Shown: piece after piece, positions 1 to 64,000 of the stretch
Position numbering within the stretch: position 1 is the stretch's first letter
Layout: each line of letters starts with the position of its first letter
Assembly: GCF_000372745.1 (NCBI RefSeq)
Contig: NZ_KB889708.1
Span: forward strand, 62,001 to 126,000
Length of the DNA: 64,000 bases
From: Embleya scabrispora DSM 41855
Lineage (GTDB): Bacteria; Actinomycetota; Actinomycetes; Streptomycetales; Streptomycetaceae
Direction of reading: 5' to 3'
Program-made: the position numbers and the translations under genes
Notes under the pieces: model-generated
What the model saw: only the letters and a program-made list of their open reading frames with translations
Database searches by the model: none
Told to the model about the DNA's origin: nothing

Positions 1-313
1 GCATGAAGTCCTGGATCTCCGCCACCCCGTCCGCGGCGAAGAACCGCGTGATCAGCACGTTCGTGTCGGGGAAGTAGAACTGCCTGGTGCGGGTCGGGAC
101 CTCGGCGGCCAACTCGAACGACCCGCCCCGGTCGGCGTCGAGGATGGACCCGAAGACGCTGGGCGCGTCGAAGCGCGGGCAGCAGTACCAGTCGATGGTG
201 CCGTTCGTGCAGACCAGGGCGGTCGTACGAAGATCGCCGATCAGGCCGTGCTCGGAAATCGGGGTGTAACGGGAGCCGTCCGCCTGCTCGAAACCAGTCG
301 TGTCGAACGCCAT
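1..313 (-). CDS. Glycoside hydrolase family 15 (glucoamylase/trehalase-like), N-terminus only
   Basis: Reading leftwards from an ATG at 313 gives about 104 residues that run off the window edge. The segments GDLRTTALV and TIDWYCCPRFDAPSVF are the usual start of actinobacterial GH15 proteins (GDLRTAALV..IDWLCLPRFDSPSVF), cytosolic enzymes that hydrolyse trehalose or other alpha-glucosides. The catalytic acids lie further downstream, outside the window, so activity cannot be judged. A good ribosome site (GGGAGG) sits about 5 nt before the ATG. No neighbour suggests a pathway. The family call is firm; the substrate is unknown. Confidence 0.8.
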   Translation of the reverse strand, partial: MAFDTTGFEQADGSRYTPISEHGLIGDLRTTALVCTNGTIDWYCCPRFDAPSVFGSILDADRGGSFELAAEVPTRTRQFYFPDTNVLITRFFAADGVAEIQDFM

Positions 314-680
314 ACCGGCCTCCCTGCCATTGTGGCCTGGGCCTGGGCCTGGAGATGAATCCTTGCTTTTCATGCTAGACCGCTACTCGAGGCGGGGGTC
401 TGACGGAGCCGTGCGGACAGGCTCCCTGCCCGCCTCGTCGAAGGGCGGTGATGCACTCGCCGACGGGCCGCCTGCTGCCGCAGGGCATGCGCGAGCGCGT
501 CCGGCACCCGCCCGTCCTCCGACGTGGCGGTGAACTCCAGCGCCTTGGTGACCGCCCCCAGCCCGCCGGCCTGCACCGCCTGGGCACTGGCCAGGGCGAA
601 GACCGCCGAGGAGACTCTGCCCTCCGGTCGCCGCGCGACCTCGTCGGCCGGCGCGTCCGCAGGTCCGCTGGGGCCTGGAC
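314..680. other. Stretch without a recognisable gene
   Basis: Several overlapping open frames exist on both strands, as expected at this GC content, but none has a ribosome site and a recognisable product. One minus-strand frame around 430-640 has protein-like composition, including SAVFALASAQAV. It may be the remains of a gene, but I cannot assign it. Confidence 0.4.
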
Positions 681-894
681 GCGGCCGGTGGCGCGGTCTC
701 CACACCGGCCTGGCGCAGCAAGCCGTCCTGGTACCTGGTCGCCACCGACGACCGCATGGTCCCGCCGCCCGCCCGGCACGCCATGGCCGAGCGCATCGGC
801 GCCCGGACCGTCGAGGCCGCCCGGCAGTCACGCGATCCACGTCTCGCAGGCCGCCGCCGTCGCCGACGTGATCAAGCAGGCCGCCGCCGGCTGA
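681..894 (+). pseudogene. Alpha/beta hydrolase, C-terminal remnant with frameshift
   Basis: The plus strand encodes KPSWYLVATDDRMVPP, then ARHAMAERIGARTVEA, then in another frame SHAIHVSQAAAVADVIKQAA followed by a stop. This is the characteristic end of a large group of actinobacterial alpha/beta hydrolases (pattern PSWYLVATxDRMIPP...GSHAIYVSQP), including the acid and His positions of the catalytic triad. The two pieces are joined by a one-base frameshift near 826. The nucleophile half is absent upstream. It is a dead fragment. Confidence 0.7.
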
Positions 895-1152
895 ACGCCG
901 CCGAGGTTCGCAGTACGGAAGCGCCCGCCGAGCGCCCCGCGACAGGGCCGATCGGCGGGCACCGAACGTCCCACTGCGGCCGGGTCCCCCTCAGCGCGCC
1001 ACCCCCGAACCCGTCGGCCTCGTCCCATCTGGCCACGGCCGCCACCGCACATCCGCGTCCGGGCCGGTCGCCGACGACCCCGTCACAAGTCCCGCGGGCC
1101 GGTCCGCAGACATGCGGGCCGGCCGGCGGGTCCGAGGGCAGGACTCAGTGGC

Positions 1153-2745
1153 TCAGCCGCCCATTCCCGTTGCCGCGTTCAGCAGGGTGGTCGAGGGGTC
1201 GTCGGCGTCGAGGGAGTAGATCATGACGCCGCCGAGGCCGAGGTTCTTGATGTACTGCCGCTTGTCAGCGAGCGAGTCGGGGGTCTCGATGCTCCAGAAG
1301 TTGGTGCCGTCGTGGATCCAGGTGCTGCGGCTCGCCTGGTCGTAGTAGTAGCTGTTGGTCAGGCCCGCGGCCTTGAGTTCCTTCCAGTCGGCCACGCCCG
1401 GCTGCTGCGAGTAGGGGAACGCGGCCGTCGGCCCGGTGACGGACTGGTAGCGGCCGTGCTGCCCGCCATCGGGCACACCGGTCCAGCCGCGCCCGTAGAA
1501 CGGCACCCCCATGGTCAGCTTGCCGGCCGGGAAGCCGTTGTTCAGGTAGCGGCTGATCGCGTCGTTGGCGGTGAAGGCCGTGCCGTACGCGGGGCTTGCC
1601 GGGGTGTCGTAGAGCGGGGCCTGGAAGTTGGTGGGTCCGTTGGCTTCGAACGCGCCGTGCATGTCGTAGGACATGACGTTGCCCAGGTCGAGGACGTTGG
1701 CGACGCTGGGCACATCGAGGTTGCCGATCTCGGTGGGTCCGGCGGGCAGGGCCGCGGTGAGCGTGTACGGGCGTCCGCCGAGCGCGGTGAGCTCGGCCCG
1801 GAACTCGGCGAGCAGCGCGGTGTAGTTGGCCCCGTCCTGGGGGGAGACGTGGTTGCCGTAGTGGCCGTTGGCGCTGCCGGGGAACTCCCAGTCGATGTCG
1901 AATCCGTCGAACACACCGGCCGCCGCGCCCGAGCCGCCGGCGGGGTCGTCGCCGATCTGTGGGAGGTTGCCGCGGATGTACACGTCGATGCAGGACGCGA
2001 CGAACGTCTTGCGGGAGGCGTCGGTGGCCGCGACGTCCGAGAAGTACTTCGAGTACGTCCAACCGCCGATGGACATCAGCACCTTCAGGTTCGGGTACTT
2101 GGCCTTGAGCTGCTTGAGCTGGTTGAAGTTGCCGCGCAGCGGCTGGGCCCAGCTGTCGGCGGTGCCGTCGACGCTGATGTCGGAGCCGTAGATCTTCTGG
2201 TAGTCGGCGTACGCGTCGGCCGATCCGTCGTTGCCCACCGGGTCGTTCTCGTCGGGCGAGGACGGCTTGTTCGCGGCCATGCAGGTGAGGTTGACCGGGT
2301 CGATGTTCTCGAACGCGTATTGCAGCACGGTGAGTTTGCCCGCGATGCCTTGCGTGTCGAGGTTCTTCGGGTGGAAGGCGTTGGCGTAGGTCGACCAGCT
2401 GGTGTAGTAGCCGACGCGCTGCGTGGGCGCGCCCGGGTCGGGGGTGGCGACGCGGATGAACGACTCGTTGATCTCCGGGTCGGACGGTTGCTGCGGGGTG
2501 CCGGTCGGGTCGTACGGGCTGAGGATCCACTGCTGGTTGGGCTGCCCGTTGCAGGTGTAGACGTCCATGAAGCTGTTGTTCGGGTTGGTCGCCGCGCCGG
2601 ACAGGTCCATGCACAGGTTCGGGTACAGGCGGTCGTCCGCGTACCTGGCACCCGAAACTCGGACAACCGAACCCAATTGACACAAATCGGTCCGTGCGCA
2701 ATCGGCCCGACAGTGACCCCTGGGGCGGCAGCGCATACTCACCAC
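1153..2745 (-). CDS. GH18 chitinase with partial ricin-type lectin domain, 5' end damaged
   Basis: The protein carries a complete GH18 catalytic domain: the SxGG strand (LMSIGGWTYS), the DxxDxDxE catalytic motif (DGFDIDWEF), the substrate strand MSYDMHGAF and a C-terminal GGVMIYSLD. Family members cleave chitin outside the cell through the last Glu of DxxDxDxE. The catalytic part is preceded by about 35 residues ending in QPNQQWIL, the last third of a ricin/CBM13 beta-trefoil. Upstream of about 2650 the frame no longer resembles a lectin and there is no signal peptide, although these enzymes are normally secreted. The first possible start is at 2745. The gene has probably lost its 5' end, including the export signal and most of the lectin domain, so it may not be functional. 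Confidence 0.75.
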   Translation of the reverse strand: MVSMRCRPRGHCRADCARTDLCQLGSVVRVSGARYADDRLYPNLCMDLSGAATNPNNSFMDVYTCNGQPNQQWILSPYDPTGTPQQPSDPEINESFIRVATPDPGAPTQRVGYYTSWSTYANAFHPKNLDTQGIAGKLTVLQYAFENIDPVNLTCMAANKPSSPDENDPVGNDGSADAYADYQKIYGSDISVDGTADSWAQPLRGNFNQLKQLKAKYPNLKVLMSIGGWTYSKYFSDVAATDASRKTFVASCIDVYIRGNLPQIGDDPAGGSGAAAGVFDGFDIDWEFPGSANGHYGNHVSPQDGANYTALLAEFRAELTALGGRPYTLTAALPAGPTEIGNLDVPSVANVLDLGNVMSYDMHGAFEANGPTNFQAPLYDTPASPAYGTAFTANDAISRYLNNGFPAGKLTMGVPFYGRGWTGVPDGGQHGRYQSVTGPTAAFPYSQQPGVADWKELKAAGLTNSYYYDQASRSTWIHDGTNFWSIETPDSLADKRQYIKNLGLGGVMIYSLDADDPSTTLLNAATGMGG

Positions 2746-2880
2746 GGCGCGGGATCACGAGGGCGGCGGGTCGCTCGGCGCAGTGGTACCCGGATCCGCC
2801 GCATACCCTTTCGGCCGGCACACCGCGTCGGTCACGATGCGCACAACCACGGCGCGGTCGACACCGCAAAAAGCATCCGC

Positions 2881-3100
2881 TCACCCGTCGACGGGTGGCA
2901 CGCTGTCTGCGTCGAGATCTCGAAGCAACCACGCGCGCAGGCGTTCGGTGCTCTCGTGGTCGCCCGCCTTCTCCAGCATCTCGGCACGCCACGTCAGTGC
3001 GAAGAGGTCTCCGACGTCGGCGGTTTCGCAGGCGAGGCGTTCCGGCATCGTAATCGCCCGCCTTCTCCCACAGGATCAGTGCTGCACCCCAGGTCAGAAC
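2881..3100 (-). pseudogene. Tetratricopeptide-like repeat protein, fragment with frameshift
   Basis: Reading leftwards, the strand encodes ILWEKAGDYDA and, after a one-base frameshift near 3040, ERLACETADVGDLFALTW and EMLEKAGDHESTERL, ending at a stop at 2881. The repeated unit (xxLxEKAGDxxxAERLA) is that of the degenerate TPR-like proteins common in Streptomyces. Only two repeats remain, without a start. Confidence 0.5.
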
Positions 3101-3134
3101 ACCACACCCCGAACCCGCCACTGAGAAGACTCAC

Positions 3135-3200
3135 ACCACCGGCAGACAACGGCTCGATCCGAGCCCACGCCGCATCCGTCAACCCACTCCGAGACACCAC
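3135..3200 (-). mobile_element. IS5-family transposase N-terminal remnant
   Basis: The first residues after a start at 3200 are SRSGLTDAAWARIEPL, the typical N-terminus of IS5/IS112-type transposases (LTDAxWxRIEPLLP). Homology stops after about 20 residues and no inverted repeats or DDE domain follow. It is a relic next to the TPR fragment. Confidence 0.55.
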
Positions 3201-3221
3201 AAGATCATTATCAGACAGCCC

Positions 3222-3806
3222 TCAGGCGAGGGCCTGATCGAGCAGGGTCGTGGCGGCCGCGCGGGCGTACCGGCCGTAGTCCGCCTGGTTCAGCACCATG
3301 GCGCGGCTCGCCGCTCCGTCCGCGAGGGTCACCAACTGCTCGGCGAGCGCGACGGGTTCACGGCAGCCCAGTTCCGTCACCAGGTCGGTGACCAACCGCA
3401 CCATCCGGAGCTTCTGTTCGCGGGCGTAGGCGTGAATCGGATGCCTCGGGTCGGGGAACTCGGCCGCCGCGTCGATGAACGGGCACCCGCGCACCGCGGA
3501 CGCGTCCGTGACCGGCTGATCGAACAGGTGGAGGATGCGTTCGCGCGGGCCGAGGTCCGCACGGATCAGCACACTCTCCATGGTCTTCCCCGACGCGACG
3601 AGCGACTGCAGGTAGGCGATCGCCAGTTCGTCCCGGGAACGGAAGTGGACGTACAGAGTGCGCTTGGACACGGGTGCCTGCCCCGCGACCTGCTCCATGC
3701 CGGTCGCGGAGATGCCCTGCTCCGCGAACAGTCGGGCGGCGGCGGCCAGGATGCGCTCCCTCGCCCCCCGCCCTCGCCGCGGCGTCGTGTCACCCGTCAC
3801 ATCCAT
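3222..3806 (-). CDS. TetR family transcriptional repressor
   Basis: A 194-residue protein with a TetR DNA-binding domain at residues 14-60 (ARERILAAAARLFAEQGI, then the recognition-helix segment KRTLYVHFRSRDEL) and an all-helical ligand-binding domain behind it. TetR proteins usually repress themselves and a divergent neighbour and release DNA on binding a small molecule. The nitroreductase-like gene starts 100 bp away in the opposite direction, so it is the likely target. The intergenic space holds an imperfect palindrome of GTTTACCTTG type. The ATG at 3806 is the only start that keeps the whole HTH. The inducer cannot be read from the sequence. Confidence 0.88.
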   Translation of the reverse strand: MDVTGDTTPRRGRGARERILAAAARLFAEQGISATGMEQVAGQAPVSKRTLYVHFRSRDELAIAYLQSLVASGKTMESVLIRADLGPRERILHLFDQPVTDASAVRGCPFIDAAAEFPDPRHPIHAYAREQKLRMVRLVTDLVTELGCREPVALAEQLVTLADGAASRAMVLNQADYGRYARAAATTLLDQALA

Positions 3807-3862
3807 GAGGAAAGCATACGGTCGCGTTTACTTTGCGCCGGGCGTGGGGCTACCGTCGACGC

Positions 3863-3887
3863 CAAGGAAACGCCACCGTTTACCTTG
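3863..3887. promoter_or_regulatory. Putative TetR operator between the tetR and nitroreductase genes
   Basis: CAAGGAAAC and GTTTACCTTG face each other across a 6-bp spacer, an almost perfect inverted repeat lacking one base in the left arm. A related half-site, GTTTACTTTG, lies near 3826-3835. The position just upstream of the reductase start suits steric repression. Assignment to the adjacent TetR is inferred. Confidence 0.45.
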
Positions 3888-3906
3888 ATTCTCGTGGAGG
3901 AGTCCC

Positions 3907-4595
3907 ATGACCCGGTCCGACCACACCGAGCTGAGCGGCTACGCGCAGGAGTTGATCCGCGGCCGACGGGCGACGCGTGCCTTCCGACCCGACCCCGTGC
4001 CCGAGCAGACGATGCGCGCGATCTTCTCGCTGGCCGGTGCGGCGCCGTCCAACTCCAACGCCCAGCCGTGGCGGGTGGAGGTGGTCAGCGGCGCACCGCG
4101 TGAGCGCTTGGCCGCGTCCCTTCGGGCCGCCCACGCGGCGCGGCGCACGTCGGTCGACTTCCCGTACGGCGACGACATCTACTCGCCGGTGCAGCAGGAG
4201 CGGCGGGCCGCCTTCGGCAGCCGGCTCTACGGGACGCTGGGCATCGGCCCGACGACCATGCGGCGCGCGCGGCCTACGACGCCGAGAGCCTGGACTTCTA
4301 CGGTGCACCGCACGTCGCGTTCCTGTTCGTCTCCGAACAGGACAACGCACGCCTGGCCGGCGACGTCGGCGCCTACATGCAGACGCTGCTGCTGGCGATG
4401 ACCACGTACGGCGTGGCGAGTTGCCCGCAGGGACTGCTGAGTTTCTACGCCGACGACGTACGCGCCGAACTCGGCCGTGCCGCAGGGAAACTGCTCGTCG
4501 GGATCTCGTTCGGATACGCCGACGTCGCCGCGGCGGTGAACCACATCGACACCGGACGTGCCGCGTTGGACGAGACCACCACCTTCCACGGCTGA
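3907..4595 (+). pseudogene. Nitroreductase family FMN oxidoreductase, single-base frameshift
   Basis: The first frame encodes a nitroreductase N-terminus with the FMN phosphate-binding start (RRATRAFRPDPVPEQT) and SNSNAQPWRVEVVSG. Near 4247 homology jumps to another frame: DDHAARAAYDAESLDFYGAP, then MQTLLLAMTTYGVASCPQG and the end ISFGYADVAAAVNHI at 4595. A one-base deletion explains it; repaired, the protein would be about 230 residues, normal for the family. These enzymes reduce nitro groups or quinones with NAD(P)H. Ribosome site GGAGG precedes the ATG. It is divergent from the TetR gene. Either a recently broken gene or a sequencing error: most of the frame outside the shift is well preserved. 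Confidence 0.75.
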
Positions 4596-5170
4596 CGGCG
4601 CAGGACCGCGATGAGCTCGGCCTCGACGAAGGACCGGCGCCCCGGCCGAAACCGTCGGCCTCGTCGATGGTGGCGTCGACGTGGGCGTTGTGGACGACGT
4701 CGGCCGCAGCGGTCAGCGCAGTGCGTGCGGTCGGTCCGAAACGGGGTTGCGCGCGGCACGGCGCAGTGCCCGCTCCCGCCTTCCGACGGGGACGTCGATG
4801 GTCAGGGGCGCGGCGCCGGCGCGCCATTGCAGGACGAGTTGCCGAGGTCACAGCGGAGCGCGCATACCACGACGATGTCACCGCGCCCCGCAGGGGTGTT
4901 CGTCGGCGCGGTCGCGGCGGCGGACGCCGCCCCCGAGTCGTCGGTGTGGACGACGCGAACGATCCCGATGTCGGTGTGCCGGTCCGTCGGCCCGGGGCGA
5001 ACGGGACCTCGGATTCGACGGCGCACGGCGACAGCCTTGTCGAACGCCCTCAAAGCCGAACGAACACCTCGAACAGCGCGCTGACACCGGCGCAGCGGGA
5101 AGCGCTTGCGGGTGGGGGTGTCGATGTCACCGAACAGAAGGAGCAGTCGGCAACATCGGCGGCAGGGGCG
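4596..5170. other. Stretch without a recognisable gene
   Basis: Open frames are present on both strands, but none has a convincing start or family signature. A minus-strand frame around 4780-5080 includes IGIVRVVHTDDSG and GDIVVVCALRCD and could be a decayed gene of unknown kind. Confidence 0.3.
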
Positions 5171-5395
5171 GTGCGGGCGGATCGGTGGACGCTCACCCTC
5201 GCCGCCGCAGCCGCGTTCCGGGAGCGCGAGGGGCATCTGACGGTGCCACGCAAGTACGTCGAGACCGTCGAACACGACGGCGAGGCACACCAGGTCAAAC
5301 TCGGCGTCGCCCTCGCCAACGCGCGACAACGACGCGCCACATTCCCACCGGACCGGCTCGACGCGCTCACCGCACTCGACATGCGATGGACATGA
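5171..5395 (+). pseudogene. Helicase-associated (HA) domain fragment
   Basis: A 74-residue frame opening at GTG 5171 encodes one helicase-associated repeat: FREREGHLTVPRKYVE, then VKLGVALANARQRRA and LDALTALDMRW, then a stop. In actinobacteria such repeats occur in series at the C-terminus of large DEAD/DEAH-like helicases, often on mobile or linear-replicon ends. Here only the last repeat is left, with no helicase core upstream. The ribosome site is weak, so expression is doubtful. Confidence 0.6.
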
Positions 5396-5850
5396 GCACG
5401 GGGATTGGGGCCGGGTGGGGTCGAGGTCCCGTTCGGCGTCGGCGGAGCGCGTGGTGATCCCGACCGGGAGAGATTCGCGCGCCCCGGTCGGTTGTCGGCA
5501 GTGAGTGTCGGCGGGCTCGGCATCGAGAAGTGTCGGCGTTTGACGCGGCCTCGGATCGTGAGGACGGCGAGGGCGAGGAGGACGTTCGAGGAAGCGAAGG
5601 GCGCTCCGATCGAGGGCACGGTCCACTGCAAGGCGCCGAGTGTTGCCGGCCGCCGCGGGCGGACGGTGGGGGTGACGGCGGGCCCTGCCGCCACCCCCAC
5701 GGCCCTTCGGGCGCGCGTGCGCACCCGGTGTGGTTCATGCTCCCCCGGGCCTCATCGGTGGCGACGTCGCCGGGTGCCGGTGAGCGAGCCGGTGTGTCGC
5801 CGCGTGCTCCGTGCCCGATGTGGTCGGCTCGGGGGCGGACGTGTCGTTTC
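5396..5850. other. Gap without a supported gene
   Basis: Nothing recognisable on either strand. Frames here lack ribosome sites and family motifs. Confidence 0.4.
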
Positions 5851-6150
5851 CTAGTACGACAGGTCCGTCTGGTCCGAGAACACCTTGCCGCGGATGTGCA
5901 GGTTTCCCTCGGAGTCCAGGACGGCGATGATCTTCTTCGCGGAGCCGTGGTGGGTGGTGAAGTAGATCTTGTCCGCCTCCTGGGAGGAGGAGTAATTGGA
6001 GTTCACCGACAGCTCGATGCTCACCGGCGAGCTGATGAGCACGTCCTTCTTGTCCGTGCCCGGGTAGACCTGGTTCTCCCGCAGCTTGATCCGGGCGTGG
6101 TTGTCGCCCTCGTTCCAGTCCGATGCCTGTCCGAGATCGATGTCCGTCAT
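5851..6150 (-). CDS. Small conserved actinobacterial protein (DUF6342-like)
   Basis: A 99-residue acidic protein without signal peptide or membrane segment. Recognisable stretches are DVLISSPVSIELSVNSN, KIYFTTHHGSAKKIIAVLD and GNLHIRGKVF, a beta-rich pattern I associate with a short conserved family of unknown function in Streptomyces (DUF6342, from memory, tentative). A strong ribosome site (GAGAGGAAG) lies before ATG 6150. Base composition is less GC-extreme than in its neighbours, which may mean a horizontally moved or strongly expressed small gene. No function can be proposed from context; its neighbour on the 5' side is a transposase remnant. Confidence 0.75.
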   Translation of the reverse strand: MTDIDLGQASDWNEGDNHARIKLRENQVYPGTDKKDVLISSPVSIELSVNSNYSSSQEADKIYFTTHHGSAKKIIAVLDSEGNLHIRGKVFSDQTDLSY

Positions 6151-6439
6151 GAGGCTTCCTCTCATGTCCCCGGCGGACGTGTCCCCTCTCGCGGGCCGCG
6201 ATCGTTTCCGTGCGAAGCCCGACGGGACGCGCCCGCCCTCCAGTGAAGAGCCTTGCCCGGTCCGGGCAACACCGTGGGGCGCCCGGGCCGAGCACGAACG
6301 TACACACACGGGTCCCCCGGGGGTACCGGACTGCGCATGTTTGGCTCGATTGCTGAATATCGGCCGTTTTTCGGCCAACTCGACGTGAATTGACACGTGT
6401 CGCACACGCAGGCGAGGACACCGCGACCCGCCCTACGAT

Positions 6440-6990
6440 GTTCTTGATGCGGTATCCGTCCGGTGACCAACCCGGCGCCGGTGGGAACGCGCGTGGGATC
6501 ACCGGGCCGAGTTCGTCGACGCAGACGACCGTCGCGTCTTCGGGCGGGCGGGTGTAGAGCTCGACGATCCGTGTCCATTTCCCGCGAAGTCGGGGTCCCT
6601 CGACCGGACCCACGACCGGGTGCGGCGCCACCGGACCCCCTCGGCGAGCAGGATCCTGCGGACCTGGGAACGGCTCACGCGGATGCCCAGTCTCCCGGCC
6701 TCGGCGGCCAGGGCGTCCGACGTCCACTCCGGAGGCCCGGACTCGTCCGCCGCCCACAACTCGTCGGACGGCTGCATCTCCAAGCGGCCGGGCGGGGTCG
6801 GCTTGACCAGGGCAACGATCCGGCAACGCTCGGCCTCGGTAATCCGCCGTTTGCGGCCGCACCCGGGCCGGTCGCCGAGCCCGTCCGGGCCCTGTTCGTT
6901 GAACCGGTGCAGCCACCGCCGCACGGTCTTCTTTTCATCTGGGCGCCCCCATCGTGATCCCGATCTACGCTCGCGCTTGGCCTCGGCCGG
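6440..6990 (-). mobile_element. IS630-family transposase remnant (frameshifted, truncated)
   Basis: On the minus strand the helix-turn-helix part reads KKTVRRWLHRFNEQGPDGL, RPGCGRKRRITEAERCRI and VSRSQVRRILLAEGVRWR. After a frameshift near 6583 it continues with TRIVELYTRPPEDATVV, CVDELGPVIPRAFPPAPG and WSPDGYRIKN. The CVDE motif is the first catalytic Asp strand of the IS630 DDE domain. Sequence after YRIKN is unrelated, so the second and third catalytic acids are missing. Confidence 0.75.
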
Positions 6991-7244
6991 GGCGGGCGTT
7001 TTGGTCGTCGGCCCGTTCCGGTCGCGAGCGGAGGCGATAGCAGCCGGCCCCCGTGCCGGTGCCGCCGCCGAGGCGCCACCGCCGAGGGTTCGCCGGTGGC
7101 CCGGGCAAACGCCGGATCCGCCATCGCCGCCATGGGAAGCCGGGGGCGGGTGGCCGACAACCGGCGGCCACCTCACCCACCGGCTACGCGTCGACGGCGG
7201 GGTATTCGCCGAGCGGTTGGTGACCAGGCTCGGCGGGAGCGTTC

Positions 7245-7934
7245 TCAGGCAACGGGCAACACGCGTGCCCACGTGCGGAGTTCGTCCAGGTGGCCGTCCA
7301 CCGCCAGGTTCGATTCCGCCAATATCGCCTCGAACTCCTCGTCTGTCAGCGGGCGGCAGCGGAACTCGTGCACCCACTTGGCGTCCGGGAATTCGTATTC
7401 GATGTGCACCGCGCGCACTCCGTCTCCGATCGGCTCGGAGCTGAGGATCTTCACGGCACCGTCGGGATGTTGGCTGATTCGAGGCAACTGGTCGTGCCAG
7501 CCGATGCCTTCGCGCTGGATCAGCACCACCCCGTCGTCGGCGACGTGTGCCCGACAGGCGTCGAGCATCGCCCGGCGGAACGCGGGCTCGACCGTGTGCA
7601 CCAGGTAGGACGCCAACAACACCACGTCGAAGCGCTCCCCGAGCCGCAGGTCCTCGATCGTGGACAGTACGGTCTTCGCCCCGCGTACCCGATCGAGCAT
7701 CTCCGGCGACTCGTCCACCGCCGTGACCTGCCACCCGCGCTCCACCAACGCATGGGTCACCCGCCCGGCCCCACAACCGAGTTCGAGCAGGGTGCGGGCC
7801 CCTTCGCGAGCGCCGAGCGCGATCATCTCCGGCTCCTCTCGCGCCGGCAGGCGGTCGTACATGTCCACGGCGCACCCGTCCGGCGTGAACGCCCCGGGTC
7901 CCTCGCCGCGATACCCCTCACGAATACGCGCCAT
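7245..7934 (-). CDS. Class I SAM-dependent methyltransferase
   Basis: A 229-residue protein with motif I LLELGCGAGRVTHAL (residues about 47-61), an acidic motif II loop (VTAVDESPEML) and the post-motif region FDVVLLASYLVHT, which define a Rossmann-fold methyltransferase of the Methyltransf_25/11 type. The substrate is unknown. Start ATG 7934 is preceded by GGGAAGGGA. Length is normal for a stand-alone small-molecule methyltransferase. It lies about 5 kb downstream of the polyketide cluster, on the same strand but separated by transposon debris, so a role in that pathway is unlikely. Confidence 0.85.
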   Translation of the reverse strand: MARIREGYRGEGPGAFTPDGCAVDMYDRLPAREEPEMIALGAREGARTLLELGCGAGRVTHALVERGWQVTAVDESPEMLDRVRGAKTVLSTIEDLRLGERFDVVLLASYLVHTVEPAFRRAMLDACRAHVADDGVVLIQREGIGWHDQLPRISQHPDGAVKILSSEPIGDGVRAVHIEYEFPDAKWVHEFRCRPLTDEEFEAILAESNLAVDGHLDELRTWARVLPVA

Positions 7935-8254
7935 GACCGATCCCTTCCCCCGAGCAACCCACGGTCGCTCACGAAACGGACAGCAACGCGCCCACCCAAA
8001 CCGCAACGGCCCGGAGCTGTCAACGGTTTCGACACGGTGCCGGCCGATCGGACCGCGTGCCCGACTCGGCTGGTGGTGATCGGCTCCGACCCGGCGCGGC
8101 GCCGTATCGGGCAGGACCCGGGAACTCAGTCGACGTTCCCGCGCCGGACCCGCGCAGCCCTGAACGGTGACCCGGCGCGTCATCCCGGACGGCAGGGAGC
8201 GGTTGACCCTGGCCTCGCAGTACCGGGAGCCCGTCGGCCGGGCGGGCTGCCCGA
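7935..8254. other. Intergenic gap
   Basis: No supported gene. It holds the promoter side of the methyltransferase gene and the 3' side of the EF-hand gene; no clear hairpin or operator was found. Confidence 0.4.
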
Positions 8255-8689
8255 TCACGCCCTCCGGCTCGCCGGCCCCGGTTCCGGGATGCGTCCGCAG
8301 AGCAGGTTTCCGGGCTCGGCGGGGTCGTCGCTCATCCAGAACTGGGACCACAGGAGGGCGAATTCCGGCCGGCTCAGGTAGCCGTCGCCGTCGAGGTCGA
8401 GCAGGTCGAAGACCGCGTCCGTGTCGACGCTGCGGCCGTGCCAGGTCTCGACGAGTCGGCGGTGTTCGGTGCGGGAGATTTGGCCGTCGCGGTTCTCGTC
8501 GATGGCGTCGAAGATGGTCCGGGCGGTGGCCGTGACGGCCTCCGGCATGGAATGCAGCCGGTCCATGAGGGCGTGGACCTCGTGGACGTCGACCCTGCCG
8601 TCCTTGTCGGTGTCGGCCGCCGACAACTCGTCCCACCAGCCCATGAGGAGCGCCTCGATACGGGCGCGCAGTTCCGTCCCGGGCTCCAC
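8255..8689 (-). CDS. EF-hand calcium-binding protein (calerythrin-like), N-terminally shortened
   Basis: A 144-residue protein with three intact EF-hand loops: DTDKDGRVDVHE, DENRDGQISRTE and DLDGDGYLSRPE, each with acidic residues at positions 1, 3, 5 and 12. Actinobacterial calerythrin-like proteins have about 180 residues and four hands, with an N-terminal hand before the segment that here reads EPGTELRARIEALLMGWW. That first hand is missing: an in-frame TGA stands just upstream of the GTG used as start (8689). The protein would be a soluble cytoplasmic calcium buffer or sensor. Either a shortened functional variant or an early pseudogene. Confidence 0.72.
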   Translation of the reverse strand: MEPGTELRARIEALLMGWWDELSAADTDKDGRVDVHEVHALMDRLHSMPEAVTATARTIFDAIDENRDGQISRTEHRRLVETWHGRSVDTDAVFDLLDLDGDGYLSRPEFALLWSQFWMSDDPAEPGNLLCGRIPEPGPASRRA

Positions 8690-8739
8690 GCCCGGCCGTC
8701 AGCGCCCCGGAGGCGGAGGCATGCTCCCGGGCGCGCGAG

Positions 8740-8940
8740 TTGTCACGTGCGCTCACGGCCAGGTACAGCACGCTGATAACCGCCGCGCCCGACGACCCGA
8801 CCAAACGCGCCCTGCGCGAGCAACGCCGGGCGTACGCCGTCGAGTTGGCCCGGCTCGACGCACGCGAGCACGCGACGATCGACCGCATCCTCGACACCTG
8901 CCCGGCCCGCCTCGACCCGGCCCGCGACGAGGACCGATGA
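8740..8940 (+). CDS. Possible small alpha-helical protein, overlapped by a second short frame
   Basis: A 66-residue, Arg-rich helical frame (TKRALREQRRAYAVELARLD) ends at 8940. Its stop overlaps an ATG at 8937 in ATGA fashion. The second frame starts MSDDPPADDRHLTDEQRAEI and soon loses protein-like character. The ATGA overlap suggests the remains of a two-gene unit, but the start of the first (TTG 8740) is uncertain and I know no family. It may be a decayed segment. Confidence 0.3.
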   Translation: MSRALTARYSTLITAAPDDPTKRALREQRRAYAVELARLDAREHATIDRILDTCPARLDPARDEDR

Positions 8941-9204
8941 GCGACGACCCGCCCGCCGACGACCGCCACCTCACCGACGAACAACGCGCCGAGATCCCGC
9001 GCGAGGAGATCCTCCCCGACACCCTCGCCGCGAGACGACTGCGGACTGCGGCGGCCGGTTTCGGGCGCGGGCCTCGCGGTGGTGTGGTCGAACTCGCGTG
9101 CCGAGTCGGGTTGTCGCCCCATGCCCATAGCCTCTCCGAGGGCGGGTGCGCATCGGCCCGCGGGATCGTCACACGAGCGGCGGGGGTTCGGTGTGGGAGC
9201 GGGC

Positions 9205-9756
9205 GTGTGGGACGTGGTCGAGGAGTCGCAACGCGCGGTGTGGTCGTTCACACCGTTCGAGCACGTGGGCCCGCTGGGATTCGGCATGACCCACGATCGG
9301 GCGGCGGCCGCGGTCGAGGGGGTCCTGGAGACCATCGGATCGCGGGGAGACGGCACCGGGTGGGTGTCGCAGGCCGACATGTGGCCCACCCGCGGCGGCG
9401 CGGGGGCAGCGGTGCACCTGTACTACGACCGGGCGATCGGCCCGGCCGCGATCGCGATCGACGCGCGGCACGGTCCGCAGGTGGATCTGGACGGGATCCC
9501 GCTGGTGGGCCGGGTGCCGTCCCTCCTGGAGGACGCGTTGTCCGACAACTGCACCGCACACGCCCTCGAAGGGGTGTATCCACTGGAGGCAAACCTGTGC
9601 GCGCCCGAAATCGGTGTCGTGATGCGTGTCCTACGGGCCGGGGACCGTGTCCTGACCCGGCCGGTCCTCGTCGCCCGGGAATGGGCACCCCGATGCCCGG
9701 ACGCGTCGCGCATGGCACACCGACCCCACCTTCTCCCACGTCTCCCCCCGGCCTGA
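9205..9756 (+). CDS. Hypothetical protein, no family recognised
   Basis: A GTG at 9205, with GGGAG 5 nt upstream, opens a 183-residue frame. Segments such as FTPFEHVGPLGFGMTHDRAA and LYYDRAIGPAAIAIDARHG look like a folded soluble alpha/beta protein. The C-terminal 25 residues (from about 9680) are Arg/Pro/His-rich and may reflect a frameshift near the end. No signal peptide or membrane segment. Confidence 0.5.
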   Translation: MWDVVEESQRAVWSFTPFEHVGPLGFGMTHDRAAAAVEGVLETIGSRGDGTGWVSQADMWPTRGGAGAAVHLYYDRAIGPAAIAIDARHGPQVDLDGIPLVGRVPSLLEDALSDNCTAHALEGVYPLEANLCAPEIGVVMRVLRAGDRVLTRPVLVAREWAPRCPDASRMAHRPHLLPRLPPA

Positions 9757-10047
9757 TCGGTGGCCGTCGAGTCCGCCGATGCCCGTCTCCACGGCCGTCG
9801 GCGGCCGTGCAGCCTGGGTGGTCGTACCCGGCTGTCGACGGCCGGTACGACCCCGAACACACCGACACCGCCCCACGGATCGCGGGCGGGCCGGGGCATG
9901 TTCCCCTTGTGTGGACGCGGCGGGTGTCGGACACCGGTCCTACGGTGTGGGCACGAGTGCCTGGGACGGTATCGCGTGGCTGCGCGAGGCCCGCGAGTTC
10001 GGATCCGACTACTGCTTGACGTTCGCCCGGGGCCTACTTCGCCCACG

Positions 10048-10298
10048 ATGATGAAGATCCTCGACGGCCATCTGCTGCCGCGCCGGATGAAAGCGGCCGA
10101 GGGAAGTGAGCTGCCGCCCCTGCGCGACTTCGCCCGCAACCTCACCAAGGACCTCGACGCTGTGACCGCCGGCCTGACCATGCCCTCTCCAGCGGCACGG
10201 TCGAAGGACACGTGAACCAGGTCGAGTTCCTCAAGCGTCAAGGCTATGGACGCGCCAACTTCGACCTCCTCCGACGCCCCATCCTCCTCACACCATGA
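10048..10298 (+). mobile_element. ISL3-family transposase C-terminal remnant
   Basis: The plus strand encodes LPPLRDFARNLTKDLDAVT and AGLTMP, and, after a two-base insertion near 10188, SSGTVEGHVNQVEFLKRQGY and GRANFDLLRR. This is the end of an ISL3-type transposase (LTMPxSSGxVEGHVNRIKxLKRQMYGRANFDLLR), including the conserved Glu of VEGHVN. The rest of the element is absent. Confidence 0.75.
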
Positions 10299-10601
10299 GC
10301 CAACCACGCTGGGTGATCCCGAAATTGTTGATCAGAGCCGTTGGAATTCCCCGGTACCGGCCATTTGGTGGGGAGGTATCCGGCCGCCGATGGTCATTCT
10401 GTGTCGATCTTCCACATCGCTCAGCGGCTCACGGGTGAAGACGGAAGGAGGCTCCGGCGTGCTCGGTTCGGCGATGGCGGCGGATGGGGCCGGTGGTGAT
10501 CAGGGCCCGGCTCTCGGTGGTGTCGGGATGCGTGTTGTTGCACCTGCCGTAGCGGCATGTGGTGTCGTCGAGGCACCACCGCAAGAAAGGCTCGATCTGC
10601 G

Positions 10602-11447
10602 ATGTACCCCTCCGTCACGCCTCCCCGCCAGGTCAAGATCGGTGATGCCGCCGCCTTCGCCGGGACCACCCCACGCGCCATCCGCCACTACCACCAGATC
10701 GGTCTGCTGCCGGAGCCCGAGCGAGGCGGGGACGGTCGCCGCCGCTACGGCTACGACGACATGATCCGCCTGCTGTGGATCCGCAAGATGGCGGAGGCCG
10801 GAATCAGCCTGGACGACATGCGGGCCGCCTTCGACGGAGCCCGGGACATCGAGGAGACCCTGGGCCGACTGGAGGAAACCCTGGCCGCGCAGGAGGCCGA
10901 CATCAAGCGTCAGCGGGCGGCAGTCCGGCGCCTGCGGGCCGTGGGCAGCCCGCTGGGTCTGCTCTCCCAACTGGTGACGGACCGGCTCGGCCACCTGCCT
11001 CCGGGCGCCTTGTGCCCTTCCGACCTGGACGCCCTGTTGGTCACGGAACGGGTCTTCGGGCCGTTGGGAGCCGCTGTCCAGGCCGGCGTGTTCATCGTGC
11101 TGGCCACCCACCCCGATCTGCGGGCCGACGCGGACCGCCTAGAGGCGGCCGACGCCGCCCTCGACGACAGCGTCGATCCCCATGACCCGCGGGTCGAAGA
11201 ACTCGCCGCGCAGCACTGTGCCCACCACAAGGCCCTGGTACAGGCCATCGAGGCGGACGGGCTGGACGCGGCTGAGGAGAAGCTCTTCGAGATCTACGAC
11301 GCCGACCTGACGGGCGAAGAGGTCTCCCGGATGAGCGCCTTCGAAGCGGTCACCAAAATGCCCTACGACTTCTCTCCCGCCCGGATGCGATGCATGGAAC
11401 TCACGGCAGAACTCCTCGCCCGAGACGACACCCCAGACGACAGCTGA
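10602..11447 (+). CDS. MerR family transcriptional regulator
   Basis: A 281-residue protein with an N-terminal winged-helix MerR domain (VKIGDAAAFAGTTPRAIRHY, then HQIGLLPEPER, residues about 8-75), a coiled-coil dimerisation helix (residues about 80-120, LGRLEETLAAQEADIKRQRA) and a long helical C-terminal half. No Cys pattern for metal binding is seen, so a small-molecule ligand, or none, is more likely. ATG 10602 with AAAGG upstream is preferred over an earlier in-frame start because the domain begins soon after it. It has no adjacent intact target gene, and ISL3 debris lies upstream. The target may be its own promoter or a lost neighbour. Confidence 0.85.
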   Translation: MYPSVTPPRQVKIGDAAAFAGTTPRAIRHYHQIGLLPEPERGGDGRRRYGYDDMIRLLWIRKMAEAGISLDDMRAAFDGARDIEETLGRLEETLAAQEADIKRQRAAVRRLRAVGSPLGLLSQLVTDRLGHLPPGALCPSDLDALLVTERVFGPLGAAVQAGVFIVLATHPDLRADADRLEAADAALDDSVDPHDPRVEELAAQHCAHHKALVQAIEADGLDAAEEKLFEIYDADLTGEEVSRMSAFEAVTKMPYDFSPARMRCMELTAELLARDDTPDDS

Positions 11448-11538
11448 TTGCCTACGGTAGGCACCGACGAACCAGCCGGCCGCCCCTTCGCCTGTACCCG
11501 ACCGGCCGCATCAGGCGTCGGCTACGGCGAGACGGAGA

Positions 11539-11884
11539 GTGACATCGCAACTGGCCGTACGTGGGGACCGCGGGCGAACCGCTTCGGTGGGCCTTGGTGC
11601 GGTTCCCGTGCCGGCGACGGTGGTGGTGTGGCCGTTGTCCGCGCGGGGGCGTTGCGGGTGGTGTCGGGTGCGGGTGGGTCCGGCGCCTTGGGTGCCGGAG
11701 GTGTCGACGGGGCTGGGTTTCGTGGGCGCGGTGGCCGTGGCGGCGCCGTGGACGGTGATCGTCTGGTGCTGGTTGGTGCCGTTCGCGGTGGCGTGGGCGT
11801 TGGTCGACGCGCTCGTCCTTCGGCTTCCGGATCAGCTCGTCCCGGTGGCCGCGTCGCGCTCGCGATCGGCGGCACCTGACGCGG
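11539..11884 (+). CDS. Possible small membrane protein (low confidence)
   Basis: One plus-strand frame has two hydrophobic stretches, VSTGLGFVGAVAVAAPWTVI and VWCWLVPFAVAWALVDALVL, that could form one or two membrane segments, with a basic Cys-containing region (CGWCRVRVG) before them. The frame stays open through the strong terminator behind it, and another frame on this strand ends at 11879 just before that terminator. I cannot decide which frame, if any, is translated. Resembles small membrane proteins of actinomycete mobile elements. Confidence 0.25.
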
Positions 11885-11912
11885 CGGCACCCCGCCCCGG
11901 GGCGGGGTGCCG
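11885..11912. terminator. Strong hairpin, probable factor-independent terminator
   Basis: A perfect 28-base palindrome with 14-bp arms (CGGCACCCCGCCCC and its complement) is followed on the plus strand by GTTTCCGTTT. Such GC-only stems with a weak T-tract are common actinomycete terminators. It would end transcription from the MerR side. Confidence 0.7.
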
Positions 11913-12097
11913 GTTTCCGTTTCGCGGTCCGGGTCCGGGGTCCGGGGTCCGGGGCGCAGGTTCTCCAGGAGGGCTCGGAGGGCGTCGTGATCACGGGTGC
12001 CCTCGGTGGGAAGAGCGTCGCCATCCGATACGACTCGCCGTCCGCCACGGAGCCACCGTCACCATCGCCGCGATCGGCGAATGGCTGCGAACCAAGA

Positions 12098-12403
12098 TCA
12101 ACTGTGGGACGGATCCGGGGTGTTCTCGGGCGGCTGCTCGACCTTGCGCAGGGCGACCGACGGGCGAGGGCGAGCGCCGCCGCCCGCCACGCCTTCGAGC
12201 GCCCAGAGTTCGTCCCCGAGGCGGAAGGTGTCGCCCACCGCCAGGATGTACTGGCGCGACTCACCGTCGCTGACGCCCAGCCGGACGGTGAGGGGGTGGT
12301 CCGGGCGTGTGTCGACGTACATCACGCCGATGTCGCCACTGGCTGTCCTTCTCTGCGTTCCGCACCGGATGACGAGTCTGGTCCTCACATCGATCCCTTC
12401 CAT
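12098..12403 (-). CDS. Small conserved beta-rich protein, function unknown (DUF6406-like)
   Basis: A 101-residue frame from ATG 12403: EGIDVRTRLVIRCGTQRR, then GDIGVMYVDTRPDHPLTVRL and AVGDTFRLGDELWALEGV. The pattern of short beta strands ending in VGDTFxxGDxxWxL is one I associate with short Streptomyces proteins of unknown function (DUF6406 by memory, tentative). The last 30 residues are Pro/Arg-rich and probably unstructured. No strong ribosome site precedes the ATG, so the start is uncertain. Confidence 0.55.
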   Translation of the reverse strand: MEGIDVRTRLVIRCGTQRRTASGDIGVMYVDTRPDHPLTVRLGVSDGESRQYILAVGDTFRLGDELWALEGVAGGGARPRPSVALRKVEQPPENTPDPSHS

Positions 12404-13005
12404 GATGGTGCCGCGTGGCCGCAGCCAATCATGGGCCGGACGGCCGACGCGGGACGTGCATAGTCCACAACGCGCGAGATGGGTGGACGGCGTCGTCGGG
12501 GTGTCCTTCACGGGTGCCGAGGTCGGCGGCGAGGGCGAGCGGGTCGCGGGTGTGTTCCGGGTGTGCGAGTGCGGCGCGGGCGTGGTGGCCGGTGGCGGTG
12601 TCGAGCAGTCGTGTGCGGGTGTCGAGGTCGGATCGGCGGCGATCCGTGTGGCCGTGTCGGTGTCGATCGCGGGGTGCCGGATCGGTTGCAGGGGCCTCGC
12701 CGGGTGTATCCGGGGGCACGGGCGAACAGGTCGCCGGGTTCGCCCGGCCCGCCGCGTCGCGCGCGGCGGGCCCGGGGGTCAGGCCGGGGTGTCGTGGCAG
12801 CAGGCGCAGGGGGCGGCCTGGTCGCGGCATGCGGAACACGCGCCGCTCGATCGAATCTTCAGGAACGTACTGACGGAGCATCAGTTCCGTGTGTGGAGCT
12901 CCGGCGCGTACAACCGCACCCATCCCCTCGTGGTTGTCGACGAAGTTGTCGGCTTCCCGGCGAGGTGCCCACGATGGCCGGCCACGACACGACCCGGCGA
13001 CGCTC

Positions 13006-13104
13006 ATCGTGGCGTTCGACCAGGTCGCGGGCAACCAGGGGGACCGAACCGCCGGCGTGGACGGCCTGACCGTCACCGACGTCGAACGCGACATCGGAGC
13101 ACCC
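13006..13104 (+). mobile_element. Group II intron reverse transcriptase/maturase fragment
   Basis: The segment AFDQVAGNQGDRTAGVDGLT followed by VTDVERDIG matches the start of group II intron-encoded RT/maturases (the AGVDG motif of RT domain 0/1). Only about 33 residues survive, and neither the YADD motif nor intron RNA domains V/VI are visible nearby. It marks an old insertion at the downstream border of the polyketide cluster. Confidence 0.55.
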
Positions 13105-13216
13105 TGGCGTGGTCGTCCACGATCGGCAATCGGAGGGCGACCGTCGGATCCCGTACGACCGGGCTCATGGTCGCGGGTGAGTTCTTGCCGGTATCGGGGT
13201 GTCCGTGGCAGCTCGG

Positions 13217-13942
13217 TCAGTCGGCCGTCCAGCCGCGGAAGATGCCGACGCAGCCGCGGACGGACAGTTCGTGGTGATCGAAGTACCGATCGAGCTGCGC
13301 ACGGAGGTCGTCCAGTGTGTCGCCGTCGTTGTGGAACGCCCCCTGCTTGTTGAGCAGCCGCATCGCCTTACGGGCGGCGAGGGACACCGGGACGCCGGCC
13401 GACAGGACCGTGGTGCCGAAGACGACGCCTCCGGGGCGGACCACGGCCGCGGCGTGCGCCAGCACGATCCCCTTCTCCCGCAGGCTTCCCGGGATGCAGT
13501 GCAGCAGATAGCTGATCCCGACCGAGTCGTGGGAGCCGTCCGGTACGGGCAGCGGCTCCAGCACGTTCGCGCGCACCGTGGCGACGTGGTAGCGGCGCAG
13601 GCGATGTGCCGTGTGGGCCAGGGAGTTGGGGTTGAGGTCGACCAGGGTGATCCGCGGGTCGGGCACCGGGAACCGCGCGTGGTGGAGCAGGTACCCGCTG
13701 CCCACGCCGATGTCCATGTGGCGCGCACCCACGCCGGTGTCGTACAGGCGTCGGGAGACCGTCGGCGGACAGCGCCACAACAGCGGTGCGGTGCCTCGAT
13801 ACACCACGAGGTCGTAGAGGTTGAGGAAGGGTTTCGAGTATCCGGCCTGCCCGTCGAGGACGGCCTGGTCGAGGTGGTCGAGCGGCTTGTCGTCGAGGCG
13901 TTCGAGCGGCTTGTTGTCGCTGGTGCTGTCGGACGTCATCAT
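13217..13942 (-). CDS. O-methyltransferase of the nitroaryl polyketide cluster (AurI-like)
   Basis: A 241-residue class I SAM methyltransferase with motif I HMDIGVGSGYLLHHA (residues about 74-88), acidic motif II LVDLNPNSLAH and the later segment VRPGGVVFGTTVL. Its likely job is methylation of the enolic hydroxyl of the pyrone made by the last PKS, as AurI does in aureothin biosynthesis. It is the last gene of the minus-strand operon. Its ATG overlaps the stop of PKS-C (ATGA, 13939-13942), and AAGGAG for its translation lies inside the PKS gene, so the two are translationally coupled. The second ATG at 13939 is an alternative start. Position next to the TE-containing PKS supports a post-PKS role; methylation site and substrate are inferred. 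Confidence 0.85.
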   Translation of the reverse strand: MMTSDSTSDNKPLERLDDKPLDHLDQAVLDGQAGYSKPFLNLYDLVVYRGTAPLLWRCPPTVSRRLYDTGVGARHMDIGVGSGYLLHHARFPVPDPRITLVDLNPNSLAHTAHRLRRYHVATVRANVLEPLPVPDGSHDSVGISYLLHCIPGSLREKGIVLAHAAAVVRPGGVVFGTTVLSAGVPVSLAARKAMRLLNKQGAFHNDGDTLDDLRAQLDRYFDHHELSVRGCVGIFRGWTAD

Positions 13943-16900
13943 GCTCCTTGGGTGCCTCGGGGTGGTTGGCTGCCGTGGTCTCGATGCGAACCGCCGAGCC
14001 AGTCGCCCACCGCGCGCAGCACGGGGCCGCTGTGCTCACGGATGATGGAGAAGTGCGTTCCGGGCGTGTCGACTGCCGTGTGCGGCAGATGCCAGCGGGG
14101 CCGCCAGTCCTGCGGCGGGTCGTCGAAACTTGCCTCCGCGGCCCGTACGAGCAGCGTCGGCGCGCCGATCTTCGCGGGGGTCCACGCCTGGAACAGACCG
14201 GTGTAGTGCGCCAGCGCCGTGAGGTGGGTGTCGTCCTCGGCCTCCTGTGTCCACGGCTCGTCCGATGCTCCGGACCTGCGAGCCGCTTCGATCCGGGCGT
14301 GGATGTGTCGGAGCATCGCGCTGCGTGGCCAATGGCTGTCCAAGAGGACGACGGCGTCGGGCCCGGCTCCGCGTGCTTCGAGAACAGCCGCCGTGGCGTG
14401 GGCGATCCAGCCGCCTGCGGAGTAGCCGAGGAGGACCACGGGACCGCCCTCGGCGCACCGCACGACACCGTCCGCCTGGAGTTGTGCCAACACGTCCACG
14501 GATGCGGGCAGCGACTCGTGCGGACCGAAACCGGGCACCGGCAGTACCCAGACGTCGTGCTCGCCTCGGGACGCGGCCGCGAGTCGGGCGTACTGGGATG
14601 CTCCCGAGCCGACGGCGAAGGTCGGGAAGCAGACGAGGCGGGCCGCGGAGCCGCGCGCCAGCCTGACGTGCGCGGGCCGGAACCGCTCGTCGGGGTTGTC
14701 GAAGATGGGACGGAACCGGGCGATGCGTCGCATCAGTTCCTCGAACTCGTCGGTCCGGCCCATGTCACCGGCGCGGGCGAACAGGGGGCCGAGGGTGAAC
14801 CCGGCCCCGCCCGTCCCGGCACGTGCCACCTCCGCGCCGCCGGTGTCCTCGTCGCCCGCAGGCCCCGTTTCCTCCCATCGCGCGACCAGGTGCCGGGCCA
14901 GGGAGACGACCGTGGGGTATTGGAAGACGAGGCCGGGCACCAGGCGCAGGCCGGTGTCCGCGCCGAGGCGGTTGCGCAGGTCCACCGCCGTCAGCGAGTC
15001 GAACCCCAGCTCGGGCAGCGGCCGATCGGCGTCGACGGCCTCCGGATCCGCCAGGCCCAGGACCGCGGCCACGTGCGTACGAACCCACGCGACGACGAAT
15101 CGCGCCCGTTCCTCCCCGTTCGCGGCCGCCAGGCGCTCCCTGATCTCCCGGCCCCGGTCCGGCCGCGACGGAGCGTACTCGCCCGGGGACCGGGCCGCGC
15201 CCATCGTCGGACCGCCGCCCTCGGGCCAGTACCGCTCGCGCCCGAACGCGTACGTGGGCAGGTCCACCAGGCGGGCACCGCAGTCGGCGAGCATCCTGTC
15301 CCACCCCACCGCAACGCCCCGGACGTGCAGATGGGCCAGCGCGCCCAGGAACGCGCCGAGTTCGGTGCCGTATTCCGGCCCTGGCATCGGCAGAACGGTG
15401 ACGTTCTCGGCCGCGGCGGTCGCGGCCATCGCGGCGTCTGCGCCACCCGTGCCGTTCGGGTCCTCGGTACCGTCCGTCGGAGCTGCGGCGCCGGGCCCCA
15501 CACACTCCGCGAAGGTGTTGTCGGCCCCCATCCGAAGGCAGACGCACACCCCTTGCGACCCGAGCCCGCGCACGGCGTCGGTCGGCGCGCCGTCGTCCCG
15601 GATCAGCCGCACCCAGTACTCCGGCGAGGACAACTCCTCGTACGCCACCGGCCCGCCCGTGCGGCCGGAGGCGAGCGGGGTCAGCGGCCGGCGGAAGGTC
15701 AGTTCCTTGACGACCCGTCGCACGCCCTCCCCCGCCGAGTCGTCGGACACCGTCGGGTCGGCCTGCGCCGCGCACTCCGACGCCCGGCCGAGGGCGACGA
15801 CGAGTGCGGCCGCGTCGGTCAGGGACAGCACACCGGCGCAGTGCGCGGCGGTGACCTCACCGACGGATCGCCCGAGCAGCAGCCCGGGTTCGATCCCCCA
15901 GTGTTCGAGGAGCCGAAACAGCGCCACCTCCCCGGCGAACAGCGCGCCCTGAGCCAGGATCGGGTCCTGCGGCGTCTCGCCGTGCCGCGGTGGAACCTCG
16001 CCCTGCGGGCGGTCCAGCCGCGCCGCGATCGCGGTATCGGCCTCGTCCAGGGCCGACGCGAACATCGGGATCCGCGCGGACAACTCCCCCACGAGTCCGG
16101 CTCGTTCCGCCACCGCTTCGCGCGGCGGACCGGAGAACAGGAACGCGACCCGGTCCCGGCCCCGCGCGATGCCCCGGACCAGCCCCGGTGCGGATCCGTC
16201 CCGGGCCAGTTCCGCCAGCGACACCAGCAAGGCGTCCCGGTCCCGGCCGAGGATCACGGCGCGGTGGGCGAGGCCGGCCCGGGTCGCCGCCAGGGAACGC
16301 GCGACGTCGACCGGTGCGAGTTCCGCGCGCTCGCGAACGAACCGGCGCAACCGGCCGGCCTGCGCACGCAGCGCGTCCGAGGTCCCGCCCGACAACACCC
16401 ACGGCACCGTGGGCAGCGTGGCGAACGGATCCGGCGCGTGCCGCGGCGAACCCGGGGGCCGTGTTTGCGCATGCTGATCGCCGGACGTCCGCTGCGCCGG
16501 CCCCGCGCTCGATGGGGCCGGTTCGGGTTCACGCACCGCGTCCGCGTCGCCCGGTGCGTACTCCAGGATCACGTGCGCGTTGGTCCCGCTGATCCCGAAG
16601 GACGAGACACCGGCTCGCCGGGCCCGACCCGTATCCGGCCACGGTCGGGCCTCGGTGAGCAGTTCCACCGCGCCCGAGGTCCAGTCGACGTGCGGCGTCG
16701 GCTCGTCCACGTGCAGGGTGGGCGGCAACACGCCGGTGCGCATCGCCATCACCGTCTTGATCACCCCGCCCACCCCGGCCGCCGCGGCGGTGTGGCCGAT
16801 GTTGGACTTGAGCGACCCCAGCCACAGGGGGGCGTGGACCGGCCGGCCCTGCCCGTACGTGGCCAGGAGGGCCTCCGCCTCGATGGGGTCGCCGAGCGTG

Positions 16901-19900
16901 GTGCCCGTGCCATGGGCCTCCACGGCGTCCACGTCCCGCACGGTCAGCCCCGCGTGGGCCAGGGCCTGCCGGATCACGCGCTGCTGGGCGAGTCCGTTGG
17001 GTGCCGACAGGCCGTTGCTCGCCCCGTCCTGGTTGATCGCGGTGCCGCGGATCACGGCGAGGACCGGGTGCCCGGCGTTTCGGGCCACCGACAACGGTTC
17101 GACCAGGAGCACGCCGACGCCCTCGCCCCAGCCGGTGCCGTCCGCCTCCGCGGCGAACGCCTTGCATCGCCCGTTCGGCGCCAGTGCACCCTGGCGGCTG
17201 AATTCGACGAACGCCCCCGGAGTGGAGAGGATCGTCGCCCCGCCCACCAGCGCAGCCGTGCAGTCGCCCTGGCGGATCGCCTGGACGGCCAGGTGGAGGG
17301 CGACCAGGGACGACGAGCAGGCGGTGTCGACGGTCACCGCCGGTCCTTCGAGGCCGAACGTGTAGGCGACCCGCCCCGAGGCGACGCTGGTCGAGGTGCC
17401 GGTCATCAGGTAGCCGGCGCCGCCCTCGGGATCGGCGGTCAGCAGCGACAGGTAGTCCTGACCGCTGACCCCCACGAACACCCCGGTGCGGCTGCCGGCG
17501 ACGGCGTCGGGAGCCAGCCGCGCGCGTTCGAGGACCTCCCACGTCACCTCGAGGAGCAGGCGCTGCTGCGGATCCATCGCCAGTGCTTCCCGCGGGCTGA
17601 TACCGAACAGGAGCGGGTCGAACCGGTCGGCGTCGTGCAGGAAACCGCCCCGGCGGACGTACGTGCGGCCCGGGCGGCCCGGGGTCGGGTCGTACAGACC
17701 CGCCGTGTCCCAGCCGCGGTTGCTCGGGAAGGAGGAGATCGCGTCCCGTCCCGAGGCGACCAGGTCCCACAATTGCTCGGGCGAGGCCACGTCACCGGGG
17801 TAGCGGCAACCCATCGCGACGATCGCGATCGGCTCGGCGGCGGCAGCCGTCACCGGCTCGTCGACCTGCTCGGGGGCGCCGGTCAGGCGCGCCAGCAGGT
17901 GCGCGGCCAGCCTCTCGGCCGTCGGGTGGTCGAACACCGCCGCCGGGGAGAGGCGGACACCGGTCGCCGTGGCGAGCCGGTTGCGCATCTCCATCGCCGT
18001 CATCGAGACGAACCCGAGGTCGGTGAACGCCTGGGTGATGTCGACGTCCGCCGCGGAGCCGCGGTTGAGCACGGCGGCGGCATGCTCGCAAACCGTCTCC
18101 AGGACCAGGTTCCCCCTGCCGCTGTCGGGCAGTTCCGCGAGGCGCTGCCGGAACACGGCGGCCGCGCTGTCGTCGCTCTCCCGGATCGGGGCGGCAGCGG
18201 GCAGCGCGTCGGGCCAGTAGCGGCGGCGCTGGAACGCGTACGTCGGCAGGTCCACCAGGCGGGCCCGCCCTCCGATGTGGGCCGACCAGTCCACCGGCAC
18301 GCCCCGGACGTGCGCCTCCGCGAGGGAGGTGAGGAAACGCCCGAGGTGCCCTTCGTCGCGCCGCAGCGACGTCAACACCGTGCCTTCGCCGACGCTCCCG
18401 GGACTCGCGGCGCCTTCCGTGATCTCGTGCAGGGACACCGCGAGCACCGGGTGTGGGCTCATCTCCACATAGGTGTGGTGCCCGGCCGCCAGGAGTTCGC
18501 GCACCGTCGGGTCGAAGCGGACCGTCTCGCGCAGGTTCCGGTACCAATAGGCGGCGTCGAGCCCCGAGGTGTCGACGGGGCCGCCCAGGACCGTCGAGAA
18601 GAACGGGATCGCGGCCGCCTGCGGGGCGATGTCGGCGAGGATCGTGACGAGTTCGGCCTCCAGTGCCTCGACCTGGGCCGAGTGCGAGGCGTAGTCCACC
18701 GCGACGCGGATCGCTCGCACGCCGTCCTGCTCGGCGGCGTCCAGGAGTTCGTCGAGCGCCTCGGCGTCGCCCGAGACCACGACGGACCCGGGGGCGTTGA
18801 CCGCGGCGACGGACAGGCGTGTTCCCCATGCCGAGAGCCGGTCGCGGGCCCGGTCCGCCGGAAGGCCGAGGAACGCCATGCCCCCGCTGCCGGCCAGGCG
18901 TTCGGCGACCAGGCGCGAGCGCCTTGCCACGATTCGCGCCCCGTCTTCCAGGGACAGGGCACCGGCGACGCACGCGGCGGCGATCTCGCCCTGGGAGTGG
19001 CCCACCACGGCGCCGGGTTCCATGCCGTGCGACCGCCACAGGGCGGCGAGCGAGATCATCATGGCCCACAGCGCGGGCTGGACCACATCCACGCGGTCCA
19101 ACGAGGCCGCGCCCTCGGCGCCGCGGACGACGTCCACGAGCGAGAAGTCGACGTGCGGCGCGAGCGCTTCGGCGCACTCGTGCAGCCGCTCGCGAAAGAC
19201 CGCCGAGTCGCGGCACAGGTCCGCTCCCATGCCCTCCCATTGGGCGCCCTGGCCGGGGAAGACGAACACCGGTTTCCCGGGGTCGCGTGCGACGCCCGTG
19301 ACGACACCGGCGGCGCTCTTCCCCTCGGCGATGGCTTCGAGGCCCGCGAGGTACGCGTCCCGGTCGTCGGCCAGCACCACGCCTCGGTGGTCGAACAGGG
19401 TGCGCGAGGTGAGCAGCGAGTGCGCGACGTCGGCCGACGCCAGGTCCGGGCGGGTACGTACGTGCTCACGCAGCCGGGCCGCCTGCTCTCGCAGCCCCCG
19501 ACCGTTCCTCGCGGTGATCAGCCACGGCAGCGGCCCGGTGTGCGCACGGTCGCCCTCGACGAGCTTCCGCGCGCGGTCGTCCGCTCGGTCGGCAGAGCCG
19601 TCGGGCGCGACGGGTGCGGCGGTCGGTGCGACGAGGGGCGCGGGGAACGTGTCGTCCGGAGACTGTTCCAGGATCACGTGGGCGTTGGTGCCGCTGATCC
19701 CGAAGGACGACACCCCGGCCCGGCGCGGTCGGCCGGTCCGCGGCCAGTCCCGCGCCTCGGTCAGCAGGCGAACCGCCCCGGAGGCCCAGTCCACGTGCGG
19801 GGTCGGCTCGTCCACGTGCAGGGTGGGCGGCAGGATGCCCCGGCGCAGTGCCATCACCGTCTTGATGACGCCGCCGACGCCCGCCGCCGCCTGGGTGTGG

Positions 19901-21039
19901 CCGATGTTCGATTTGATCGATCCCAGCCACAGCGGCCGATCCGCCGGGCGCTCCCGACCGTAGGTCGCCAACAACGCCTGAGCCTCGATCGGATCACCGA
20001 GCGCGGTACCGGTGCCGTGCGCCTCCACCGCGTCGATCAAGTCCGCCGACAACCGCGCGGACGCCAACGCCCGCCGGATCACCCGCTGCTGCGACGGACC
20101 GTTCGGCGCCGTCAAACCATTCGACGCACCATCCTGATTCACCGCCGAACCCCGCACCACCGCAAGCACCGGATGCCCCTGCTCCCGCGCCCGCGACAAA
20201 CACTCCAACAACACCAGACCCACACCCTCCCCCCACCCCGTACCATCCGCCGCCGCCGCGAACGCCTTGCACCGACCATCCACCGCAAGACCCCGCTGCC
20301 GACTGAACTCCACGAAGATCCCCGGGGTCGTCATCACCGCGGCTCCGCCGGCCAACGCCAGGGTGCACTCGCCCTGCCGCAACGCCTGCACCGCCAGATG
20401 CAAAGCCGTCAACGACGCCGAACACGCCGAATCGACCGTGATCGCCGGACCCTCCAGACCGAACGTGTACGCCAGACGACCCGACAACACACTGGCGGCG
20501 GCGCCGGTGAGTTGGTGCCCCTCGGTGCCGTCGCCGGTCCCGCCCCCGCTGCCGCCGGTCATCAGGACCGATCCGACGAAGGCCCCGACGGGTTGTCCCT
20601 TGAGACCGCCGGGATCGATCCCCGCGCGTTCGAACGTCTCCCACGCGATCTCCAGGAGCAGCCGCTGCTGGGGGTCCATCGCGGCGGCCTCGCGCGGGCT
20701 GATCCCGAACAGGTCCGCGTCGAACTCCGAGGCGTCGTCGAGGAAGGCGCCTTCGCGGGCGTAGGTGTGGCCCGACCGGTCGGGGTCCGGGTCGAAGAGC
20801 GTCCCGGTGTCCCAGCCGCGGTCGGTGGGGAAAGCCGAGACCGCGTCGGTTCCGGTGGCCACCAGCTCCCACAGGTCCTCCGCGCAGCGCACGCCCCCGG
20901 GGAAGCGGCAGCCCATCGCCACGATCGCCACCGGCTCGTGGGCTGCCGCCGTCAGCTCGCGCGTTTGCGCGCGGAGCGACTCGACCTCCTTCAGCGAGGC
21001 CCGCAGTGCCTCGACGAACCTCTCGTCAGCGACCGCCAT
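13939..21039 (-). CDS. Type I polyketide synthase PKS-C: KS-AT-ACP-KS-(damaged AT)-ACP-TE (AurC-like)
   Basis: A 2366-residue terminal bimodular PKS. Module 1: KS (from about residue 34, active site DSACSASL), AT near 590-800 with GHSQGE and VDYASHS (methylmalonyl type), ACP near 1010 with GFVSM instead of GFDSL but Ser kept. Module 2: KS from about 1068 (DTACSSSL), an AT-like region near 1630-1850, ACP with GFDSL near 2011, then a thioesterase (GYSAGG near 2205, C-terminal His in GTHFSII). Neither module has reductive domains, so two keto groups should remain and cyclise to a pyrone on release. The second AT is abnormal: FLFSGPP replaces FVFPGQG, GRSVGE replaces GHSVGE, and about 100 residues including the HAFH/YASH segment with the catalytic His are missing. 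Start ATG 21039 lies 14 bp inside the PKS-B gene end. The KS1 coding region contains a patch of different codon use (about 19950-20510). Confidence 0.93.
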   Translation of the reverse strand: MAVADERFVEALRASLKEVESLRAQTRELTAAAHEPVAIVAMGCRFPGGVRCAEDLWELVATGTDAVSAFPTDRGWDTGTLFDPDPDRSGHTYAREGAFLDDASEFDADLFGISPREAAAMDPQQRLLLEIAWETFERAGIDPGGLKGQPVGAFVGSVLMTGGSGGGTGDGTEGHQLTGAAASVLSGRLAYTFGLEGPAITVDSACSASLTALHLAVQALRQGECTLALAGGAAVMTTPGIFVEFSRQRGLAVDGRCKAFAAAADGTGWGEGVGLVLLECLSRAREQGHPVLAVVRGSAVNQDGASNGLTAPNGPSQQRVIRRALASARLSADLIDAVEAHGTGTALGDPIEAQALLATYGRERPADRPLWLGSIKSNIGHTQAAAGVGGVIKTVMALRRGILPPTLHVDEPTPHVDWASGAVRLLTEARDWPRTGRPRRAGVSSFGISGTNAHVILEQSPDDTFPAPLVAPTAAPVAPDGSADRADDRARKLVEGDRAHTGPLPWLITARNGRGLREQAARLREHVRTRPDLASADVAHSLLTSRTLFDHRGVVLADDRDAYLAGLEAIAEGKSAAGVVTGVARDPGKPVFVFPGQGAQWEGMGADLCRDSAVFRERLHECAEALAPHVDFSLVDVVRGAEGAASLDRVDVVQPALWAMMISLAALWRSHGMEPGAVVGHSQGEIAAACVAGALSLEDGARIVARRSRLVAERLAGSGGMAFLGLPADRARDRLSAWGTRLSVAAVNAPGSVVVSGDAEALDELLDAAEQDGVRAIRVAVDYASHSAQVEALEAELVTILADIAPQAAAIPFFSTVLGGPVDTSGLDAAYWYRNLRETVRFDPTVRELLAAGHHTYVEMSPHPVLAVSLHEITEGAASPGSVGEGTVLTSLRRDEGHLGRFLTSLAEAHVRGVPVDWSAHIGGRARLVDLPTYAFQRRRYWPDALPAAAPIRESDDSAAAVFRQRLAELPDSGRGNLVLETVCEHAAAVLNRGSAADVDITQAFTDLGFVSMTAMEMRNRLATATGVRLSPAAVFDHPTAERLAAHLLARLTGAPEQVDEPVTAAAAEPIAIVAMGCRYPGDVASPEQLWDLVASGRDAISSFPSNRGWDTAGLYDPTPGRPGRTYVRRGGFLHDADRFDPLLFGISPREALAMDPQQRLLLEVTWEVLERARLAPDAVAGSRTGVFVGVSGQDYLSLLTADPEGGAGYLMTGTSTSVASGRVAYTFGLEGPAVTVDTACSSSLVALHLAVQAIRQGDCTAALVGGATILSTPGAFVEFSRQGALAPNGRCKAFAAEADGTGWGEGVGVLLVEPLSVARNAGHPVLAVIRGTAINQDGASNGLSAPNGLAQQRVIRQALAHAGLTVRDVDAVEAHGTGTTLGDPIEAEALLATYGQGRPVHAPLWLGSLKSNIGHTAAAAGVGGVIKTVMAMRTGVLPPTLHVDEPTPHVDWTSGAVELLTEARPWPDTGRARRAGVSSFGISGTNAHVILEYAPGDADAVREPEPAPSSAGPAQRTSGDQHAQTRPPGSPRHAPDPFATLPTVPWVLSGGTSDALRAQAGRLRRFVRERAELAPVDVARSLAATRAGLAHRAVILGRDRDALLVSLAELARDGSAPGLVRGIARGRDRVAFLFSGPPREAVAERAGLVGELSARIPMFASALDEADTAIAARLDRPQGEVPPRHGETPQDPILAQGALFAGEVALFRLLEHWGIEPGLLLGRSVGEVTAAHCAGVLSLTDAAALVVALGRASECAAQADPTVSDDSAGEGVRRVVKELTFRRPLTPLASGRTGGPVAYEELSSPEYWVRLIRDDGAPTDAVRGLGSQGVCVCLRMGADNTFAECVGPGAAAPTDGTEDPNGTGGADAAMAATAAAENVTVLPMPGPEYGTELGAFLGALAHLHVRGVAVGWDRMLADCGARLVDLPTYAFGRERYWPEGGGPTMGAARSPGEYAPSRPDRGREIRERLAAANGEERARFVVAWVRTHVAAVLGLADPEAVDADRPLPELGFDSLTAVDLRNRLGADTGLRLVPGLVFQYPTVVSLARHLVARWEETGPAGDEDTGGAEVARAGTGGAGFTLGPLFARAGDMGRTDEFEELMRRIARFRPIFDNPDERFRPAHVRLARGSAARLVCFPTFAVGSGASQYARLAAASRGEHDVWVLPVPGFGPHESLPASVDVLAQLQADGVVRCAEGGPVVLLGYSAGGWIAHATAAVLEARGAGPDAVVLLDSHWPRSAMLRHIHARIEAARRSGASDEPWTQEAEDDTHLTALAHYTGLFQAWTPAKIGAPTLLVRAAEASFDDPPQDWRPRWHLPHTAVDTPGTHFSIIREHSGPVLRAVGDWLGGSHRDHGSQPPRGTQGA

Positions 21040-24000
21040 CGTGCTCCTCCGTCCGTGCGTGTGCCGCGTTGTCGGGGTCCGTGACGAGGTCGTCGTGCTC
21101 GCCGTACGGGCCGTCGTGCAGCGCCATCGCAAGCAGCCCCTCGGCGTCCATCCGGTCGATCGAGCCGGACCCCGGCCCGGGGCTGTGCTCCCGGGGTGCC
21201 GACTCGGCCGCGGCGGCGTGGCCCGCGAGTTGCAGCAGCGAGTCCAGCAGGCCGGCGTCGCGCAGCCGGGAGAGCGGAATGCCGGCCAGTGCATCGCGCA
21301 CCCGACGTTCGGTGTCACGCGGTACGTCCGCCCCCTTCTCTCGGGGAGCAAGCTCCGCGGCCAGGCGCTGGGCGAGCGCCGTGGGGGTGGGGTGGTCGAA
21401 CACCAGCGTCGGGGGCAGCCGCAGGCCGGTTGCGCCGGCGAGCCGGTTGCGCAGTTCCACGGCCGTCAGCGAGTCGAACCCGAGGTCCTTGAAGGCCCGG
21501 TCCCGTCCCACCGCCTCGGTGGTCGGGTAGCCGAGGACGGTCGCGGTCTCGACGTGGACCAGTTCGAGCAGTTGCCGGTCCCGCTCGGCCGGCGACAGCG
21601 CGGCCAGGCGCCGCCGTGGCGCCGCGGCGCTCGTACCCCCGGAGCCCCTGCGTCGCGCCGGGCCGCGCACCAGGTCGCGCAGCACCGAGGGCAGCGTGTC
21701 GGGCCGCGTCCGGAACACGGACAGGTCGAGCCGCATCGGCAACACCAGCGGCTCGTTCACGGTGCCGGCGAGGTCGAAGAGCGCCAGGCCGTCCCGGGTC
21801 GGCAGGCCCTGGACGCCGACGCGTGCCATCCGGGCCCGGTCGGCCCGGTCGAGTCCGGCCGTCATATCGCTGCTCTCGGCCCACAGCCCCCAGGCCAGCG
21901 ACAGCGCGGGCAGTCCGGCGTGACGTCGCCGCCGTACCAGCGCGTCCAGGAACGCGTTGGCCGCCGCGTAGTTGCCCTGTCCGGCGCTGCCCAGGGTGGC
22001 CGAGGCCGAGGAGAACACCACGAACGCCGCCAAGGGTGCGGTTCGGGTCAGCTCGTCCAGGTGGCACGCTCCGTCCACCTTGGGCCGGAACACCCGGTCG
22101 ATCCGTTCCGGGGACAGCGCGGGAATCACGCCGTCGTCCAGGACACCGGCCGCGTGCACCACGGCGGTGAGGGGGTGCGCGGCGGACACCGACGTCAACA
22201 GCGCAACCACCGCGTCGCGATCGCCGACGTCGCACGCCGCCCACGTCGCCTCGGCGCCGTGCGTACCCAGTTCGGTGGTCAGGAGCGAGGCTTCGGCGCT
22301 CTCGTCGGCGCGCCGGCTCACCAGGAGCAGTCGGCGTACGCCGTGCTCGACGACCAGATGCCGGGCCAGGGCGCGCCCCAGGGTTCCGGAGGCGCCGGTC
22401 ACCAGCACGGTGCCCGCGGGGTCCCACGCCGTGCCCGGGTCGCCGCGTTCCGGGTCCACCGGGGCGATCGGGACCACCGGGACACGTTCGAGCCGGGGAA
22501 GCATGATCCGCCCCTCGCGAACCGCGAGTTGAGGCTCGTCGGTGGCCAGTGCGGCGGACAACGCGGCGACGGAGGCCGGGTGGGCGTCGAGGTCGACCAG
22601 CACGAACCGGCCCGGGTTCTCCGCCTGGGCCGAGCGCACCAGGCCCCAGACCGCCGCGGCGGACGGGTCCCCGGGAGGTTCGTCGTCCGACGTGGCGAAC
22701 GCTCCGCGTGTGACGACGACGCTCCGCGCCGCGCTCACCGGTTCCTCGGCGATCCGGTCCCGCAACACTTCCAGGGCTCGACGGGTCGCCTCCCGGGCCC
22801 GCACCGCCTCTGCACCGGCGCGGGAGTCCGTGCCGAACACCGCGAGCACGAGGTCGGGTTCGGGCTCGCCGGCACCCGTCGCGGAGCGCAACGCGGACAG
22901 GTCGGGGAAGCGCTTCACCTCCGGGGGCAGGTCCAGGTCGTCGCCGCCGAGCACCGCCCACGCGCCGTGCCGCGGTTCACCCCGCCCGGTGGGAGCGGCG
23001 GGTGCGGCGGGTGCGGCCACCCACGTGAGCCGGAACAGGTCGTCCCGGCGAACACCCGGGGCGCGCAGTCCTTCGGGGGAGACCGGACGGGCGGCCAGCG
23101 AGCGCACCGTCACCGCGGGGGTGCCTTCGGTGTCCGTCACCACCACCGACACGTCCCGGTTCGTCCCCGCGGACACCCGGACCCGCACCGCCGGGCCGCA
23201 GGGCCCGTGGAACGCGACGTCGTTCCAGGCGAACGGCACGGCCGCCGCATCGGGGCCGTCGTCCCGGTCGCGGAGCAGACAGGAGTGGAGCGCGGCGTCG
23301 AGCAGCGCGGGATGGGCGTGGTAGCGGCCCGCTTCGGCCGCCATTTCGTCCGGCAGCGCAGCCTCACCGAAGACCTCCTCCCCCACCCGCCACGCGGTGT
23401 GCAGGCCGTGGAACGCGGGGCCGTAGGACAGGCCGATCCCGTCGAGCCGTTCGTAGAAGTCGGTCAGGTCGACGGCTACGGCTCCCGGGGGTGGCCAGGC
23501 GCCGTCGAGGGCCGCCGGGGTCGCGGCCTGGGTCGCGGTGAGCATGCCGCGCGCGTGGCACGACCAGGGGTCCTGCGGGGCCGCGTCCTCGGGGCGGGCG
23601 TACACGCCGAGGGCCCGCGTGCCCCCCTCCTCGGCAGGACCGACCCGGACCTGGAGCCGCACCGCGCCGTCTCCGGCGAGGATCAGGGGCTTTTCCTGGA
23701 TCAGCTCCCGGATGTGCGGGCAGTCGGTCTCGGCGCCCGCCAGCGCCGCCAGTTCCACGAACGCGGTACCGGGCACCAGCACCGTGTCGCCGACGGCGTG
23801 ATCGGCGAACCACGGGTGGGTGTCCAGGGACCAGCGCGCGGTCAGCACGGCCTCGGTGGAGTCGGCGAGATCGACGCGGGCGCCCAGGAGCGGGTGCTCC
23901 GGGCGGCCCAGGCCCGCCGCGCTCACGTCGCCGGCACCGGCAGGTGTGTCGAGCCAGAACCTGCGCCGTTGGAAGGGGTAGGTCGGCAGGTCCACGACGC

Positions 24001-27000
24001 GTGGTGCACGGCCGGTCCAGGTCGCGGACCAGTCCACGGCGACACCGTGGGTATACGCCTCGGCGACCGAGGCCAGGAAACGTTCCGGTCCGCCCTGGTC
24101 GCGGCGCAGCGACGCGACGGCCACGCCCGGCGTGCCCGGGTGCTCCTCCAGGATTTCCCGTAGGCCCGTGGTGAGCATGGGGTGAGGAGCGGCCTCGACG
24201 AACGTGCCGTAGCCGTGGGTGATCAATTCCCGTACGGCGGGCTCGAATCGCACGGGCTCGCGCAGGTTGCGGTACCAGTAGTCGCCGTCGAGTCCCGTGG
24301 TGTCCCGGAAGGCGCCGGTCAGCGTCGACATGAAGGCGATGCGGGCCGGTCCCGGGCGAATCTCGGCGAGGTCGTGGGCCATCCGCTCGCGTACGGCTTC
24401 CACGTGGGGCGAGTGCGAGGCGTAGTCGACCGGGATCCGACGCGCCCACCGTCCGGTCCGTTCGCAGTGCGCGAGGAGGTCCTCGAGTGCGGCCGTGTCG
24501 CCCGTCACCACCACCGACGCCGGTCCGTTGACGGCCGCGAGGTGGATTCGTCCGTGCCAGGCCGCCGTCAGGTCCTCGGCCTCGGTCGCGGTCAGCGCCA
24601 GCGAGACCATCGCGCCGCGGCCCGCGATCGCCCTCAGGGCCCGGCTGCGCAGGGCGACCACGCGCGCGCCGTCGTCGAGGGAGAGGCCGCCCGCGACGCA
24701 GGCCGCGGCGATCTCCCCCTGCGAGTGCCCCACCACGGCGTCGGGTTCGACGCCGTACGATCGCCACAGTTCGGCGAGCGACACCATCACCGCCCACAGC
24801 GCGGGCTGGACCACGTCCACCCGTTCCGGGTCGACTCCGGTGTCCCTGCCCCGGACGACGTCCACAACGGACCAGTCGGCATACGGGGCCAACGCGTCGG
24901 CGCACTGGGCCAGGCGGTCCCGGAACACGGGTGCGGTGTCCCACAATCGTGCGGCCATGCCCGGCCATTGGGCTCCCTGGCCGGGAAAGACGAAGACCGT
25001 CCGGCCGGGGTCACCGGCGAGCCCCTCGATCGCCGCGGGGGTCTCCCGACCCTCCGCCACGGCGGCCAGGGCGGACAACAGTTGGTCGCGGTCGCCGCCG
25101 ATGATCACGGCCCGGTGTTCGAGCGAGGCGCGGGTCGTCAGCAGCGAGTGGGCGACGTCGACGGCGTCGAGTCCCGGTTCGGCGACGAGGCGCTTGCGCA
25201 GTCCGGCCGCCCTCGCCCGCAGCGCGGGCTCGCTCCTGGCCGAGAGCACCAACGGCACGGGTGTGTCGGCCGCTCGGGCATTCGTGGCGGCATGTTCGGG
25301 TTCCCCCGTCTCGGGTGCGCGTCGAGCGTGCGGGTCCGGCGTGGCGGGAGCCTGTTCCAGCACGACGTGCGCGTTGGTGCCGCTGATGCCGAACGAGGAG
25401 ACCGCGGCTCGACGCGGTCGCCCGGTGACGGGCCAGGGGCGTGCCTCGGTCAGCAGTTCGACCGCGCCGGACGACCAGTCGACATGGGGGGAGGGTGCGT
25501 CCACGTGCAGGGTCCGCGGCAGGACGCCACGGCGCAGGGCCATGACCATCTTGATCACACCCGCGACGCCCGCCGCCGCCTGGGTGTGACCGATGTTCGA
25601 CTTGACCGAGCCGAGCCACACCGGGTGGTCGGTGGGGCGCCCGCTGCCGTAGGTGGCCAGGAGTGCCTGCGCCTCGATCGGGTCGCCCAGGGTGGTGCCC
25701 GTGCCGTGCGCCTCGACGACGTCCACCTCGGCGGCCGTGAGCCGGGCACCGGCCAACGCCTGGGTGATCACCCGTTCCTGGGACGGTCCGTTCGGGGCGG
25801 TCAGGCCGTTGCTCGCCCCGTCCTGGTTGACCGCCGAGCCCCGGACCACGGCAAGGACGCGGTGGCCCTTGCGCACCGCGTCCGACAGGCGCTCGACGAG
25901 GAGCACGCCGGCGCCCTCGCCCCACACCGTGCCGTCCGCGGCGGCGGCGAACGGCTTGCAGCGCGCGTCGGCGGCCAGCGCGCCCTGCCTGGCGAACTCG
26001 ATGAAGGCGTTCGGCGTGCACATCACGGTGACCCCGCCCGCGAGGGCGAGGTCGCAGTCTCCGCCGCGCAACGCCTGCGCCGCCAGGTGCAGGGCCACCA
26101 GCGACGAGGAACAGGCGGTGTCCACGGTGACGGCCGGCCCCTCGAATCCGAAGGTGTAGGCGACGCGTCCGGTGGCGACGCTTGCGGACCCGCCGGTGCC
26201 GAGGTATCCGGCGATGTCCTGCGTGATGGTGCCCAGCCGCGTGGTGTAGTCGTGGTACATCAGCCCGGCGAACACGCCGGTGCGGCTGCCCCGCAGGGCC
26301 GCCGGGTCCAGGCCCGCGTGTTCCAGCGCTTCCCAGGAGATCTCCAGCAGGAGGCGCTGCTGTGGGTCCATCGCCACCGCCTCGCGCGGGCTGATGCCGA
26401 AGAACTCGGGGTCGAACCGCGCGGCGTCGGGCAGGAATCCACCCGCCGTCGCGAAGCCGGCGGAGTCGAGGGACCAGCCGCGGTCGGTGGGGAAGGCGGA
26501 GATGGCGTCGGCGCCCCGGTCCACGAGGTTCCACAGATCCTCCGGCGAACCGATGCCTCCCGGGAAGCGGCAGGCCATGCCCACGACGGCGATCGGCTCG
26601 TCCGCTGCGATCGCGCCGCGTGCCGGGGGTTGTCGACGCCCGTTCCGTCCGGTCAGCCGTTCGTGGACGTGCTCGGCGAGTTCGTGCGGCGTCGGATGGT
26701 CGAAGACGAGCGTGGCGGGCAGCCGGAGGCCGGTCACTCGCGCGAGGCGGTTGCGCAATTCGAGTGCGGTGAGCGAGTCGAATCCCGACTCCTTGAACGC
26801 GCGCCCGGGTTCGACGGCGCTCGTGTCCGGGTGGCCGAGGACGGCCGCGACCTGGGCCCGCACCACGTCGAGGATCTTCGCTGCCGCGTCCCGGGTCGGG
26901 AGGTCGGCGAGTTCACCGGCGAGGGCGGAGTCGCCGTCGACCTCCGTCGCCGCGCGCCGCGCCGGTGGCCGCACCAGGGCGCGCAACAGCGCGGGTACGC

Positions 27001-30000
27001 CGTCCGCGGCGGCCCTCGCCCGTACGGCGGCGAGGTCCAGACGGGCCGGGAGGACGACGGGCAGCCCCGACCGCAGGGCCGCGTCGAACAGGGCGACGCC
27101 CTCTCCCGCCGACAACGCGGTCACCCCGGCTCGGCGCATCCGGTCGCGGTCGGTGTCCGACATCGCGCCGGTCATCGCGCCGGTCTCGGCCCACAGCCCC
27201 CAGGCCAGGGAGAGCGCGGGCAGTCCCAGCGAACGTCGGACACCGACGAACGCGTCGAGGAAGGCGTTGGCCGCCGCGTAGCCGCCCTGGCCCGCGGTGC
27301 CGAACACGCCCGCCCCGGAGGAGAACACGACGAACGCGGAGAGGTCCATGTCTCGGGTCAGTTCGTGCAGGTTGACCACCGCGTCGACCTTCGGCCGGAA
27401 CACGGTGTCGATCCGTTCCGGGGACAGCGACGGGACCACCCCGTCGTCCGGGACGCCGGCCGCGTGGACCACACCGCGCAACGCGTGTTCCACCGGAATC
27501 CGCGCGAGGACCTCCATCAGGGCCGCGCGGTCCCCCGCGTCGCACGCCGCCCAGTGCACGGACGCGCCCAGTTCCGCGAGTTCCGCGCCGAGTTCGGCGG
27601 CTCCGGGCGCAGCCGCGCCGCGGCGACTCGTCAGCAACAGGTGCCGTACTCCGTGCGCCCGGACGAGGTGGCGGGCCACGACCCGGCCGAGCACACCCGT
27701 CGCGCCCGTCACCAGGACGGTGCCCTCGCCGCCGAAGCCGGCGAAGTCCTCCGGGCCGTCCGGGCGTTCGGGAACTTCCCGGGTGCCGGTGGCGCCGTTG
27801 CCCGCGTTGTCGCGATCACCGCCGGACGGCGGCACCCGTCGCAGTCTGGGTACGAAGGCCCTCCCGGCGCGCAGCGCCACTTGCGGCTCGTCGCCGCCCA
27901 CGACGGCGGGCAGCGCTTCGCCGGAGGGTTCCGTGCCGTCCCAGTCGACCAGGACGAGCCGGTCCGGGTTCTCCGCCTGCGCCGAGCGCAGCAGGCCCCA
28001 TGCCGCGGCCAGGGCCGGATCGCACGTCTCGTCGTCGCGCACCGCCACCGCGCCCCGGCTCAACAGCACGAGGCGGGTGGCGGCGCCGCGTTCGTCGGCG
28101 AGCCACGCCTGAATCAGCGTCAGTGCTCCCCCGACGAGGTCTCGGACGGCCGCACGCGGGTCGGCGCAGCCGGGCGCGGGCATCGGGAGCGCCGCCAGGA
28201 CCGCGCCCGGCACATGCTCTCCCGCCGTCGCCGCCACGAGTTCCGCGACCTTGTGCACCGGGACGTCGGTGCCTTCGAGAGCCGCGACGAGCGCCTCGGC
28301 GCCGTCGAGGACGACCCACGACCGGGGCGTCGGGGACGCCCCGCCCGCAACGGGCACCCAGTCCACGGCGAACAGGGAGTCCGTCGACTCCGCGACGGCG
28401 GGTCGAAGGCGGTCGAGTGCCATCGAACGCAGGGCGAGCGATTGCACGGACACCACGGGCGCCCCGGTCGCGTCGGCGGCCTCCACCGCGACGGCGTCGG
28501 GGCCCAGCGGGGTGATCCGTACCCGCAGCCGCGTCGCGCCGACCGCGTGGATGCGCACACCGGACCACGAGAACGGCAGCCGAGGCCACGAGGCCGGGCC
28601 TGTCCGCGCACGTGTCGCGGCATCGCCGACCGCCGCCGCGTGCAGCGCGGCGTCGAGCAGGGCCGGGTGGATCGCGAACCCGTCGGTGTCGCCGTCCCCC
28701 GGGAGCACGACCTCGGCGAGGACCTCGTCCCCCCGCCGCCAGGCGGCCCGCAGACCCCGGAACTCGGGGCCGTAGCGCAGGGACAGCGCGGCCAGGTCCT
28801 CGTACACGCCCTCCACCGGCACGGGTTCGGCGCCGGGCGGCGGCCAGGCGTGCGACGCGCGGACTTCGTGCCCGACGGTACGGGCGAGCGATCCGGCCGC
28901 CTGCCTGGTCCACGCCCCGTCCGGGATGTGCTCCGGCCGGGCGTGGATGGTGATCGCGCGGTCGCCGGCCGCGTCGGCCGGACCGACGACGGCCCGCAAC
29001 TGCACACCGCCGCGCGGCGGCAGGACCAGGGGTGCCTCCAGGGTCAGTTCCGCCACCCCGTCGCAGCCCACCTGCTCGGCGGCTCGAAGCGCCAGTTCCA
29101 GGAAGGCCGTCCCGGGCAGCAGGACGACGTCGCCGACCGCATGGCCACCGAGCCAGGGGTGGGTGTCGCGGGACAGCCGCCCGGTCAGGAGCACGCCGCC
29201 GGAGTCGGGAAGGTCGGTGACCGCTCCCCAGAAGGGGTGGTCGAGCGGGCTCAGCCCGGCCGAACCGACGTCACCGGCGGGCGGCGTGGCGTCGAGCCAG
29301 TATCGCTGCCGGTCGAACGCGTACGTGGGCAGCGACACACGGCGCACGTCGGTCCCGGCGAACACCTTCGTCCAGTCGGGCGATCGGCCGCCCGCGTACA
29401 CCTCGCCCAGGGAGAGGAGGAACCGGTCGAGGCCGCCGTCGTCTCGGTGCAGCGTGCCCGTCACGAGCGCCTCCCGGCCCAGCCCGCCGAGCGTCTCGGT
29501 CAGGCCGAGGGCGAGCACCGGGTGCGGGCTGCACTCCACGAACGTGCCGTGTCCGGCGGCGCCGAGTCGCTCCACGGCGTCCGAGAGCCGGACCGTGCGC
29601 CGCAGATTGCGGTACCAGTAGTCCGCGATCAACTCCTCACCCGGCACCACGTTGCCCGTGACCGTCGAGTACAGCGGCAGCGTGCCCGTCCGGGGACGGA
29701 TGTCCGCCAACCGGGCGAGCAGTTCCGTGCGCAGCGCCTCCACGTGCGGGGAGTGGGAGGCGTAGTCCACGGCCACACGCCGAGCGCGTACACCGTCCCG
29801 CGCGCAGGCGCCCGTCAACTCGTCGAGCGCCGCGGGGTCTCCCGAGAGCACCACGGACGAGGGGCCGTTCACCGCGGCGAGCGAGAGTCGTCCGGCGAAG
29901 TCCGCGAGCCGCGCGCGGACCTCCTCGACCGGGGCCGTCAGGGAGACCATGCCGCCCGCACCGGCCAGCCGTTCGGCGATCAGCCGGGAGCGCAGGGCCA

Positions 30001-32089
30001 CGACCCGTGCGCCGTCGTCGAGGGACAACGCGCCCGCGACACAGGCCGCGGCGATCTCGCCCTGCGAATGCCCCACCACGGCGGCCGGTTCGACGCCGTA
30101 CGAGCGCCACAGCTCCGCCAGCGACACCAATACCGCCCACAACACCGGTTGCACGACATCGACCCGGTCGGCACGGTCCTTGCCGGTGTCGTCGACGCGG
30201 CCGAGCACCACGTCGGGCAGGGACCAGTCGACGTACGGGTCCAAGGCTGCCGCGCAGTCTTGCATGCGCTCGCGGAAGACGGCGCACGAGTTCCACAGCT
30301 CCACGGCCATCCCGTCCCACTGGGAACCCTGGCCGGGGAACACGAAGACCGTCCGGCCGGGGTCGCGCGCCACGCCCTCGACGAGTCCCGCGCAGGGTTC
30401 ACCCTGGGCCAACGCCGCGACACCACGCAGGAGTTCGCCGTTGCGGCGGCCGACCACGACGGCCCGGTGCGCCAGTGGTGCGCGGGTGGTCGCCAACGCG
30501 TGGGCGACGTCGGCCGGGCGAAGGGCCGGATGCGCCGCCACGTGCTCGCGCAACCGGGCCGCCTGCGCGCGCAGCGCCCGTGGGCTGCCCGCGGCCAACA
30601 CCCACGCCACCGGCCCGGGGTCGGAATCCGCCGGTTCCGGTGCCGCCGGCGCCGGCGCGCGGTGCGCGCGATCCCCGTCCTCGTCGGTCGGCGCCTCGTC
30701 GGCGGCTTCGATGATCACGTGCGCGTTGGTCCCGCTGATCCCGAACGAGGAGACCCCTGCCCGCCGCGGGCGACCCGTGGCCGGCCAGGGGTGGGACTCG
30801 GTCAGGAGCCGCACGGTGTCCGCGGACCAGTCGACGTGCGGCGTGGGGGTGTCGACGTGCAGGGTCGACGGCAGCAGGCCGTGCCGCAGGGCCATGACCG
30901 CCTTCATCACGCCCGCGATTCCGGCGGCGGCCTGCGTGTGGCCGATGTTCGACTTCAACGACCCCAGCCACAGCGGCCGGTCCGCCCCGCGGTCCCGTCC
31001 GTACGTCGCCAGCAGCGCCTGCGCCTCGATGGGGTCGCCCAGGCGGGTGCCCGTTCCGTGCGCCTCCACCGTGTCCACGTCGGCTCCCGTGAGCCCGGCG
31101 TCCGCGAGGGCCGCGCGGATCACCCGCTGCTGCGCGGGGCCGTTGGGGGCGGTCAGGCCGTTCGACGCGCCGTCCTGGTTGACGGCGCTGCCCCGGACGA
31201 CGGCCAGCACGCGATGCCCCAGCCGCCGCGCGTCCGAGAGCCGCTCCAGCAGGACGACGCCCACACCCTCGCCGAGCCCCGTGCCGTCGGCCCGGCCCGC
31301 GAACGCCTTGCACCGGCCGTCGGGCGAGAGCACCCGTTGCCTGCTGAACTCCAGGAGCGTCGCCGGGCTCGACATCAACGTGGCTCCGCCGGCCAGCGCG
31401 AGGTCGCACTCCCCGTTCCGCAGTGCCTGTACGGCGAAGTGCAGCGCCACCAGGGACGAGGAACAGGCCGTGTCGAGGGTGACCGCCGGGCCTTCGAGAC
31501 CGAAGGTGTAGGCGACCCGCCCGGACGCGACGCTCGCCGCGCGTCCGGTCTCCAGCCTGCCCTCGTGCTCCGACAGCGCGCCGGGCAACCGCGCCGTGTA
31601 GTCCTGCCCCATCATCCCGGTGAAGACGCCGGTTCGGCTGCCACGCACCGCGGCGGGGGCCAGGCCCGCCCGCTCGAAGGTCTCCCAGGAGACCTCGAGC
31701 AGCAGCCGCTGCTGCGGATCCATCACCAGGGCCTCACGCGGACTGATCTCGAACAGCCCCGCGTCGAACGACATGATGTCCGCGAGGAATCCGCCCTCCC
31801 GCGCATAGCAGGTGCCCACCTGCTCGGGGTCGGGATGGTAGAGCCCCTCGACGTCCCAGCCCCGGTCCACGGGGAGCGCACCGACCCCGTCCTGCCCCGA
31901 GGCCACCAGGCGCCACAGCTCCTCGGGCGAGGCGACGCCGCCGGGGAAGCGGCAGGCCATCGACACCAGCGCGACGGGCTCCCGGTGCCTGGCCCGGGCG
32001 AGCCGCAGGTGCTCGCGGGTCCGCTCCAACTCGGCGGAGACACGCTTGAGGTAGTCCAGCATCTTGGCGTCGTGGATGTCGTGGGTCAT
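21026..32089 (-). CDS. Type I polyketide synthase PKS-B: two modules KS-AT-DH-KR-ACP
   Basis: A 3687-residue bimodular PKS. An N-terminal coiled-coil docking segment (YLKRVSAELERTREHLRLAR) precedes KS1 (from about residue 38). Module 1: KS, AT near 580-800 (GHSQGE, VDYASHS, methylmalonyl type), DH (HAVGDVVLLPG near 981, HPALLDAALH near 1143), KR (TVLVTGATGVLG near 1456, VPDD, Tyr in GGYAAANAF), ACP (GFDSLTALEL near 1768). Module 2 repeats the order from about 1828, with AT motifs GHSQGE and VDYASHS, DH (HAVGDTVLVPG), KR (TGASGTLG, VLDD, B-type) and ACP (GFDSLTAVEL near 3538). No enoylreductase lies between DH and KR in either module, so each should add a methyl-branched C=C unit. The architecture resembles bimodular NorA' of neoaureothin synthesis as I remember it. 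The C-terminal tail (DSLLQLAGH, helical) probably docks to PKS-C. Confidence 0.93.
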   Translation of the reverse strand: MTHDIHDAKMLDYLKRVSAELERTREHLRLARARHREPVALVSMACRFPGGVASPEELWRLVASGQDGVGALPVDRGWDVEGLYHPDPEQVGTCYAREGGFLADIMSFDAGLFEISPREALVMDPQQRLLLEVSWETFERAGLAPAAVRGSRTGVFTGMMGQDYTARLPGALSEHEGRLETGRAASVASGRVAYTFGLEGPAVTLDTACSSSLVALHFAVQALRNGECDLALAGGATLMSSPATLLEFSRQRVLSPDGRCKAFAGRADGTGLGEGVGVVLLERLSDARRLGHRVLAVVRGSAVNQDGASNGLTAPNGPAQQRVIRAALADAGLTGADVDTVEAHGTGTRLGDPIEAQALLATYGRDRGADRPLWLGSLKSNIGHTQAAAGIAGVMKAVMALRHGLLPSTLHVDTPTPHVDWSADTVRLLTESHPWPATGRPRRAGVSSFGISGTNAHVIIEAADEAPTDEDGDRAHRAPAPAAPEPADSDPGPVAWVLAAGSPRALRAQAARLREHVAAHPALRPADVAHALATTRAPLAHRAVVVGRRNGELLRGVAALAQGEPCAGLVEGVARDPGRTVFVFPGQGSQWDGMAVELWNSCAVFRERMQDCAAALDPYVDWSLPDVVLGRVDDTGKDRADRVDVVQPVLWAVLVSLAELWRSYGVEPAAVVGHSQGEIAAACVAGALSLDDGARVVALRSRLIAERLAGAGGMVSLTAPVEEVRARLADFAGRLSLAAVNGPSSVVLSGDPAALDELTGACARDGVRARRVAVDYASHSPHVEALRTELLARLADIRPRTGTLPLYSTVTGNVVPGEELIADYWYRNLRRTVRLSDAVERLGAAGHGTFVECSPHPVLALGLTETLGGLGREALVTGTLHRDDGGLDRFLLSLGEVYAGGRSPDWTKVFAGTDVRRVSLPTYAFDRQRYWLDATPPAGDVGSAGLSPLDHPFWGAVTDLPDSGGVLLTGRLSRDTHPWLGGHAVGDVVLLPGTAFLELALRAAEQVGCDGVAELTLEAPLVLPPRGGVQLRAVVGPADAAGDRAITIHARPEHIPDGAWTRQAAGSLARTVGHEVRASHAWPPPGAEPVPVEGVYEDLAALSLRYGPEFRGLRAAWRRGDEVLAEVVLPGDGDTDGFAIHPALLDAALHAAAVGDAATRARTGPASWPRLPFSWSGVRIHAVGATRLRVRITPLGPDAVAVEAADATGAPVVSVQSLALRSMALDRLRPAVAESTDSLFAVDWVPVAGGASPTPRSWVVLDGAEALVAALEGTDVPVHKVAELVAATAGEHVPGAVLAALPMPAPGCADPRAAVRDLVGGALTLIQAWLADERGAATRLVLLSRGAVAVRDDETCDPALAAAWGLLRSAQAENPDRLVLVDWDGTEPSGEALPAVVGGDEPQVALRAGRAFVPRLRRVPPSGGDRDNAGNGATGTREVPERPDGPEDFAGFGGEGTVLVTGATGVLGRVVARHLVRAHGVRHLLLTSRRGAAAPGAAELGAELAELGASVHWAACDAGDRAALMEVLARIPVEHALRGVVHAAGVPDDGVVPSLSPERIDTVFRPKVDAVVNLHELTRDMDLSAFVVFSSGAGVFGTAGQGGYAAANAFLDAFVGVRRSLGLPALSLAWGLWAETGAMTGAMSDTDRDRMRRAGVTALSAGEGVALFDAALRSGLPVVLPARLDLAAVRARAAADGVPALLRALVRPPARRAATEVDGDSALAGELADLPTRDAAAKILDVVRAQVAAVLGHPDTSAVEPGRAFKESGFDSLTALELRNRLARVTGLRLPATLVFDHPTPHELAEHVHERLTGRNGRRQPPARGAIAADEPIAVVGMACRFPGGIGSPEDLWNLVDRGADAISAFPTDRGWSLDSAGFATAGGFLPDAARFDPEFFGISPREAVAMDPQQRLLLEISWEALEHAGLDPAALRGSRTGVFAGLMYHDYTTRLGTITQDIAGYLGTGGSASVATGRVAYTFGFEGPAVTVDTACSSSLVALHLAAQALRGGDCDLALAGGVTVMCTPNAFIEFARQGALAADARCKPFAAAADGTVWGEGAGVLLVERLSDAVRKGHRVLAVVRGSAVNQDGASNGLTAPNGPSQERVITQALAGARLTAAEVDVVEAHGTGTTLGDPIEAQALLATYGSGRPTDHPVWLGSVKSNIGHTQAAAGVAGVIKMVMALRRGVLPRTLHVDAPSPHVDWSSGAVELLTEARPWPVTGRPRRAAVSSFGISGTNAHVVLEQAPATPDPHARRAPETGEPEHAATNARAADTPVPLVLSARSEPALRARAAGLRKRLVAEPGLDAVDVAHSLLTTRASLEHRAVIIGGDRDQLLSALAAVAEGRETPAAIEGLAGDPGRTVFVFPGQGAQWPGMAARLWDTAPVFRDRLAQCADALAPYADWSVVDVVRGRDTGVDPERVDVVQPALWAVMVSLAELWRSYGVEPDAVVGHSQGEIAAACVAGGLSLDDGARVVALRSRALRAIAGRGAMVSLALTATEAEDLTAAWHGRIHLAAVNGPASVVVTGDTAALEDLLAHCERTGRWARRIPVDYASHSPHVEAVRERMAHDLAEIRPGPARIAFMSTLTGAFRDTTGLDGDYWYRNLREPVRFEPAVRELITHGYGTFVEAAPHPMLTTGLREILEEHPGTPGVAVASLRRDQGGPERFLASVAEAYTHGVAVDWSATWTGRAPRVVDLPTYPFQRRRFWLDTPAGAGDVSAAGLGRPEHPLLGARVDLADSTEAVLTARWSLDTHPWFADHAVGDTVLVPGTAFVELAALAGAETDCPHIRELIQEKPLILAGDGAVRLQVRVGPAEEGGTRALGVYARPEDAAPQDPWSCHARGMLTATQAATPAALDGAWPPPGAVAVDLTDFYERLDGIGLSYGPAFHGLHTAWRVGEEVFGEAALPDEMAAEAGRYHAHPALLDAALHSCLLRDRDDGPDAAAVPFAWNDVAFHGPCGPAVRVRVSAGTNRDVSVVVTDTEGTPAVTVRSLAARPVSPEGLRAPGVRRDDLFRLTWVAAPAAPAAPTGRGEPRHGAWAVLGGDDLDLPPEVKRFPDLSALRSATGAGEPEPDLVLAVFGTDSRAGAEAVRAREATRRALEVLRDRIAEEPVSAARSVVVTRGAFATSDDEPPGDPSAAAVWGLVRSAQAENPGRFVLVDLDAHPASVAALSAALATDEPQLAVREGRIMLPRLERVPVVPIAPVDPERGDPGTAWDPAGTVLVTGASGTLGRALARHLVVEHGVRRLLLVSRRADESAEASLLTTELGTHGAEATWAACDVGDRDAVVALLTSVSAAHPLTAVVHAAGVLDDGVIPALSPERIDRVFRPKVDGACHLDELTRTAPLAAFVVFSSASATLGSAGQGNYAAANAFLDALVRRRRHAGLPALSLAWGLWAESSDMTAGLDRADRARMARVGVQGLPTRDGLALFDLAGTVNEPLVLPMRLDLSVFRTRPDTLPSVLRDLVRGPARRRGSGGTSAAAPRRRLAALSPAERDRQLLELVHVETATVLGYPTTEAVGRDRAFKDLGFDSLTAVELRNRLAGATGLRLPPTLVFDHPTPTALAQRLAAELAPREKGADVPRDTERRVRDALAGIPLSRLRDAGLLDSLLQLAGHAAAAESAPREHSPGPGSGSIDRMDAEGLLAMALHDGPYGEHDDLVTDPDNAAHARTEEHDGGR

Positions 32090-32224
32090 GTCGAACGTGC
32101 CGCCCTTCCCGCGAATGATGTGGAGACGCGCGCCCGCCGAGGACGGCGCGGACGGCGGGCCCGTGAACCCGTCCCCGGTGACGCCCGCCTCCGCCTCAGG
32201 GGCGCACCGCCGGGCCGGGCGGCG

Positions 32225-33460
32225 TCAAGCGCCGGTCGGGGCGCCGAAGCGCAACGGCAGCAGATCCGGCCCGGACACCCCGGTCGAGGGCCGCCAGGTG
32301 ATCGGTCCGGCGACCTCGGGCGGCCCGAGACGGGCGGCCAGGGCCGCGAACGCCTCGGCGAGTTCGACGCGAGCCAGCGCCGCGCCCAGGCAGTAGTGCG
32401 CGCCGCCGCCGAACGCCAGCGGGGAGGCCTCCCGCCGCACCGTGATGTCGAACGCGTCGCCGCCCTCGAACACCAGGGGATCGCGCTGCGCCGAGTGCGC
32501 GCACAACCACACCGGGGTTCCCTTCGAGATCGGGTAGCCGTTGACGGAGAAGTCCTCGGCCGCGGACTTGGTGGCCACCACCGTCGTCGTGGGGCACCAG
32601 CGCAGCACCTCCTCCACCGCCTGGGTGACCAGGTCCGGCTGCTCCCGCAGCAGCCACCACTGCTCCGGGTGCGCGGCGAACGCCACCATGGCGTGCCCGA
32701 GTTGGTGACTCGTGGTCTGGTACCCGGCGACCAGCAGGGTCGCGATCAGGGTGCGCAGCTCACGGTCGTCGAGAGCGCCGTCCTCCTGCTCGGCGCGCAG
32801 GATGTCGGAGAACAGGTCGTCGCCGGGCTTCGCCTGGCGCTCGCGGATCACCGTGTCGAAGTAGTCGTACATCCCCGCCAGACCCTCCTCGACCTCGGCG
32901 ACCCTGCTCTGGTCGGGGCCGAGCGCGAGGACCAGGTTGGTGTTCCGGCACCAGCGACCGACGGTGGCGTAGTCCGCAGGGGGGAAGCCCAGCAGTTCGC
33001 ACACCACGGCCGCGGGCAGCGGGTCGGCGAACGCGTCGACGAAGTCGCGTTCTCCCCCGGCGGCCAGTTCGTCGGCGAGACGCTCCGCGGTGGCACGTAC
33101 GAACGGTTGCAGAGCGGCGATGCGGCGTGCCGTGAACGCGTGGGTGACCAGACCGCGCAGGCGGCGGTGGTCGGGACCCTCCAGGCTCTGCATGAAGTCG
33201 CGCATGAAATCGCGCACCAGTCCCTCGCCGGGCCCGACGAGGTCCACGACGTCTCGGAAACCCGAGACCAGGCGCGCGTCGCGGGAGAGGCTGTGCGCCT
33301 CGGCGTAGCGCAACACGAGCAGGCCCAGCGGGGTTTCGGCGACCCAGGATCGTTCCCTGGCCTCGGCCACCTCGGGAGAGTCCCACACGAAATCCGGCAC
33401 GGTGATGTCCAGAAACGGCACAACCTGCCGCAATGCCCCAGACCCTTCGACGGTCGACAT
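32225..33460 (-). CDS. Cytochrome P450 (AurH-like post-PKS oxidase)
   Basis: A 411-residue soluble bacterial P450 with the heme-ligand motif FGGGAHYCLG near residue 350, the K-helix EEVLRW and an I-helix AGYQTTSH in which Gln replaces the usual acid before the Thr pair. In aureothin-type pathways the clustered P450 (AurH) oxidises the finished pyrone polyene, forming a tetrahydrofuran ring. Its partner redox proteins are not in the window. ATG 33460 has a good ribosome site (AGAAGGAC); an in-frame extension upstream lacks P450 features. The gene starts a second transcription unit: four 11-bp-spaced repeats lie 53 nt upstream. Because this PKS has no ER module to make the ring methylene used in aureothin, the reaction here may differ. 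Confidence 0.9.
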   Translation of the reverse strand: MSTVEGSGALRQVVPFLDITVPDFVWDSPEVAEARERSWVAETPLGLLVLRYAEAHSLSRDARLVSGFRDVVDLVGPGEGLVRDFMRDFMQSLEGPDHRRLRGLVTHAFTARRIAALQPFVRATAERLADELAAGGERDFVDAFADPLPAAVVCELLGFPPADYATVGRWCRNTNLVLALGPDQSRVAEVEEGLAGMYDYFDTVIRERQAKPGDDLFSDILRAEQEDGALDDRELRTLIATLLVAGYQTTSHQLGHAMVAFAAHPEQWWLLREQPDLVTQAVEEVLRWCPTTTVVATKSAAEDFSVNGYPISKGTPVWLCAHSAQRDPLVFEGGDAFDITVRREASPLAFGGGAHYCLGAALARVELAEAFAALAARLGPPEVAGPITWRPSTGVSGPDLLPLRFGAPTGA

Positions 33461-33513
33461 ATCCCTGTCCTTCTCTCGGGGAAAGGCGGGTGCGCAGCCA
33501 GCAGCGCATTCTG

Positions 33514-33553
33514 TTCGGTGCGTCTTGGTGCGGTCTTGGGGTCGACTTGAACG
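33514..33553. promoter_or_regulatory. SARP-type operator, four heptamers at 11-bp spacing, upstream of the P450 gene
   Basis: On the plus strand the heptamers TTCGGTG, TTGGTGC, TTGGGGT and TTGAACG begin at 33514, 33525, 33536 and 33547, each separated by exactly 4 bases. Read on the coding strand the best copy is CGTTCAA followed by GTCG. A -10-like CAGAAT follows on the coding strand. Direct heptamers one helical turn apart are the known binding mode of SARP regulators, and a SARP gene is in this cluster. Binding itself is inferred. Confidence 0.7.
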
Positions 33554-33599
33554 GCTCGCCCGGTCGCGGCTCCTGCGGGACGAGGCGGCCGTCGTCGGG

Positions 33600-35720
33600 T
33601 CAGCCCGCACGCGGCTCCCCGCTCCGCCGGCCCGATGCCGTCAGCAGGGTGTGCGCCCGCAGCAACACACTCGCCTTGAGCAGCACTTCGTCGAACTCGT
33701 CGGCGGGGTCCGAGTCGAGCACGATCGCGCCGCCGGCGCCGATCACCGTATCCGTGGCCGAGGTCACGGCGGTGCGGATCACAATGTTGAGGTCCGCGCC
33801 GCCGCAGAGTCCGAAGTAGCCGATGGTGCCCGAGTAGACGCCGCGCGCCTCCTGCTCCAAGCGGTCGATGATGGCCATCGTCCGCAGCTTGGGGGCGCCG
33901 GTCATCGACCCGCCGGGAAAGCAGGCGCGGACGCAGGACACCGGATCCACCTCGCGCCGCAGCCGGCCGCGGACCGTCGTGACGAGTTGATGCACCGTCG
34001 CGTACGACTCGGTCACCATGTACGCGGGCACGTCGACCGACCCCACCTCGCACACCCGGCCCAAGTCGTTGCGGAGCAGGTCGACGATCATGAGGTTCTC
34101 GGCGCGGGTCTTCGCCGACGCCGTCAGGGACAGGCGTAGTGCCTCGTCGCTGACCGGGTCGGCGCCGCGTGGCGCCGTTCCCTTGATCGGCTTGCTTTCG
34201 ACGATTCCGTCCCGGTCGATCCGCAGGAATCGTTCCGGGGACGAACACACGACGGCGACCGCGCCGAGCCGCAGGAAGGCGCTGTAGGGCGCCGGATTGA
34301 GGCGCCTGAGCAGCAGGTGATAGCCCAAGGGGTCGGGCAGGGCGGGTAGTCGCATCCGGTTGGTCAGGCAGATCTCGTAGCTCTCTCCGCTGCGCAGTTC
34401 CGCGAGGCAGTCCTCGATGTCGCGCACGTAGTCGGCCCGGACGCGGGCGAGGACCGGCTCCTCGGCCTCCTGTTCGACTGCCGGGTCGGGCGCCGCGGCC
34501 GGCGAGCCGATCGGCCGGGCGGGCGCGGGGTCCGGCAGCGAGCGGGCGCACAGCGCGGTGCGCGCCACCCAGGCACGGGCGCTCTCGGCCTCGCCCGGAT
34601 CCGGACCGCTCAGGGCCAGGACATAGGTCCGCTCCTGCCGGTGGTCCACCGCGACCAGACGATCGGCGAACATCCACACGGCGTCCGGGGTCTGTGCCCG
34701 GTGGACGTTCGGGCTCCCGCACTCGGCCTTGAGTTCATAGCCGAAGTAGCCGACGTATCCGCCGTTGAGGTCGAAGGGAAGGTCCACCGCGGGCAGTTCA
34801 CGGGTACGGAGCCGGTCCCGGAGCACCTCGAAGACGGTGCCCCTCTCCTCCCGTACGCCACCGGCGTCGTGGACCGTCACCGCGTTCTCCCCGGTCCGGT
34901 ACGTCAGTGTCTCGGCACGCGGACCGGAGTCGTCGCCGAGGAAGGAGAACCTGGCCCCGCCGACGCCGGGGGCGCTGCTGTCGAGCCAGAAGGCGTACTC
35001 GCTCCCCGCGAACAACGTGGTGAACAGGGCCGGGGTGTCCACCTCCCGGTCGACGACCTCGACGGCCAGGTCGAATCGCGGCGCCGGGGCACTGTCCGAC
35101 GACGGGGCCCAGCGCGCGTACTCGGGCGATGGGGAGGCGTAGTGCCCGCCTATCGACTCGGCGAAATTCCACAGGAGTTGCTCGCCGAACTCGCTCGCGA
35201 CGGACTCCGGGTGGAACTGCAGGCCCCATCGGGGCAGGCTCTCGTGCCTGAGTGCCATGACGGTGTCGTCCTCCGCCCAGGCGGTGGCCCGGAGACCGCC
35301 CGGCAGGGGCTCGACCACCCGCAGCGAGTGGTAGCGCACCGCCGTGAAGTCCTGGGGAATGCCGTCGAACAGGTCCTCCTCGCGGTGCCGGACCCGCGTG
35401 AGGTGGCCGTGCCGGGGCACTCCCGGCACCACCCGCCCACCGTAGTGGTGGGCGATCGCCTGGTGACCCAGGCACACCCCCAGTACCGGCACGTCCTGCC
35501 AGCGGTCCAGCAGGTCCCGGCAGAACCCGAGGTCGCTCGGGCGCTGGGGTCGGCCCGGACCGGGTGAGATCACCACGCAGTCGAACGCCCCCGGGTCCTG
35601 CTCCGCCCAGGCCCGGTCGTCGTTGACCAGGACGGTCGGCTCCTTGCCGTACACCCGGGCGAGGAGCTGGAACAGGTTGTAGGTGTAGGAGTCGTAGTTG
35701 TCGATCAGCAACGCACGCAT
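33600..35720 (-). CDS. pabAB: Fused aminodeoxychorismate synthase PabA-PabB (AurG-like)
   Basis: A 706-residue fusion of the glutamine amidotransferase and chorismate-aminating subunits. The PabA part (residues 1 to about 200) starts with MRALLIDNYDSYTYN and keeps the triad: Cys in GVCLGHQAI, His and Glu in FHPES. The PabB part (about 230-700) has EICLTNRMRLP, KPIKGTAPRG, IVDLLRNDLGRVCEV and GGSMTGAPKL. It makes 4-amino-4-deoxychorismate from chorismate and glutamine. ADC lyase, needed to release p-aminobenzoate, is not in the window and is presumably supplied by folate metabolism. In the cluster this gene secures the PABA precursor of the p-nitrobenzoate starter. Start ATG 35720 has AAGGAA upstream and lies 64 nt after PKS-A. 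Confidence 0.95.
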   Translation of the reverse strand: MRALLIDNYDSYTYNLFQLLARVYGKEPTVLVNDDRAWAEQDPGAFDCVVISPGPGRPQRPSDLGFCRDLLDRWQDVPVLGVCLGHQAIAHHYGGRVVPGVPRHGHLTRVRHREEDLFDGIPQDFTAVRYHSLRVVEPLPGGLRATAWAEDDTVMALRHESLPRWGLQFHPESVASEFGEQLLWNFAESIGGHYASPSPEYARWAPSSDSAPAPRFDLAVEVVDREVDTPALFTTLFAGSEYAFWLDSSAPGVGGARFSFLGDDSGPRAETLTYRTGENAVTVHDAGGVREERGTVFEVLRDRLRTRELPAVDLPFDLNGGYVGYFGYELKAECGSPNVHRAQTPDAVWMFADRLVAVDHRQERTYVLALSGPDPGEAESARAWVARTALCARSLPDPAPARPIGSPAAAPDPAVEQEAEEPVLARVRADYVRDIEDCLAELRSGESYEICLTNRMRLPALPDPLGYHLLLRRLNPAPYSAFLRLGAVAVVCSSPERFLRIDRDGIVESKPIKGTAPRGADPVSDEALRLSLTASAKTRAENLMIVDLLRNDLGRVCEVGSVDVPAYMVTESYATVHQLVTTVRGRLRREVDPVSCVRACFPGGSMTGAPKLRTMAIIDRLEQEARGVYSGTIGYFGLCGGADLNIVIRTAVTSATDTVIGAGGAIVLDSDPADEFDEVLLKASVLLRAHTLLTASGRRSGEPRAG

Positions 35721-35784
35721 CGAGCGGTTCCTTGTCGGGTTCGAGCGGGACCGGATCGTTCGGATTCGGCGTGCCGAAGCGGGC

Positions 35785-38700
35785 CTACTCGTCGAGCAGG
35801 TTGTCGAGGTAGTCGAAGACCTCGTCCCGCGAGGCCGAGCGCAGCCGATCCGGGTCCTCGCCGCTGCGGTGCGCGGCGGGAGGGAGCGCGTGGTCGGCGG
35901 GCGGCCCGACCGTCGTCGTCGACGACGACGACGGAGCATGCGGCAGCAGCAGGCCGCGCAGGTGTCGGCCGAGGGCGACCGGCGTGGGGTAGTCGAAGAC
36001 CAGCGTGGGCGACAGTCGTAGGCCGGTGGCGCCGCCGAGGCGGTTGCGCAGTTGCAGGGCGCGCAGGGAGTCGAATCCGATGTCGGCGAAGGAGCGCCGC
36101 TCGCCGACGGCCCGGGGGTCGTCGTACGCCAGCACGGCCGCGACGTGGGTGCGCACCAGGGTCAGCAGGAGGTCGTCCTGTTCGTCCTCCGGGAGGCCGG
36201 CGAGCCGGGTGGTCAGTTGCTCCCCGCCCGGCTCGTCCCCCGAGTCGACCGCGCCGACCGCGGTCCGGCGGACCGGGGTACGGGCGAGTCCGCGCAGCAG
36301 GCGCGGCACGTCGTCCCCGTCGCGCAGGCCCGCGGTGTCCAGCCGCAGCGGGAAGACGACGGGTTCATCGGCGGCGCAGCCGAGGTCGAACAGGGCGAGC
36401 CCCTGGGCGTCGGAGAGCGCCCTGACGCCCGAGCGGGCGATCCGCCGTACGTCCGCCTCCGCCATCGCCTCCGTCAGCCCCGATCGTGCCTGCCACAGTC
36501 CCCAGCCCAGCGACACGCCGTGCAGACCCGCGGCCCGGCGCTGCGCCATCAAGGCGTCCACGAAGGCGTTGGCCGCCGCGTATCCGGCCTGTCCGGCGGG
36601 TCCCAGTACGCTCGACACCGACGAGAACGCGACGAACGCCACGTCCGAGCCGGCCGTCGCCTCGTGCAGATGCCAGGCACCGTCCGCCTTCGGGCGCAGC
36701 ACCCGGTCGAGGCGTTCGGGGGTCTGTGCCGCCAGGATGCCGTCGTCCAGGACGCCGGCCATGTGCACCACGCCTGTCAGCGCGTACTCGGTCGGGATCG
36801 ACGCCAGGACGTCCTCCAGCGTGCGACGATCCCCCACATCGCCCGCCACCACCCGGATGTCGGCGCCCTCGGCGCTCAGTTCCTTCACGAACTCGGCTGC
36901 GCCCGGGCCCGATTCGCCCGACCGGGACACCACGACGACCCGTCGGACGCCGTGCGTGACCACCAGGTGCCGCACCACCAACCGGCCCAGTGTGCCGAGG
37001 CCGCCGGTCACCAGGACCGTCCCGTCCGTGCGCCAGGTCGCACCCCGGGCCGCCGACGCCGCCACTCGCACCAGGCTCGGGGTCAGCAGGCCCCCGTCGC
37101 GCACCGCCACCTGGGCCGCGTCCGAGGCCACCGCGTCGACGAGTGCGGATCGGGACGCGTCGCGGTCGTCGAGGTCCACCAGTCGAATGCGGTCCGGGTA
37201 CTCCGACTGCGCCGAGGCCGCCAGGGCCCAGGCCGCGGCGAGGGCGGGGTCGGGTGGCGAGCCCGGGCCCGCGGCGACCGCGCCGCGCGTGAGCAGGACC
37301 AGACGTGTGTGGGCCAGGCGTTCGTCCGCCGGCCAGTCCTGCAGTGCGGCCAGGACGGAGTGCGCGCTGCGATGCGCGGCGGTGGCCGGGTCGACGGCCG
37401 GGGATCCCGCGGCCGGCGCGAGCCCGAGGTGCCCCGACGGTTGGGCGAGGACGAGGACCTCGGGTGCGCTGCCGCCGGTGTCCAGGTACGCCCGCAGCGC
37501 CGCCGGATCCCGGTGGTGTGCGCACACGATGCCCCGGGCCGCCAGCGCGCCGTTCGTCTCGGCGGCTCCGTCCCCGATCCACGCCCAGTGCGCCGGCGCC
37601 GGGTCACGGCGCGCGCGTTGCCGCTCGGGCCGCCACTGCGGGCGCAGCAGTGAGGCGTCGGCCACGGCCGCGGCCCGACGCAGGGACCGCACGGCCACCG
37701 GGCGCATGCCCAGGGCCTCCACCGTCAGCACCGGGTGCCCGGCCGGGTCCGTGGCGGTGACCGACAGGGTGCCGGGCCCGGTGGCTCGGATGCGGGCGCG
37801 CAACGCGGTGGCACCCGTGGCGTGCAGGGTCACCCCGCTCCAGGAGAACGGCAGTCGGATCACGGACGCGTCGGATGGGACGGCGGACGCGGACACGAAC
37901 GCCGGGGCGTGCAGGGCCGCGTCGAACAGCGCGGGGTGCAGCCCGTAGCGATCGGCGCCGCCGGCGCTCTCGGGGAGTTCGGCTTCCGCGTACAGGTCCT
38001 CGTCCAGGCGCCGGCAGCGCTCCAGACCCTGGAACGCGGCACCGAAGTCGAGTCCGATCCCGGCCAACTCGCGGTAGCAGTCGCCGAGTTCGATCTCCTG
38101 CGCGCCGTCCGGCGGCCACTGCCGCAGGGGCTCCGCAAGACGGCCGTCGCCGCGCGCCAAGGTGCCTTCGGCGATCCGGGTCCAGGGCGCGTCGGCGGCA
38201 TCGCCGTCCCGGGAGTACACGGTGATCCCCCGTCGCGCGCACTCGTCGGGTCCGCCCACCGTCACCTGGAGACGGACGGTGCCCTGCTCGGGCAGGATCA
38301 ACGGGGCCTGGAGGACCAGCTCTTCGAGCACGTCGCAGCCCGCGTGCGCACCGGCTTGGAGGGCCACCTCCAGCAGTGCCGTACCCGGTACGACGAGGAT
38401 GTCGGCGACGGCGTGATCGGCGAGCCAGGGATGGGTCCTGGTGGACAGGCTCCCGGTGAAGAGCATGCCGCCGGTCCCGTCCGCCAGTGCGACCGCGGCC
38501 CCCAGCAGGGGGTGGTCGAGGCCGTCCAGACCGGCCGTCGTCACGTCCGCCTCCGGTGCCGCCGCCTCCTCCAGCCAGTAGCGGGTGCGCTGGAAGGCGT
38601 AGGTGGGTACGTCCGTCAGGCGGGCGTCGACATCGCGGAACGCCTCCGCCCAGTGCACGGCCACGCCGTGGACGTGGGCCTCGGCGACCGCGGTCAGCAT

Positions 38701-41622
38701 CCGTGCCGGGCCGCCCTCGTCGCGTCGCAGCGAGTCGACGGTCAGGACGTCACCGGCTCGCTCGGCGCCCGCGGCGTCGGCCGCCTCCTGGACGGCGGCG
38801 GTGAGGATCGGGTGCGGGCTCACCTCGATGTAGGTCGTGTGGCCGTCGGCGAGCAGCCGGTCCACCGTGCGGTGGAACTGTACGGTCTCGCGGAGGTTGC
38901 GCACCCAGTACGAGACGTCCAGGGCCGTCGTGTCGATCGGCTCGCCGAGGACCGTCGAGTAGAACGGCACGGTCGCGGGTCGCGGGCGCACGCCGGACAT
39001 CTCCGTCAGGAGGGTCGCCCGGATCTCGTCGATCCGTGCCGAGTGGGACGCGTAGTCCACCGGGATCCGCCGTGCCCGCAGACCCTGCGCCTCGAATGCC
39101 TCCATGGCCTCGCGCAGGGCCACCGGTTCGCCGGAGACGACCACGGATCGCGGTCCGTTGACCGCCGCGACGGACACGGCACCGTCCCATGGCGCAAGGC
39201 AGCGGCGCACCTGCTCGACGGGGGCGACGACCGAGACCATCCCGCCTGTGCCGGCCAGGACCCGCAGGGCGCGGCTGCGCAGGGCCACGACGCGGGCCGC
39301 GTCCTCCAGGGAGAGTGCGCCCGCGACGTGGGCCGCGGCGATCTCGCCCTGCGAGTGCCCGACGACCGCGGCCGGTTCCACGCCGAAGGACCGCCACACT
39401 GCCGCGAGGGAGACCATCACCGCGAACAGCGCGGGCTGCACGACGTCGACCCGGTCCAGGATCGACGGGTCGGCTTCACCGCGCAGCACCTTCGTCGGTG
39501 ACCAGTCGACGTGTGGGGCGAGGCAGTCGGCGCAGGCGTCGATCGATTCCCGGAACACGGGTGAGCTGCGGATCAGTTCGGTGGCCATGCCCGGCCACTG
39601 CGAGCCCTGCCCGGGGAAGACGAACGTGATCCGGTCCCGTGCCGTGGCCGTCCCCAGGGCCGCGTGCGGGCCGTGGTCGCCGTCCGCGAGCGCCGCCAGG
39701 CCGGCGATCGCCGCGGTCCGGTCCGGGGCCACCACGACGGCACGATCGGCCAGGGCGGCCCGGGAACTCAGCAGCGAGTAGGCCAGATCCGGGTCCGGCT
39801 CCTGCGGGTCCGATGTCAAGAAGTCCGCCACCCGCAACGCCTGGGCCCGTAGGCCCGCCCGCCCGGCCCCTGAGATCATCCACGGCAGCGGGCGGCCTTC
39901 GATCTCCGCGGTGCCGGTGGGGTCCCCCGCGGCCGGAGCCGCCGGTGCCGCACGAGGCCGGTCGGGTTCCGGGGGCGCCTGCTCCAGAATGATGTGGGCG
40001 TTCGTGCCACCGACGCCGAACGAGGAGACCGCCGTCCGGCGCGGCCGGTCGATCCGCGGCCACGGCCTCGCTTCGCGCAGGAGCCGTACCGCCCCGGAGG
40101 ACCAGTCCACGTGCGGCGTCGGCTCGGCGATGTGCAGGCTGCGCGGCAGTTCGGCGTGGCGCATCGCCATCACCATCTTGATCACGCCCGCCACCCCGGC
40201 CGCGGCCTGGGTGTGCCCGATGTTGGACTTCAGCGAGCCCAGCCACAGCGGCCGGTCGCTCGGCCGGTCCTGTCCGTAGGTGGCCAGGAGTGCCTGCGCC
40301 TCGATCGGGTCGCCCAACTGGGTTCCGGCGCCGTGGGCATCCACGCAGTCCACATCCGCCGTGGTCAGGCCCGCGTGGACCAGTGCCTGGCGGATCACCC
40401 GCTGCTGGGCCGGGCCGTTGGGCGCCGTCAGCCCGTTCGACGCGCCGTCCTGGTTCACCGCCGATCCGCGCACGACGGCGAGAATGTGGTGCCCGTTGCG
40501 CCGCGCGTCACACAGCCGTTCCAGGAGCAGGACGCCCACCCCCTCGGACCAACTGCTGCCGGTCGCGTCGGCCGAGAAGGACCTGCACCGCCCGTCGGGT
40601 GCCAGCCCGCGCTGTCGGCTGAACTCGACATAGCCCCAGGGCGTGGCCATCACGGTGACGCCTCCGGCCACCGCGAGCGTGCACTCGCCCCTGCGCAGGG
40701 ACTGGGCGGCGAGATGCACGGCCACCAGGGAGGAGGAGCAGGCGGTGTCCACGGTGACCGCCGGCCCCTCCAGGCCGAGGCTGTAGGCGAGGCGCCCCGA
40801 GGCGACGCTGGGCATGCTGCCCACGACCCGGTAGCCCTCCGCACTCGGCGGAACGCGCCGGATGCGGGCGCCGTACTCGCTGTACATGATGCCGACGAAC
40901 ACACCGGTCCGGCTGCCGCGCAGCGAGGTCGGGTCGATCCGGGCCCGTTCGACCGCCTCCCACGACGTCTCCAGGAACAACCGGTGCTGCGGGTCGACGG
41001 TGACGGCCTCACCGGGGCTGATCGCGAAGAACCCGGCGTCGAAGTCCGGTGCGTCGTAGAGGAATCCGGCGTGTCGGGTGCACGTCGTGCCCACGTGGTC
41101 GGGGTCCGGGTCGTACTCGACGCTCCAGCCCCGGTCGGTGGGGAACGCGGAGATCGCGTCGGTCTCCGAACTCACCAGGTCCCACAAGTCCTCCGGCGAC
41201 GACACGTTGCCGGGCAGCCGGCAGCTCATGCCCACGATCGCGATCGGCTCCTCCATCGCTGCCTGTCGCTCGGCGGGCGTGCCGGTCCCCGGGTCCGATG
41301 CGAGGGCGGCCGGCTCGCCGAGCAGCAGGGCGCACAGGTGTCCGGCGAGGGCCTCGGGAGTCGGATAGTCGAAGAGGGCGGTGCTGGACAGGGCGCTGCC
41401 CGTGACCTTGCTCAGCCGTTCCCGCAGACGTGCCGCCGCCCGCCCCCGCACCCCCTGGGCGCCGAACGCCCGGCCGGGATCGAGCGGCACCCGGTCGTCC
41501 CGGTCCAGAACGGCGGAGGCGTGCGTCCGGATCAGATCGAGCAACAGCCGGCGCCGCTCCACCTCCCGTGCGTCCGCGAGGCGCTGCCGCAACGGCCGGT
41601 CGTATCCCTCGTTCCGGTCCAT
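35785..41622 (-). CDS. Type I polyketide synthase PKS-A: pseudo-ACP-KS-AT-DH-KR-ACP (AurA-like first module)
   Basis: A 1945-residue PKS beginning at ATG 41622 (AGAAAGGA upstream); an in-frame extension to 41931 has no ribosome site or PKS features. Residues about 27-110 have the length and ending of an ACP (LFDYPTPEALAGHL), but AFGAQGVRGRAAARL stands where GFDSLxAVxLR is expected, so the phosphopantetheine Ser is missing. KS follows from about 123 (DTACSSSL near 296; the usual EAHGTGT reads DAHGAGT, His kept). AT: GHSQGE and VDYASHS, methylmalonyl type. DH: HAVADILVVPG near 1068 and HPALFDAALH near 1229. KR: TVLVTGGLGTLG near 1534, VLDD (B-type), Tyr in AGYAAANAF. ACP: GFDSLRALQL near 1847. 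It should receive the p-nitrobenzoyl starter and add a methyl-branched alkene unit; its AurA counterpart works iteratively, which cannot be decided here. Confidence 0.93.
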   Translation of the reverse strand: MDRNEGYDRPLRQRLADAREVERRRLLLDLIRTHASAVLDRDDRVPLDPGRAFGAQGVRGRAAARLRERLSKVTGSALSSTALFDYPTPEALAGHLCALLLGEPAALASDPGTGTPAERQAAMEEPIAIVGMSCRLPGNVSSPEDLWDLVSSETDAISAFPTDRGWSVEYDPDPDHVGTTCTRHAGFLYDAPDFDAGFFAISPGEAVTVDPQHRLFLETSWEAVERARIDPTSLRGSRTGVFVGIMYSEYGARIRRVPPSAEGYRVVGSMPSVASGRLAYSLGLEGPAVTVDTACSSSLVAVHLAAQSLRRGECTLAVAGGVTVMATPWGYVEFSRQRGLAPDGRCRSFSADATGSSWSEGVGVLLLERLCDARRNGHHILAVVRGSAVNQDGASNGLTAPNGPAQQRVIRQALVHAGLTTADVDCVDAHGAGTQLGDPIEAQALLATYGQDRPSDRPLWLGSLKSNIGHTQAAAGVAGVIKMVMAMRHAELPRSLHIAEPTPHVDWSSGAVRLLREARPWPRIDRPRRTAVSSFGVGGTNAHIILEQAPPEPDRPRAAPAAPAAGDPTGTAEIEGRPLPWMISGAGRAGLRAQALRVADFLTSDPQEPDPDLAYSLLSSRAALADRAVVVAPDRTAAIAGLAALADGDHGPHAALGTATARDRITFVFPGQGSQWPGMATELIRSSPVFRESIDACADCLAPHVDWSPTKVLRGEADPSILDRVDVVQPALFAVMVSLAAVWRSFGVEPAAVVGHSQGEIAAAHVAGALSLEDAARVVALRSRALRVLAGTGGMVSVVAPVEQVRRCLAPWDGAVSVAAVNGPRSVVVSGEPVALREAMEAFEAQGLRARRIPVDYASHSARIDEIRATLLTEMSGVRPRPATVPFYSTVLGEPIDTTALDVSYWVRNLRETVQFHRTVDRLLADGHTTYIEVSPHPILTAAVQEAADAAGAERAGDVLTVDSLRRDEGGPARMLTAVAEAHVHGVAVHWAEAFRDVDARLTDVPTYAFQRTRYWLEEAAAPEADVTTAGLDGLDHPLLGAAVALADGTGGMLFTGSLSTRTHPWLADHAVADILVVPGTALLEVALQAGAHAGCDVLEELVLQAPLILPEQGTVRLQVTVGGPDECARRGITVYSRDGDAADAPWTRIAEGTLARGDGRLAEPLRQWPPDGAQEIELGDCYRELAGIGLDFGAAFQGLERCRRLDEDLYAEAELPESAGGADRYGLHPALFDAALHAPAFVSASAVPSDASVIRLPFSWSGVTLHATGATALRARIRATGPGTLSVTATDPAGHPVLTVEALGMRPVAVRSLRRAAAVADASLLRPQWRPERQRARRDPAPAHWAWIGDGAAETNGALAARGIVCAHHRDPAALRAYLDTGGSAPEVLVLAQPSGHLGLAPAAGSPAVDPATAAHRSAHSVLAALQDWPADERLAHTRLVLLTRGAVAAGPGSPPDPALAAAWALAASAQSEYPDRIRLVDLDDRDASRSALVDAVASDAAQVAVRDGGLLTPSLVRVAASAARGATWRTDGTVLVTGGLGTLGRLVVRHLVVTHGVRRVVVVSRSGESGPGAAEFVKELSAEGADIRVVAGDVGDRRTLEDVLASIPTEYALTGVVHMAGVLDDGILAAQTPERLDRVLRPKADGAWHLHEATAGSDVAFVAFSSVSSVLGPAGQAGYAAANAFVDALMAQRRAAGLHGVSLGWGLWQARSGLTEAMAEADVRRIARSGVRALSDAQGLALFDLGCAADEPVVFPLRLDTAGLRDGDDVPRLLRGLARTPVRRTAVGAVDSGDEPGGEQLTTRLAGLPEDEQDDLLLTLVRTHVAAVLAYDDPRAVGERRSFADIGFDSLRALQLRNRLGGATGLRLSPTLVFDYPTPVALGRHLRGLLLPHAPSSSSTTTVGPPADHALPPAAHRSGEDPDRLRSASRDEVFDYLDNLLDE

Positions 41623-41671
41623 CCTTGTGTCCTTTCTGCCTGGGTACGACGGCCGGGAACGGGTGCGGGCG

Positions 41672-42844
41672 CTATGGCAGGTCCGTGCGCCGTTCGAGCC
41701 CGGCGACGTTGTCGCCGGCGCCGCGCGGGGCGTGGACACGAGGAGGGAGAGAGCCTGTCGCGGTCGTCGTGCGCGACCCCGGAGTCGGCGGCCTACCGTC
41801 GCGCGCCGGGTCGGGTGCCGGGTCGAGACAGCGCAGCATGCGGTTCGTGCGCTCCACGAGCGCCCCGAACGCGTCCGGGGTGATCGCTTGCTCGCCGTCG
41901 CACAGCGCGGAGTGGCCCGCCCGGTCCACATCGACCATCACCCCGTCGGCTCCAGCGGCGGCAGCGGCGACGGCCAGCGGGGCGACCAGATCGCTGCGCC
42001 CGCACGCGTGGCTGGGGTCGACGATGACCGGCAGGCGACTGAGCCGCTTCGCCAGCGGCACGGCGCTGATGTCCAGGGTGAAGCGAGTCGTGTTCCCGTG
42101 GGTACGGACGCCGCGTTCACACAGCAGCACGTTGCCGTTGCCCGCCGCCAGCAGGTATTCGGCGCCGTAGAGCCACTCCGGGACCGTGCAGCCGAAGCCC
42201 CGCTTCAGCAGCACCGGGCGGCCGGTCAACGCCACCTCGTGGAGCAGCGCGAAGTTCTGTGCGTTGCGTGCGCCGATCTGCAGTACCTGGGCCACCTCGG
42301 CGACGGCCTCGACGTGCGCGACGTCGACGACCTCCGTGACGACGCCCAGTCCGGTCTCGGCGTACGCCTCCCGCAGCAGGTCCAGGCCGGCCTTGCCGAG
42401 CCCTTGGAAGGCGTACGGGGAGGTGCGGGGCTTGAACGCGCCGCCCCGCAACAGGTGTGCGCCCCGGTCCCGCACCTCCCGTGCCACGCCGAGGAGTTGC
42501 GCTGCGCTCTCCACGGCGCAGGGCCCGGCGATCCAGGTGAGGCGTCCGCCACCCACGACACAGTCGTCGGACACCCGCACCGCGGTCGGCTCGCCCGTGG
42601 CCGCGAGACTGCCCAGGGCCGGTGCGTCGACGCTGTCGACGACCCATTCGAGCTCGGGGGTGGCCTGCAACAAGGCCACGAATTCCGCACCCTTCGGTGA
42701 TGTCGCCTCGAGGTCCGGGAAGGTGACGAGGGTGTGTCGCCCGGCCAGGCACTGAAGCGACCGGTATCCGCGCTGATGCCACGCGCAGGTCAGCCGGCTC
42801 CGGTCGTCGATCGGCACGTCGGATCGGAATCGAGCAACGATCAT
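41672..42844 (-). CDS. 3-deoxy-D-arabino-heptulosonate 7-phosphate (DAHP) synthase, type I-beta
   Basis: A 390-residue enzyme of the AroA(G)/KDO8P-synthase group, joining phosphoenolpyruvate and erythrose 4-phosphate at the entry of the shikimate pathway. Visible motifs: IAGPCAVES near residue 105, LLRGGAFKPRTSPYAFQGLG, QIGARNAQNFALLHEV, KRGFGCTVPEWLYGAEYLLA, ERGVRTHGN and PVIVDPSHACGRSDLVAPLA (metal and PEP ligands). The first 90 residues form a small domain like the regulatory ferredoxin-like domain of Thermotoga DAHP synthase, so feedback control is possible. The last 40 residues are low-complexity. It sits between the N-oxygenase (48 nt) and PKS-A (49 nt) in one operon, where it would raise chorismate supply for p-aminobenzoate. 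Start ATG 42844 has GAAGGGTGA upstream. Confidence 0.92.
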   Translation of the reverse strand: MIVARFRSDVPIDDRSRLTCAWHQRGYRSLQCLAGRHTLVTFPDLEATSPKGAEFVALLQATPELEWVVDSVDAPALGSLAATGEPTAVRVSDDCVVGGGRLTWIAGPCAVESAAQLLGVAREVRDRGAHLLRGGAFKPRTSPYAFQGLGKAGLDLLREAYAETGLGVVTEVVDVAHVEAVAEVAQVLQIGARNAQNFALLHEVALTGRPVLLKRGFGCTVPEWLYGAEYLLAAGNGNVLLCERGVRTHGNTTRFTLDISAVPLAKRLSRLPVIVDPSHACGRSDLVAPLAVAAAAAGADGVMVDVDRAGHSALCDGEQAITPDAFGALVERTNRMLRCLDPAPDPARDGRPPTPGSRTTTATGSLPPRVHAPRGAGDNVAGLERRTDLP

Positions 42845-42892
42845 CGGTCACCCTTCTGCGTCGGTGGCGGAGGCCGGCGGACTCCGGGGGGC

Positions 42893-43906
42893 TCATCCGC
42901 GCACGCCCACGCCGGGCGACCACTCGGGCCTTTCGGGGAAGTCGAAGTCCACCGCGTGGGTCAACTCCAGTTGTTCGATCATTCGTTGCGCCCCGGAAAA
43001 GTCCCGCACGAGACGCCGGCCGGCGGGTGTGGCCCGCAGGTCGCCGATGATCTCGTCGGCGCCCTCGACGCCCGCGGTGACCAGTTCGAGCCGCAGCGTG
43101 GAGAGGTCCTGCTCGGCGAACGCCTCCAGGGCGAGGGGCAGACAGCGCACCAGGGCGCGGCGCCGGTCGGCGTTCATCCTGGCGTGCAGTTCCCGAACGA
43201 CCTCGATGACGACCGAGCCGTGCGCCGTCTCGTCCCGCAGGTGCAGGGTGGTGATCAGGGAGTGCATGGGCTGGATCGAGTCGTCCCTGGCCAACAGCGC
43301 CAAGAGGGAGTTGATGCAGGTCTCGGCCACCGCTCCCCAGACCAGGACGGCGACGTCGCGCTCCCACGCCTCCGGCATCGTCGCCAGCACCTCGCGCAAC
43401 CGCCGATACGTGACCAGGGCGGGCTGCTCGGGTCGGCTGCGCACGCCGCGCAACTCCCGGGTCCGAGCGACGGCGAGCATGTGCATGTACGTGTGGAAAC
43501 TCTCGTCGACGATGGCCTGTTGCACTCCCTGCCGCACCAGCGGCTGATCGCTCCCGGGGAAGACGCCACGCATGACGAGGTCGAAGGCGGGCTCCGCGAT
43601 GAGGTGCTCGGTGGCGATGACCCGTTCGTTGTAACCGATCCACAGGCCCGTCAGAACCTGTCTGCGCTGTTCACCGGTGGCCGCGAGGAACCGGGGGTGT
43701 TGCGCGAACGGCACCATCCGCAGCGGATAGTCCGGCACCCGGGGGTCGTACGTCGCAGGCCCGCCGAGCACATCGGAACTCGTCGCCACCGCGGCACGCC
43801 GCGGCCACGCTTCCACGAGGCGGCGCAGCGTCGCACTGCCGATACCGTCCTCCTCGACCCACCCTCCGGACGCCCAGGTGGTCACCGCGCCCGACTCCTC
43901 GCGCAT
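42893..43906 (-). CDS. aurF: Diiron p-aminobenzoate N-oxygenase (AurF-like)
   Basis: A 337-residue protein, the length of AurF, which oxidises p-aminobenzoate to p-nitrobenzoate with a non-heme diiron centre. The expected ligand pattern is present: Glu in ATEHLIAEPAF, Glu and His in VDESFHTYMH (near residues 133-139), Glu in GAVAETCINSL, and His, Glu, His in HLRDETAHGSV. It is the first gene of the minus-strand operon and defines the pathway as nitroaryl. Start ATG 43906 is chosen for the GGGGAGAG ribosome site and fit to AurF; an ATG at 43945 would add 13 Arg-rich residues and overlap the promoter. A triple-repeat SARP-type operator lies 54 nt upstream. The divergent ligase would act on the product. 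Identity is based on motif spacing and context. Confidence 0.93.
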   Translation of the reverse strand: MREESGAVTTWASGGWVEEDGIGSATLRRLVEAWPRRAAVATSSDVLGGPATYDPRVPDYPLRMVPFAQHPRFLAATGEQRRQVLTGLWIGYNERVIATEHLIAEPAFDLVMRGVFPGSDQPLVRQGVQQAIVDESFHTYMHMLAVARTRELRGVRSRPEQPALVTYRRLREVLATMPEAWERDVAVLVWGAVAETCINSLLALLARDDSIQPMHSLITTLHLRDETAHGSVVIEVVRELHARMNADRRRALVRCLPLALEAFAEQDLSTLRLELVTAGVEGADEIIGDLRATPAGRRLVRDFSGAQRMIEQLELTHAVDFDFPERPEWSPGVGVRG

Positions 43907-43960
43907 TCGGCTCTCCCCGTCTCGTGGTCCACGGCGACGCTGCATCCTCACCGGCCGGAC

Positions 43961-43989
43961 TTGGGCGTTTCTTGAACGCGACTTGGGCG
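43961..43989. promoter_or_regulatory. SARP-type operator, three heptamers at 11-bp spacing, in the N-oxygenase/ligase divergent promoter
   Basis: On the plus strand TTGGGCG, TTGAACG and TTGGGCG begin at 43961, 43972 and 43983 with 4-base spacers (TTTC, CGAC). Read as coding strand for the N-oxygenase this is CGCCCAA-GTCG-CGTTCAA-GAAA-CGCCCAA, sharing CGTTCAA and the GTCG spacer with the array before the P450. A -10-like GAGGAT lies 11 bases after the last repeat, the same distance as in the P450 promoter counted from its third repeat. Binding by the clustered SARP is inferred. Confidence 0.75.
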
Positions 43990-44217
43990 GGTCCGAGCGA
44001 GTCTTCTGGATTCGGATCGGGGATGCCACGATGGGCGCGAAGCCGCGGTGGCGCGGACGCCGTGGGCGAGCACCGTCTTCGCACCGGCCCGCTCCGTCGG
44101 CTCCGTCGCCTCCTTCGCCGTCGTGTGCAGTCGGCCGCGCCGTTCGTGTTCTTCGTGCCTTCGCGCCCGTCCCGTTCCCGGGAACCCCGCCGTGAGACCC
44201 CACCGTGAGGACGCATC

Positions 44218-45738
44218 ATGCTCGTTCCGCTCACCCTGGCCGACTTCCTGGACCGCGCCGAGACGGCCGCGGCCGATCGCACCGCGCTCGTGGATGAGCC
44301 GGACCAGCCGTCCGGCCCGGTGCCGACGACCACCTACGGTGAGGTACTGCGACGCGTTCGGGCCTGGCAGGCGGGTCTGGACTCCCTGGGCGTCGGCGTC
44401 GGCGAGCGGGTCGCCGTCGTCAGCCCCAACTCCTCCCGGCTCCTGGAACTGCTCTACGCGGTCTCGGCGAGCGGCCGGATCTGCGTTCCGGTGAACTACC
44501 GCCTCATGCCCCAGGAGATCGCGTACATCCTGCGGCAGTGCGATGCCTCGGTCGTCTTCGTGGATCCGGAGGTCGAGGCCGTGCTCGGCTCGGTGGAGGG
44601 GCCGAAGCGGTTCGTACTCGGTGAGCAGACCGACACCCAGGTGATGCGGTTCGACATCGCCCCCCGCCCCTGGTCGTGTCCCGACGAGAACACCGTCGCG
44701 ACCCTCAACTACACCTCGGGAACGTCCGCCCGCCCCAAGGGCGTTGCCCTGACCCACCGCAACATCTGGCTCAATGCGACGACGTTCGGCCTGCACGCCC
44801 GGATCTGGGAGCAGGACGTCTATCTGCATACGCTGCCGACGTTTCACTGCAACGGCTGGGGCGTGCCGTTCCTGCTCGCCGGACTCGGCGCCAAGCAGGT
44901 GCTGTTGCGCAGGATCGACGGCACGGAGATCCTGCGGCGCGTCCGCGAACACGGTGTTACCCTCGCGTTCGGCGCTCCGGCCGTGTGGGACGCGGTACTT
45001 CGGGCGGCACAGTCCTGGCCCGGCGAGATCCCCGGGCACGGCAGCGTGCGTGTGGTGTGCGCGGGCGCGCCCGTGAGCGAGCGGTTCGTCTGCCGGGTGG
45101 AGGACGAACTGGGCTGGACATTCCACCAGGTGTACGGCCTGACGGAGACGACGCTGCTCACCTTCAACCGGCGTCCGCCGGGGGCGTCGTCGGGCAGCGG
45201 AGGTCTGACCCGGGCGGGGGCGCCCGCCCTGGGCGTGCGGTTGCGCACCGGCGCGCGCGGTGAGGTCCTCGCACGCTCCAACATGGTGCTCGACGGATAT
45301 TGGCGGGATGCCGAGGCCGACGCGGCATCCCTCGACGAGGGCTGGTTCCGCACCGGTGATGCGGGCTCCTTCGACGACGACGGACACCTCGTCCTGTTCG
45401 ATCGGTTGAAGGACGTCATCGTCACCGGCGGTGAAAGCGTGGCCTCGGTGGAGGTCGAGGCGTGCCTGCTGAGCCATCCGTCGATTGCCGAGGCGGCCGT
45501 CATCGGCGTGCCGGACGAGCGATGGGGCGAGACCGTCAAGGCGGTGGTGGTGCCCGTCACGGGAGTCCGGCCCACCGCCGCGGAGCTCATCTCGCACTGC
45601 AAGGAGCGGTTGGCCCGATACAAGGCACCCACGTCCGTGGACTTCACGGATGCCCTGCCGCGGACCAGCAATGGCAAGGTTCGAAAGGGCGCGTTGCGCG
45701 AGCCCTATTGGTCGGGCCGGGACCGGCGCATCAATTGA
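44218..45738 (+). CDS. Acyl-/aryl-CoA ligase (AurE-like, p-nitrobenzoate activation)
   Basis: A 506-residue member of the ANL superfamily, which activates carboxylic acids as acyl-AMP and transfers them to CoA. Motifs: P-loop YTSGTSARPKGVALTHRN, Tyr/Glu motif QVYGLTETT, TGD motif FRTGDAGSFDDDGHLVLFDR, hinge LKDVIVTGGE, and the catalytic C-terminal Lys in SNGKVRKG. The family includes fatty-acid and aryl ligases; the specificity is inferred from position beside the N-oxygenase, where it would make p-nitrobenzoyl-CoA for the first KS. It is transcribed away from the N-oxygenase across a 311-bp divergent region containing the SARP-type repeats. ATG 44218 has GAGGA 7 nt upstream. It is the only plus-strand gene of the cluster and ends 32 bp from the convergent regulator gene. 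Confidence 0.9.
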   Translation: MLVPLTLADFLDRAETAAADRTALVDEPDQPSGPVPTTTYGEVLRRVRAWQAGLDSLGVGVGERVAVVSPNSSRLLELLYAVSASGRICVPVNYRLMPQEIAYILRQCDASVVFVDPEVEAVLGSVEGPKRFVLGEQTDTQVMRFDIAPRPWSCPDENTVATLNYTSGTSARPKGVALTHRNIWLNATTFGLHARIWEQDVYLHTLPTFHCNGWGVPFLLAGLGAKQVLLRRIDGTEILRRVREHGVTLAFGAPAVWDAVLRAAQSWPGEIPGHGSVRVVCAGAPVSERFVCRVEDELGWTFHQVYGLTETTLLTFNRRPPGASSGSGGLTRAGAPALGVRLRTGARGEVLARSNMVLDGYWRDAEADAASLDEGWFRTGDAGSFDDDGHLVLFDRLKDVIVTGGESVASVEVEACLLSHPSIAEAAVIGVPDERWGETVKAVVVPVTGVRPTAAELISHCKERLARYKAPTSVDFTDALPRTSNGKVRKGALREPYWSGRDRRIN

Positions 45739-45770
45739 CGACAGCCGGTCCCGCCCCTACCGAGTCGCGG

Positions 45771-46589
45771 TCAGTACTCCATACACGTCCGTCCGACGGA
45801 CTCGGCACGAATGATCCGGGTGAACAACGACCGGAGTTCCCGTCCCGGGTCCACGCCCAGTTCCTGGGCCAGTGCCCTACGGATGCGGTGGTAGACCCGT
45901 ACCGCCTCCGCCTCCCGACCCACCTCGCACAGCGCGATCATCAGCAGCCAGCCCAGCCGTTCCCGCTGGGGGTACTTCGCGCTCAGGGCGGCCAGTTCAG
46001 CCACGGCGTTGACGTTGTCCCGCCCCCAGCACAGTTCGGCCTCCCACAGGGCCTCCCAGGTCAGGAAGCGCAGTTCCTCCAAGCGCGCCGCCTCACGCAC
46101 GGCCGGTTCGTAGTCGCCGAGTTCCGCGTAGGGCGCGCCGCGCCACAGGGACAGGGATGCCTCGAGCGCCGAACTGGCCTCTTCGAAACGGCCCTCGCGC
46201 AGGAGCCGGCGCCCGTGGCGCAGCAGGTACTCGAATCGGCAGGCGTCCACCCGTTCCCCCTCGACGGCGAGAAGATACCCGTGTGGTTCCCTCCGCAGGA
46301 TCCGGTTGCGTCCCCGCGGAGGGCAGTGCGGTTCGAGTTGGCGGCGGAGATTGGAGACGTAACTATGCAGGCCCGCTGCCACGTTGCCGGGAGGCCCCGT
46401 CGGCCAGACGACCTCGGTGAGCCGCTCGGCACCCACCACCTGGTTCGGCGCCAGCAACAGCGCGGACAGCACGGCACGTTGCCGCGCCGGTCCCAACACC
46501 AACGGGCCTGCGGTCGACGACACCGCCAGCGGCCCGAGGATGTTGAACACGAGTTCATCGGACAATTGCGTAATAGCCTTCGCAGACAT
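45771..46589 (-). CDS. SARP family pathway-specific activator (AurD-like)
   Basis: A 272-residue Streptomyces antibiotic regulatory protein: an OmpR-type winged helix (residues about 12-105; FNILGPLAV, RQRAVLSALLLAPNQVV, LHSYVSNLRRQLEP) followed by a bacterial transcriptional activation domain of helical repeats (RFEYLLRHGRRLL, APYAELGDYEPAVREAARLE, ELGVDPGRELRSLFTRIIR). The length matches small SARPs without an ATPase domain. Such proteins bind direct heptamers in 11-bp register beside the -10 region and recruit RNA polymerase; two such arrays exist in this cluster. ATG 46589 is preferred over GTG 46601 because GGGGAG lies just before it. No TTA codon appears in the first 17 codons; I did not scan the rest. 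Confidence 0.92.
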   Translation of the reverse strand: MSAKAITQLSDELVFNILGPLAVSSTAGPLVLGPARQRAVLSALLLAPNQVVGAERLTEVVWPTGPPGNVAAGLHSYVSNLRRQLEPHCPPRGRNRILRREPHGYLLAVEGERVDACRFEYLLRHGRRLLREGRFEEASSALEASLSLWRGAPYAELGDYEPAVREAARLEELRFLTWEALWEAELCWGRDNVNAVAELAALSAKYPQRERLGWLLMIALCEVGREAEAVRVYHRIRRALAQELGVDPGRELRSLFTRIIRAESVGRTCMEY

Positions 46590-47922
46590 CACACTCCCCA
46601 CCTGGCAACACTGGATTCAATGGCCACCCGTCCCCCTGACCGCCGGGCGGAACGACCGCTTCCGCCGAGCCCCGAGTCGACCGAGTCGCCCCCTGACTTT
46701 CGTAGTGCCGCATGAACAAGGAACCGGGAGGCATTCGCCACCGGGAAATGCCACCCGCACGCTATGTACTCGTCGAGGCGGAAGGGCGAACCTTCACACC
46801 GTCGACATGTCCCGATCGCCGGGAGCGCCCCGCTCCGGCCGCCGCGAGTGGGTGATCGCGCCTATTCCGGATCCGCCGTTGGACGGACCTGCCCGAACAC
46901 GGTGATTCGTGAGGTGTTCGCGACCGAGGCAATCAGCACCGATCCCGGCACCGGATGCTCACCAGGCCCTCGACGCTGTGCAGGGCCCGGGTCTCTCGGA
47001 TGTAAACGGGGCGGCTCATCGTTGCTCCCTCACTGGCGGGGTCGGCAAGGCCGTGCGTCCACCAACCATCGCGCGGACGACGGGACGCGGTCCACGGCCG
47101 GAGGAGGGCGCCCGGGTGCACAAGGGCGACGGCTGCGCGCCGGTTGACCACCTGTGTGCGCCTGGTGCCACTCGCGATCCCGCGAGCGCCGGGCGAAACT
47201 TCACCGGCACGGCGGGCACACGCCGGCGTCCCGCCGGGTCTCGGGGCGAGGGTCGAGCTCCGTCGCCGGGGCATCGCGACACGAGCCGGCCGAGCACCGC
47301 CTCGTGGCGACATCCCGCCTGGTCGGCGCAGTCGCGGCAGGCGAACTCGAACGCAGGCAAGGCACCCCTCGGCGTCCGCTCGCGGACAGGAACGATGTCG
47401 CCCGAAAGCCGTCGCACGCCGGAACGGCGTTGCCCCCGGCGATCCGCAAGCTCGTGGACACGGCCCGAAGCCGGGCGGGCGCACTCGGCATCGGTGCGCG
47501 CCCAGCGGACGGGGATCCATTGCTCGTCACGGTGACGCGGGCCGGAATCGGTGAGCGCGAGCAGGTGGCGGCAGCGCGGCGCATCGGGTCCGTCTTTGCC
47601 CGCGGCGCGCGGCCACCGGGTCCGCCGCGCCCGAAGCGGTCGCACCCGGCGCGAACGGCGTCTCCCGCGCCCCAGCGCCCACGCGCGGCTCGAGGCCGAC
47701 GACCGACCCGCGGGCCAACCCCGTGCTCCCACCGACGAGTTCGCACCCACCGCCCGCCCCGGGACGGCACCCGGGCCCGGACGTCAACTCCCATGGATTG
47801 CAGGCATATTCGACACCTTCAGCCGCCCGACAAGATCGAAACGCCCCGAATTCTCCTCCGCTCGGATCAGTGCAATACTTCGCGTGCTAGCCTCACTTTG
47901 AGTAATTCAAAGGAGACGTTAC
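46590..47922. other. 1.3-kb region without a supported gene, containing the regulator and transporter promoters
   Basis: Open frames on both strands lack ribosome sites and family features. A minus-strand frame around 47300-47450 has a Cys/His cluster (CRDCADQAGCRH), but no known zinc-binding family could be matched. A short inverted repeat, GGCATT with an 11-bp spacer and AATGCC, occurs near 46732-46754, about 150 bp upstream of the SARP start, and could be an operator. The last 120 bp before the transporter are less GC-rich, consistent with a promoter. No SARP-type repeats were seen. Confidence 0.45.
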
Positions 47923-50166
47923 GTGTTTGAGCGCGTAGCCGAACTGGCGATCCGTCGGCCCCGGTTGATTCTTGTGGTCGCGGCCGTGGCCGTGACCCTC
48001 ATGGCCGCCGTGGGCTTCGGCGCGTTCGCCAAGTTGCAGAGCGGGGGCGGCTTCGACGACCCGGCCTCCGAATCCACCCGTGCCGGTGGGGTCATCGACG
48101 CGAAGTTCGGCGGGGAGACGAATCTGGTCCTGCTGGTCCGCGCCCGCCAAGGCGGCGTCGACGACCCGGCCGTCGAAAAGGGTGGCCGGGCACTGGCGGC
48201 CGACCTCAGGAAAGAGCGGGCCCTGGACAACGTGATCTCGTACTGGGACACGGACAACCCCGCCCTCCGCTCCAAGGACGGCCGCGAAGCCATGGTGCTC
48301 GCCCACGTCAAGGGCGACGACACGGAGCAGGCGAAGAACGTCAAGGGCATCATCGCCGCCCACACCGGACCGCGCGGGAACGAGCTCGTCGTCCGGGCCG
48401 GCGGGGCCACCGCCGTGGCCAAGGAAATGTCGACGCAGGGCACCGACGACCTCGTCCTGGCCGAGACCATCGCCGTGCCGCTGACCCTGGTGCTGCTCCT
48501 GATCGTCTTCGGCAGCGTGGTCGCGGCCATGCTGCCGCTGGTGATCGGCACCATCGCCGTCATGGGCACCTTCGCCGAACTCGCCCTCCTCGGCGACATC
48601 ACCGACATCTCGATCTTCGCAACCAACCTGACCACGGCCCTGGGCTTGGGCCTGGGCGTCGACTACGCCTTGTTGATGATCAACCGGTTCCGGGACCGAC
48701 TCGCGTCCGGCGCCGAGGTGGACGACGCCGTCCGCCACACGGTGCTCACTGCGGGCCGCACGGTCGCTTTCTCCGCCGCCACGGTCGCCGCCGCGCTCGC
48801 CGCGCTTCTCGTGTTCCCGCAGTCCTTCCTTCGTTCGTTCGCCTACGCAGGGGTCGGCGTCATCATGGTCGCGGCGACCGCCGCCCTGTTCGTGATGCCC
48901 GCCCTGCTCGCCGTCCTGGGACACCGAGTCAACAGCGGCCGCATGCCATGGGTGAAGCCCGCGCGCCCGGACGCCGCGACGTCCGTGTGGGGCCGGCTGG
49001 CCGGCGCCGTCATGCGACGTCCCGCACTCGCCGCGATGCCGATGCTCGGCGTCCTGCTGCTGGCGTCGAGTCCGCTCCGGGGCATCACCTTCGACATGGC
49101 CGACGAACGCGTGTTGCCCGAGGACGCGACCAGTCGACAGGTCGCGACCGCGCTGCGGGAGAACTTCGCCGGCAACGACGCCGCGGCCCTGCACATCGTC
49201 ATCGACAAGCCCGTGGGCGAAGCCCCGTTGGGCGCCTACGCGGCCGAACTCTCCGGGTACAGGGGCATCGTCCGGGTCGAGGCGTCCACGGGAACCTACA
49301 CCGAAGGGAACCTCACCGCCCCGGGTCCCGGCAATGCGGCCCTGGGCCGGCCGGACGCGCAACGGATCAACGTGGTAAGCGCACTGCCGCCGAAGTCGGA
49401 AGATGCCCAGAAACTGGTCACCACGGTAAGGTCGCTCGCGGGGCCCGGCGGGACGCATCCGTTGGTGGCCGGCCCCGACGCCGAACTGGTCGACGCCAAG
49501 GACTCCATCGCCGGCCGACTCCCGTTCGCCGCCGGCCTGGTCGCCCTCACCACCTTCCTGCTCCTGTTCCTGTTCACCGGCAGCGTCGTGCAACCACTGC
49601 GCGCGCTGGTCCTGAACATGATCAGCCTGAGCGCGACTCTGGGCGTCATGACCTGGATCTTCCAGGACGGCCACCTCACGTCCCTACTCGGCTCCACACC
49701 ACAGCCGATGGAGGTGTCGACGACCGTACTGATGTTCTGCATCGCCTTCGGCCTCTCGATGGACTACGAGGTGTTCGTCACCAGCCGGATCAAGGAACTC
49801 CACGACCAGGGCGAGGACACCGAGTCGGCCGTGGTCAACGGCCTCGGGCACACGGGACGCATCGTCAGCGCCGCCGCCGCCCTGTTGGCGGTGAGCTTCT
49901 TCGCGTTCGGGACGGCCGAGATCAGCTTCATGCAGATGTTCGGCCTGGGTACCGGGTTGGCCATCCTGATCGACGCCGTCGCGGTACGGGGCATCCTGGT
50001 CCCCGCCGCGATGCGCCTGCTCGGCCGCTCGGCCTGGTACGCACCCCGCCCCCTGCGCAGGTTCCACAACCGATTCGGCCTCGGCGAAACCGGCACCGTA
50101 CCCCCGCCCACGGCTTCGCCGGAGCACATGCCCGGCGCCTCGAACAACAAGACATCGAACGCGTAA
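47923..50166 (+). CDS. MmpL/RND family membrane transporter
   Basis: A 747-residue integral membrane protein of the actinobacterial MMPL group. It has an N-terminal membrane helix (LILVVAAVAVTLMAAVGFGA), a first extracytoplasmic domain, a five-helix bundle (IAVPLTLVLLLIVFGSVVAA through FVMPALLAVLG), a second extracytoplasmic domain (about 390-530) and a second bundle with the conserved MEVSTTVLMFCIAFGLSMDY segment. These proteins export lipids, polyketides or other hydrophobic compounds using the proton gradient. The GTG start at 47923 has an excellent ribosome site (AAAGGAGA). It lies 1.3 kb beyond the SARP gene on the other strand, so it could export the cluster's product, but no shared regulatory site supports that. 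Confidence 0.9.
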   Translation: MFERVAELAIRRPRLILVVAAVAVTLMAAVGFGAFAKLQSGGGFDDPASESTRAGGVIDAKFGGETNLVLLVRARQGGVDDPAVEKGGRALAADLRKERALDNVISYWDTDNPALRSKDGREAMVLAHVKGDDTEQAKNVKGIIAAHTGPRGNELVVRAGGATAVAKEMSTQGTDDLVLAETIAVPLTLVLLLIVFGSVVAAMLPLVIGTIAVMGTFAELALLGDITDISIFATNLTTALGLGLGVDYALLMINRFRDRLASGAEVDDAVRHTVLTAGRTVAFSAATVAAALAALLVFPQSFLRSFAYAGVGVIMVAATAALFVMPALLAVLGHRVNSGRMPWVKPARPDAATSVWGRLAGAVMRRPALAAMPMLGVLLLASSPLRGITFDMADERVLPEDATSRQVATALRENFAGNDAAALHIVIDKPVGEAPLGAYAAELSGYRGIVRVEASTGTYTEGNLTAPGPGNAALGRPDAQRINVVSALPPKSEDAQKLVTTVRSLAGPGGTHPLVAGPDAELVDAKDSIAGRLPFAAGLVALTTFLLLFLFTGSVVQPLRALVLNMISLSATLGVMTWIFQDGHLTSLLGSTPQPMEVSTTVLMFCIAFGLSMDYEVFVTSRIKELHDQGEDTESAVVNGLGHTGRIVSAAAALLAVSFFAFGTAEISFMQMFGLGTGLAILIDAVAVRGILVPAAMRLLGRSAWYAPRPLRRFHNRFGLGETGTVPPPTASPEHMPGASNNKTSNA

Positions 50167-50552
50167 TGCAGGAAGAGATTGGCGAGCACGGGTGAAACTG
50201 CGGAGCCCTGTGGGGTTCCGCAGTCCCGGTCGGCCGGCGGCCCGTCGGGCAGCGCCGGCGGAGCGGCCGGCCTACGGCAACTTTGCGGCGAGCAGGCGAA
50301 GTTCGGCCAGGACGGTCAAGGGTCTCGACCGACAGGCTCGGGTCGGGTCGGGTCGGGGGAAGTTCGCGATGGTCGGCGTGACGGCCGCACACGAACTCGA
50401 GACCCACCGGTCCCCAGCCCCTGACGAGCAGCCGCCACAGCAAGGCCGGGACGCTCGGGCTCGTCCGCAGGTCGGCCGGAAATCGTGGCCAAACGCGTGA
50501 GTCCCGCCGATAGTCTCGGAAAGATCTTGATCGCCGAGACGAAAGGCCCTCC
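50167..50552. other. Intergenic gap
   Basis: No supported gene. The promoter of the nuclease gene must lie in the right part. GGTCGGGTCGGGTCGG near 50341-50356 is a short tandem repeat, probably without function. Confidence 0.4.
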
Positions 50553-51911
50553 GTGCGCCGAAGTCGCATACCGGTCCTGTCCGTCGTACTCACGATGTTC
50601 CTGGCGTTCTTGTCTTTGAACGCGACGGCCCACGCCGATCCGGCGGCACCGGCCGGCAAGGCCGCCCAGGCGTCGTCGGAACTGCGTTTCTTCACGTACA
50701 ACATCTGCGGCGAGGGCCAGGCCGGCTGCGGTGGGCCTCCGAAGGACAACGCCCGACGCATCGACACCGTGGTGTCCCAGGCGCGGGACTGGGCCGCCGA
50801 CGAGGTGTTCCTCCAAGAGGTTTGCCGTTCTCAGTACGACGCGATCCTGTCGGCCCTCAAACCCCTGGGCTTCCGAGGCATGTTCACCACCACCGTGGGC
50901 GGAGCCGTCCACTGCGGCGGCGACTACGGGATGGCGGTCCTGGTCCGGGGCCCCGTCGTCGAGACCGCAGAGCTCGACCTCACGGCCGGCGGCGAGAACG
51001 AACCGATCAAGTCCCCGTGCATCAAAACCTATACGAAGGGGCGGGCCAACTGGGCCTGTTCCGTGCACCTGTATTGGTCGGACGGGACGCTGGAGAAAAT
51101 CGAAGCCGCGAAATTGACCGCACAGACCGACGCTTGGCGGGCCGCGGGCACGCCGGTGATCCTGGGCGGCGACTTCAACCACACCCCGGTCTCCGTCGTC
51201 CTGGACTACTTCTATACGGCCCCGAATCCGGACGGAAACGGCGCGTTCGTCGAAGCGGACGAGACCGATCGGAACTACTTCACCCCGCAATGCGCGCAGG
51301 CTTCACAGACCCATTGCCGTTCGGGTCGGCCGACCCACCTGGCTTTCAACGATCCGACCGATCAAAAGATCGACTACCTGTTCCTGAGCCAGGGAGACTT
51401 CACCGCCATCCAAGGCGAGGTACTACCCCGTGACCCCGCGATCTCCGACCATCGCCTCTACCGCGGTACGGCAAATTTCACGGCCTCGGCATCGGGTCCG
51501 TACACCCTGACAAACGCCAACTCGGGCAAATGCCTGGAAATTCGGGGTGACTCGACCGGGGACGGCGCCGCCGCGAGCCAGTGGACGTGCAATGGTTCCG
51601 CCACCCAGAACTGGTACCTCAGCCTTTCGCCGGGCGCATCGACGCGAATAGTGAACGCCAATTCGGGCAAGTGTCTGGAGATCCGGGGTGACTCGACCCA
51701 GGACGGCGCCGCCGCGAACCAGTGGACATGCAATGGTTCCGCCACCCAGAACTGGCGGGCCGACCTATCCGTCGACAACTCCTGGCTGCTGACCAACGTC
51801 AACTCCGCCAAGTGCCTGGAGATCTGGGGTGACTCGATCGAAGACGGCGCCGCCGCGGACCAGTGGACATGCAATGGTTCCGCCACCCAGAACTGGGTGA
51901 AAAACGGGTGA
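50553..51911 (+). CDS. Secreted endonuclease/exonuclease/phosphatase-fold enzyme with ricin-type lectin domain
   Basis: A 452-residue secreted protein. A signal peptide (residues 1-28, hydrophobic VLSVVLTMFLAFLSL, cleavage near AHA-DP) precedes an EEP-fold catalytic domain (about 42-305): FTYNICGEG with the metal-site Asn, EVFLQEVC with the metal-ligand Glu, GGDFNHTP and the final SDHRLY with the catalytic Asp-His pair. The C-terminal 140 residues form one ricin/CBM13 beta-trefoil of three repeats, each with NANSGKCLEIRGDST-like and CNGSATQNW segments (QxW motif). The fold covers DNases, sphingomyelinases and phosphatases, so the substrate is open; the lectin would tether it to sugars. GTG 50553 has AAAGG upstream. 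The gene converges on a small lectin with nearly the same repeat. Confidence 0.88.
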   Translation: MRRSRIPVLSVVLTMFLAFLSLNATAHADPAAPAGKAAQASSELRFFTYNICGEGQAGCGGPPKDNARRIDTVVSQARDWAADEVFLQEVCRSQYDAILSALKPLGFRGMFTTTVGGAVHCGGDYGMAVLVRGPVVETAELDLTAGGENEPIKSPCIKTYTKGRANWACSVHLYWSDGTLEKIEAAKLTAQTDAWRAAGTPVILGGDFNHTPVSVVLDYFYTAPNPDGNGAFVEADETDRNYFTPQCAQASQTHCRSGRPTHLAFNDPTDQKIDYLFLSQGDFTAIQGEVLPRDPAISDHRLYRGTANFTASASGPYTLTNANSGKCLEIRGDSTGDGAAASQWTCNGSATQNWYLSLSPGASTRIVNANSGKCLEIRGDSTQDGAAANQWTCNGSATQNWRADLSVDNSWLLTNVNSAKCLEIWGDSIEDGAAADQWTCNGSATQNWVKNG

Positions 51912-52069
51912 CCGCTTCGACCGCACGCGCCCCATCCGGCGAGGTCAGGGACAAGCGCATGGCCGCTGTCGCCCACACTGCCCTCGCCGGACGGGGCCCG
52001 GCCTGGTGAACACTCCTCATTCGCCCACGACCGACTACTCGTCGTCCTCGTTCGTGAACGCCGGCCGGA

Positions 52070-52585
52070 TCACCTCCAAAGCTGTGTGGGGGATCCGTTG
52101 CATTCCCACTGATTGGCGGCCGCGCCGTCATCCGTCGAATCGCCACGGATCTCCAGGCACTTGCGAGAATTGTAGTTGATGAGGTTGAATCGACCATTTA
52201 TCGTGTGATAGACGATCCACATCTGAGTGGGCGACCCGTTACATTCCCACTGATTGGCGGCCGCGCCATCAGCCGTCGAATCACCACGGATCTCCAAGCA
52301 CTTCCCGGAGTTCCCGTTCTGCATATACCTCAGAGGCTCTCCCCAGGGCGACGTACCTACGTCGACCCAGGTCCATGCCTGCGTGGGGGATCCGTTGCAT
52401 TCCCACTGGTTGGCGTCCGCGCCATCGGCCGTCGAATCGCCACGGATCTCCAGGCACTTGTTAGAGTTGACGTTGGTCCAAGTACTACTTGCGGCACTCG
52501 CCGAGGAGGAACTCGCAACCACCGACACCAAGGCCGCCGTCGTGGCGATCAGGGTGCCGAGCGTTCGCTTGAGATAGGGCTTCAT
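52070..52585 (-). CDS. Small secreted ricin-type (CBM13) lectin
   Basis: A 171-residue protein: signal peptide (LGTLIATTAALVSVVASSS, cleavage near ASA-AS) followed by a single beta-trefoil with three repeats of NKCLEIRGDST and QWECNGSPTQ-type segments. No catalytic domain is present. Such stand-alone lectins bind carbohydrates outside the cell. The repeats are strikingly similar to those of the convergent nuclease/phosphatase gene (same CLEIRGDST and CNGS cores), so the two genes probably share a recent common lectin module. ATG 52585 has GGGAGG 6 nt upstream. Partner glycan unknown. Confidence 0.88.
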   Translation of the reverse strand: MKPYLKRTLGTLIATTAALVSVVASSSSASAASSTWTNVNSNKCLEIRGDSTADGADANQWECNGSPTQAWTWVDVGTSPWGEPLRYMQNGNSGKCLEIRGDSTADGAAANQWECNGSPTQMWIVYHTINGRFNLINYNSRKCLEIRGDSTDDGAAANQWECNGSPTQLWR

Positions 52586-52740
52586 GAAACCTCCCGTACG
52601 GTTGGATTGCAGTCGACCGTAAAACGGAGGAGGCGTGGTTTCAAGATCCGGGCAGTATATGGCCTGTATGTGATGGGCGACTGGCGCGAAAATATAAATC
52701 GGGTTTCACTTCATGGCAGTGAATACGGCGAAATGTAGTG
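52586..52740. promoter_or_regulatory. AT-richer upstream region of the lectin gene
   Basis: The 150 bp before the lectin gene contain clear AT-rich runs (for example GGCAGTATATGG and GAAAATATAAATC), unusual in this window. This is typical of promoter or anciently foreign DNA. No specific operator could be defined. Confidence 0.35.
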
Positions 52741-53019
52741 CTCGCTTCGGTCGGGAATGAGTGCCCACGGCACCGCCCCGTGGACGCCTTCGGAGCCGGA
52801 CCCAACAGCCGTCCGCGCCGACTCGCCCCGGTGGCCCGGCAGATGAGCTCGGCGACGATGCGGAGCCGGCTCTCCACCTACGCCGCCTCGGACCACGAGG
52901 CTTTTGTCGATCGCGCCGCCTTCGAGCGGGATCCGCCCCCCGGAACGTTCGACCGAGCCATGGATCGGCCAAAGCCTTCGTCGAGTTCCAACCTCTTCGC
53001 CCCGCCCCCTCGTCACCGC

Positions 53020-53484
53020 CGCCGGGGCGTGTGCCCCCGGTCCCAGCCTGGCAAGCCCCCGGAACCCGGGCACCGAGTCCTGGAGTTGGGCACGGGGACC
53101 CGGTGGAACGCGGCGTTGGCCGCGCGACGCGCCCGACCCGGCAATGTCGTCGGTGTCGAGGTCGATCCGGACCTGGCCGAGGGGGCCCGCAAGGCGCTCG
53201 CCGCAGCCGGGCTGGACGTGAGCGTCGAGGTCGGGGACGGCGCGGCCGTGGGACCGGGTGATCTCGACCTACGCGGTGGAACACGTTCCGTGGGCGTGAA
53301 TTGCCCAGGCCCGCCCCGGAGGTCGGGTGGTCACGCCGTGGGGGCGGTTGGGCATGTCGCGCTGACCGTCGCCGACGACAAACGCTCGGCGAGCTATCGT
53401 CGGGAACGCGACGAGATCCTGGTCTACGACCGACCCAACGGGGCCGACGGCATCCGATGGCGCGACCCGCAGACAGTGATTCCG
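53020..53484 (+). pseudogene. PIMT-like (protein-L-isoaspartate type) methyltransferase, degenerate
   Basis: The plus strand encodes motif I RVLELGTGTRWNAALAAR and VVGVEVDPDLAEGARKALAA, typical of the PIMT (PCMT) family. Downstream, after a deletion and frame change near 53250, comes ISTYAVEHVPWA, then an in-frame TGA replacing Trp, then IAQARPGGRVVTPWGRL. The open frame therefore does not represent a working gene. A second, better preserved PIMT-like start occurs at the right window edge. Confidence 0.65.
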
Positions 53485-53698
53485 TCGGTGGTGTCCGACG
53501 CGATGCCCCGCCCCCAAGCTCCCCGGGCTGCGTCGACCCCGCCATTGAACGGTAACCCCCCGACCCGGCCCCATAGTCGATCCGGTCACCTTTCCCGCCA
53601 CACGGGACCACCGAGGATGCCGACCTCGCTCTGACCATGGCACGCGAAGGAGAGCTGCTGCTGCCTTCGTCCGGGTGGCGGTGAGTCCGGCCGGCGCG

Positions 53699-56497
53699 TC
53701 AGCTGTACAGTGCACCGCCGAAGCGTTCACGCAATGCCCGGGCGGCACGGTCTCCGAACCGGTTGTGCTGGAGTCCGAGCCCTTCGAGTCCGGCCAGGTG
53801 CGGTGACTGGGCCAGGGCGAGTGCACCCGCGTTGCCGATCTCGTTGTTGTCGAGCACCAGCCACCGCAGGGTGGCCGGCATCGGGGTGCAGGCCAGGGCG
53901 GCCGCTCCGCGGTCGCCGATGCCGCAGTTGCCGAGGTCGAGGCGGCGCAGCCGCCGGAACGATGCCGCTGCCAGGCCGGCCGTGCCGTCGGGGCCGAGGC
54001 GGCCCCGGTCCAGCCGCAGTATTTCCAGCGATTCGGTGAACACCGACTCCGCGAGGGCGGGGCCGATCTCGGGTGGCAGCCTGTCGAGATAGCCCCCGGA
54101 CAGCTGGAGCGTCCGCAGGGCGCCCAGCCGCCGCCCCCGCACCAGTGTGAGCATGGCGGCCCCGGTACCGTCGCCGTTGATCGCCATGGCGAGACTCTGG
54201 AGGCCGGCTGCCACAGGAGAGTTGACCAGCGCGTCGACGCCTTCCTGGGTGAAGGCGCCGCCCGCGAGGTCGAGCGCGGTGAAGCGGTTGGGCAGCTCGC
54301 TCAGCCGGGTCAGCACCCCGTCGCCGAGCAGGTGGCTGTCGAGTGTGAGGTCGCTGAGGCGCGGCAGTGCCGGTAGGACCGTCGCCAGGGCGCTGTCGAG
54401 ATCGTCGATGGTGCTGCGTCCGAGGTCCAGGCGCTCCAGATGCGGCGCGAAGACGGCGTCGGGCAGCCGCAGGAGCCCGGCGGAGGTCAATTCCTGCTCA
54501 TCGTAACGTGAGGCGGACACGTCCAGTTCACGCAGGCACGGGTAGCTGTGGCTGGTGAGCAGGGCGGTCAGACCGTCGTCGTCCAGGTTGGCATCCGGCA
54601 GCGCGAGACTTTCCAGCCGCCGCAGATACGGCGACCGGGCCAGCTGGGCCACGGCGTCGCCGTCCAGGTAGGTGTCATAGGTGCGTAGGCTGCGGTAGCG
54701 GCCGAGAGCGGGAAGCAGCGAGATCTCGGCGAGATGGTCGCTTGCGAACTGCAGCTCGAGGCAGTCGTCTTCGGGCGCGGCGCGGAAGAGGGCGTCATGG
54801 TGACGCAGGAAGGTCTCCGCTTCCATGTCGGTGACCGAGCGCACGAATCCGCGTTCCGGGCTGCCGATGAGGACGTCGCGCACCCCTTCGGGCAGCGCGG
54901 CCAAGTACCCGGCCACGGCGGCGTCCTCGTCGTCCGCGTTGCTGCCGCACTGGGCGTTGATCAGCCGGGCGTGCTCGGGGTGGGAGACGGCCACCAGCTC
55001 CGCGTAGGCCAGCCGGGGGCCGTTGTCGGCGGGGCGTTCACGGATGGCGAGCAGCAGACGGGCGGCGGCCGGGTCGACGTGGTCCGGTCCCGGGACGACG
55101 GTGTCGGCGTCGGTGTCGCGGCCGAGGGCCCTGAGCAGGACCGCCCGTGTCCGGTGCCGGTCGGCGTCGTCGCTGAGGAGGAGGGCCGCGTCGATGACGT
55201 CCAGGGCGGTGTGCGGGTGCCCGCAGTGGAAGAGGTCGTGGGCGAGCCGGGCCAGGGTCGGGCCCGCAGGCTCGCCCCACCGCAGGGCATGGATCACCTC
55301 GGTGAGTGACGACTGCGGGGTCAGCGGCGAAACAGGTATGCCCTCGTGCCAGTAGGGACCGTCGACCATGACGGCAGGCCAGGGCCGCTCGTCGCCGATG
55401 ACCGGCGTGAGTGCCGCGGTGCCCTCCCGGGCGGCGAGCCGGATCCGGGCCAGCTGCGCGGGGCCGCCATCCGGGTCGTCGGCGTCGGCTTCGGCGAGCA
55501 CGGCGTGCAACTCCGCTGCGCTGTACGGCAGTTCGGCGGCTGCCGGGGTGGCCGGCAGATCGGCGTTGCCCCACAGGCGCCCGAGCCGGACCTCCCGTAC
55601 GGGTGTGCCGTCGGCTTCGCGGACCTGCCACAGGCCCACCTCGACGGCGTCCTCGACCGGGCCGGAGCGGGTGACTCCGCGGCCGTCCGCCTCCTCGGCC
55701 GTGCGGTGCCAGGTCCGGTGCCGCTCGACTCCGCGTCCGGACCCGGAGTCGTAGCCGGACTCACGGCGCAGCAGTCCATGCACGTCGTAGTAGCGCCAAG
55801 TGCCGTGCAGGGGGCGGATGTCCTCACGAGGCACCCGACGGCACTCCCACCAGAGGACGCCACTCCGGTAGTAGCGCCGGTCGGTGCCGTCGAGAGTCCA
55901 CTCGCTCTGGAGGGTGCCGTCGGCCCACCAGTGCCGGGTTTCGAGCGTCTCCTCACCTTCCTCGCCACGCCGCCGCATGAACAGCCACGCGATGTCCCCC
56001 GAGCCCGGCAGATGGTTCGCCGTGGGTGCCACGCCTTCGGGGCGCGGCGGCACGGGCTTGCCCGAGCTGTGTTGAACCTCGACCCCGGCTCTGTCGAGAT
56101 GACGGGTGCCGATCAAGTCGCCGTCGGCGTACACGCACTCGTAGACACGTACCGACTCCACCGCGTCCCGCCACGGGCCACCCGAGCCGTATCCCGACCC
56201 CGGCGACTGCGGCTCCGGGGTGCTCGGCCGGTGGAAGCGCCGTACGCCGTCGACGCGGCCGTCCGTGTACCGGCCCTCCTGCGACAACTCGCCGCCGGGG
56301 TGGTCGTAGCGCCGGTAGATGCCGTGTGGCCGACCGGCCACATGCTCGGACTCGCCGATGAACCGGCCGTCCGCGTCCCAATAGCGGACCAGGCCCGTGA
56401 GACGTCCGTGCTCGTCCTTGTCGCCGAGAACCCACTCTTGGTCCTCCTCCGACCACCACGCCTCGGGCGGCCGGGGATCGGTGCGCCGCGCGGTCAT
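53699..56497 (-). CDS. Large repeat protein: MORN/YwqK-like N-terminus, TIGR02996 segment, C-terminal leucine-rich repeats
   Basis: A 932-residue soluble protein. The first third has repeated units of the type GRLTGLVRYWDADGRF, GRPHGIYRRYDHPGG and GTWRYYDVHGLLR, as in MORN/YwqK-like antitoxin-type proteins. In the middle, LLAIRERPADNGPRLAYAEL matches the TIGR02996 repeat-companion motif. The last 300 residues are leucine-rich repeats (RRLDLGNCGIGDRGAAALA, RWLVLDNNEIGNAGALALAQ). The combination suggests a protein-binding scaffold; the function is unknown. Its ATG overlaps the stop of the upstream gene by ATGA (56494-56497), so both proteins probably work together. No signal peptide. ATG 56497 is chosen because of that overlap. 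Confidence 0.8.
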   Translation of the reverse strand: MTARRTDPRPPEAWWSEEDQEWVLGDKDEHGRLTGLVRYWDADGRFIGESEHVAGRPHGIYRRYDHPGGELSQEGRYTDGRVDGVRRFHRPSTPEPQSPGSGYGSGGPWRDAVESVRVYECVYADGDLIGTRHLDRAGVEVQHSSGKPVPPRPEGVAPTANHLPGSGDIAWLFMRRRGEEGEETLETRHWWADGTLQSEWTLDGTDRRYYRSGVLWWECRRVPREDIRPLHGTWRYYDVHGLLRRESGYDSGSGRGVERHRTWHRTAEEADGRGVTRSGPVEDAVEVGLWQVREADGTPVREVRLGRLWGNADLPATPAAAELPYSAAELHAVLAEADADDPDGGPAQLARIRLAAREGTAALTPVIGDERPWPAVMVDGPYWHEGIPVSPLTPQSSLTEVIHALRWGEPAGPTLARLAHDLFHCGHPHTALDVIDAALLLSDDADRHRTRAVLLRALGRDTDADTVVPGPDHVDPAAARLLLAIRERPADNGPRLAYAELVAVSHPEHARLINAQCGSNADDEDAAVAGYLAALPEGVRDVLIGSPERGFVRSVTDMEAETFLRHHDALFRAAPEDDCLELQFASDHLAEISLLPALGRYRSLRTYDTYLDGDAVAQLARSPYLRRLESLALPDANLDDDGLTALLTSHSYPCLRELDVSASRYDEQELTSAGLLRLPDAVFAPHLERLDLGRSTIDDLDSALATVLPALPRLSDLTLDSHLLGDGVLTRLSELPNRFTALDLAGGAFTQEGVDALVNSPVAAGLQSLAMAINGDGTGAAMLTLVRGRRLGALRTLQLSGGYLDRLPPEIGPALAESVFTESLEILRLDRGRLGPDGTAGLAAASFRRLRRLDLGNCGIGDRGAAALACTPMPATLRWLVLDNNEIGNAGALALAQSPHLAGLEGLGLQHNRFGDRAARALRERFGGALYS

Positions 56498-56841
56498 GCC
56501 TCGCCTCCCTCGCCCAGCAGCTTCGCGGTGTACGCCCCCAGCAGGTTGCCCTCGTCGTCGGGGAGCCCCAGGGCACGGGCCGCGGTGGGGAAGTCCCAGG
56601 GCGTGACCCGTTCTCGGACGTCGACCCGGCCGAAGGCGTTGCCGCGTTCGAAGTCGACCAGGACATCGCCCTCGTACGACGCCGCACGCGCGAAGTGGTC
56701 GTTGTGGCCGAAGTGGAAGGTGCCGGGGCACCGGATGCCGTCCAGCGCCAAGACCTCGCCCCCGGTGGCACCGTCGGCGCACTCGATCAACCAGGGGTCG
56801 AGGGCGTGAAGACGACGATCGGGCTCGGTAATGGTGTCCAC
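56494..56841 (-). CDS. Small protein coupled to the leucine-rich-repeat gene
   Basis: A 115-residue protein starting at GTG 56841 (start uncertain, weak ribosome site). Segments include HALDPWLIECADGATGGEVL, CPGTFHFGHNDHFARAASYE and FERGNAFGRVDVRERVTPWD. No family recognised; no membrane segment or signal peptide. It is the first gene of a two-gene unit and overlaps the downstream repeat-protein gene by 4 bp. By analogy with other small genes preceding MORN/LRR proteins it could be an immunity- or adaptor-like partner, but this is speculation from arrangement only. Confidence 0.6.
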   Translation of the reverse strand: MDTITEPDRRLHALDPWLIECADGATGGEVLALDGIRCPGTFHFGHNDHFARAASYEGDVLVDFERGNAFGRVDVRERVTPWDFPTAARALGLPDDEGNLLGAYTAKLLGEGGEA

Positions 56842-57180
56842 ACCGCGAAACCGTAACGACCGACACCGACCAACCCACACCGACGTCCACACACGCGGCT
56901 GTGAACAGCCGGCCTGCCGACACCGGCCCCGCGCCTCGCTCACCCCCCGCGGCAGCCGATCGGTCACCCCACATCAGCGGGCGACGCACGAACCCGAACC
57001 ACCGATACAGACACTCCGCCGACTCCCGTCGCCGACCACCAACCACTTGTGCCGAACTCCCGGGGCTCACCGTACAATCCGGGCATCGAACCCGGGTCTG
57101 GAAAACACCGCAAGGGCAGTTGGACCGGGGCCTGTTCTGCGGCAAGCCGAAGGCCCGGACCATGAACCACCATGGGGACC

Positions 57181-57939
57181 ATGAACTTCATGGCGAAGCG
57201 CGTGGCCAAGTGGTTCCTGGGCTCGGTGGCGTCGGTCATTCTGGTGATACTTGGCCTCGTCGCGTGGGGCCTGTTCGTACACGGGAAGCTTCCGAGTCCG
57301 CCCGACGTCGACAAGGTGGCCGGCGCCGCTGAAGTTCGTGCGGCCCAGCGGACGGCCGTACGGGACGTCGAGGCCGTGTACACGACGCTGGAACAGACCA
57401 TGGGCGGGCGCGCGGCGCAGCGTGCCGAGGCGGTGTCGGACATGTGCGGCGTTGTGTTCCGCGATCAGGGGTTCTTCCGCCGGGTGGGGTGGAGCGGTGT
57501 CCGCTGCCAACGCGAGGTGATGCGCGCGTATGTGCTCGACGGTCCCCGGGCGGAGAACGCGACGGTCGTTGCCGTCGCGCTGGAAGCCGGCGGCTGGTTC
57601 CGGAACGGGCCGGGTGCTGTGGATCCGGGTACGCCCCAGTGTCCCGCGCCCGCGTCATCCACCGTCGACGCCACCTCCACACCGCTCGGCGACGAACCGA
57701 CGTGCCGAATCGACGCGATCCTGCCGTCGCGCGTGAGTCTGTGCGCGGAGTTCTGGGACGTGCTGGGCCGCTCGGCGTACTTCCCCTCCCGTTTGAGGAG
57801 CACGGTCGTGAGCTCCACGACCGGCACGACCACGCACATCGATGCCCAAGCCATCACGAACGCGCCCCGGCCACCCGGGAGCAGCGTCGTGATCGTGTCC
57901 GTGCTCGCCCCCTACTTCACGCAACAAGGGCATTCCTGA
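57181..57939 (+). CDS. Membrane-anchored protein of unknown function
   Basis: About 252 residues with one N-terminal membrane helix (FLGSVASVILVILGLVAWGL) and a predicted extracytoplasmic domain containing five or six Cys residues (in MCGVVFRDQ, GVRCQREVM, TPQCPAPAS, PTCRID, VSLCAEFW), compatible with disulfides. Several ATG codons (57163, 57172, 57181, 57190) compete; 57181 has GGGGA directly upstream. No family recognised. The neighbouring genes give no functional hint. Confidence 0.65.
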   Translation: MNFMAKRVAKWFLGSVASVILVILGLVAWGLFVHGKLPSPPDVDKVAGAAEVRAAQRTAVRDVEAVYTTLEQTMGGRAAQRAEAVSDMCGVVFRDQGFFRRVGWSGVRCQREVMRAYVLDGPRAENATVVAVALEAGGWFRNGPGAVDPGTPQCPAPASSTVDATSTPLGDEPTCRIDAILPSRVSLCAEFWDVLGRSAYFPSRLRSTVVSSTTGTTTHIDAQAITNAPRPPGSSVVIVSVLAPYFTQQGHS

Positions 57940-58329
57940 GCCGATTCGTCCCTGCGCCCGAGCTGCTCCGCACGGCGTGTCCGTCCACTGTCGCGGGTGC
58001 GCGGGAACGCGTGAACGAGTTCCACGATCCCATGGTCGACGACGTCGGGTCCCGACCCGATCGGGCTGTGTCGGCGGGGATGACGGCCCCCGACACAGCG
58101 GGGCCGTCCAGAGGGGCAAGCGGCGTTCGGACGGGGCGCCGAAGCGCGAAGGCTCACACCGCGCCGCCGAGTCTCTCGCGTGACCGACTGCTCTGCCCTC
58201 GAATGCCTTCCACAACGGGCTCTGTTCGCCCGCAATGCGCGGGCGCCGCATACCGGGTGCCGGGGGCAGGTCACTCACCGGCAATCTCGCGGTGTGCCTC
58301 GGCACGCAGGCGCACGATCTCGGTGCCCG
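57940..58329. other. Gap without a supported gene
   Basis: No recognisable product on either strand; it lies between the membrane protein and transposase debris. Confidence 0.4.
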
Positions 58330-58670
58330 CGTCCCGGAGCTCCCGCAGGTTGTGCGACGACCTCGCCGCAGCACGCGACCTCGCGCACGAGTTCAGCTCC
58401 ATCGCCCGCGAACGCCACGGAGGAGACCTCACCACCTGGATGACCCGCGCCCTGGGACTGCGGCCCGGCCGCCCGTCCAGGCCGTCGCCGCGCTCCTCCG
58501 GAACGACTGGAACGCGGTCGTCAACGGCCCGATCCTGCAATGGAGTTCCGGAGTAGTCGAAGAACGGGTGACACGCATGGCTGATCGAGCGCAGGTCCTA
58601 CGGGCGGGCGTCGTTCGCGCTCTTGCGCACGGTCGTTTGCCCAACCGCCGTAGCCATCGACCCGCCCTTG
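58330..58670 (+). mobile_element. ISL3-family transposase C-terminal remnant (second copy, different from the one near 10.1 kb)
   Basis: Successive frames encode ARDLAHEFSSIARERHGGDL, TTWMTRALG, then NDWNAVVNGPILQWSSGVVE, then RRSYGRASFALLRTVVC. Together they are the conserved end of an ISL3 transposase (WSSGxVEGxVTRxKxIKRxxYGRASFxLLRxRVL) broken by at least two frameshifts. The rest of the element is absent. Confidence 0.7.
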
Positions 58671-58799
58671 CCGTGGCAAGGCGAATGGAGTCGGGACATG
58701 ATCAATATGCATGTGCGGGGGAAGGCGGCGACGTACTGGCACGGGTCGTGTCCGGGCTTCCTTGGTTCGAGTCGCTCGCCCGGGCGGCTTCGGTGGCGG

Positions 58800-59027
58800 T
58801 CAGTGCGTCCAGGCGGCGCGCGTCGGTGGGGTCGTGGCGGGGGCGAAGCGGTCCCGGCGCAGTTGCTCGGCGGCTTTGGCCTCGGCCCGTAGGCGGCGGG
58901 CGCGTTGGGTGCGGGCGCGGCGCAGTGCGGCGAGTTGTTGGCGGATGGCCTGGTCGGCCAGGTGTGCGGGGCCCAGGCGGCGGCCGTCGGGGGTGCAGAC
59001 CTCGATCTCGTGGGTGTGGTGGGGCAT
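58800..59027 (-). mobile_element. Mu-type transposase C-terminal fragment
   Basis: From ATG 59027 the frame reads HEIEVCTPDGRRLGPAHLAD, then AALRRARTQRARRLRAEAKA and AEQLRRDRFAPATT. This matches the C-terminal beta-barrel/basic tail of actinobacterial Mu-like integrases (VEVxTxDGRxLGxAxLADQA...KAAEKLRRxRYAA). The integrase core and the ATPase partner are missing. Confidence 0.65.
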
Positions 59028-59029
59028 GA

Positions 59030-59694
59030 CCGCACCGTGACCTCGCGGCCGGCCTGACGTGCTCAGAGGAAGTGCAGTTGGTGGCGCAGCCATGGCGGGA
59101 GGCAGGGAGGACTGAGCTGACGACGCGAGCCGTGGAGGAGCGGCTGGATGCCTATGTCACCGCCCTGATGGACGCGCTGGGCTAAGCCAAGGCCGCCCCC
59201 GACGGACACCGGGCAGCCGGCGGCACCCTCGGCGCCCGGGTGCCCCTCGTGCCGACGGGATCCACACCCCAGCGACCACCTGTCGGGAACGGGTTGATCA
59301 CCTCGAAGTCCTGTGCGGGCACGTCGAGACCGTGGTCGCGTTCGACGAACGGTGCCCGACAAGGTCGGGTGAGACACGGGAACCTGCTCGGCGACCGCCG
59401 AGAAGTCACCTGCCCTCGTACATCCGCCCGCTCGAAATGTCGCCGGCCATTGCGGCGATCACGTCCCGCCGGCTCGCGTCACCATGGTCGGTGCGGGAAG
59501 GCCACCGGGGAGCGCAGGCTCCGCTGCGTCCACAACGTCCGTGACCTCGAAGGTGATCCCGGAATCCACGGCCGAGTGCGCGACATCCTCAACGGCGCGC
59601 TCCGTGCGGGCGATCGGATCAAGGGTGGGGGCTTCGTGATCGGGGTCGGTCACGTACGGACTCCACGGACCGAGAGCGCCGGTGCGGACCGGAA
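59030..59694. other. Gap without a supported gene
   Basis: A short plus-strand stretch, LTTRAVEERLDAYVTALMDA followed by LG and a stop near 59184, may be a gene fragment. Nothing else was recognised. Confidence 0.35.
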
Positions 59695-60345
59695 TCAGCG
59701 CGGTCTCGAACAACGGGCAACCGGAAGTCCCTCCTCGATGCGCTGCAGCAGGCGACCACCATGTACCCGCGGCGCGTCGAAGCCGCGGCGGTCGTCGTCA
59801 TCGTCGTCGTCCTCGTCGGTGACCAGGACCTCGGGGACGAGCAGCGTGGCCGGGTCGCGGTCCTGGGCGAGTTCGAGGTACGGCGGGGCGATCACTCCGC
59901 CGTGCAACTCGCCGCCGATGAGGTCCGGGGAGAACTCGTCGGACAGGACGGTCACGGACGCCCGCAGGTCGCCATGGATGATGACGAGTTTGTCGGTCGT
60001 GTTCCCGATGAACGCGTCCACGTGGACGGTTCCCCGGACCAGGAGCTTGACATCGCCTTCGAGATAGATGTTCCCGGCGCGCAGATCGCCCAGCACGATC
60101 AGCGCCGGGCAGCCGTCGTCCAGGTTGACGATGTTGCCGCCGACGGTCAGATCACCGTCGATGACATAGCCCGTGCCGGCGAGGTCGGCCCCGTCCAGCA
60201 CGAAGTCGCCGGATATCGAGGCATCTCCCGTGTGTACGTCATACGTCTCGTTGTACAGATTCTCGTACCCGGACACGGGAAGATTCCGCTGTTCGAAGAG
60301 CGCGACGGTCTCCGCCCAACTGTGGTTGATGGTTCGCAAGGTCAT
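59695..60345 (-). CDS. Bactofilin-like / polymer-forming beta-solenoid protein
   Basis: A 216-residue protein whose central part is a series of short strands and Gly turns: ASISGDFVLDGADLAGTGYV, IDGDLTVGGNIV, LIVLGDLRAGNIYLEGDVKL, VRGTVHVDAFIG, LVIIHGDLRASVTVL. This repeat periodicity resembles bactofilin-type or polymer-forming cytoskeletal proteins, which build filaments from beta-solenoid cores. It has an acidic stretch (TDEDDDDDDDRR) near residue 190 and a short basic tail. No signal peptide. ATG 60345 has only a weak ribosome site; an upstream GTG would add 16 non-conserved residues. No neighbour indicates its role. Confidence 0.6.
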   Translation of the reverse strand: MTLRTINHSWAETVALFEQRNLPVSGYENLYNETYDVHTGDASISGDFVLDGADLAGTGYVIDGDLTVGGNIVNLDDGCPALIVLGDLRAGNIYLEGDVKLLVRGTVHVDAFIGNTTDKLVIIHGDLRASVTVLSDEFSPDLIGGELHGGVIAPPYLELAQDRDPATLLVPEVLVTDEDDDDDDDRRGFDAPRVHGGRLLQRIEEGLPVARCSRPR

Positions 60346-60944
60346 GCCGCGAACTGTTCCACATCTCTCGGACGCTTCCTGTGAGCGGACCACACCACCT
60401 CAAGATATGGACTGGATCAAGCATCGATTGGGCTGTGTCCGGCGTGTTCGCCCTCGGAGCCGACCTCGACGACGTCGACCTGGCCGGCGAGCGCCTGCCC
60501 ACCCCCGTCGCCCCGCCGGGCACCGGACGCACGCCCGATGGTGGATCAACCGGTGGACGGCCTCGCGCCGGCCGGCCTCGCGGCGGCAGCCGGGGTCCCC
60601 TCACGGTGTTCGCCGTTCTGGCGGCGATCGCCGACGAGCGGGAGCGGCTCGCCACGCCGGCGGACGAGCCGGTGAACGCGCGGACCGGCCGGCGCGGATG
60701 GTGGGTGGACGAAGCCACGCGCGCCGTTCGGGCATCGGGTGAGAAAACCCGGCGGCCAACGGGCGGAGAGGATCCGCGACCCGGCGCGCGACGACACCGT
60801 CGCGGCCTCCGCCACAGCGGACCTGTCGCGCAGGCCGGAGGTGGCCGCCGCGGCGATGGGCCACACCGCCGGCAAGCGCATGGTCGACACCGTCCGGTTC
60901 CGGGCCGGCGGAGCGGCTCTCGGCTGTGTCGAGGTGGTGGAGTC
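60346..60944. other. Gap without a supported gene
   Basis: Upstream region of the beta-solenoid gene followed by frames without family features. Confidence 0.35.
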
Positions 60945-61153
60945 GCAGGCGAGCCGCGGGGAGTGGTTCTGCGCGCGGGAGCAGGCGCGGTTGCTGGGTG
61001 GGCAGGACCGGCAAGGCGTCGCAGGTGCTCGCGCCATACGTGGCCACGGGCTGGTGGAAGGCGGCCGAGACCGTGGTCGAACTGTTGGAGGCATGGGGGC
61101 GGTTCGAGGAGGCGATCGCGCAGGCGTGGGCACATCTGGAGGGCGACGGCTGA
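60945..61153 (+). pseudogene. TPR-like protein fragment
   Basis: The plus strand encodes SQVLAPYVATGWWKAAETVV, ELLEAWGRFEEAIAQAWAHL and EGDG, then a stop. This is a repeat unit of the actinobacterial TPR-like proteins (VLAPYVATGWWxAAxTxAELLExWGRxEEAI). After the stop a further repeat-like piece follows in another frame (SLAELPADAGRIEEAVVV near 61160-61220). It is a broken gene. Confidence 0.55.
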
Positions 61154-61763
61154 TACGCAGCCCGGTCCCTTGCCGAACTGCCGGCCGATGCCGGGCGCAT
61201 CGAGGAGGCCGTCGTCGTCCCAGAACGACACTTCCCCGCGAGCGGCAGCGTCCTGGCGGGGTATCTCATTCGACCTGGGCCGCGTCGCGGAGGCCGTGGC
61301 GCTTCTTCAACGGCCCCCGCCCAAGCCGGTCGAACCACGGTCGACCGCCACGCCCCCGTTCTGAAACACCGACCCCCGGCCGGCACGGTGTGGGCGTGGA
61401 GGTATTACCGCCTGATCGGAGCGACGGGCCCGGCGGGGCTGAAAGGCGTAGTCGATGACGCCGGAGGCCGGATGGGAAGGCGCGGGTTCGTAACCTCGAG
61501 CACGCATGCCACACGCCGTCCAGCCAAAGTCGAATGACCGAAACATCCCGAAGGATACCTGGCCAGGCACCCAAGCTCCTCACCCCACAGCAGCCGAACG
61601 ACTGGTCGCGCAGGTGGCGACCGACCTTCGAGCCGGTCGAGGACTGCAACCGGCACACCTCCGCCTTGGGGGCATGGAACGCGAAGGTGGCGACCAGCTT
61701 TCGGCGGGTCGAGGATCGCAACGACCGGAGTACGCGAGCGCGGCCCGGAGCCGACAGGCTCGA
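61154..61763. other. Gap without a supported gene
   Basis: Continuation of the decayed TPR region, then sequence without recognisable coding features on either strand. Confidence 0.35.
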
Positions 61764-62582
61764 TCAGCCGATCGGTGGTGCGAGGTACTCCAGCGCATAA
61801 CCGTCGCCGGAGGGGGTTACGCGGGCGATGCCGGGTGAGTCGAGGTGGGCGCCGGCTACGAAGTGGTCTGGTTGGGTCAGTTGTTCGAGGAGCGCCGCTC
61901 GCGCGGCGCGAGCCTGGGACTGGTTGCCGTCGAACTCCCAGGACACGTTCGGCTGATCGAATTGGAGCGTGGGAACGTGAACGGTGTCGCCCCAGGCGAG
62001 AAGATGGCCGGTGCCGCTCCTGACGTGGTAGACGGTGTGACCGGGCGTGTGGCCCGGTGTCGGGATCGCGGTGGTCCAGTCGTTGATCGCGACCGTCTCC
62101 GACACGGGTACGACCCGGTTGCGGATCGGCTCGAGCCGCCCCGTGAACACCGAGGTGTCGCCCGCGCCGATCCACACGCGCTCGAGTTTGGTGAACGCCT
62201 CTGAACCGTCCGGCGCGATCAGGCCGCTCACGTGGTCTTCGTGCTTGTGGGTGATGGCCACATCGGTGACATGCGCGCGGTCGATGCCCGCTTCGTCGAG
62301 CGCGTCGTAGATCAATCCCATGGTGGGGTCGTGCCAGGCGTTGGACGCGCCGGTGTCGATGAGAACCGACCGTGTGCCGTCGGTGACGAAGAAGGCGTTG
62401 ACCGATAGCCGCAAGTTGTCGCCGGCCAGCGGGACGGCGGCCGGCAGCTCATCGAGCGTGCGTCCATCCTCGTCGCGGAGCCGTGTCGGCGGCATGTCGA
62501 TGTACCCGTCTCGCAACGAGATCACCTGCAGATCGCCGAATTCGAACGTGGCATGGTGCCGGCCACTCGAGATCAAACGCAT
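61764..62582 (-). CDS. MBL-fold metallo-hydrolase
   Basis: A 272-residue metallo-beta-lactamase-fold enzyme. The metal-binding motif THKHEDHVSG (HxHxDH) is near residue 120; downstream are PTPGHTPGHTVYHV (third His), the bridging Asp in AWGDTVHVP and the last His in VAGAHLDSPG. The N-terminal strands (NAFFVTDGTRSVLIDTGAS) are typical of lactonase/glyoxalase-II-like members, so hydrolysis of an ester, lactone or thioester is likely; the substrate is unknown. ATG 62582 has GGAGGGG upstream. It is divergent from an XRE-cupin regulator across 114 bp containing a palindrome, so the regulator probably controls it. Confidence 0.88.
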   Translation of the reverse strand: MRLISSGRHHATFEFGDLQVISLRDGYIDMPPTRLRDEDGRTLDELPAAVPLAGDNLRLSVNAFFVTDGTRSVLIDTGASNAWHDPTMGLIYDALDEAGIDRAHVTDVAITHKHEDHVSGLIAPDGSEAFTKLERVWIGAGDTSVFTGRLEPIRNRVVPVSETVAINDWTTAIPTPGHTPGHTVYHVRSGTGHLLAWGDTVHVPTLQFDQPNVSWEFDGNQSQARAARAALLEQLTQPDHFVAGAHLDSPGIARVTPSGDGYALEYLAPPIG

Positions 62583-62625
62583 GGAACCCCTCCGTCGTGT
62601 CGGACGCACATCGTGCGTCTTCGAT

Positions 62626-62642
62626 AGAAGATCATATCTTCT
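62626..62642. promoter_or_regulatory. Palindrome in the MBL/XRE-cupin divergent promoter
   Basis: AGAAGAT-CAT-ATCTTCT is a perfect inverted repeat with 7-bp arms and a 3-bp spacer, AT-rich in a GC-rich surrounding. It lies between the two divergent starts and is a good candidate for the binding site of the XRE-cupin protein encoded next to it. Confidence 0.6.
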
Positions 62643-62696
62643 TTAGGAGAAACTCTACACTGTGGGCAGCGAGGTACCCATCGATCGAGGAGCACC

Positions 62697-63305
62697 GTGG
62701 CCGAGCAAGACGGAAACGCGGCCGAACCACAGCACGGTGACGACCTGGCCGGCGCGTTCGGCGGTAACGTGCGGCGACGCCGCGAGGAGGCGGGCCTGAC
62801 GCTGGAGCAGCTGTCCACACAGTCGTCGGTCAGTCGGGCGATGCTGTCCAAGGTCGAACGCGGCGAGAAGAGCCCGACGATCGGCGTCGCGTCCCGGATC
62901 GCCCACGCGCTCGATGTGTCGCTCTCGGACCTGATCGGTGCGCCTGCTGCTGCCGCGTCCGGTGTGGCCGTTGCCATGCGCAAGAACGAGCGCCCCGTTT
63001 TCCGTGACCCGGAAACCGGCTTCGAGCGGCACATCGTGTCAGCGGCCCCGGGCGCGGGACGAGCCGAGATGGTCGTCCACTACCTCCCCGCGCAGGTCTT
63101 CACCGGGCTGCTGCCCGCGTATCCGCCGGGTACGGAGAAACAACTCATGGTGCTCGAAGGCACCCTCACCGTCGCGGTCGGCGGGATCAGCCAGACCCTG
63201 AACACAGGCGACTCCCTGTTCTTCCAAGCCGACGCGGACCACGGCTTCGCCAACCGAACGAACGCTCCCTGCGAATACATCATGGTCATCTCGCGCAGAA
63301 CCTGA
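62697..63305 (+). CDS. XRE family regulator with C-terminal cupin domain
   Basis: A 202-residue regulator: an N-terminal helix-turn-helix_3 domain (residues about 20-78; VRRRREEAGLTLEQLSTQ, SRAMLSKVERGEKSPT) and a C-terminal small-molecule-binding cupin (about 130-200; PPGTEKQLMVLEGTLTVAVG, LNTGDSLFFQADADHGFANR). Proteins of this layout sense a metabolite and commonly control a neighbouring catabolic or detoxification gene. Here the divergent MBL hydrolase is the obvious target. The GTG start at 62697 is preceded by GAGGAG. A small gene follows 28 bp downstream on the same strand. Confidence 0.9.
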   Translation: MAEQDGNAAEPQHGDDLAGAFGGNVRRRREEAGLTLEQLSTQSSVSRAMLSKVERGEKSPTIGVASRIAHALDVSLSDLIGAPAAAASGVAVAMRKNERPVFRDPETGFERHIVSAAPGAGRAEMVVHYLPAQVFTGLLPAYPPGTEKQLMVLEGTLTVAVGGISQTLNTGDSLFFQADADHGFANRTNAPCEYIMVISRRT

Positions 63306-63333
63306 TCGGCCGCCTGACGCCGACGATCAGGCG

Positions 63334-63498
63334 ATGCGCCACGCCCTCGGCACCGTCACGCGAGGATTCGCCGCCGCGACGCCGGAAGCCCTCGCCGAAG
63401 GCCGGGAACTCGCACGGTCCATCGAGCAGAAGGCCCGTATGGACAACCTGATGATCGAGCTGGACGTGAGAACCGTGGAAATCCTCGGGAACGCCTGA
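63334..63498 (+). CDS. Small helical protein, possibly incomplete
   Basis: A 54-residue frame from ATG 63334: MRHALGTVTRGFAAATPEAL, AEGRELARSIEQKARMDNLM and IELDVRTVEILGNA. The composition is strongly protein-like and helical. No ribosome site is obvious at the ATG, and the frame continues open upstream of it, so this may be the end of a larger gene whose 5' part was lost, or a small unit downstream of the regulator. No family recognised. Confidence 0.45.
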   Translation: MRHALGTVTRGFAAATPEALAEGRELARSIEQKARMDNLMIELDVRTVEILGNA

Positions 63499-63558
63499 GC
63501 ATGTGTCGTGCCCCTGCCTCGACGGGCGACCGGGGCCGCGTGGCACCGGCACCGGCGA

Positions 63559-63590
63559 TCACGCGGTCGGTCACGCGGTCGGTCACGCGA
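63559..63590. repeat. Short 12-bp tandem repeat
   Basis: TCACGCGGTCGG occurs twice in direct succession (63559-63570, 63571-63582) and is followed by a third partial copy (TCACGCGA). It lies 37 bp upstream of the small Pro-rich peptide gene. It could be an iteron-like regulatory site or mere replication slippage. Confidence 0.5.
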
Positions 63591-63626
63591 TGATGGCTCG
63601 ACGTCACCGCGAGGAGGGACCTCGAC

Positions 63627-63743
63627 ATGGGTACGCACAACAAGCCCACACCGCCCCCGCGACCCGCTCCGGAGCCCTCCCCCGACGGCGACGACCCGAC
63701 GCTGCGCAACCCCGCTCCGGGCACGCGCAAGAAGCCGAAATGA
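63627..63743 (+). CDS. 38-residue Pro/Lys/Arg-rich peptide, possible RiPP precursor
   Basis: ATG 63627, preceded by a strong GAGGAGG ribosome site, encodes a 38-residue peptide. It has a Pro-rich N-terminal half (PTPPPRPAPEPSP), an acidic core DGDDPTLRNP and a basic tail GTRKKPK. Its stop overlaps an ATG of the next gene (ATGA, 63740-63743), a PIMT-like methyltransferase. PIMT-like enzymes are known to act on ribosomal peptides, converting Asp to aspartimide (fuscimiditide, imiditides), and this peptide offers three Asp residues in a charged context. Precursor status is inferred from size, coupling and partner; it could also be an ordinary small disordered protein. Confidence 0.55.
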   Translation: MGTHNKPTPPPRPAPEPSPDGDDPTLRNPAPGTRKKPK

Positions 63744-64000
63744 GCGTCGAGGACGAGCATCCGGGCGGTCGAAGCCCTGCATGCCTTGGGCGAGTTCGAG
63801 CATCCCTGGATGCGCGGGGCGTTCGCGGGGATTCCGCGGCACCGCTTCGTCCCCGACACCGTGTGGATTCCCGACGCGGGCGGCGGGTACCGCGCCCTGG
63901 AACGGTCCGCGAAGCCAAAACGGTGGGCCGAGGCGGTGTACGCGCCGCACGCCGCGTTGCTGTGCGCACGTGCCGGGCCCGACCGGGTGTGCACGGTCGA
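63740..64000 (+). pseudogene. PIMT-like methyltransferase N-terminus, cut by the window edge and frameshifted near its start
   Basis: From about 63768 the plus strand encodes VEALHALGEFEHPWMRGAFA, GIPRHRFVPDTVWIPD and, near the end, EAVYAPHAALLCARAG, which is the start of the PIMT (protein-L-isoaspartate methyltransferase) family: pre-motif helix, PRHxFVP, then the approach to the SAM site. The ATG that overlaps the peptide gene (63740) is in a different frame, and no ATG or GTG opens the homologous frame nearby, so a one-base indel around 63755-63765 has probably occurred. The SAM-binding motif lies beyond the edge. Could be a real mutation or a sequencing error. Confidence 0.55.

Follow-up and report, generated by a model that had tools for sequence, protein, structure and literature searches.

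Truncated and catalytically dead acyltransferase in the last module of the NorC-type polyketide synthase of Embleya scabrispora DSM 41855

Introduction

In the aureothin polyketide synthase (PKS) of Streptomyces thioluteus, the terminal module of AurC (module 4, KS-AT-ACP-TE) carries a small and inactive acyltransferase, AT4, which AT3 of the penultimate module can replace (PMC6916388). Inactive domains are likewise bracketed in AurC and NorC in the Fig. 1 legend of PMC6718629. A dead AT4 with AT3 standing in is therefore already a known feature of the aureothin/neoaureothin family, and the finding described here is known in kind. One inactive AT in a modular cis-AT PKS has also been described for conglobatin; its AT3 (GQAVG) shows a point change in the Ser motif with stuttering of the preceding module, whereas the AT4 studied here is a small remnant (PMC4504003).

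Strain DSM 41855 has been reported to produce neoaureothin from a nor cluster without norB, in which the first KS of NorC (KS-1) is a NorB/NorC hybrid and norB may be freestanding elsewhere in the genome (PMC6718629). No experiment on NorC of DSM 41855 was found in the literature, and searches for truncated or inactive AT domains beside an adjacent module, with all terms required, gave no match. Here, a stretch of 64,000 nucleotides of this genome (contig NZ_KB889708.1, positions 62,001 to 126,000), called the window, was analysed.

Identity and organization of the cluster

According to Pfam, the terminal subunit in the window, PKS-C, contains a pair each of KS, AT and ACP domains and a single TE (Table 1). 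The order KS-AT-ACP-KS-AT-ACP-TE, the small last AT without catalytic residues and the intact methylmalonyl-type penultimate AT are those of AurC/NorC terminal subunits, and the p-nitrobenzoate starter genes, P450 and O-methyltransferase that this type requires were found in the cluster. Since genes for AurF (4-aminobenzoate N-oxygenase), PabAB, a P450, a methyltransferase, a CoA ligase and a DAHP synthase flank the PKSs, the cluster is of the aureothin type; AurF scored 695.5 against the NCBIfam equivalog-level cut-off of 620. In addition, four primers taken from PMC6718629 match without mismatch (21112-21131, 21233-21252, 20410-20429 and 20483-20502), so the window holds the published neoaureothin cluster of S. 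scabrisporus DSM 41855 or a near-identical one. PKS-C can with high confidence be called NorC, with which the PKS for neoaureothin (spectinabilin) ends, a judgement made jointly with that on the loading of ACP4 discussed below.

In trans-AT PKSs, modules are found without a working AT, with AT remnants in the KS-ACP linker. The window cluster differs in having one affected module, with a neighbouring cis AT as likely donor. A trans-AT identity was rejected, as only one of the five window ATs is not full length and every one of the five matches falls within a PKS frame.

Two further observations concern carrier proteins. ACP3 (17986-18018) reads LGFVS instead of LGFDS, and the same holds in the Streptomyces loci L001-L004 described below. 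In PKS-A (35785-41931, minus strand), the KS is preceded by an ACP-like segment in which the usual serine motif is missing, as for the inactive ACP0 of AurA; the only PP-binding match by Pfam in PKS-A is at 1926-1991.

Table 1. Coordinates in the window of the features of PKS-C.
Feature	Position	Strand	Remarks
PKS-C frame, NorC/AurC type, KS-AT-ACP-KS-AT(truncated)-ACP-TE	13939..21351	minus	part upstream of ~20316 NorB-type
Stretch R, 422 bp, probable collapsed repeat common to norB-KS and norC-KS1	19895..20316	minus	
AT3, intact methylmalonyl-type (GHSQGE, YASH), penultimate module	18265..19275	minus	specificity by motif only
KS4, last module, active-site motifs present	16570..17835	minus	
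KS4-AT4 linker domain, retained	16153..16416	minus	
AT4 remnant, truncated and catalytically dead acyltransferase, last PKS module	15277..16152	minus	PKS-C residues 1734-2025
FLFSGPP, AT4 start	16123-16143	minus	
GRSVGE, nucleophile elbow, Ser retained in window species	15856..15873	minus	
LVVALGRASECAAQ in AT4	15763-15804	minus	
Site of lost small subdomain	15718..15762	minus	15 residues (1864-1878) between LVVALGRASECAAQ and RVVKELTF
RVVKELTF in AT4	15694-15717	minus	
Low-complexity insertion in AT4 remnant	15388..15498	minus	residues 1952-1988
ACP4 with LGFDS serine	14878..15150	minus	
Thioesterase	14008..14643	minus	

Truncation of AT4

A preliminary description of this DNA had claimed that the last AT begins with FLFSGPP, carries GRSVGE, lacks the subdomain with the HAFH/YASH motif and the catalytic His in an intact frame, and is followed by a normal ACP and TE. 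Both motifs were located, and the loss was confirmed by domain coverage, by alignment and by comparison with a known structure. The match of AT4 to the Pfam model Acyl_transf_1 is confined to model positions 12-119 of 319; for the other four ATs of the window it spans 1-316 to 1-318. Alignment with intact ATs, proposed earlier as a check, showed the His-bearing segment to be gone: homologous anchors are 114 residues apart in AT3 and 48 in AT4, which leaves AT4 shorter by 66 residues (about 198 bp) on balance, and the earlier figure of about 300 bases was too high. With a profile of five AT4 sequences, the best-scoring PDB chain, 9iyw_A, was matched in two pieces (495-689 and 766-914), its residues 690-765 (76) being unmatched at the AT4 gap. 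In the AT fold, this stretch is the ferredoxin-like small subdomain, which bears the catalytic His. The deletion therefore stands, but the two flanks are not joined directly, as had been thought, since 15 residues separate LVVALGRASECAAQ from RVVKELTF. The reading frame through AT4 is open, and the downstream ACP4 (LGFDS) and TE (GYSAG) are intact, as described.

The remaining part of AT4 still models as an AT fold. A model built from an alignment of 45 sequences (5 AT4s and 40 intact ATs) reached a pLDDT of 85.6 and a pTM of 0.86, and it superimposed on 7wvz_A (CalA3; Z 33.8, rmsd 2.6, 344 residues) and on 2qo3_B (DEBS KS3-AT3; Z 31.1, rmsd 3.0, 335 residues). This modelling, another of the proposed checks, predicts an AT fold without the small subdomain, with the large subdomain and both linkers kept. 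Since the five orthologues by themselves gave only a poor model (pLDDT 43.6), the predicted fold may be partly borrowed from the 40 intact ATs in the alignment. The aligned sequence of CalA3 (8i4y) reads GHGAGE where GHSxGE is usual.

Conservation among orthologues

A scan of genome contigs kept 78 loci, among which those of S. flavofungini (L001), S. lasiicapitis (L002), S. orinoci (L003) and S. alboflavus (L004) are 50-57% identical over the whole remnant. When 394 genomes of the family, sampled from a larger group, were scanned, three of them matched at E <= 1e-60. Besides the genome of the window these are G141, which holds a further AT4 orthologue (L090), and G309, whose matching locus (L091) is not such an orthologue. 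In the genus sample of four genomes, a full-length match was found only in the window's own genome. The AT of L091 (G309:C61) keeps GHSIGEI and FSGQG and also lacks the HAFH/YASH segment; as the frame changes soon after, this loss may stem from a mistake in the assembly or the sequence.

The HAFH/YASH segment is missing in all six AT4s (window, L001-L004 and L090), and the PGQG motif was found in none of them. Since the same loss occurs in six orthologous sequences, the truncation is neither chance nor sequencing error. An error could be thought of because the assembly is fragmented (190 contigs) and apparently collapsed elsewhere in the PKS-C gene (see below), but five other sequences from separate records show the same loss and the frame is open; the probability of an artefact at AT4 is negligible, and this cause was ruled out.

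The catalytic Ser is kept in three of the six (GRSVGE in the window, GHSVGE in S. lasiicapitis, GHSLGE in S. alboflavus) and lost in S. flavofungini (GHAVGE), S. orinoci (GHGPGE) and L090 (GDFAGE). NorC of S. orinoci thus has the same truncated AT4 as the window but without the Ser, and since the window AT4 retains it, this is not the most decayed remnant. The low-complexity insertion of the window AT4 is missing in S. flavofungini, S. lasiicapitis and S. alboflavus and shorter in S. orinoci and L090. Module 4 of AurC is likened to these by its description; its sequence lies outside the compared loci, and the same deletion borders are assumed.

Constraint on the remnant was estimated as dN/dS (Nei-Gojobori, mean of 10 pairs from 5 sequences). 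Values of 0.53 and 0.60 were obtained for the two parts of the AT4 core, compared with 0.22 for AT3, 0.34 for both ACP4 and TE, 0.44 for the KS-AT linker, 0.26 for the post-AT linker and 0.13 for KS4, the most constrained of the compared domains. KS3 was left out, the window KS3 being a probable chimera. For the closest pair (S. flavofungini and S. alboflavus), the AT4 core gave 0.31 and 0.64. Constraint on the AT4 core is thus relaxed, yet the ratios stay below 1, as would be expected for a remnant with a structural role.

Loading of the last ACP

It is highly probable that AT4 of NorC is the inactive, shortened domain usual in aureothin-type synthases and, by analogy with aureothin, that AT3, a part of the same polypeptide, supplies methylmalonyl to ACP4 as well as to ACP3. 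Both the PGQG motif and the ferredoxin-like small subdomain that bears the catalytic His are gone from AT4; the last extension would still occur, and the TE would then release the chain. The AT4 remnant itself probably only holds the KS4-AT4-ACP4 architecture together as a putative scaffold. Since AT3 would supply methylmalonyl, the terminal pyrone carbon should carry CH3. The pyrone of neoaureothin is dimethylated.

Loading in trans, by a neighbouring module's AT or a separate AT, or skipping of the module had been offered before as the consequences of the loss. PMC6916388 speaks for the first of these, with AT3 as the neighbour. A discrete AT elsewhere in the genome that loads ACP4 in trans is improbable: a linker-AT frame of 448 aa with an intact GHSQGE does lie on another contig (C58:4083-5426), but the window holds no discrete AT, its five Acyl_transf_1 matches all being within PKS-A, -B and -C, and AT3 is on the same chain as ACP4. 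In addition, aureothin-type products are formed in S. albus carrying the aur cluster alone, where ATs of the host might nevertheless contribute (PMC6916388). The frame on C58 (L100) also contains DFAAHS, has no KS and is possibly a free-standing AT or a fragment.

Skipping of module 4, with release of the chain before the last extension, is less probable still. It is described for luteoreticulin, where module 4 is skipped when KR2 fails and also after replacement of AT4 by AT3 (PMC6916388), but full-length neoaureothin is reported from DSM 41855 (PMC6718629), and the motifs of KS4, ACP4 and TE are kept, with KS4 under the constraint given above. Loading by AT3 is therefore the preferred reading.

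Assembly of the norB-norC region

A norB-type gene is present in all four Streptomyces relatives (L001-L004), whereas the window assembly has none between norA' and norC. One was found in the window's own genome on contig C51 (L092; 6506 bases), which carries the norB-norC junction, starting inside the norB KS and ending inside norC KS-1. The first 95 bases of C51 are those of window 19895-19989 and the last 81 those of 20236-20316 (minus strand), the two ends of stretch R, with 246 bp between them. The genome contains a single complete, identical copy of R, and no other complete match exceeds 80%.

The protein changes its affinity across R. Upstream, the window protein shows 76-88% identity with norB of the four relatives and 57-63% with their norC; downstream, it is 89-93% identical to norC and 80-82% to norB of three relatives, S. 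orinoci being omitted because BLAST gave KS4 of its norC. C51 is the mirror image of the window, with 86-91% to norB and 80-84% to norC at its start and 82-90% to norC and 65-66% to norB at its end. Among norB-type N-termini of the genome, that of the window ranks first (88%, next 63%), and among norC-type ones that at the end of C51 does (89%, next 64%).

In all likelihood, judging from these comparisons, the true order would be norA'-norB-norC with R present twice and collapsed, and PKS-C would be a norB/norC chimera produced by mis-assembly. Against a collapse, the exact runs shared between both KS regions in the relatives are at most 38-72 bp; a repeat of sufficient length would therefore need recent conversion in this species. 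The contig ends would also look like this after a true deletion if the excised piece had survived at another site. As the printed primer sites (20410-21252) end before R, the published PCRs would succeed under either reading. Mis-assembly by collapse may be a new reading of this split cluster.

Origin of the remnant

Over the columns still present in AT4, its identity averages 37-41% with ATs of the HAFH type and 26-29% with those of the YASH type. Trees were built with 110, 56 and 47 ATs; the first set was drawn from 197 extracted ATs and consisted of all family rows together with random samples. For the last set, 19 malonyl and 67 methylmalonyl ATs passed a stricter filter; all 19 of the former and 22 of the latter entered the tree. 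In all three trees the six AT4s cluster together (100/100), apart from a second group (100/100) made up of the YASH-type ATs. The malonyl-type affinity proposed earlier thus agrees with identity and the three trees, but a placement of AT4 as nearest neighbour of the methylmalonyl (YASH) ATs is not rejected by AU tests (p 0.431 with 56 ATs, 0.203 with 47). A malonyl-type remnant is favoured, though not proven, by these sequence comparisons.

A link between AT4 and the norB malonyl ATs is neither shown nor rejected by the trees. With 56 ATs, holding them together gave 7.4 log units above the free tree (p 0.646); with 47 ATs they group in the best tree with support of 76/83, with only two norB rows in the set, and in the 110-AT tree AT4 stands beside other malonyl ATs and not those of norB. 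The parallel with luteoreticulin drawn in the preliminary description was not borne out, since PMC6916388 attributes luteoreticulin to a KR2 that does not function, with module 4 being skipped, rather than to a malonyl unit supplied by AT4.

It is tentatively suggested, as a possibility with somewhat less than even chances, that AT4 derives from a malonyl AT and that its death was an extender switch, methylmalonyl from AT3 changing the pyrone substituent from H to CH3, with the remnant kept as a scaffold for AT3-ACP4.

Conclusions

The loss in AT4 is old and common to six species, and the catalytic Ser is still disappearing. What was published as a natural split of the assembly line, with recombination in a KS, may be a short-read artefact over a KS repeat. 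The product requires methylmalonyl, yet the remnant resembles malonyl-type ATs; if the suggested origin is true, the building block would have been changed by the death of a domain and not by altered pocket residues.
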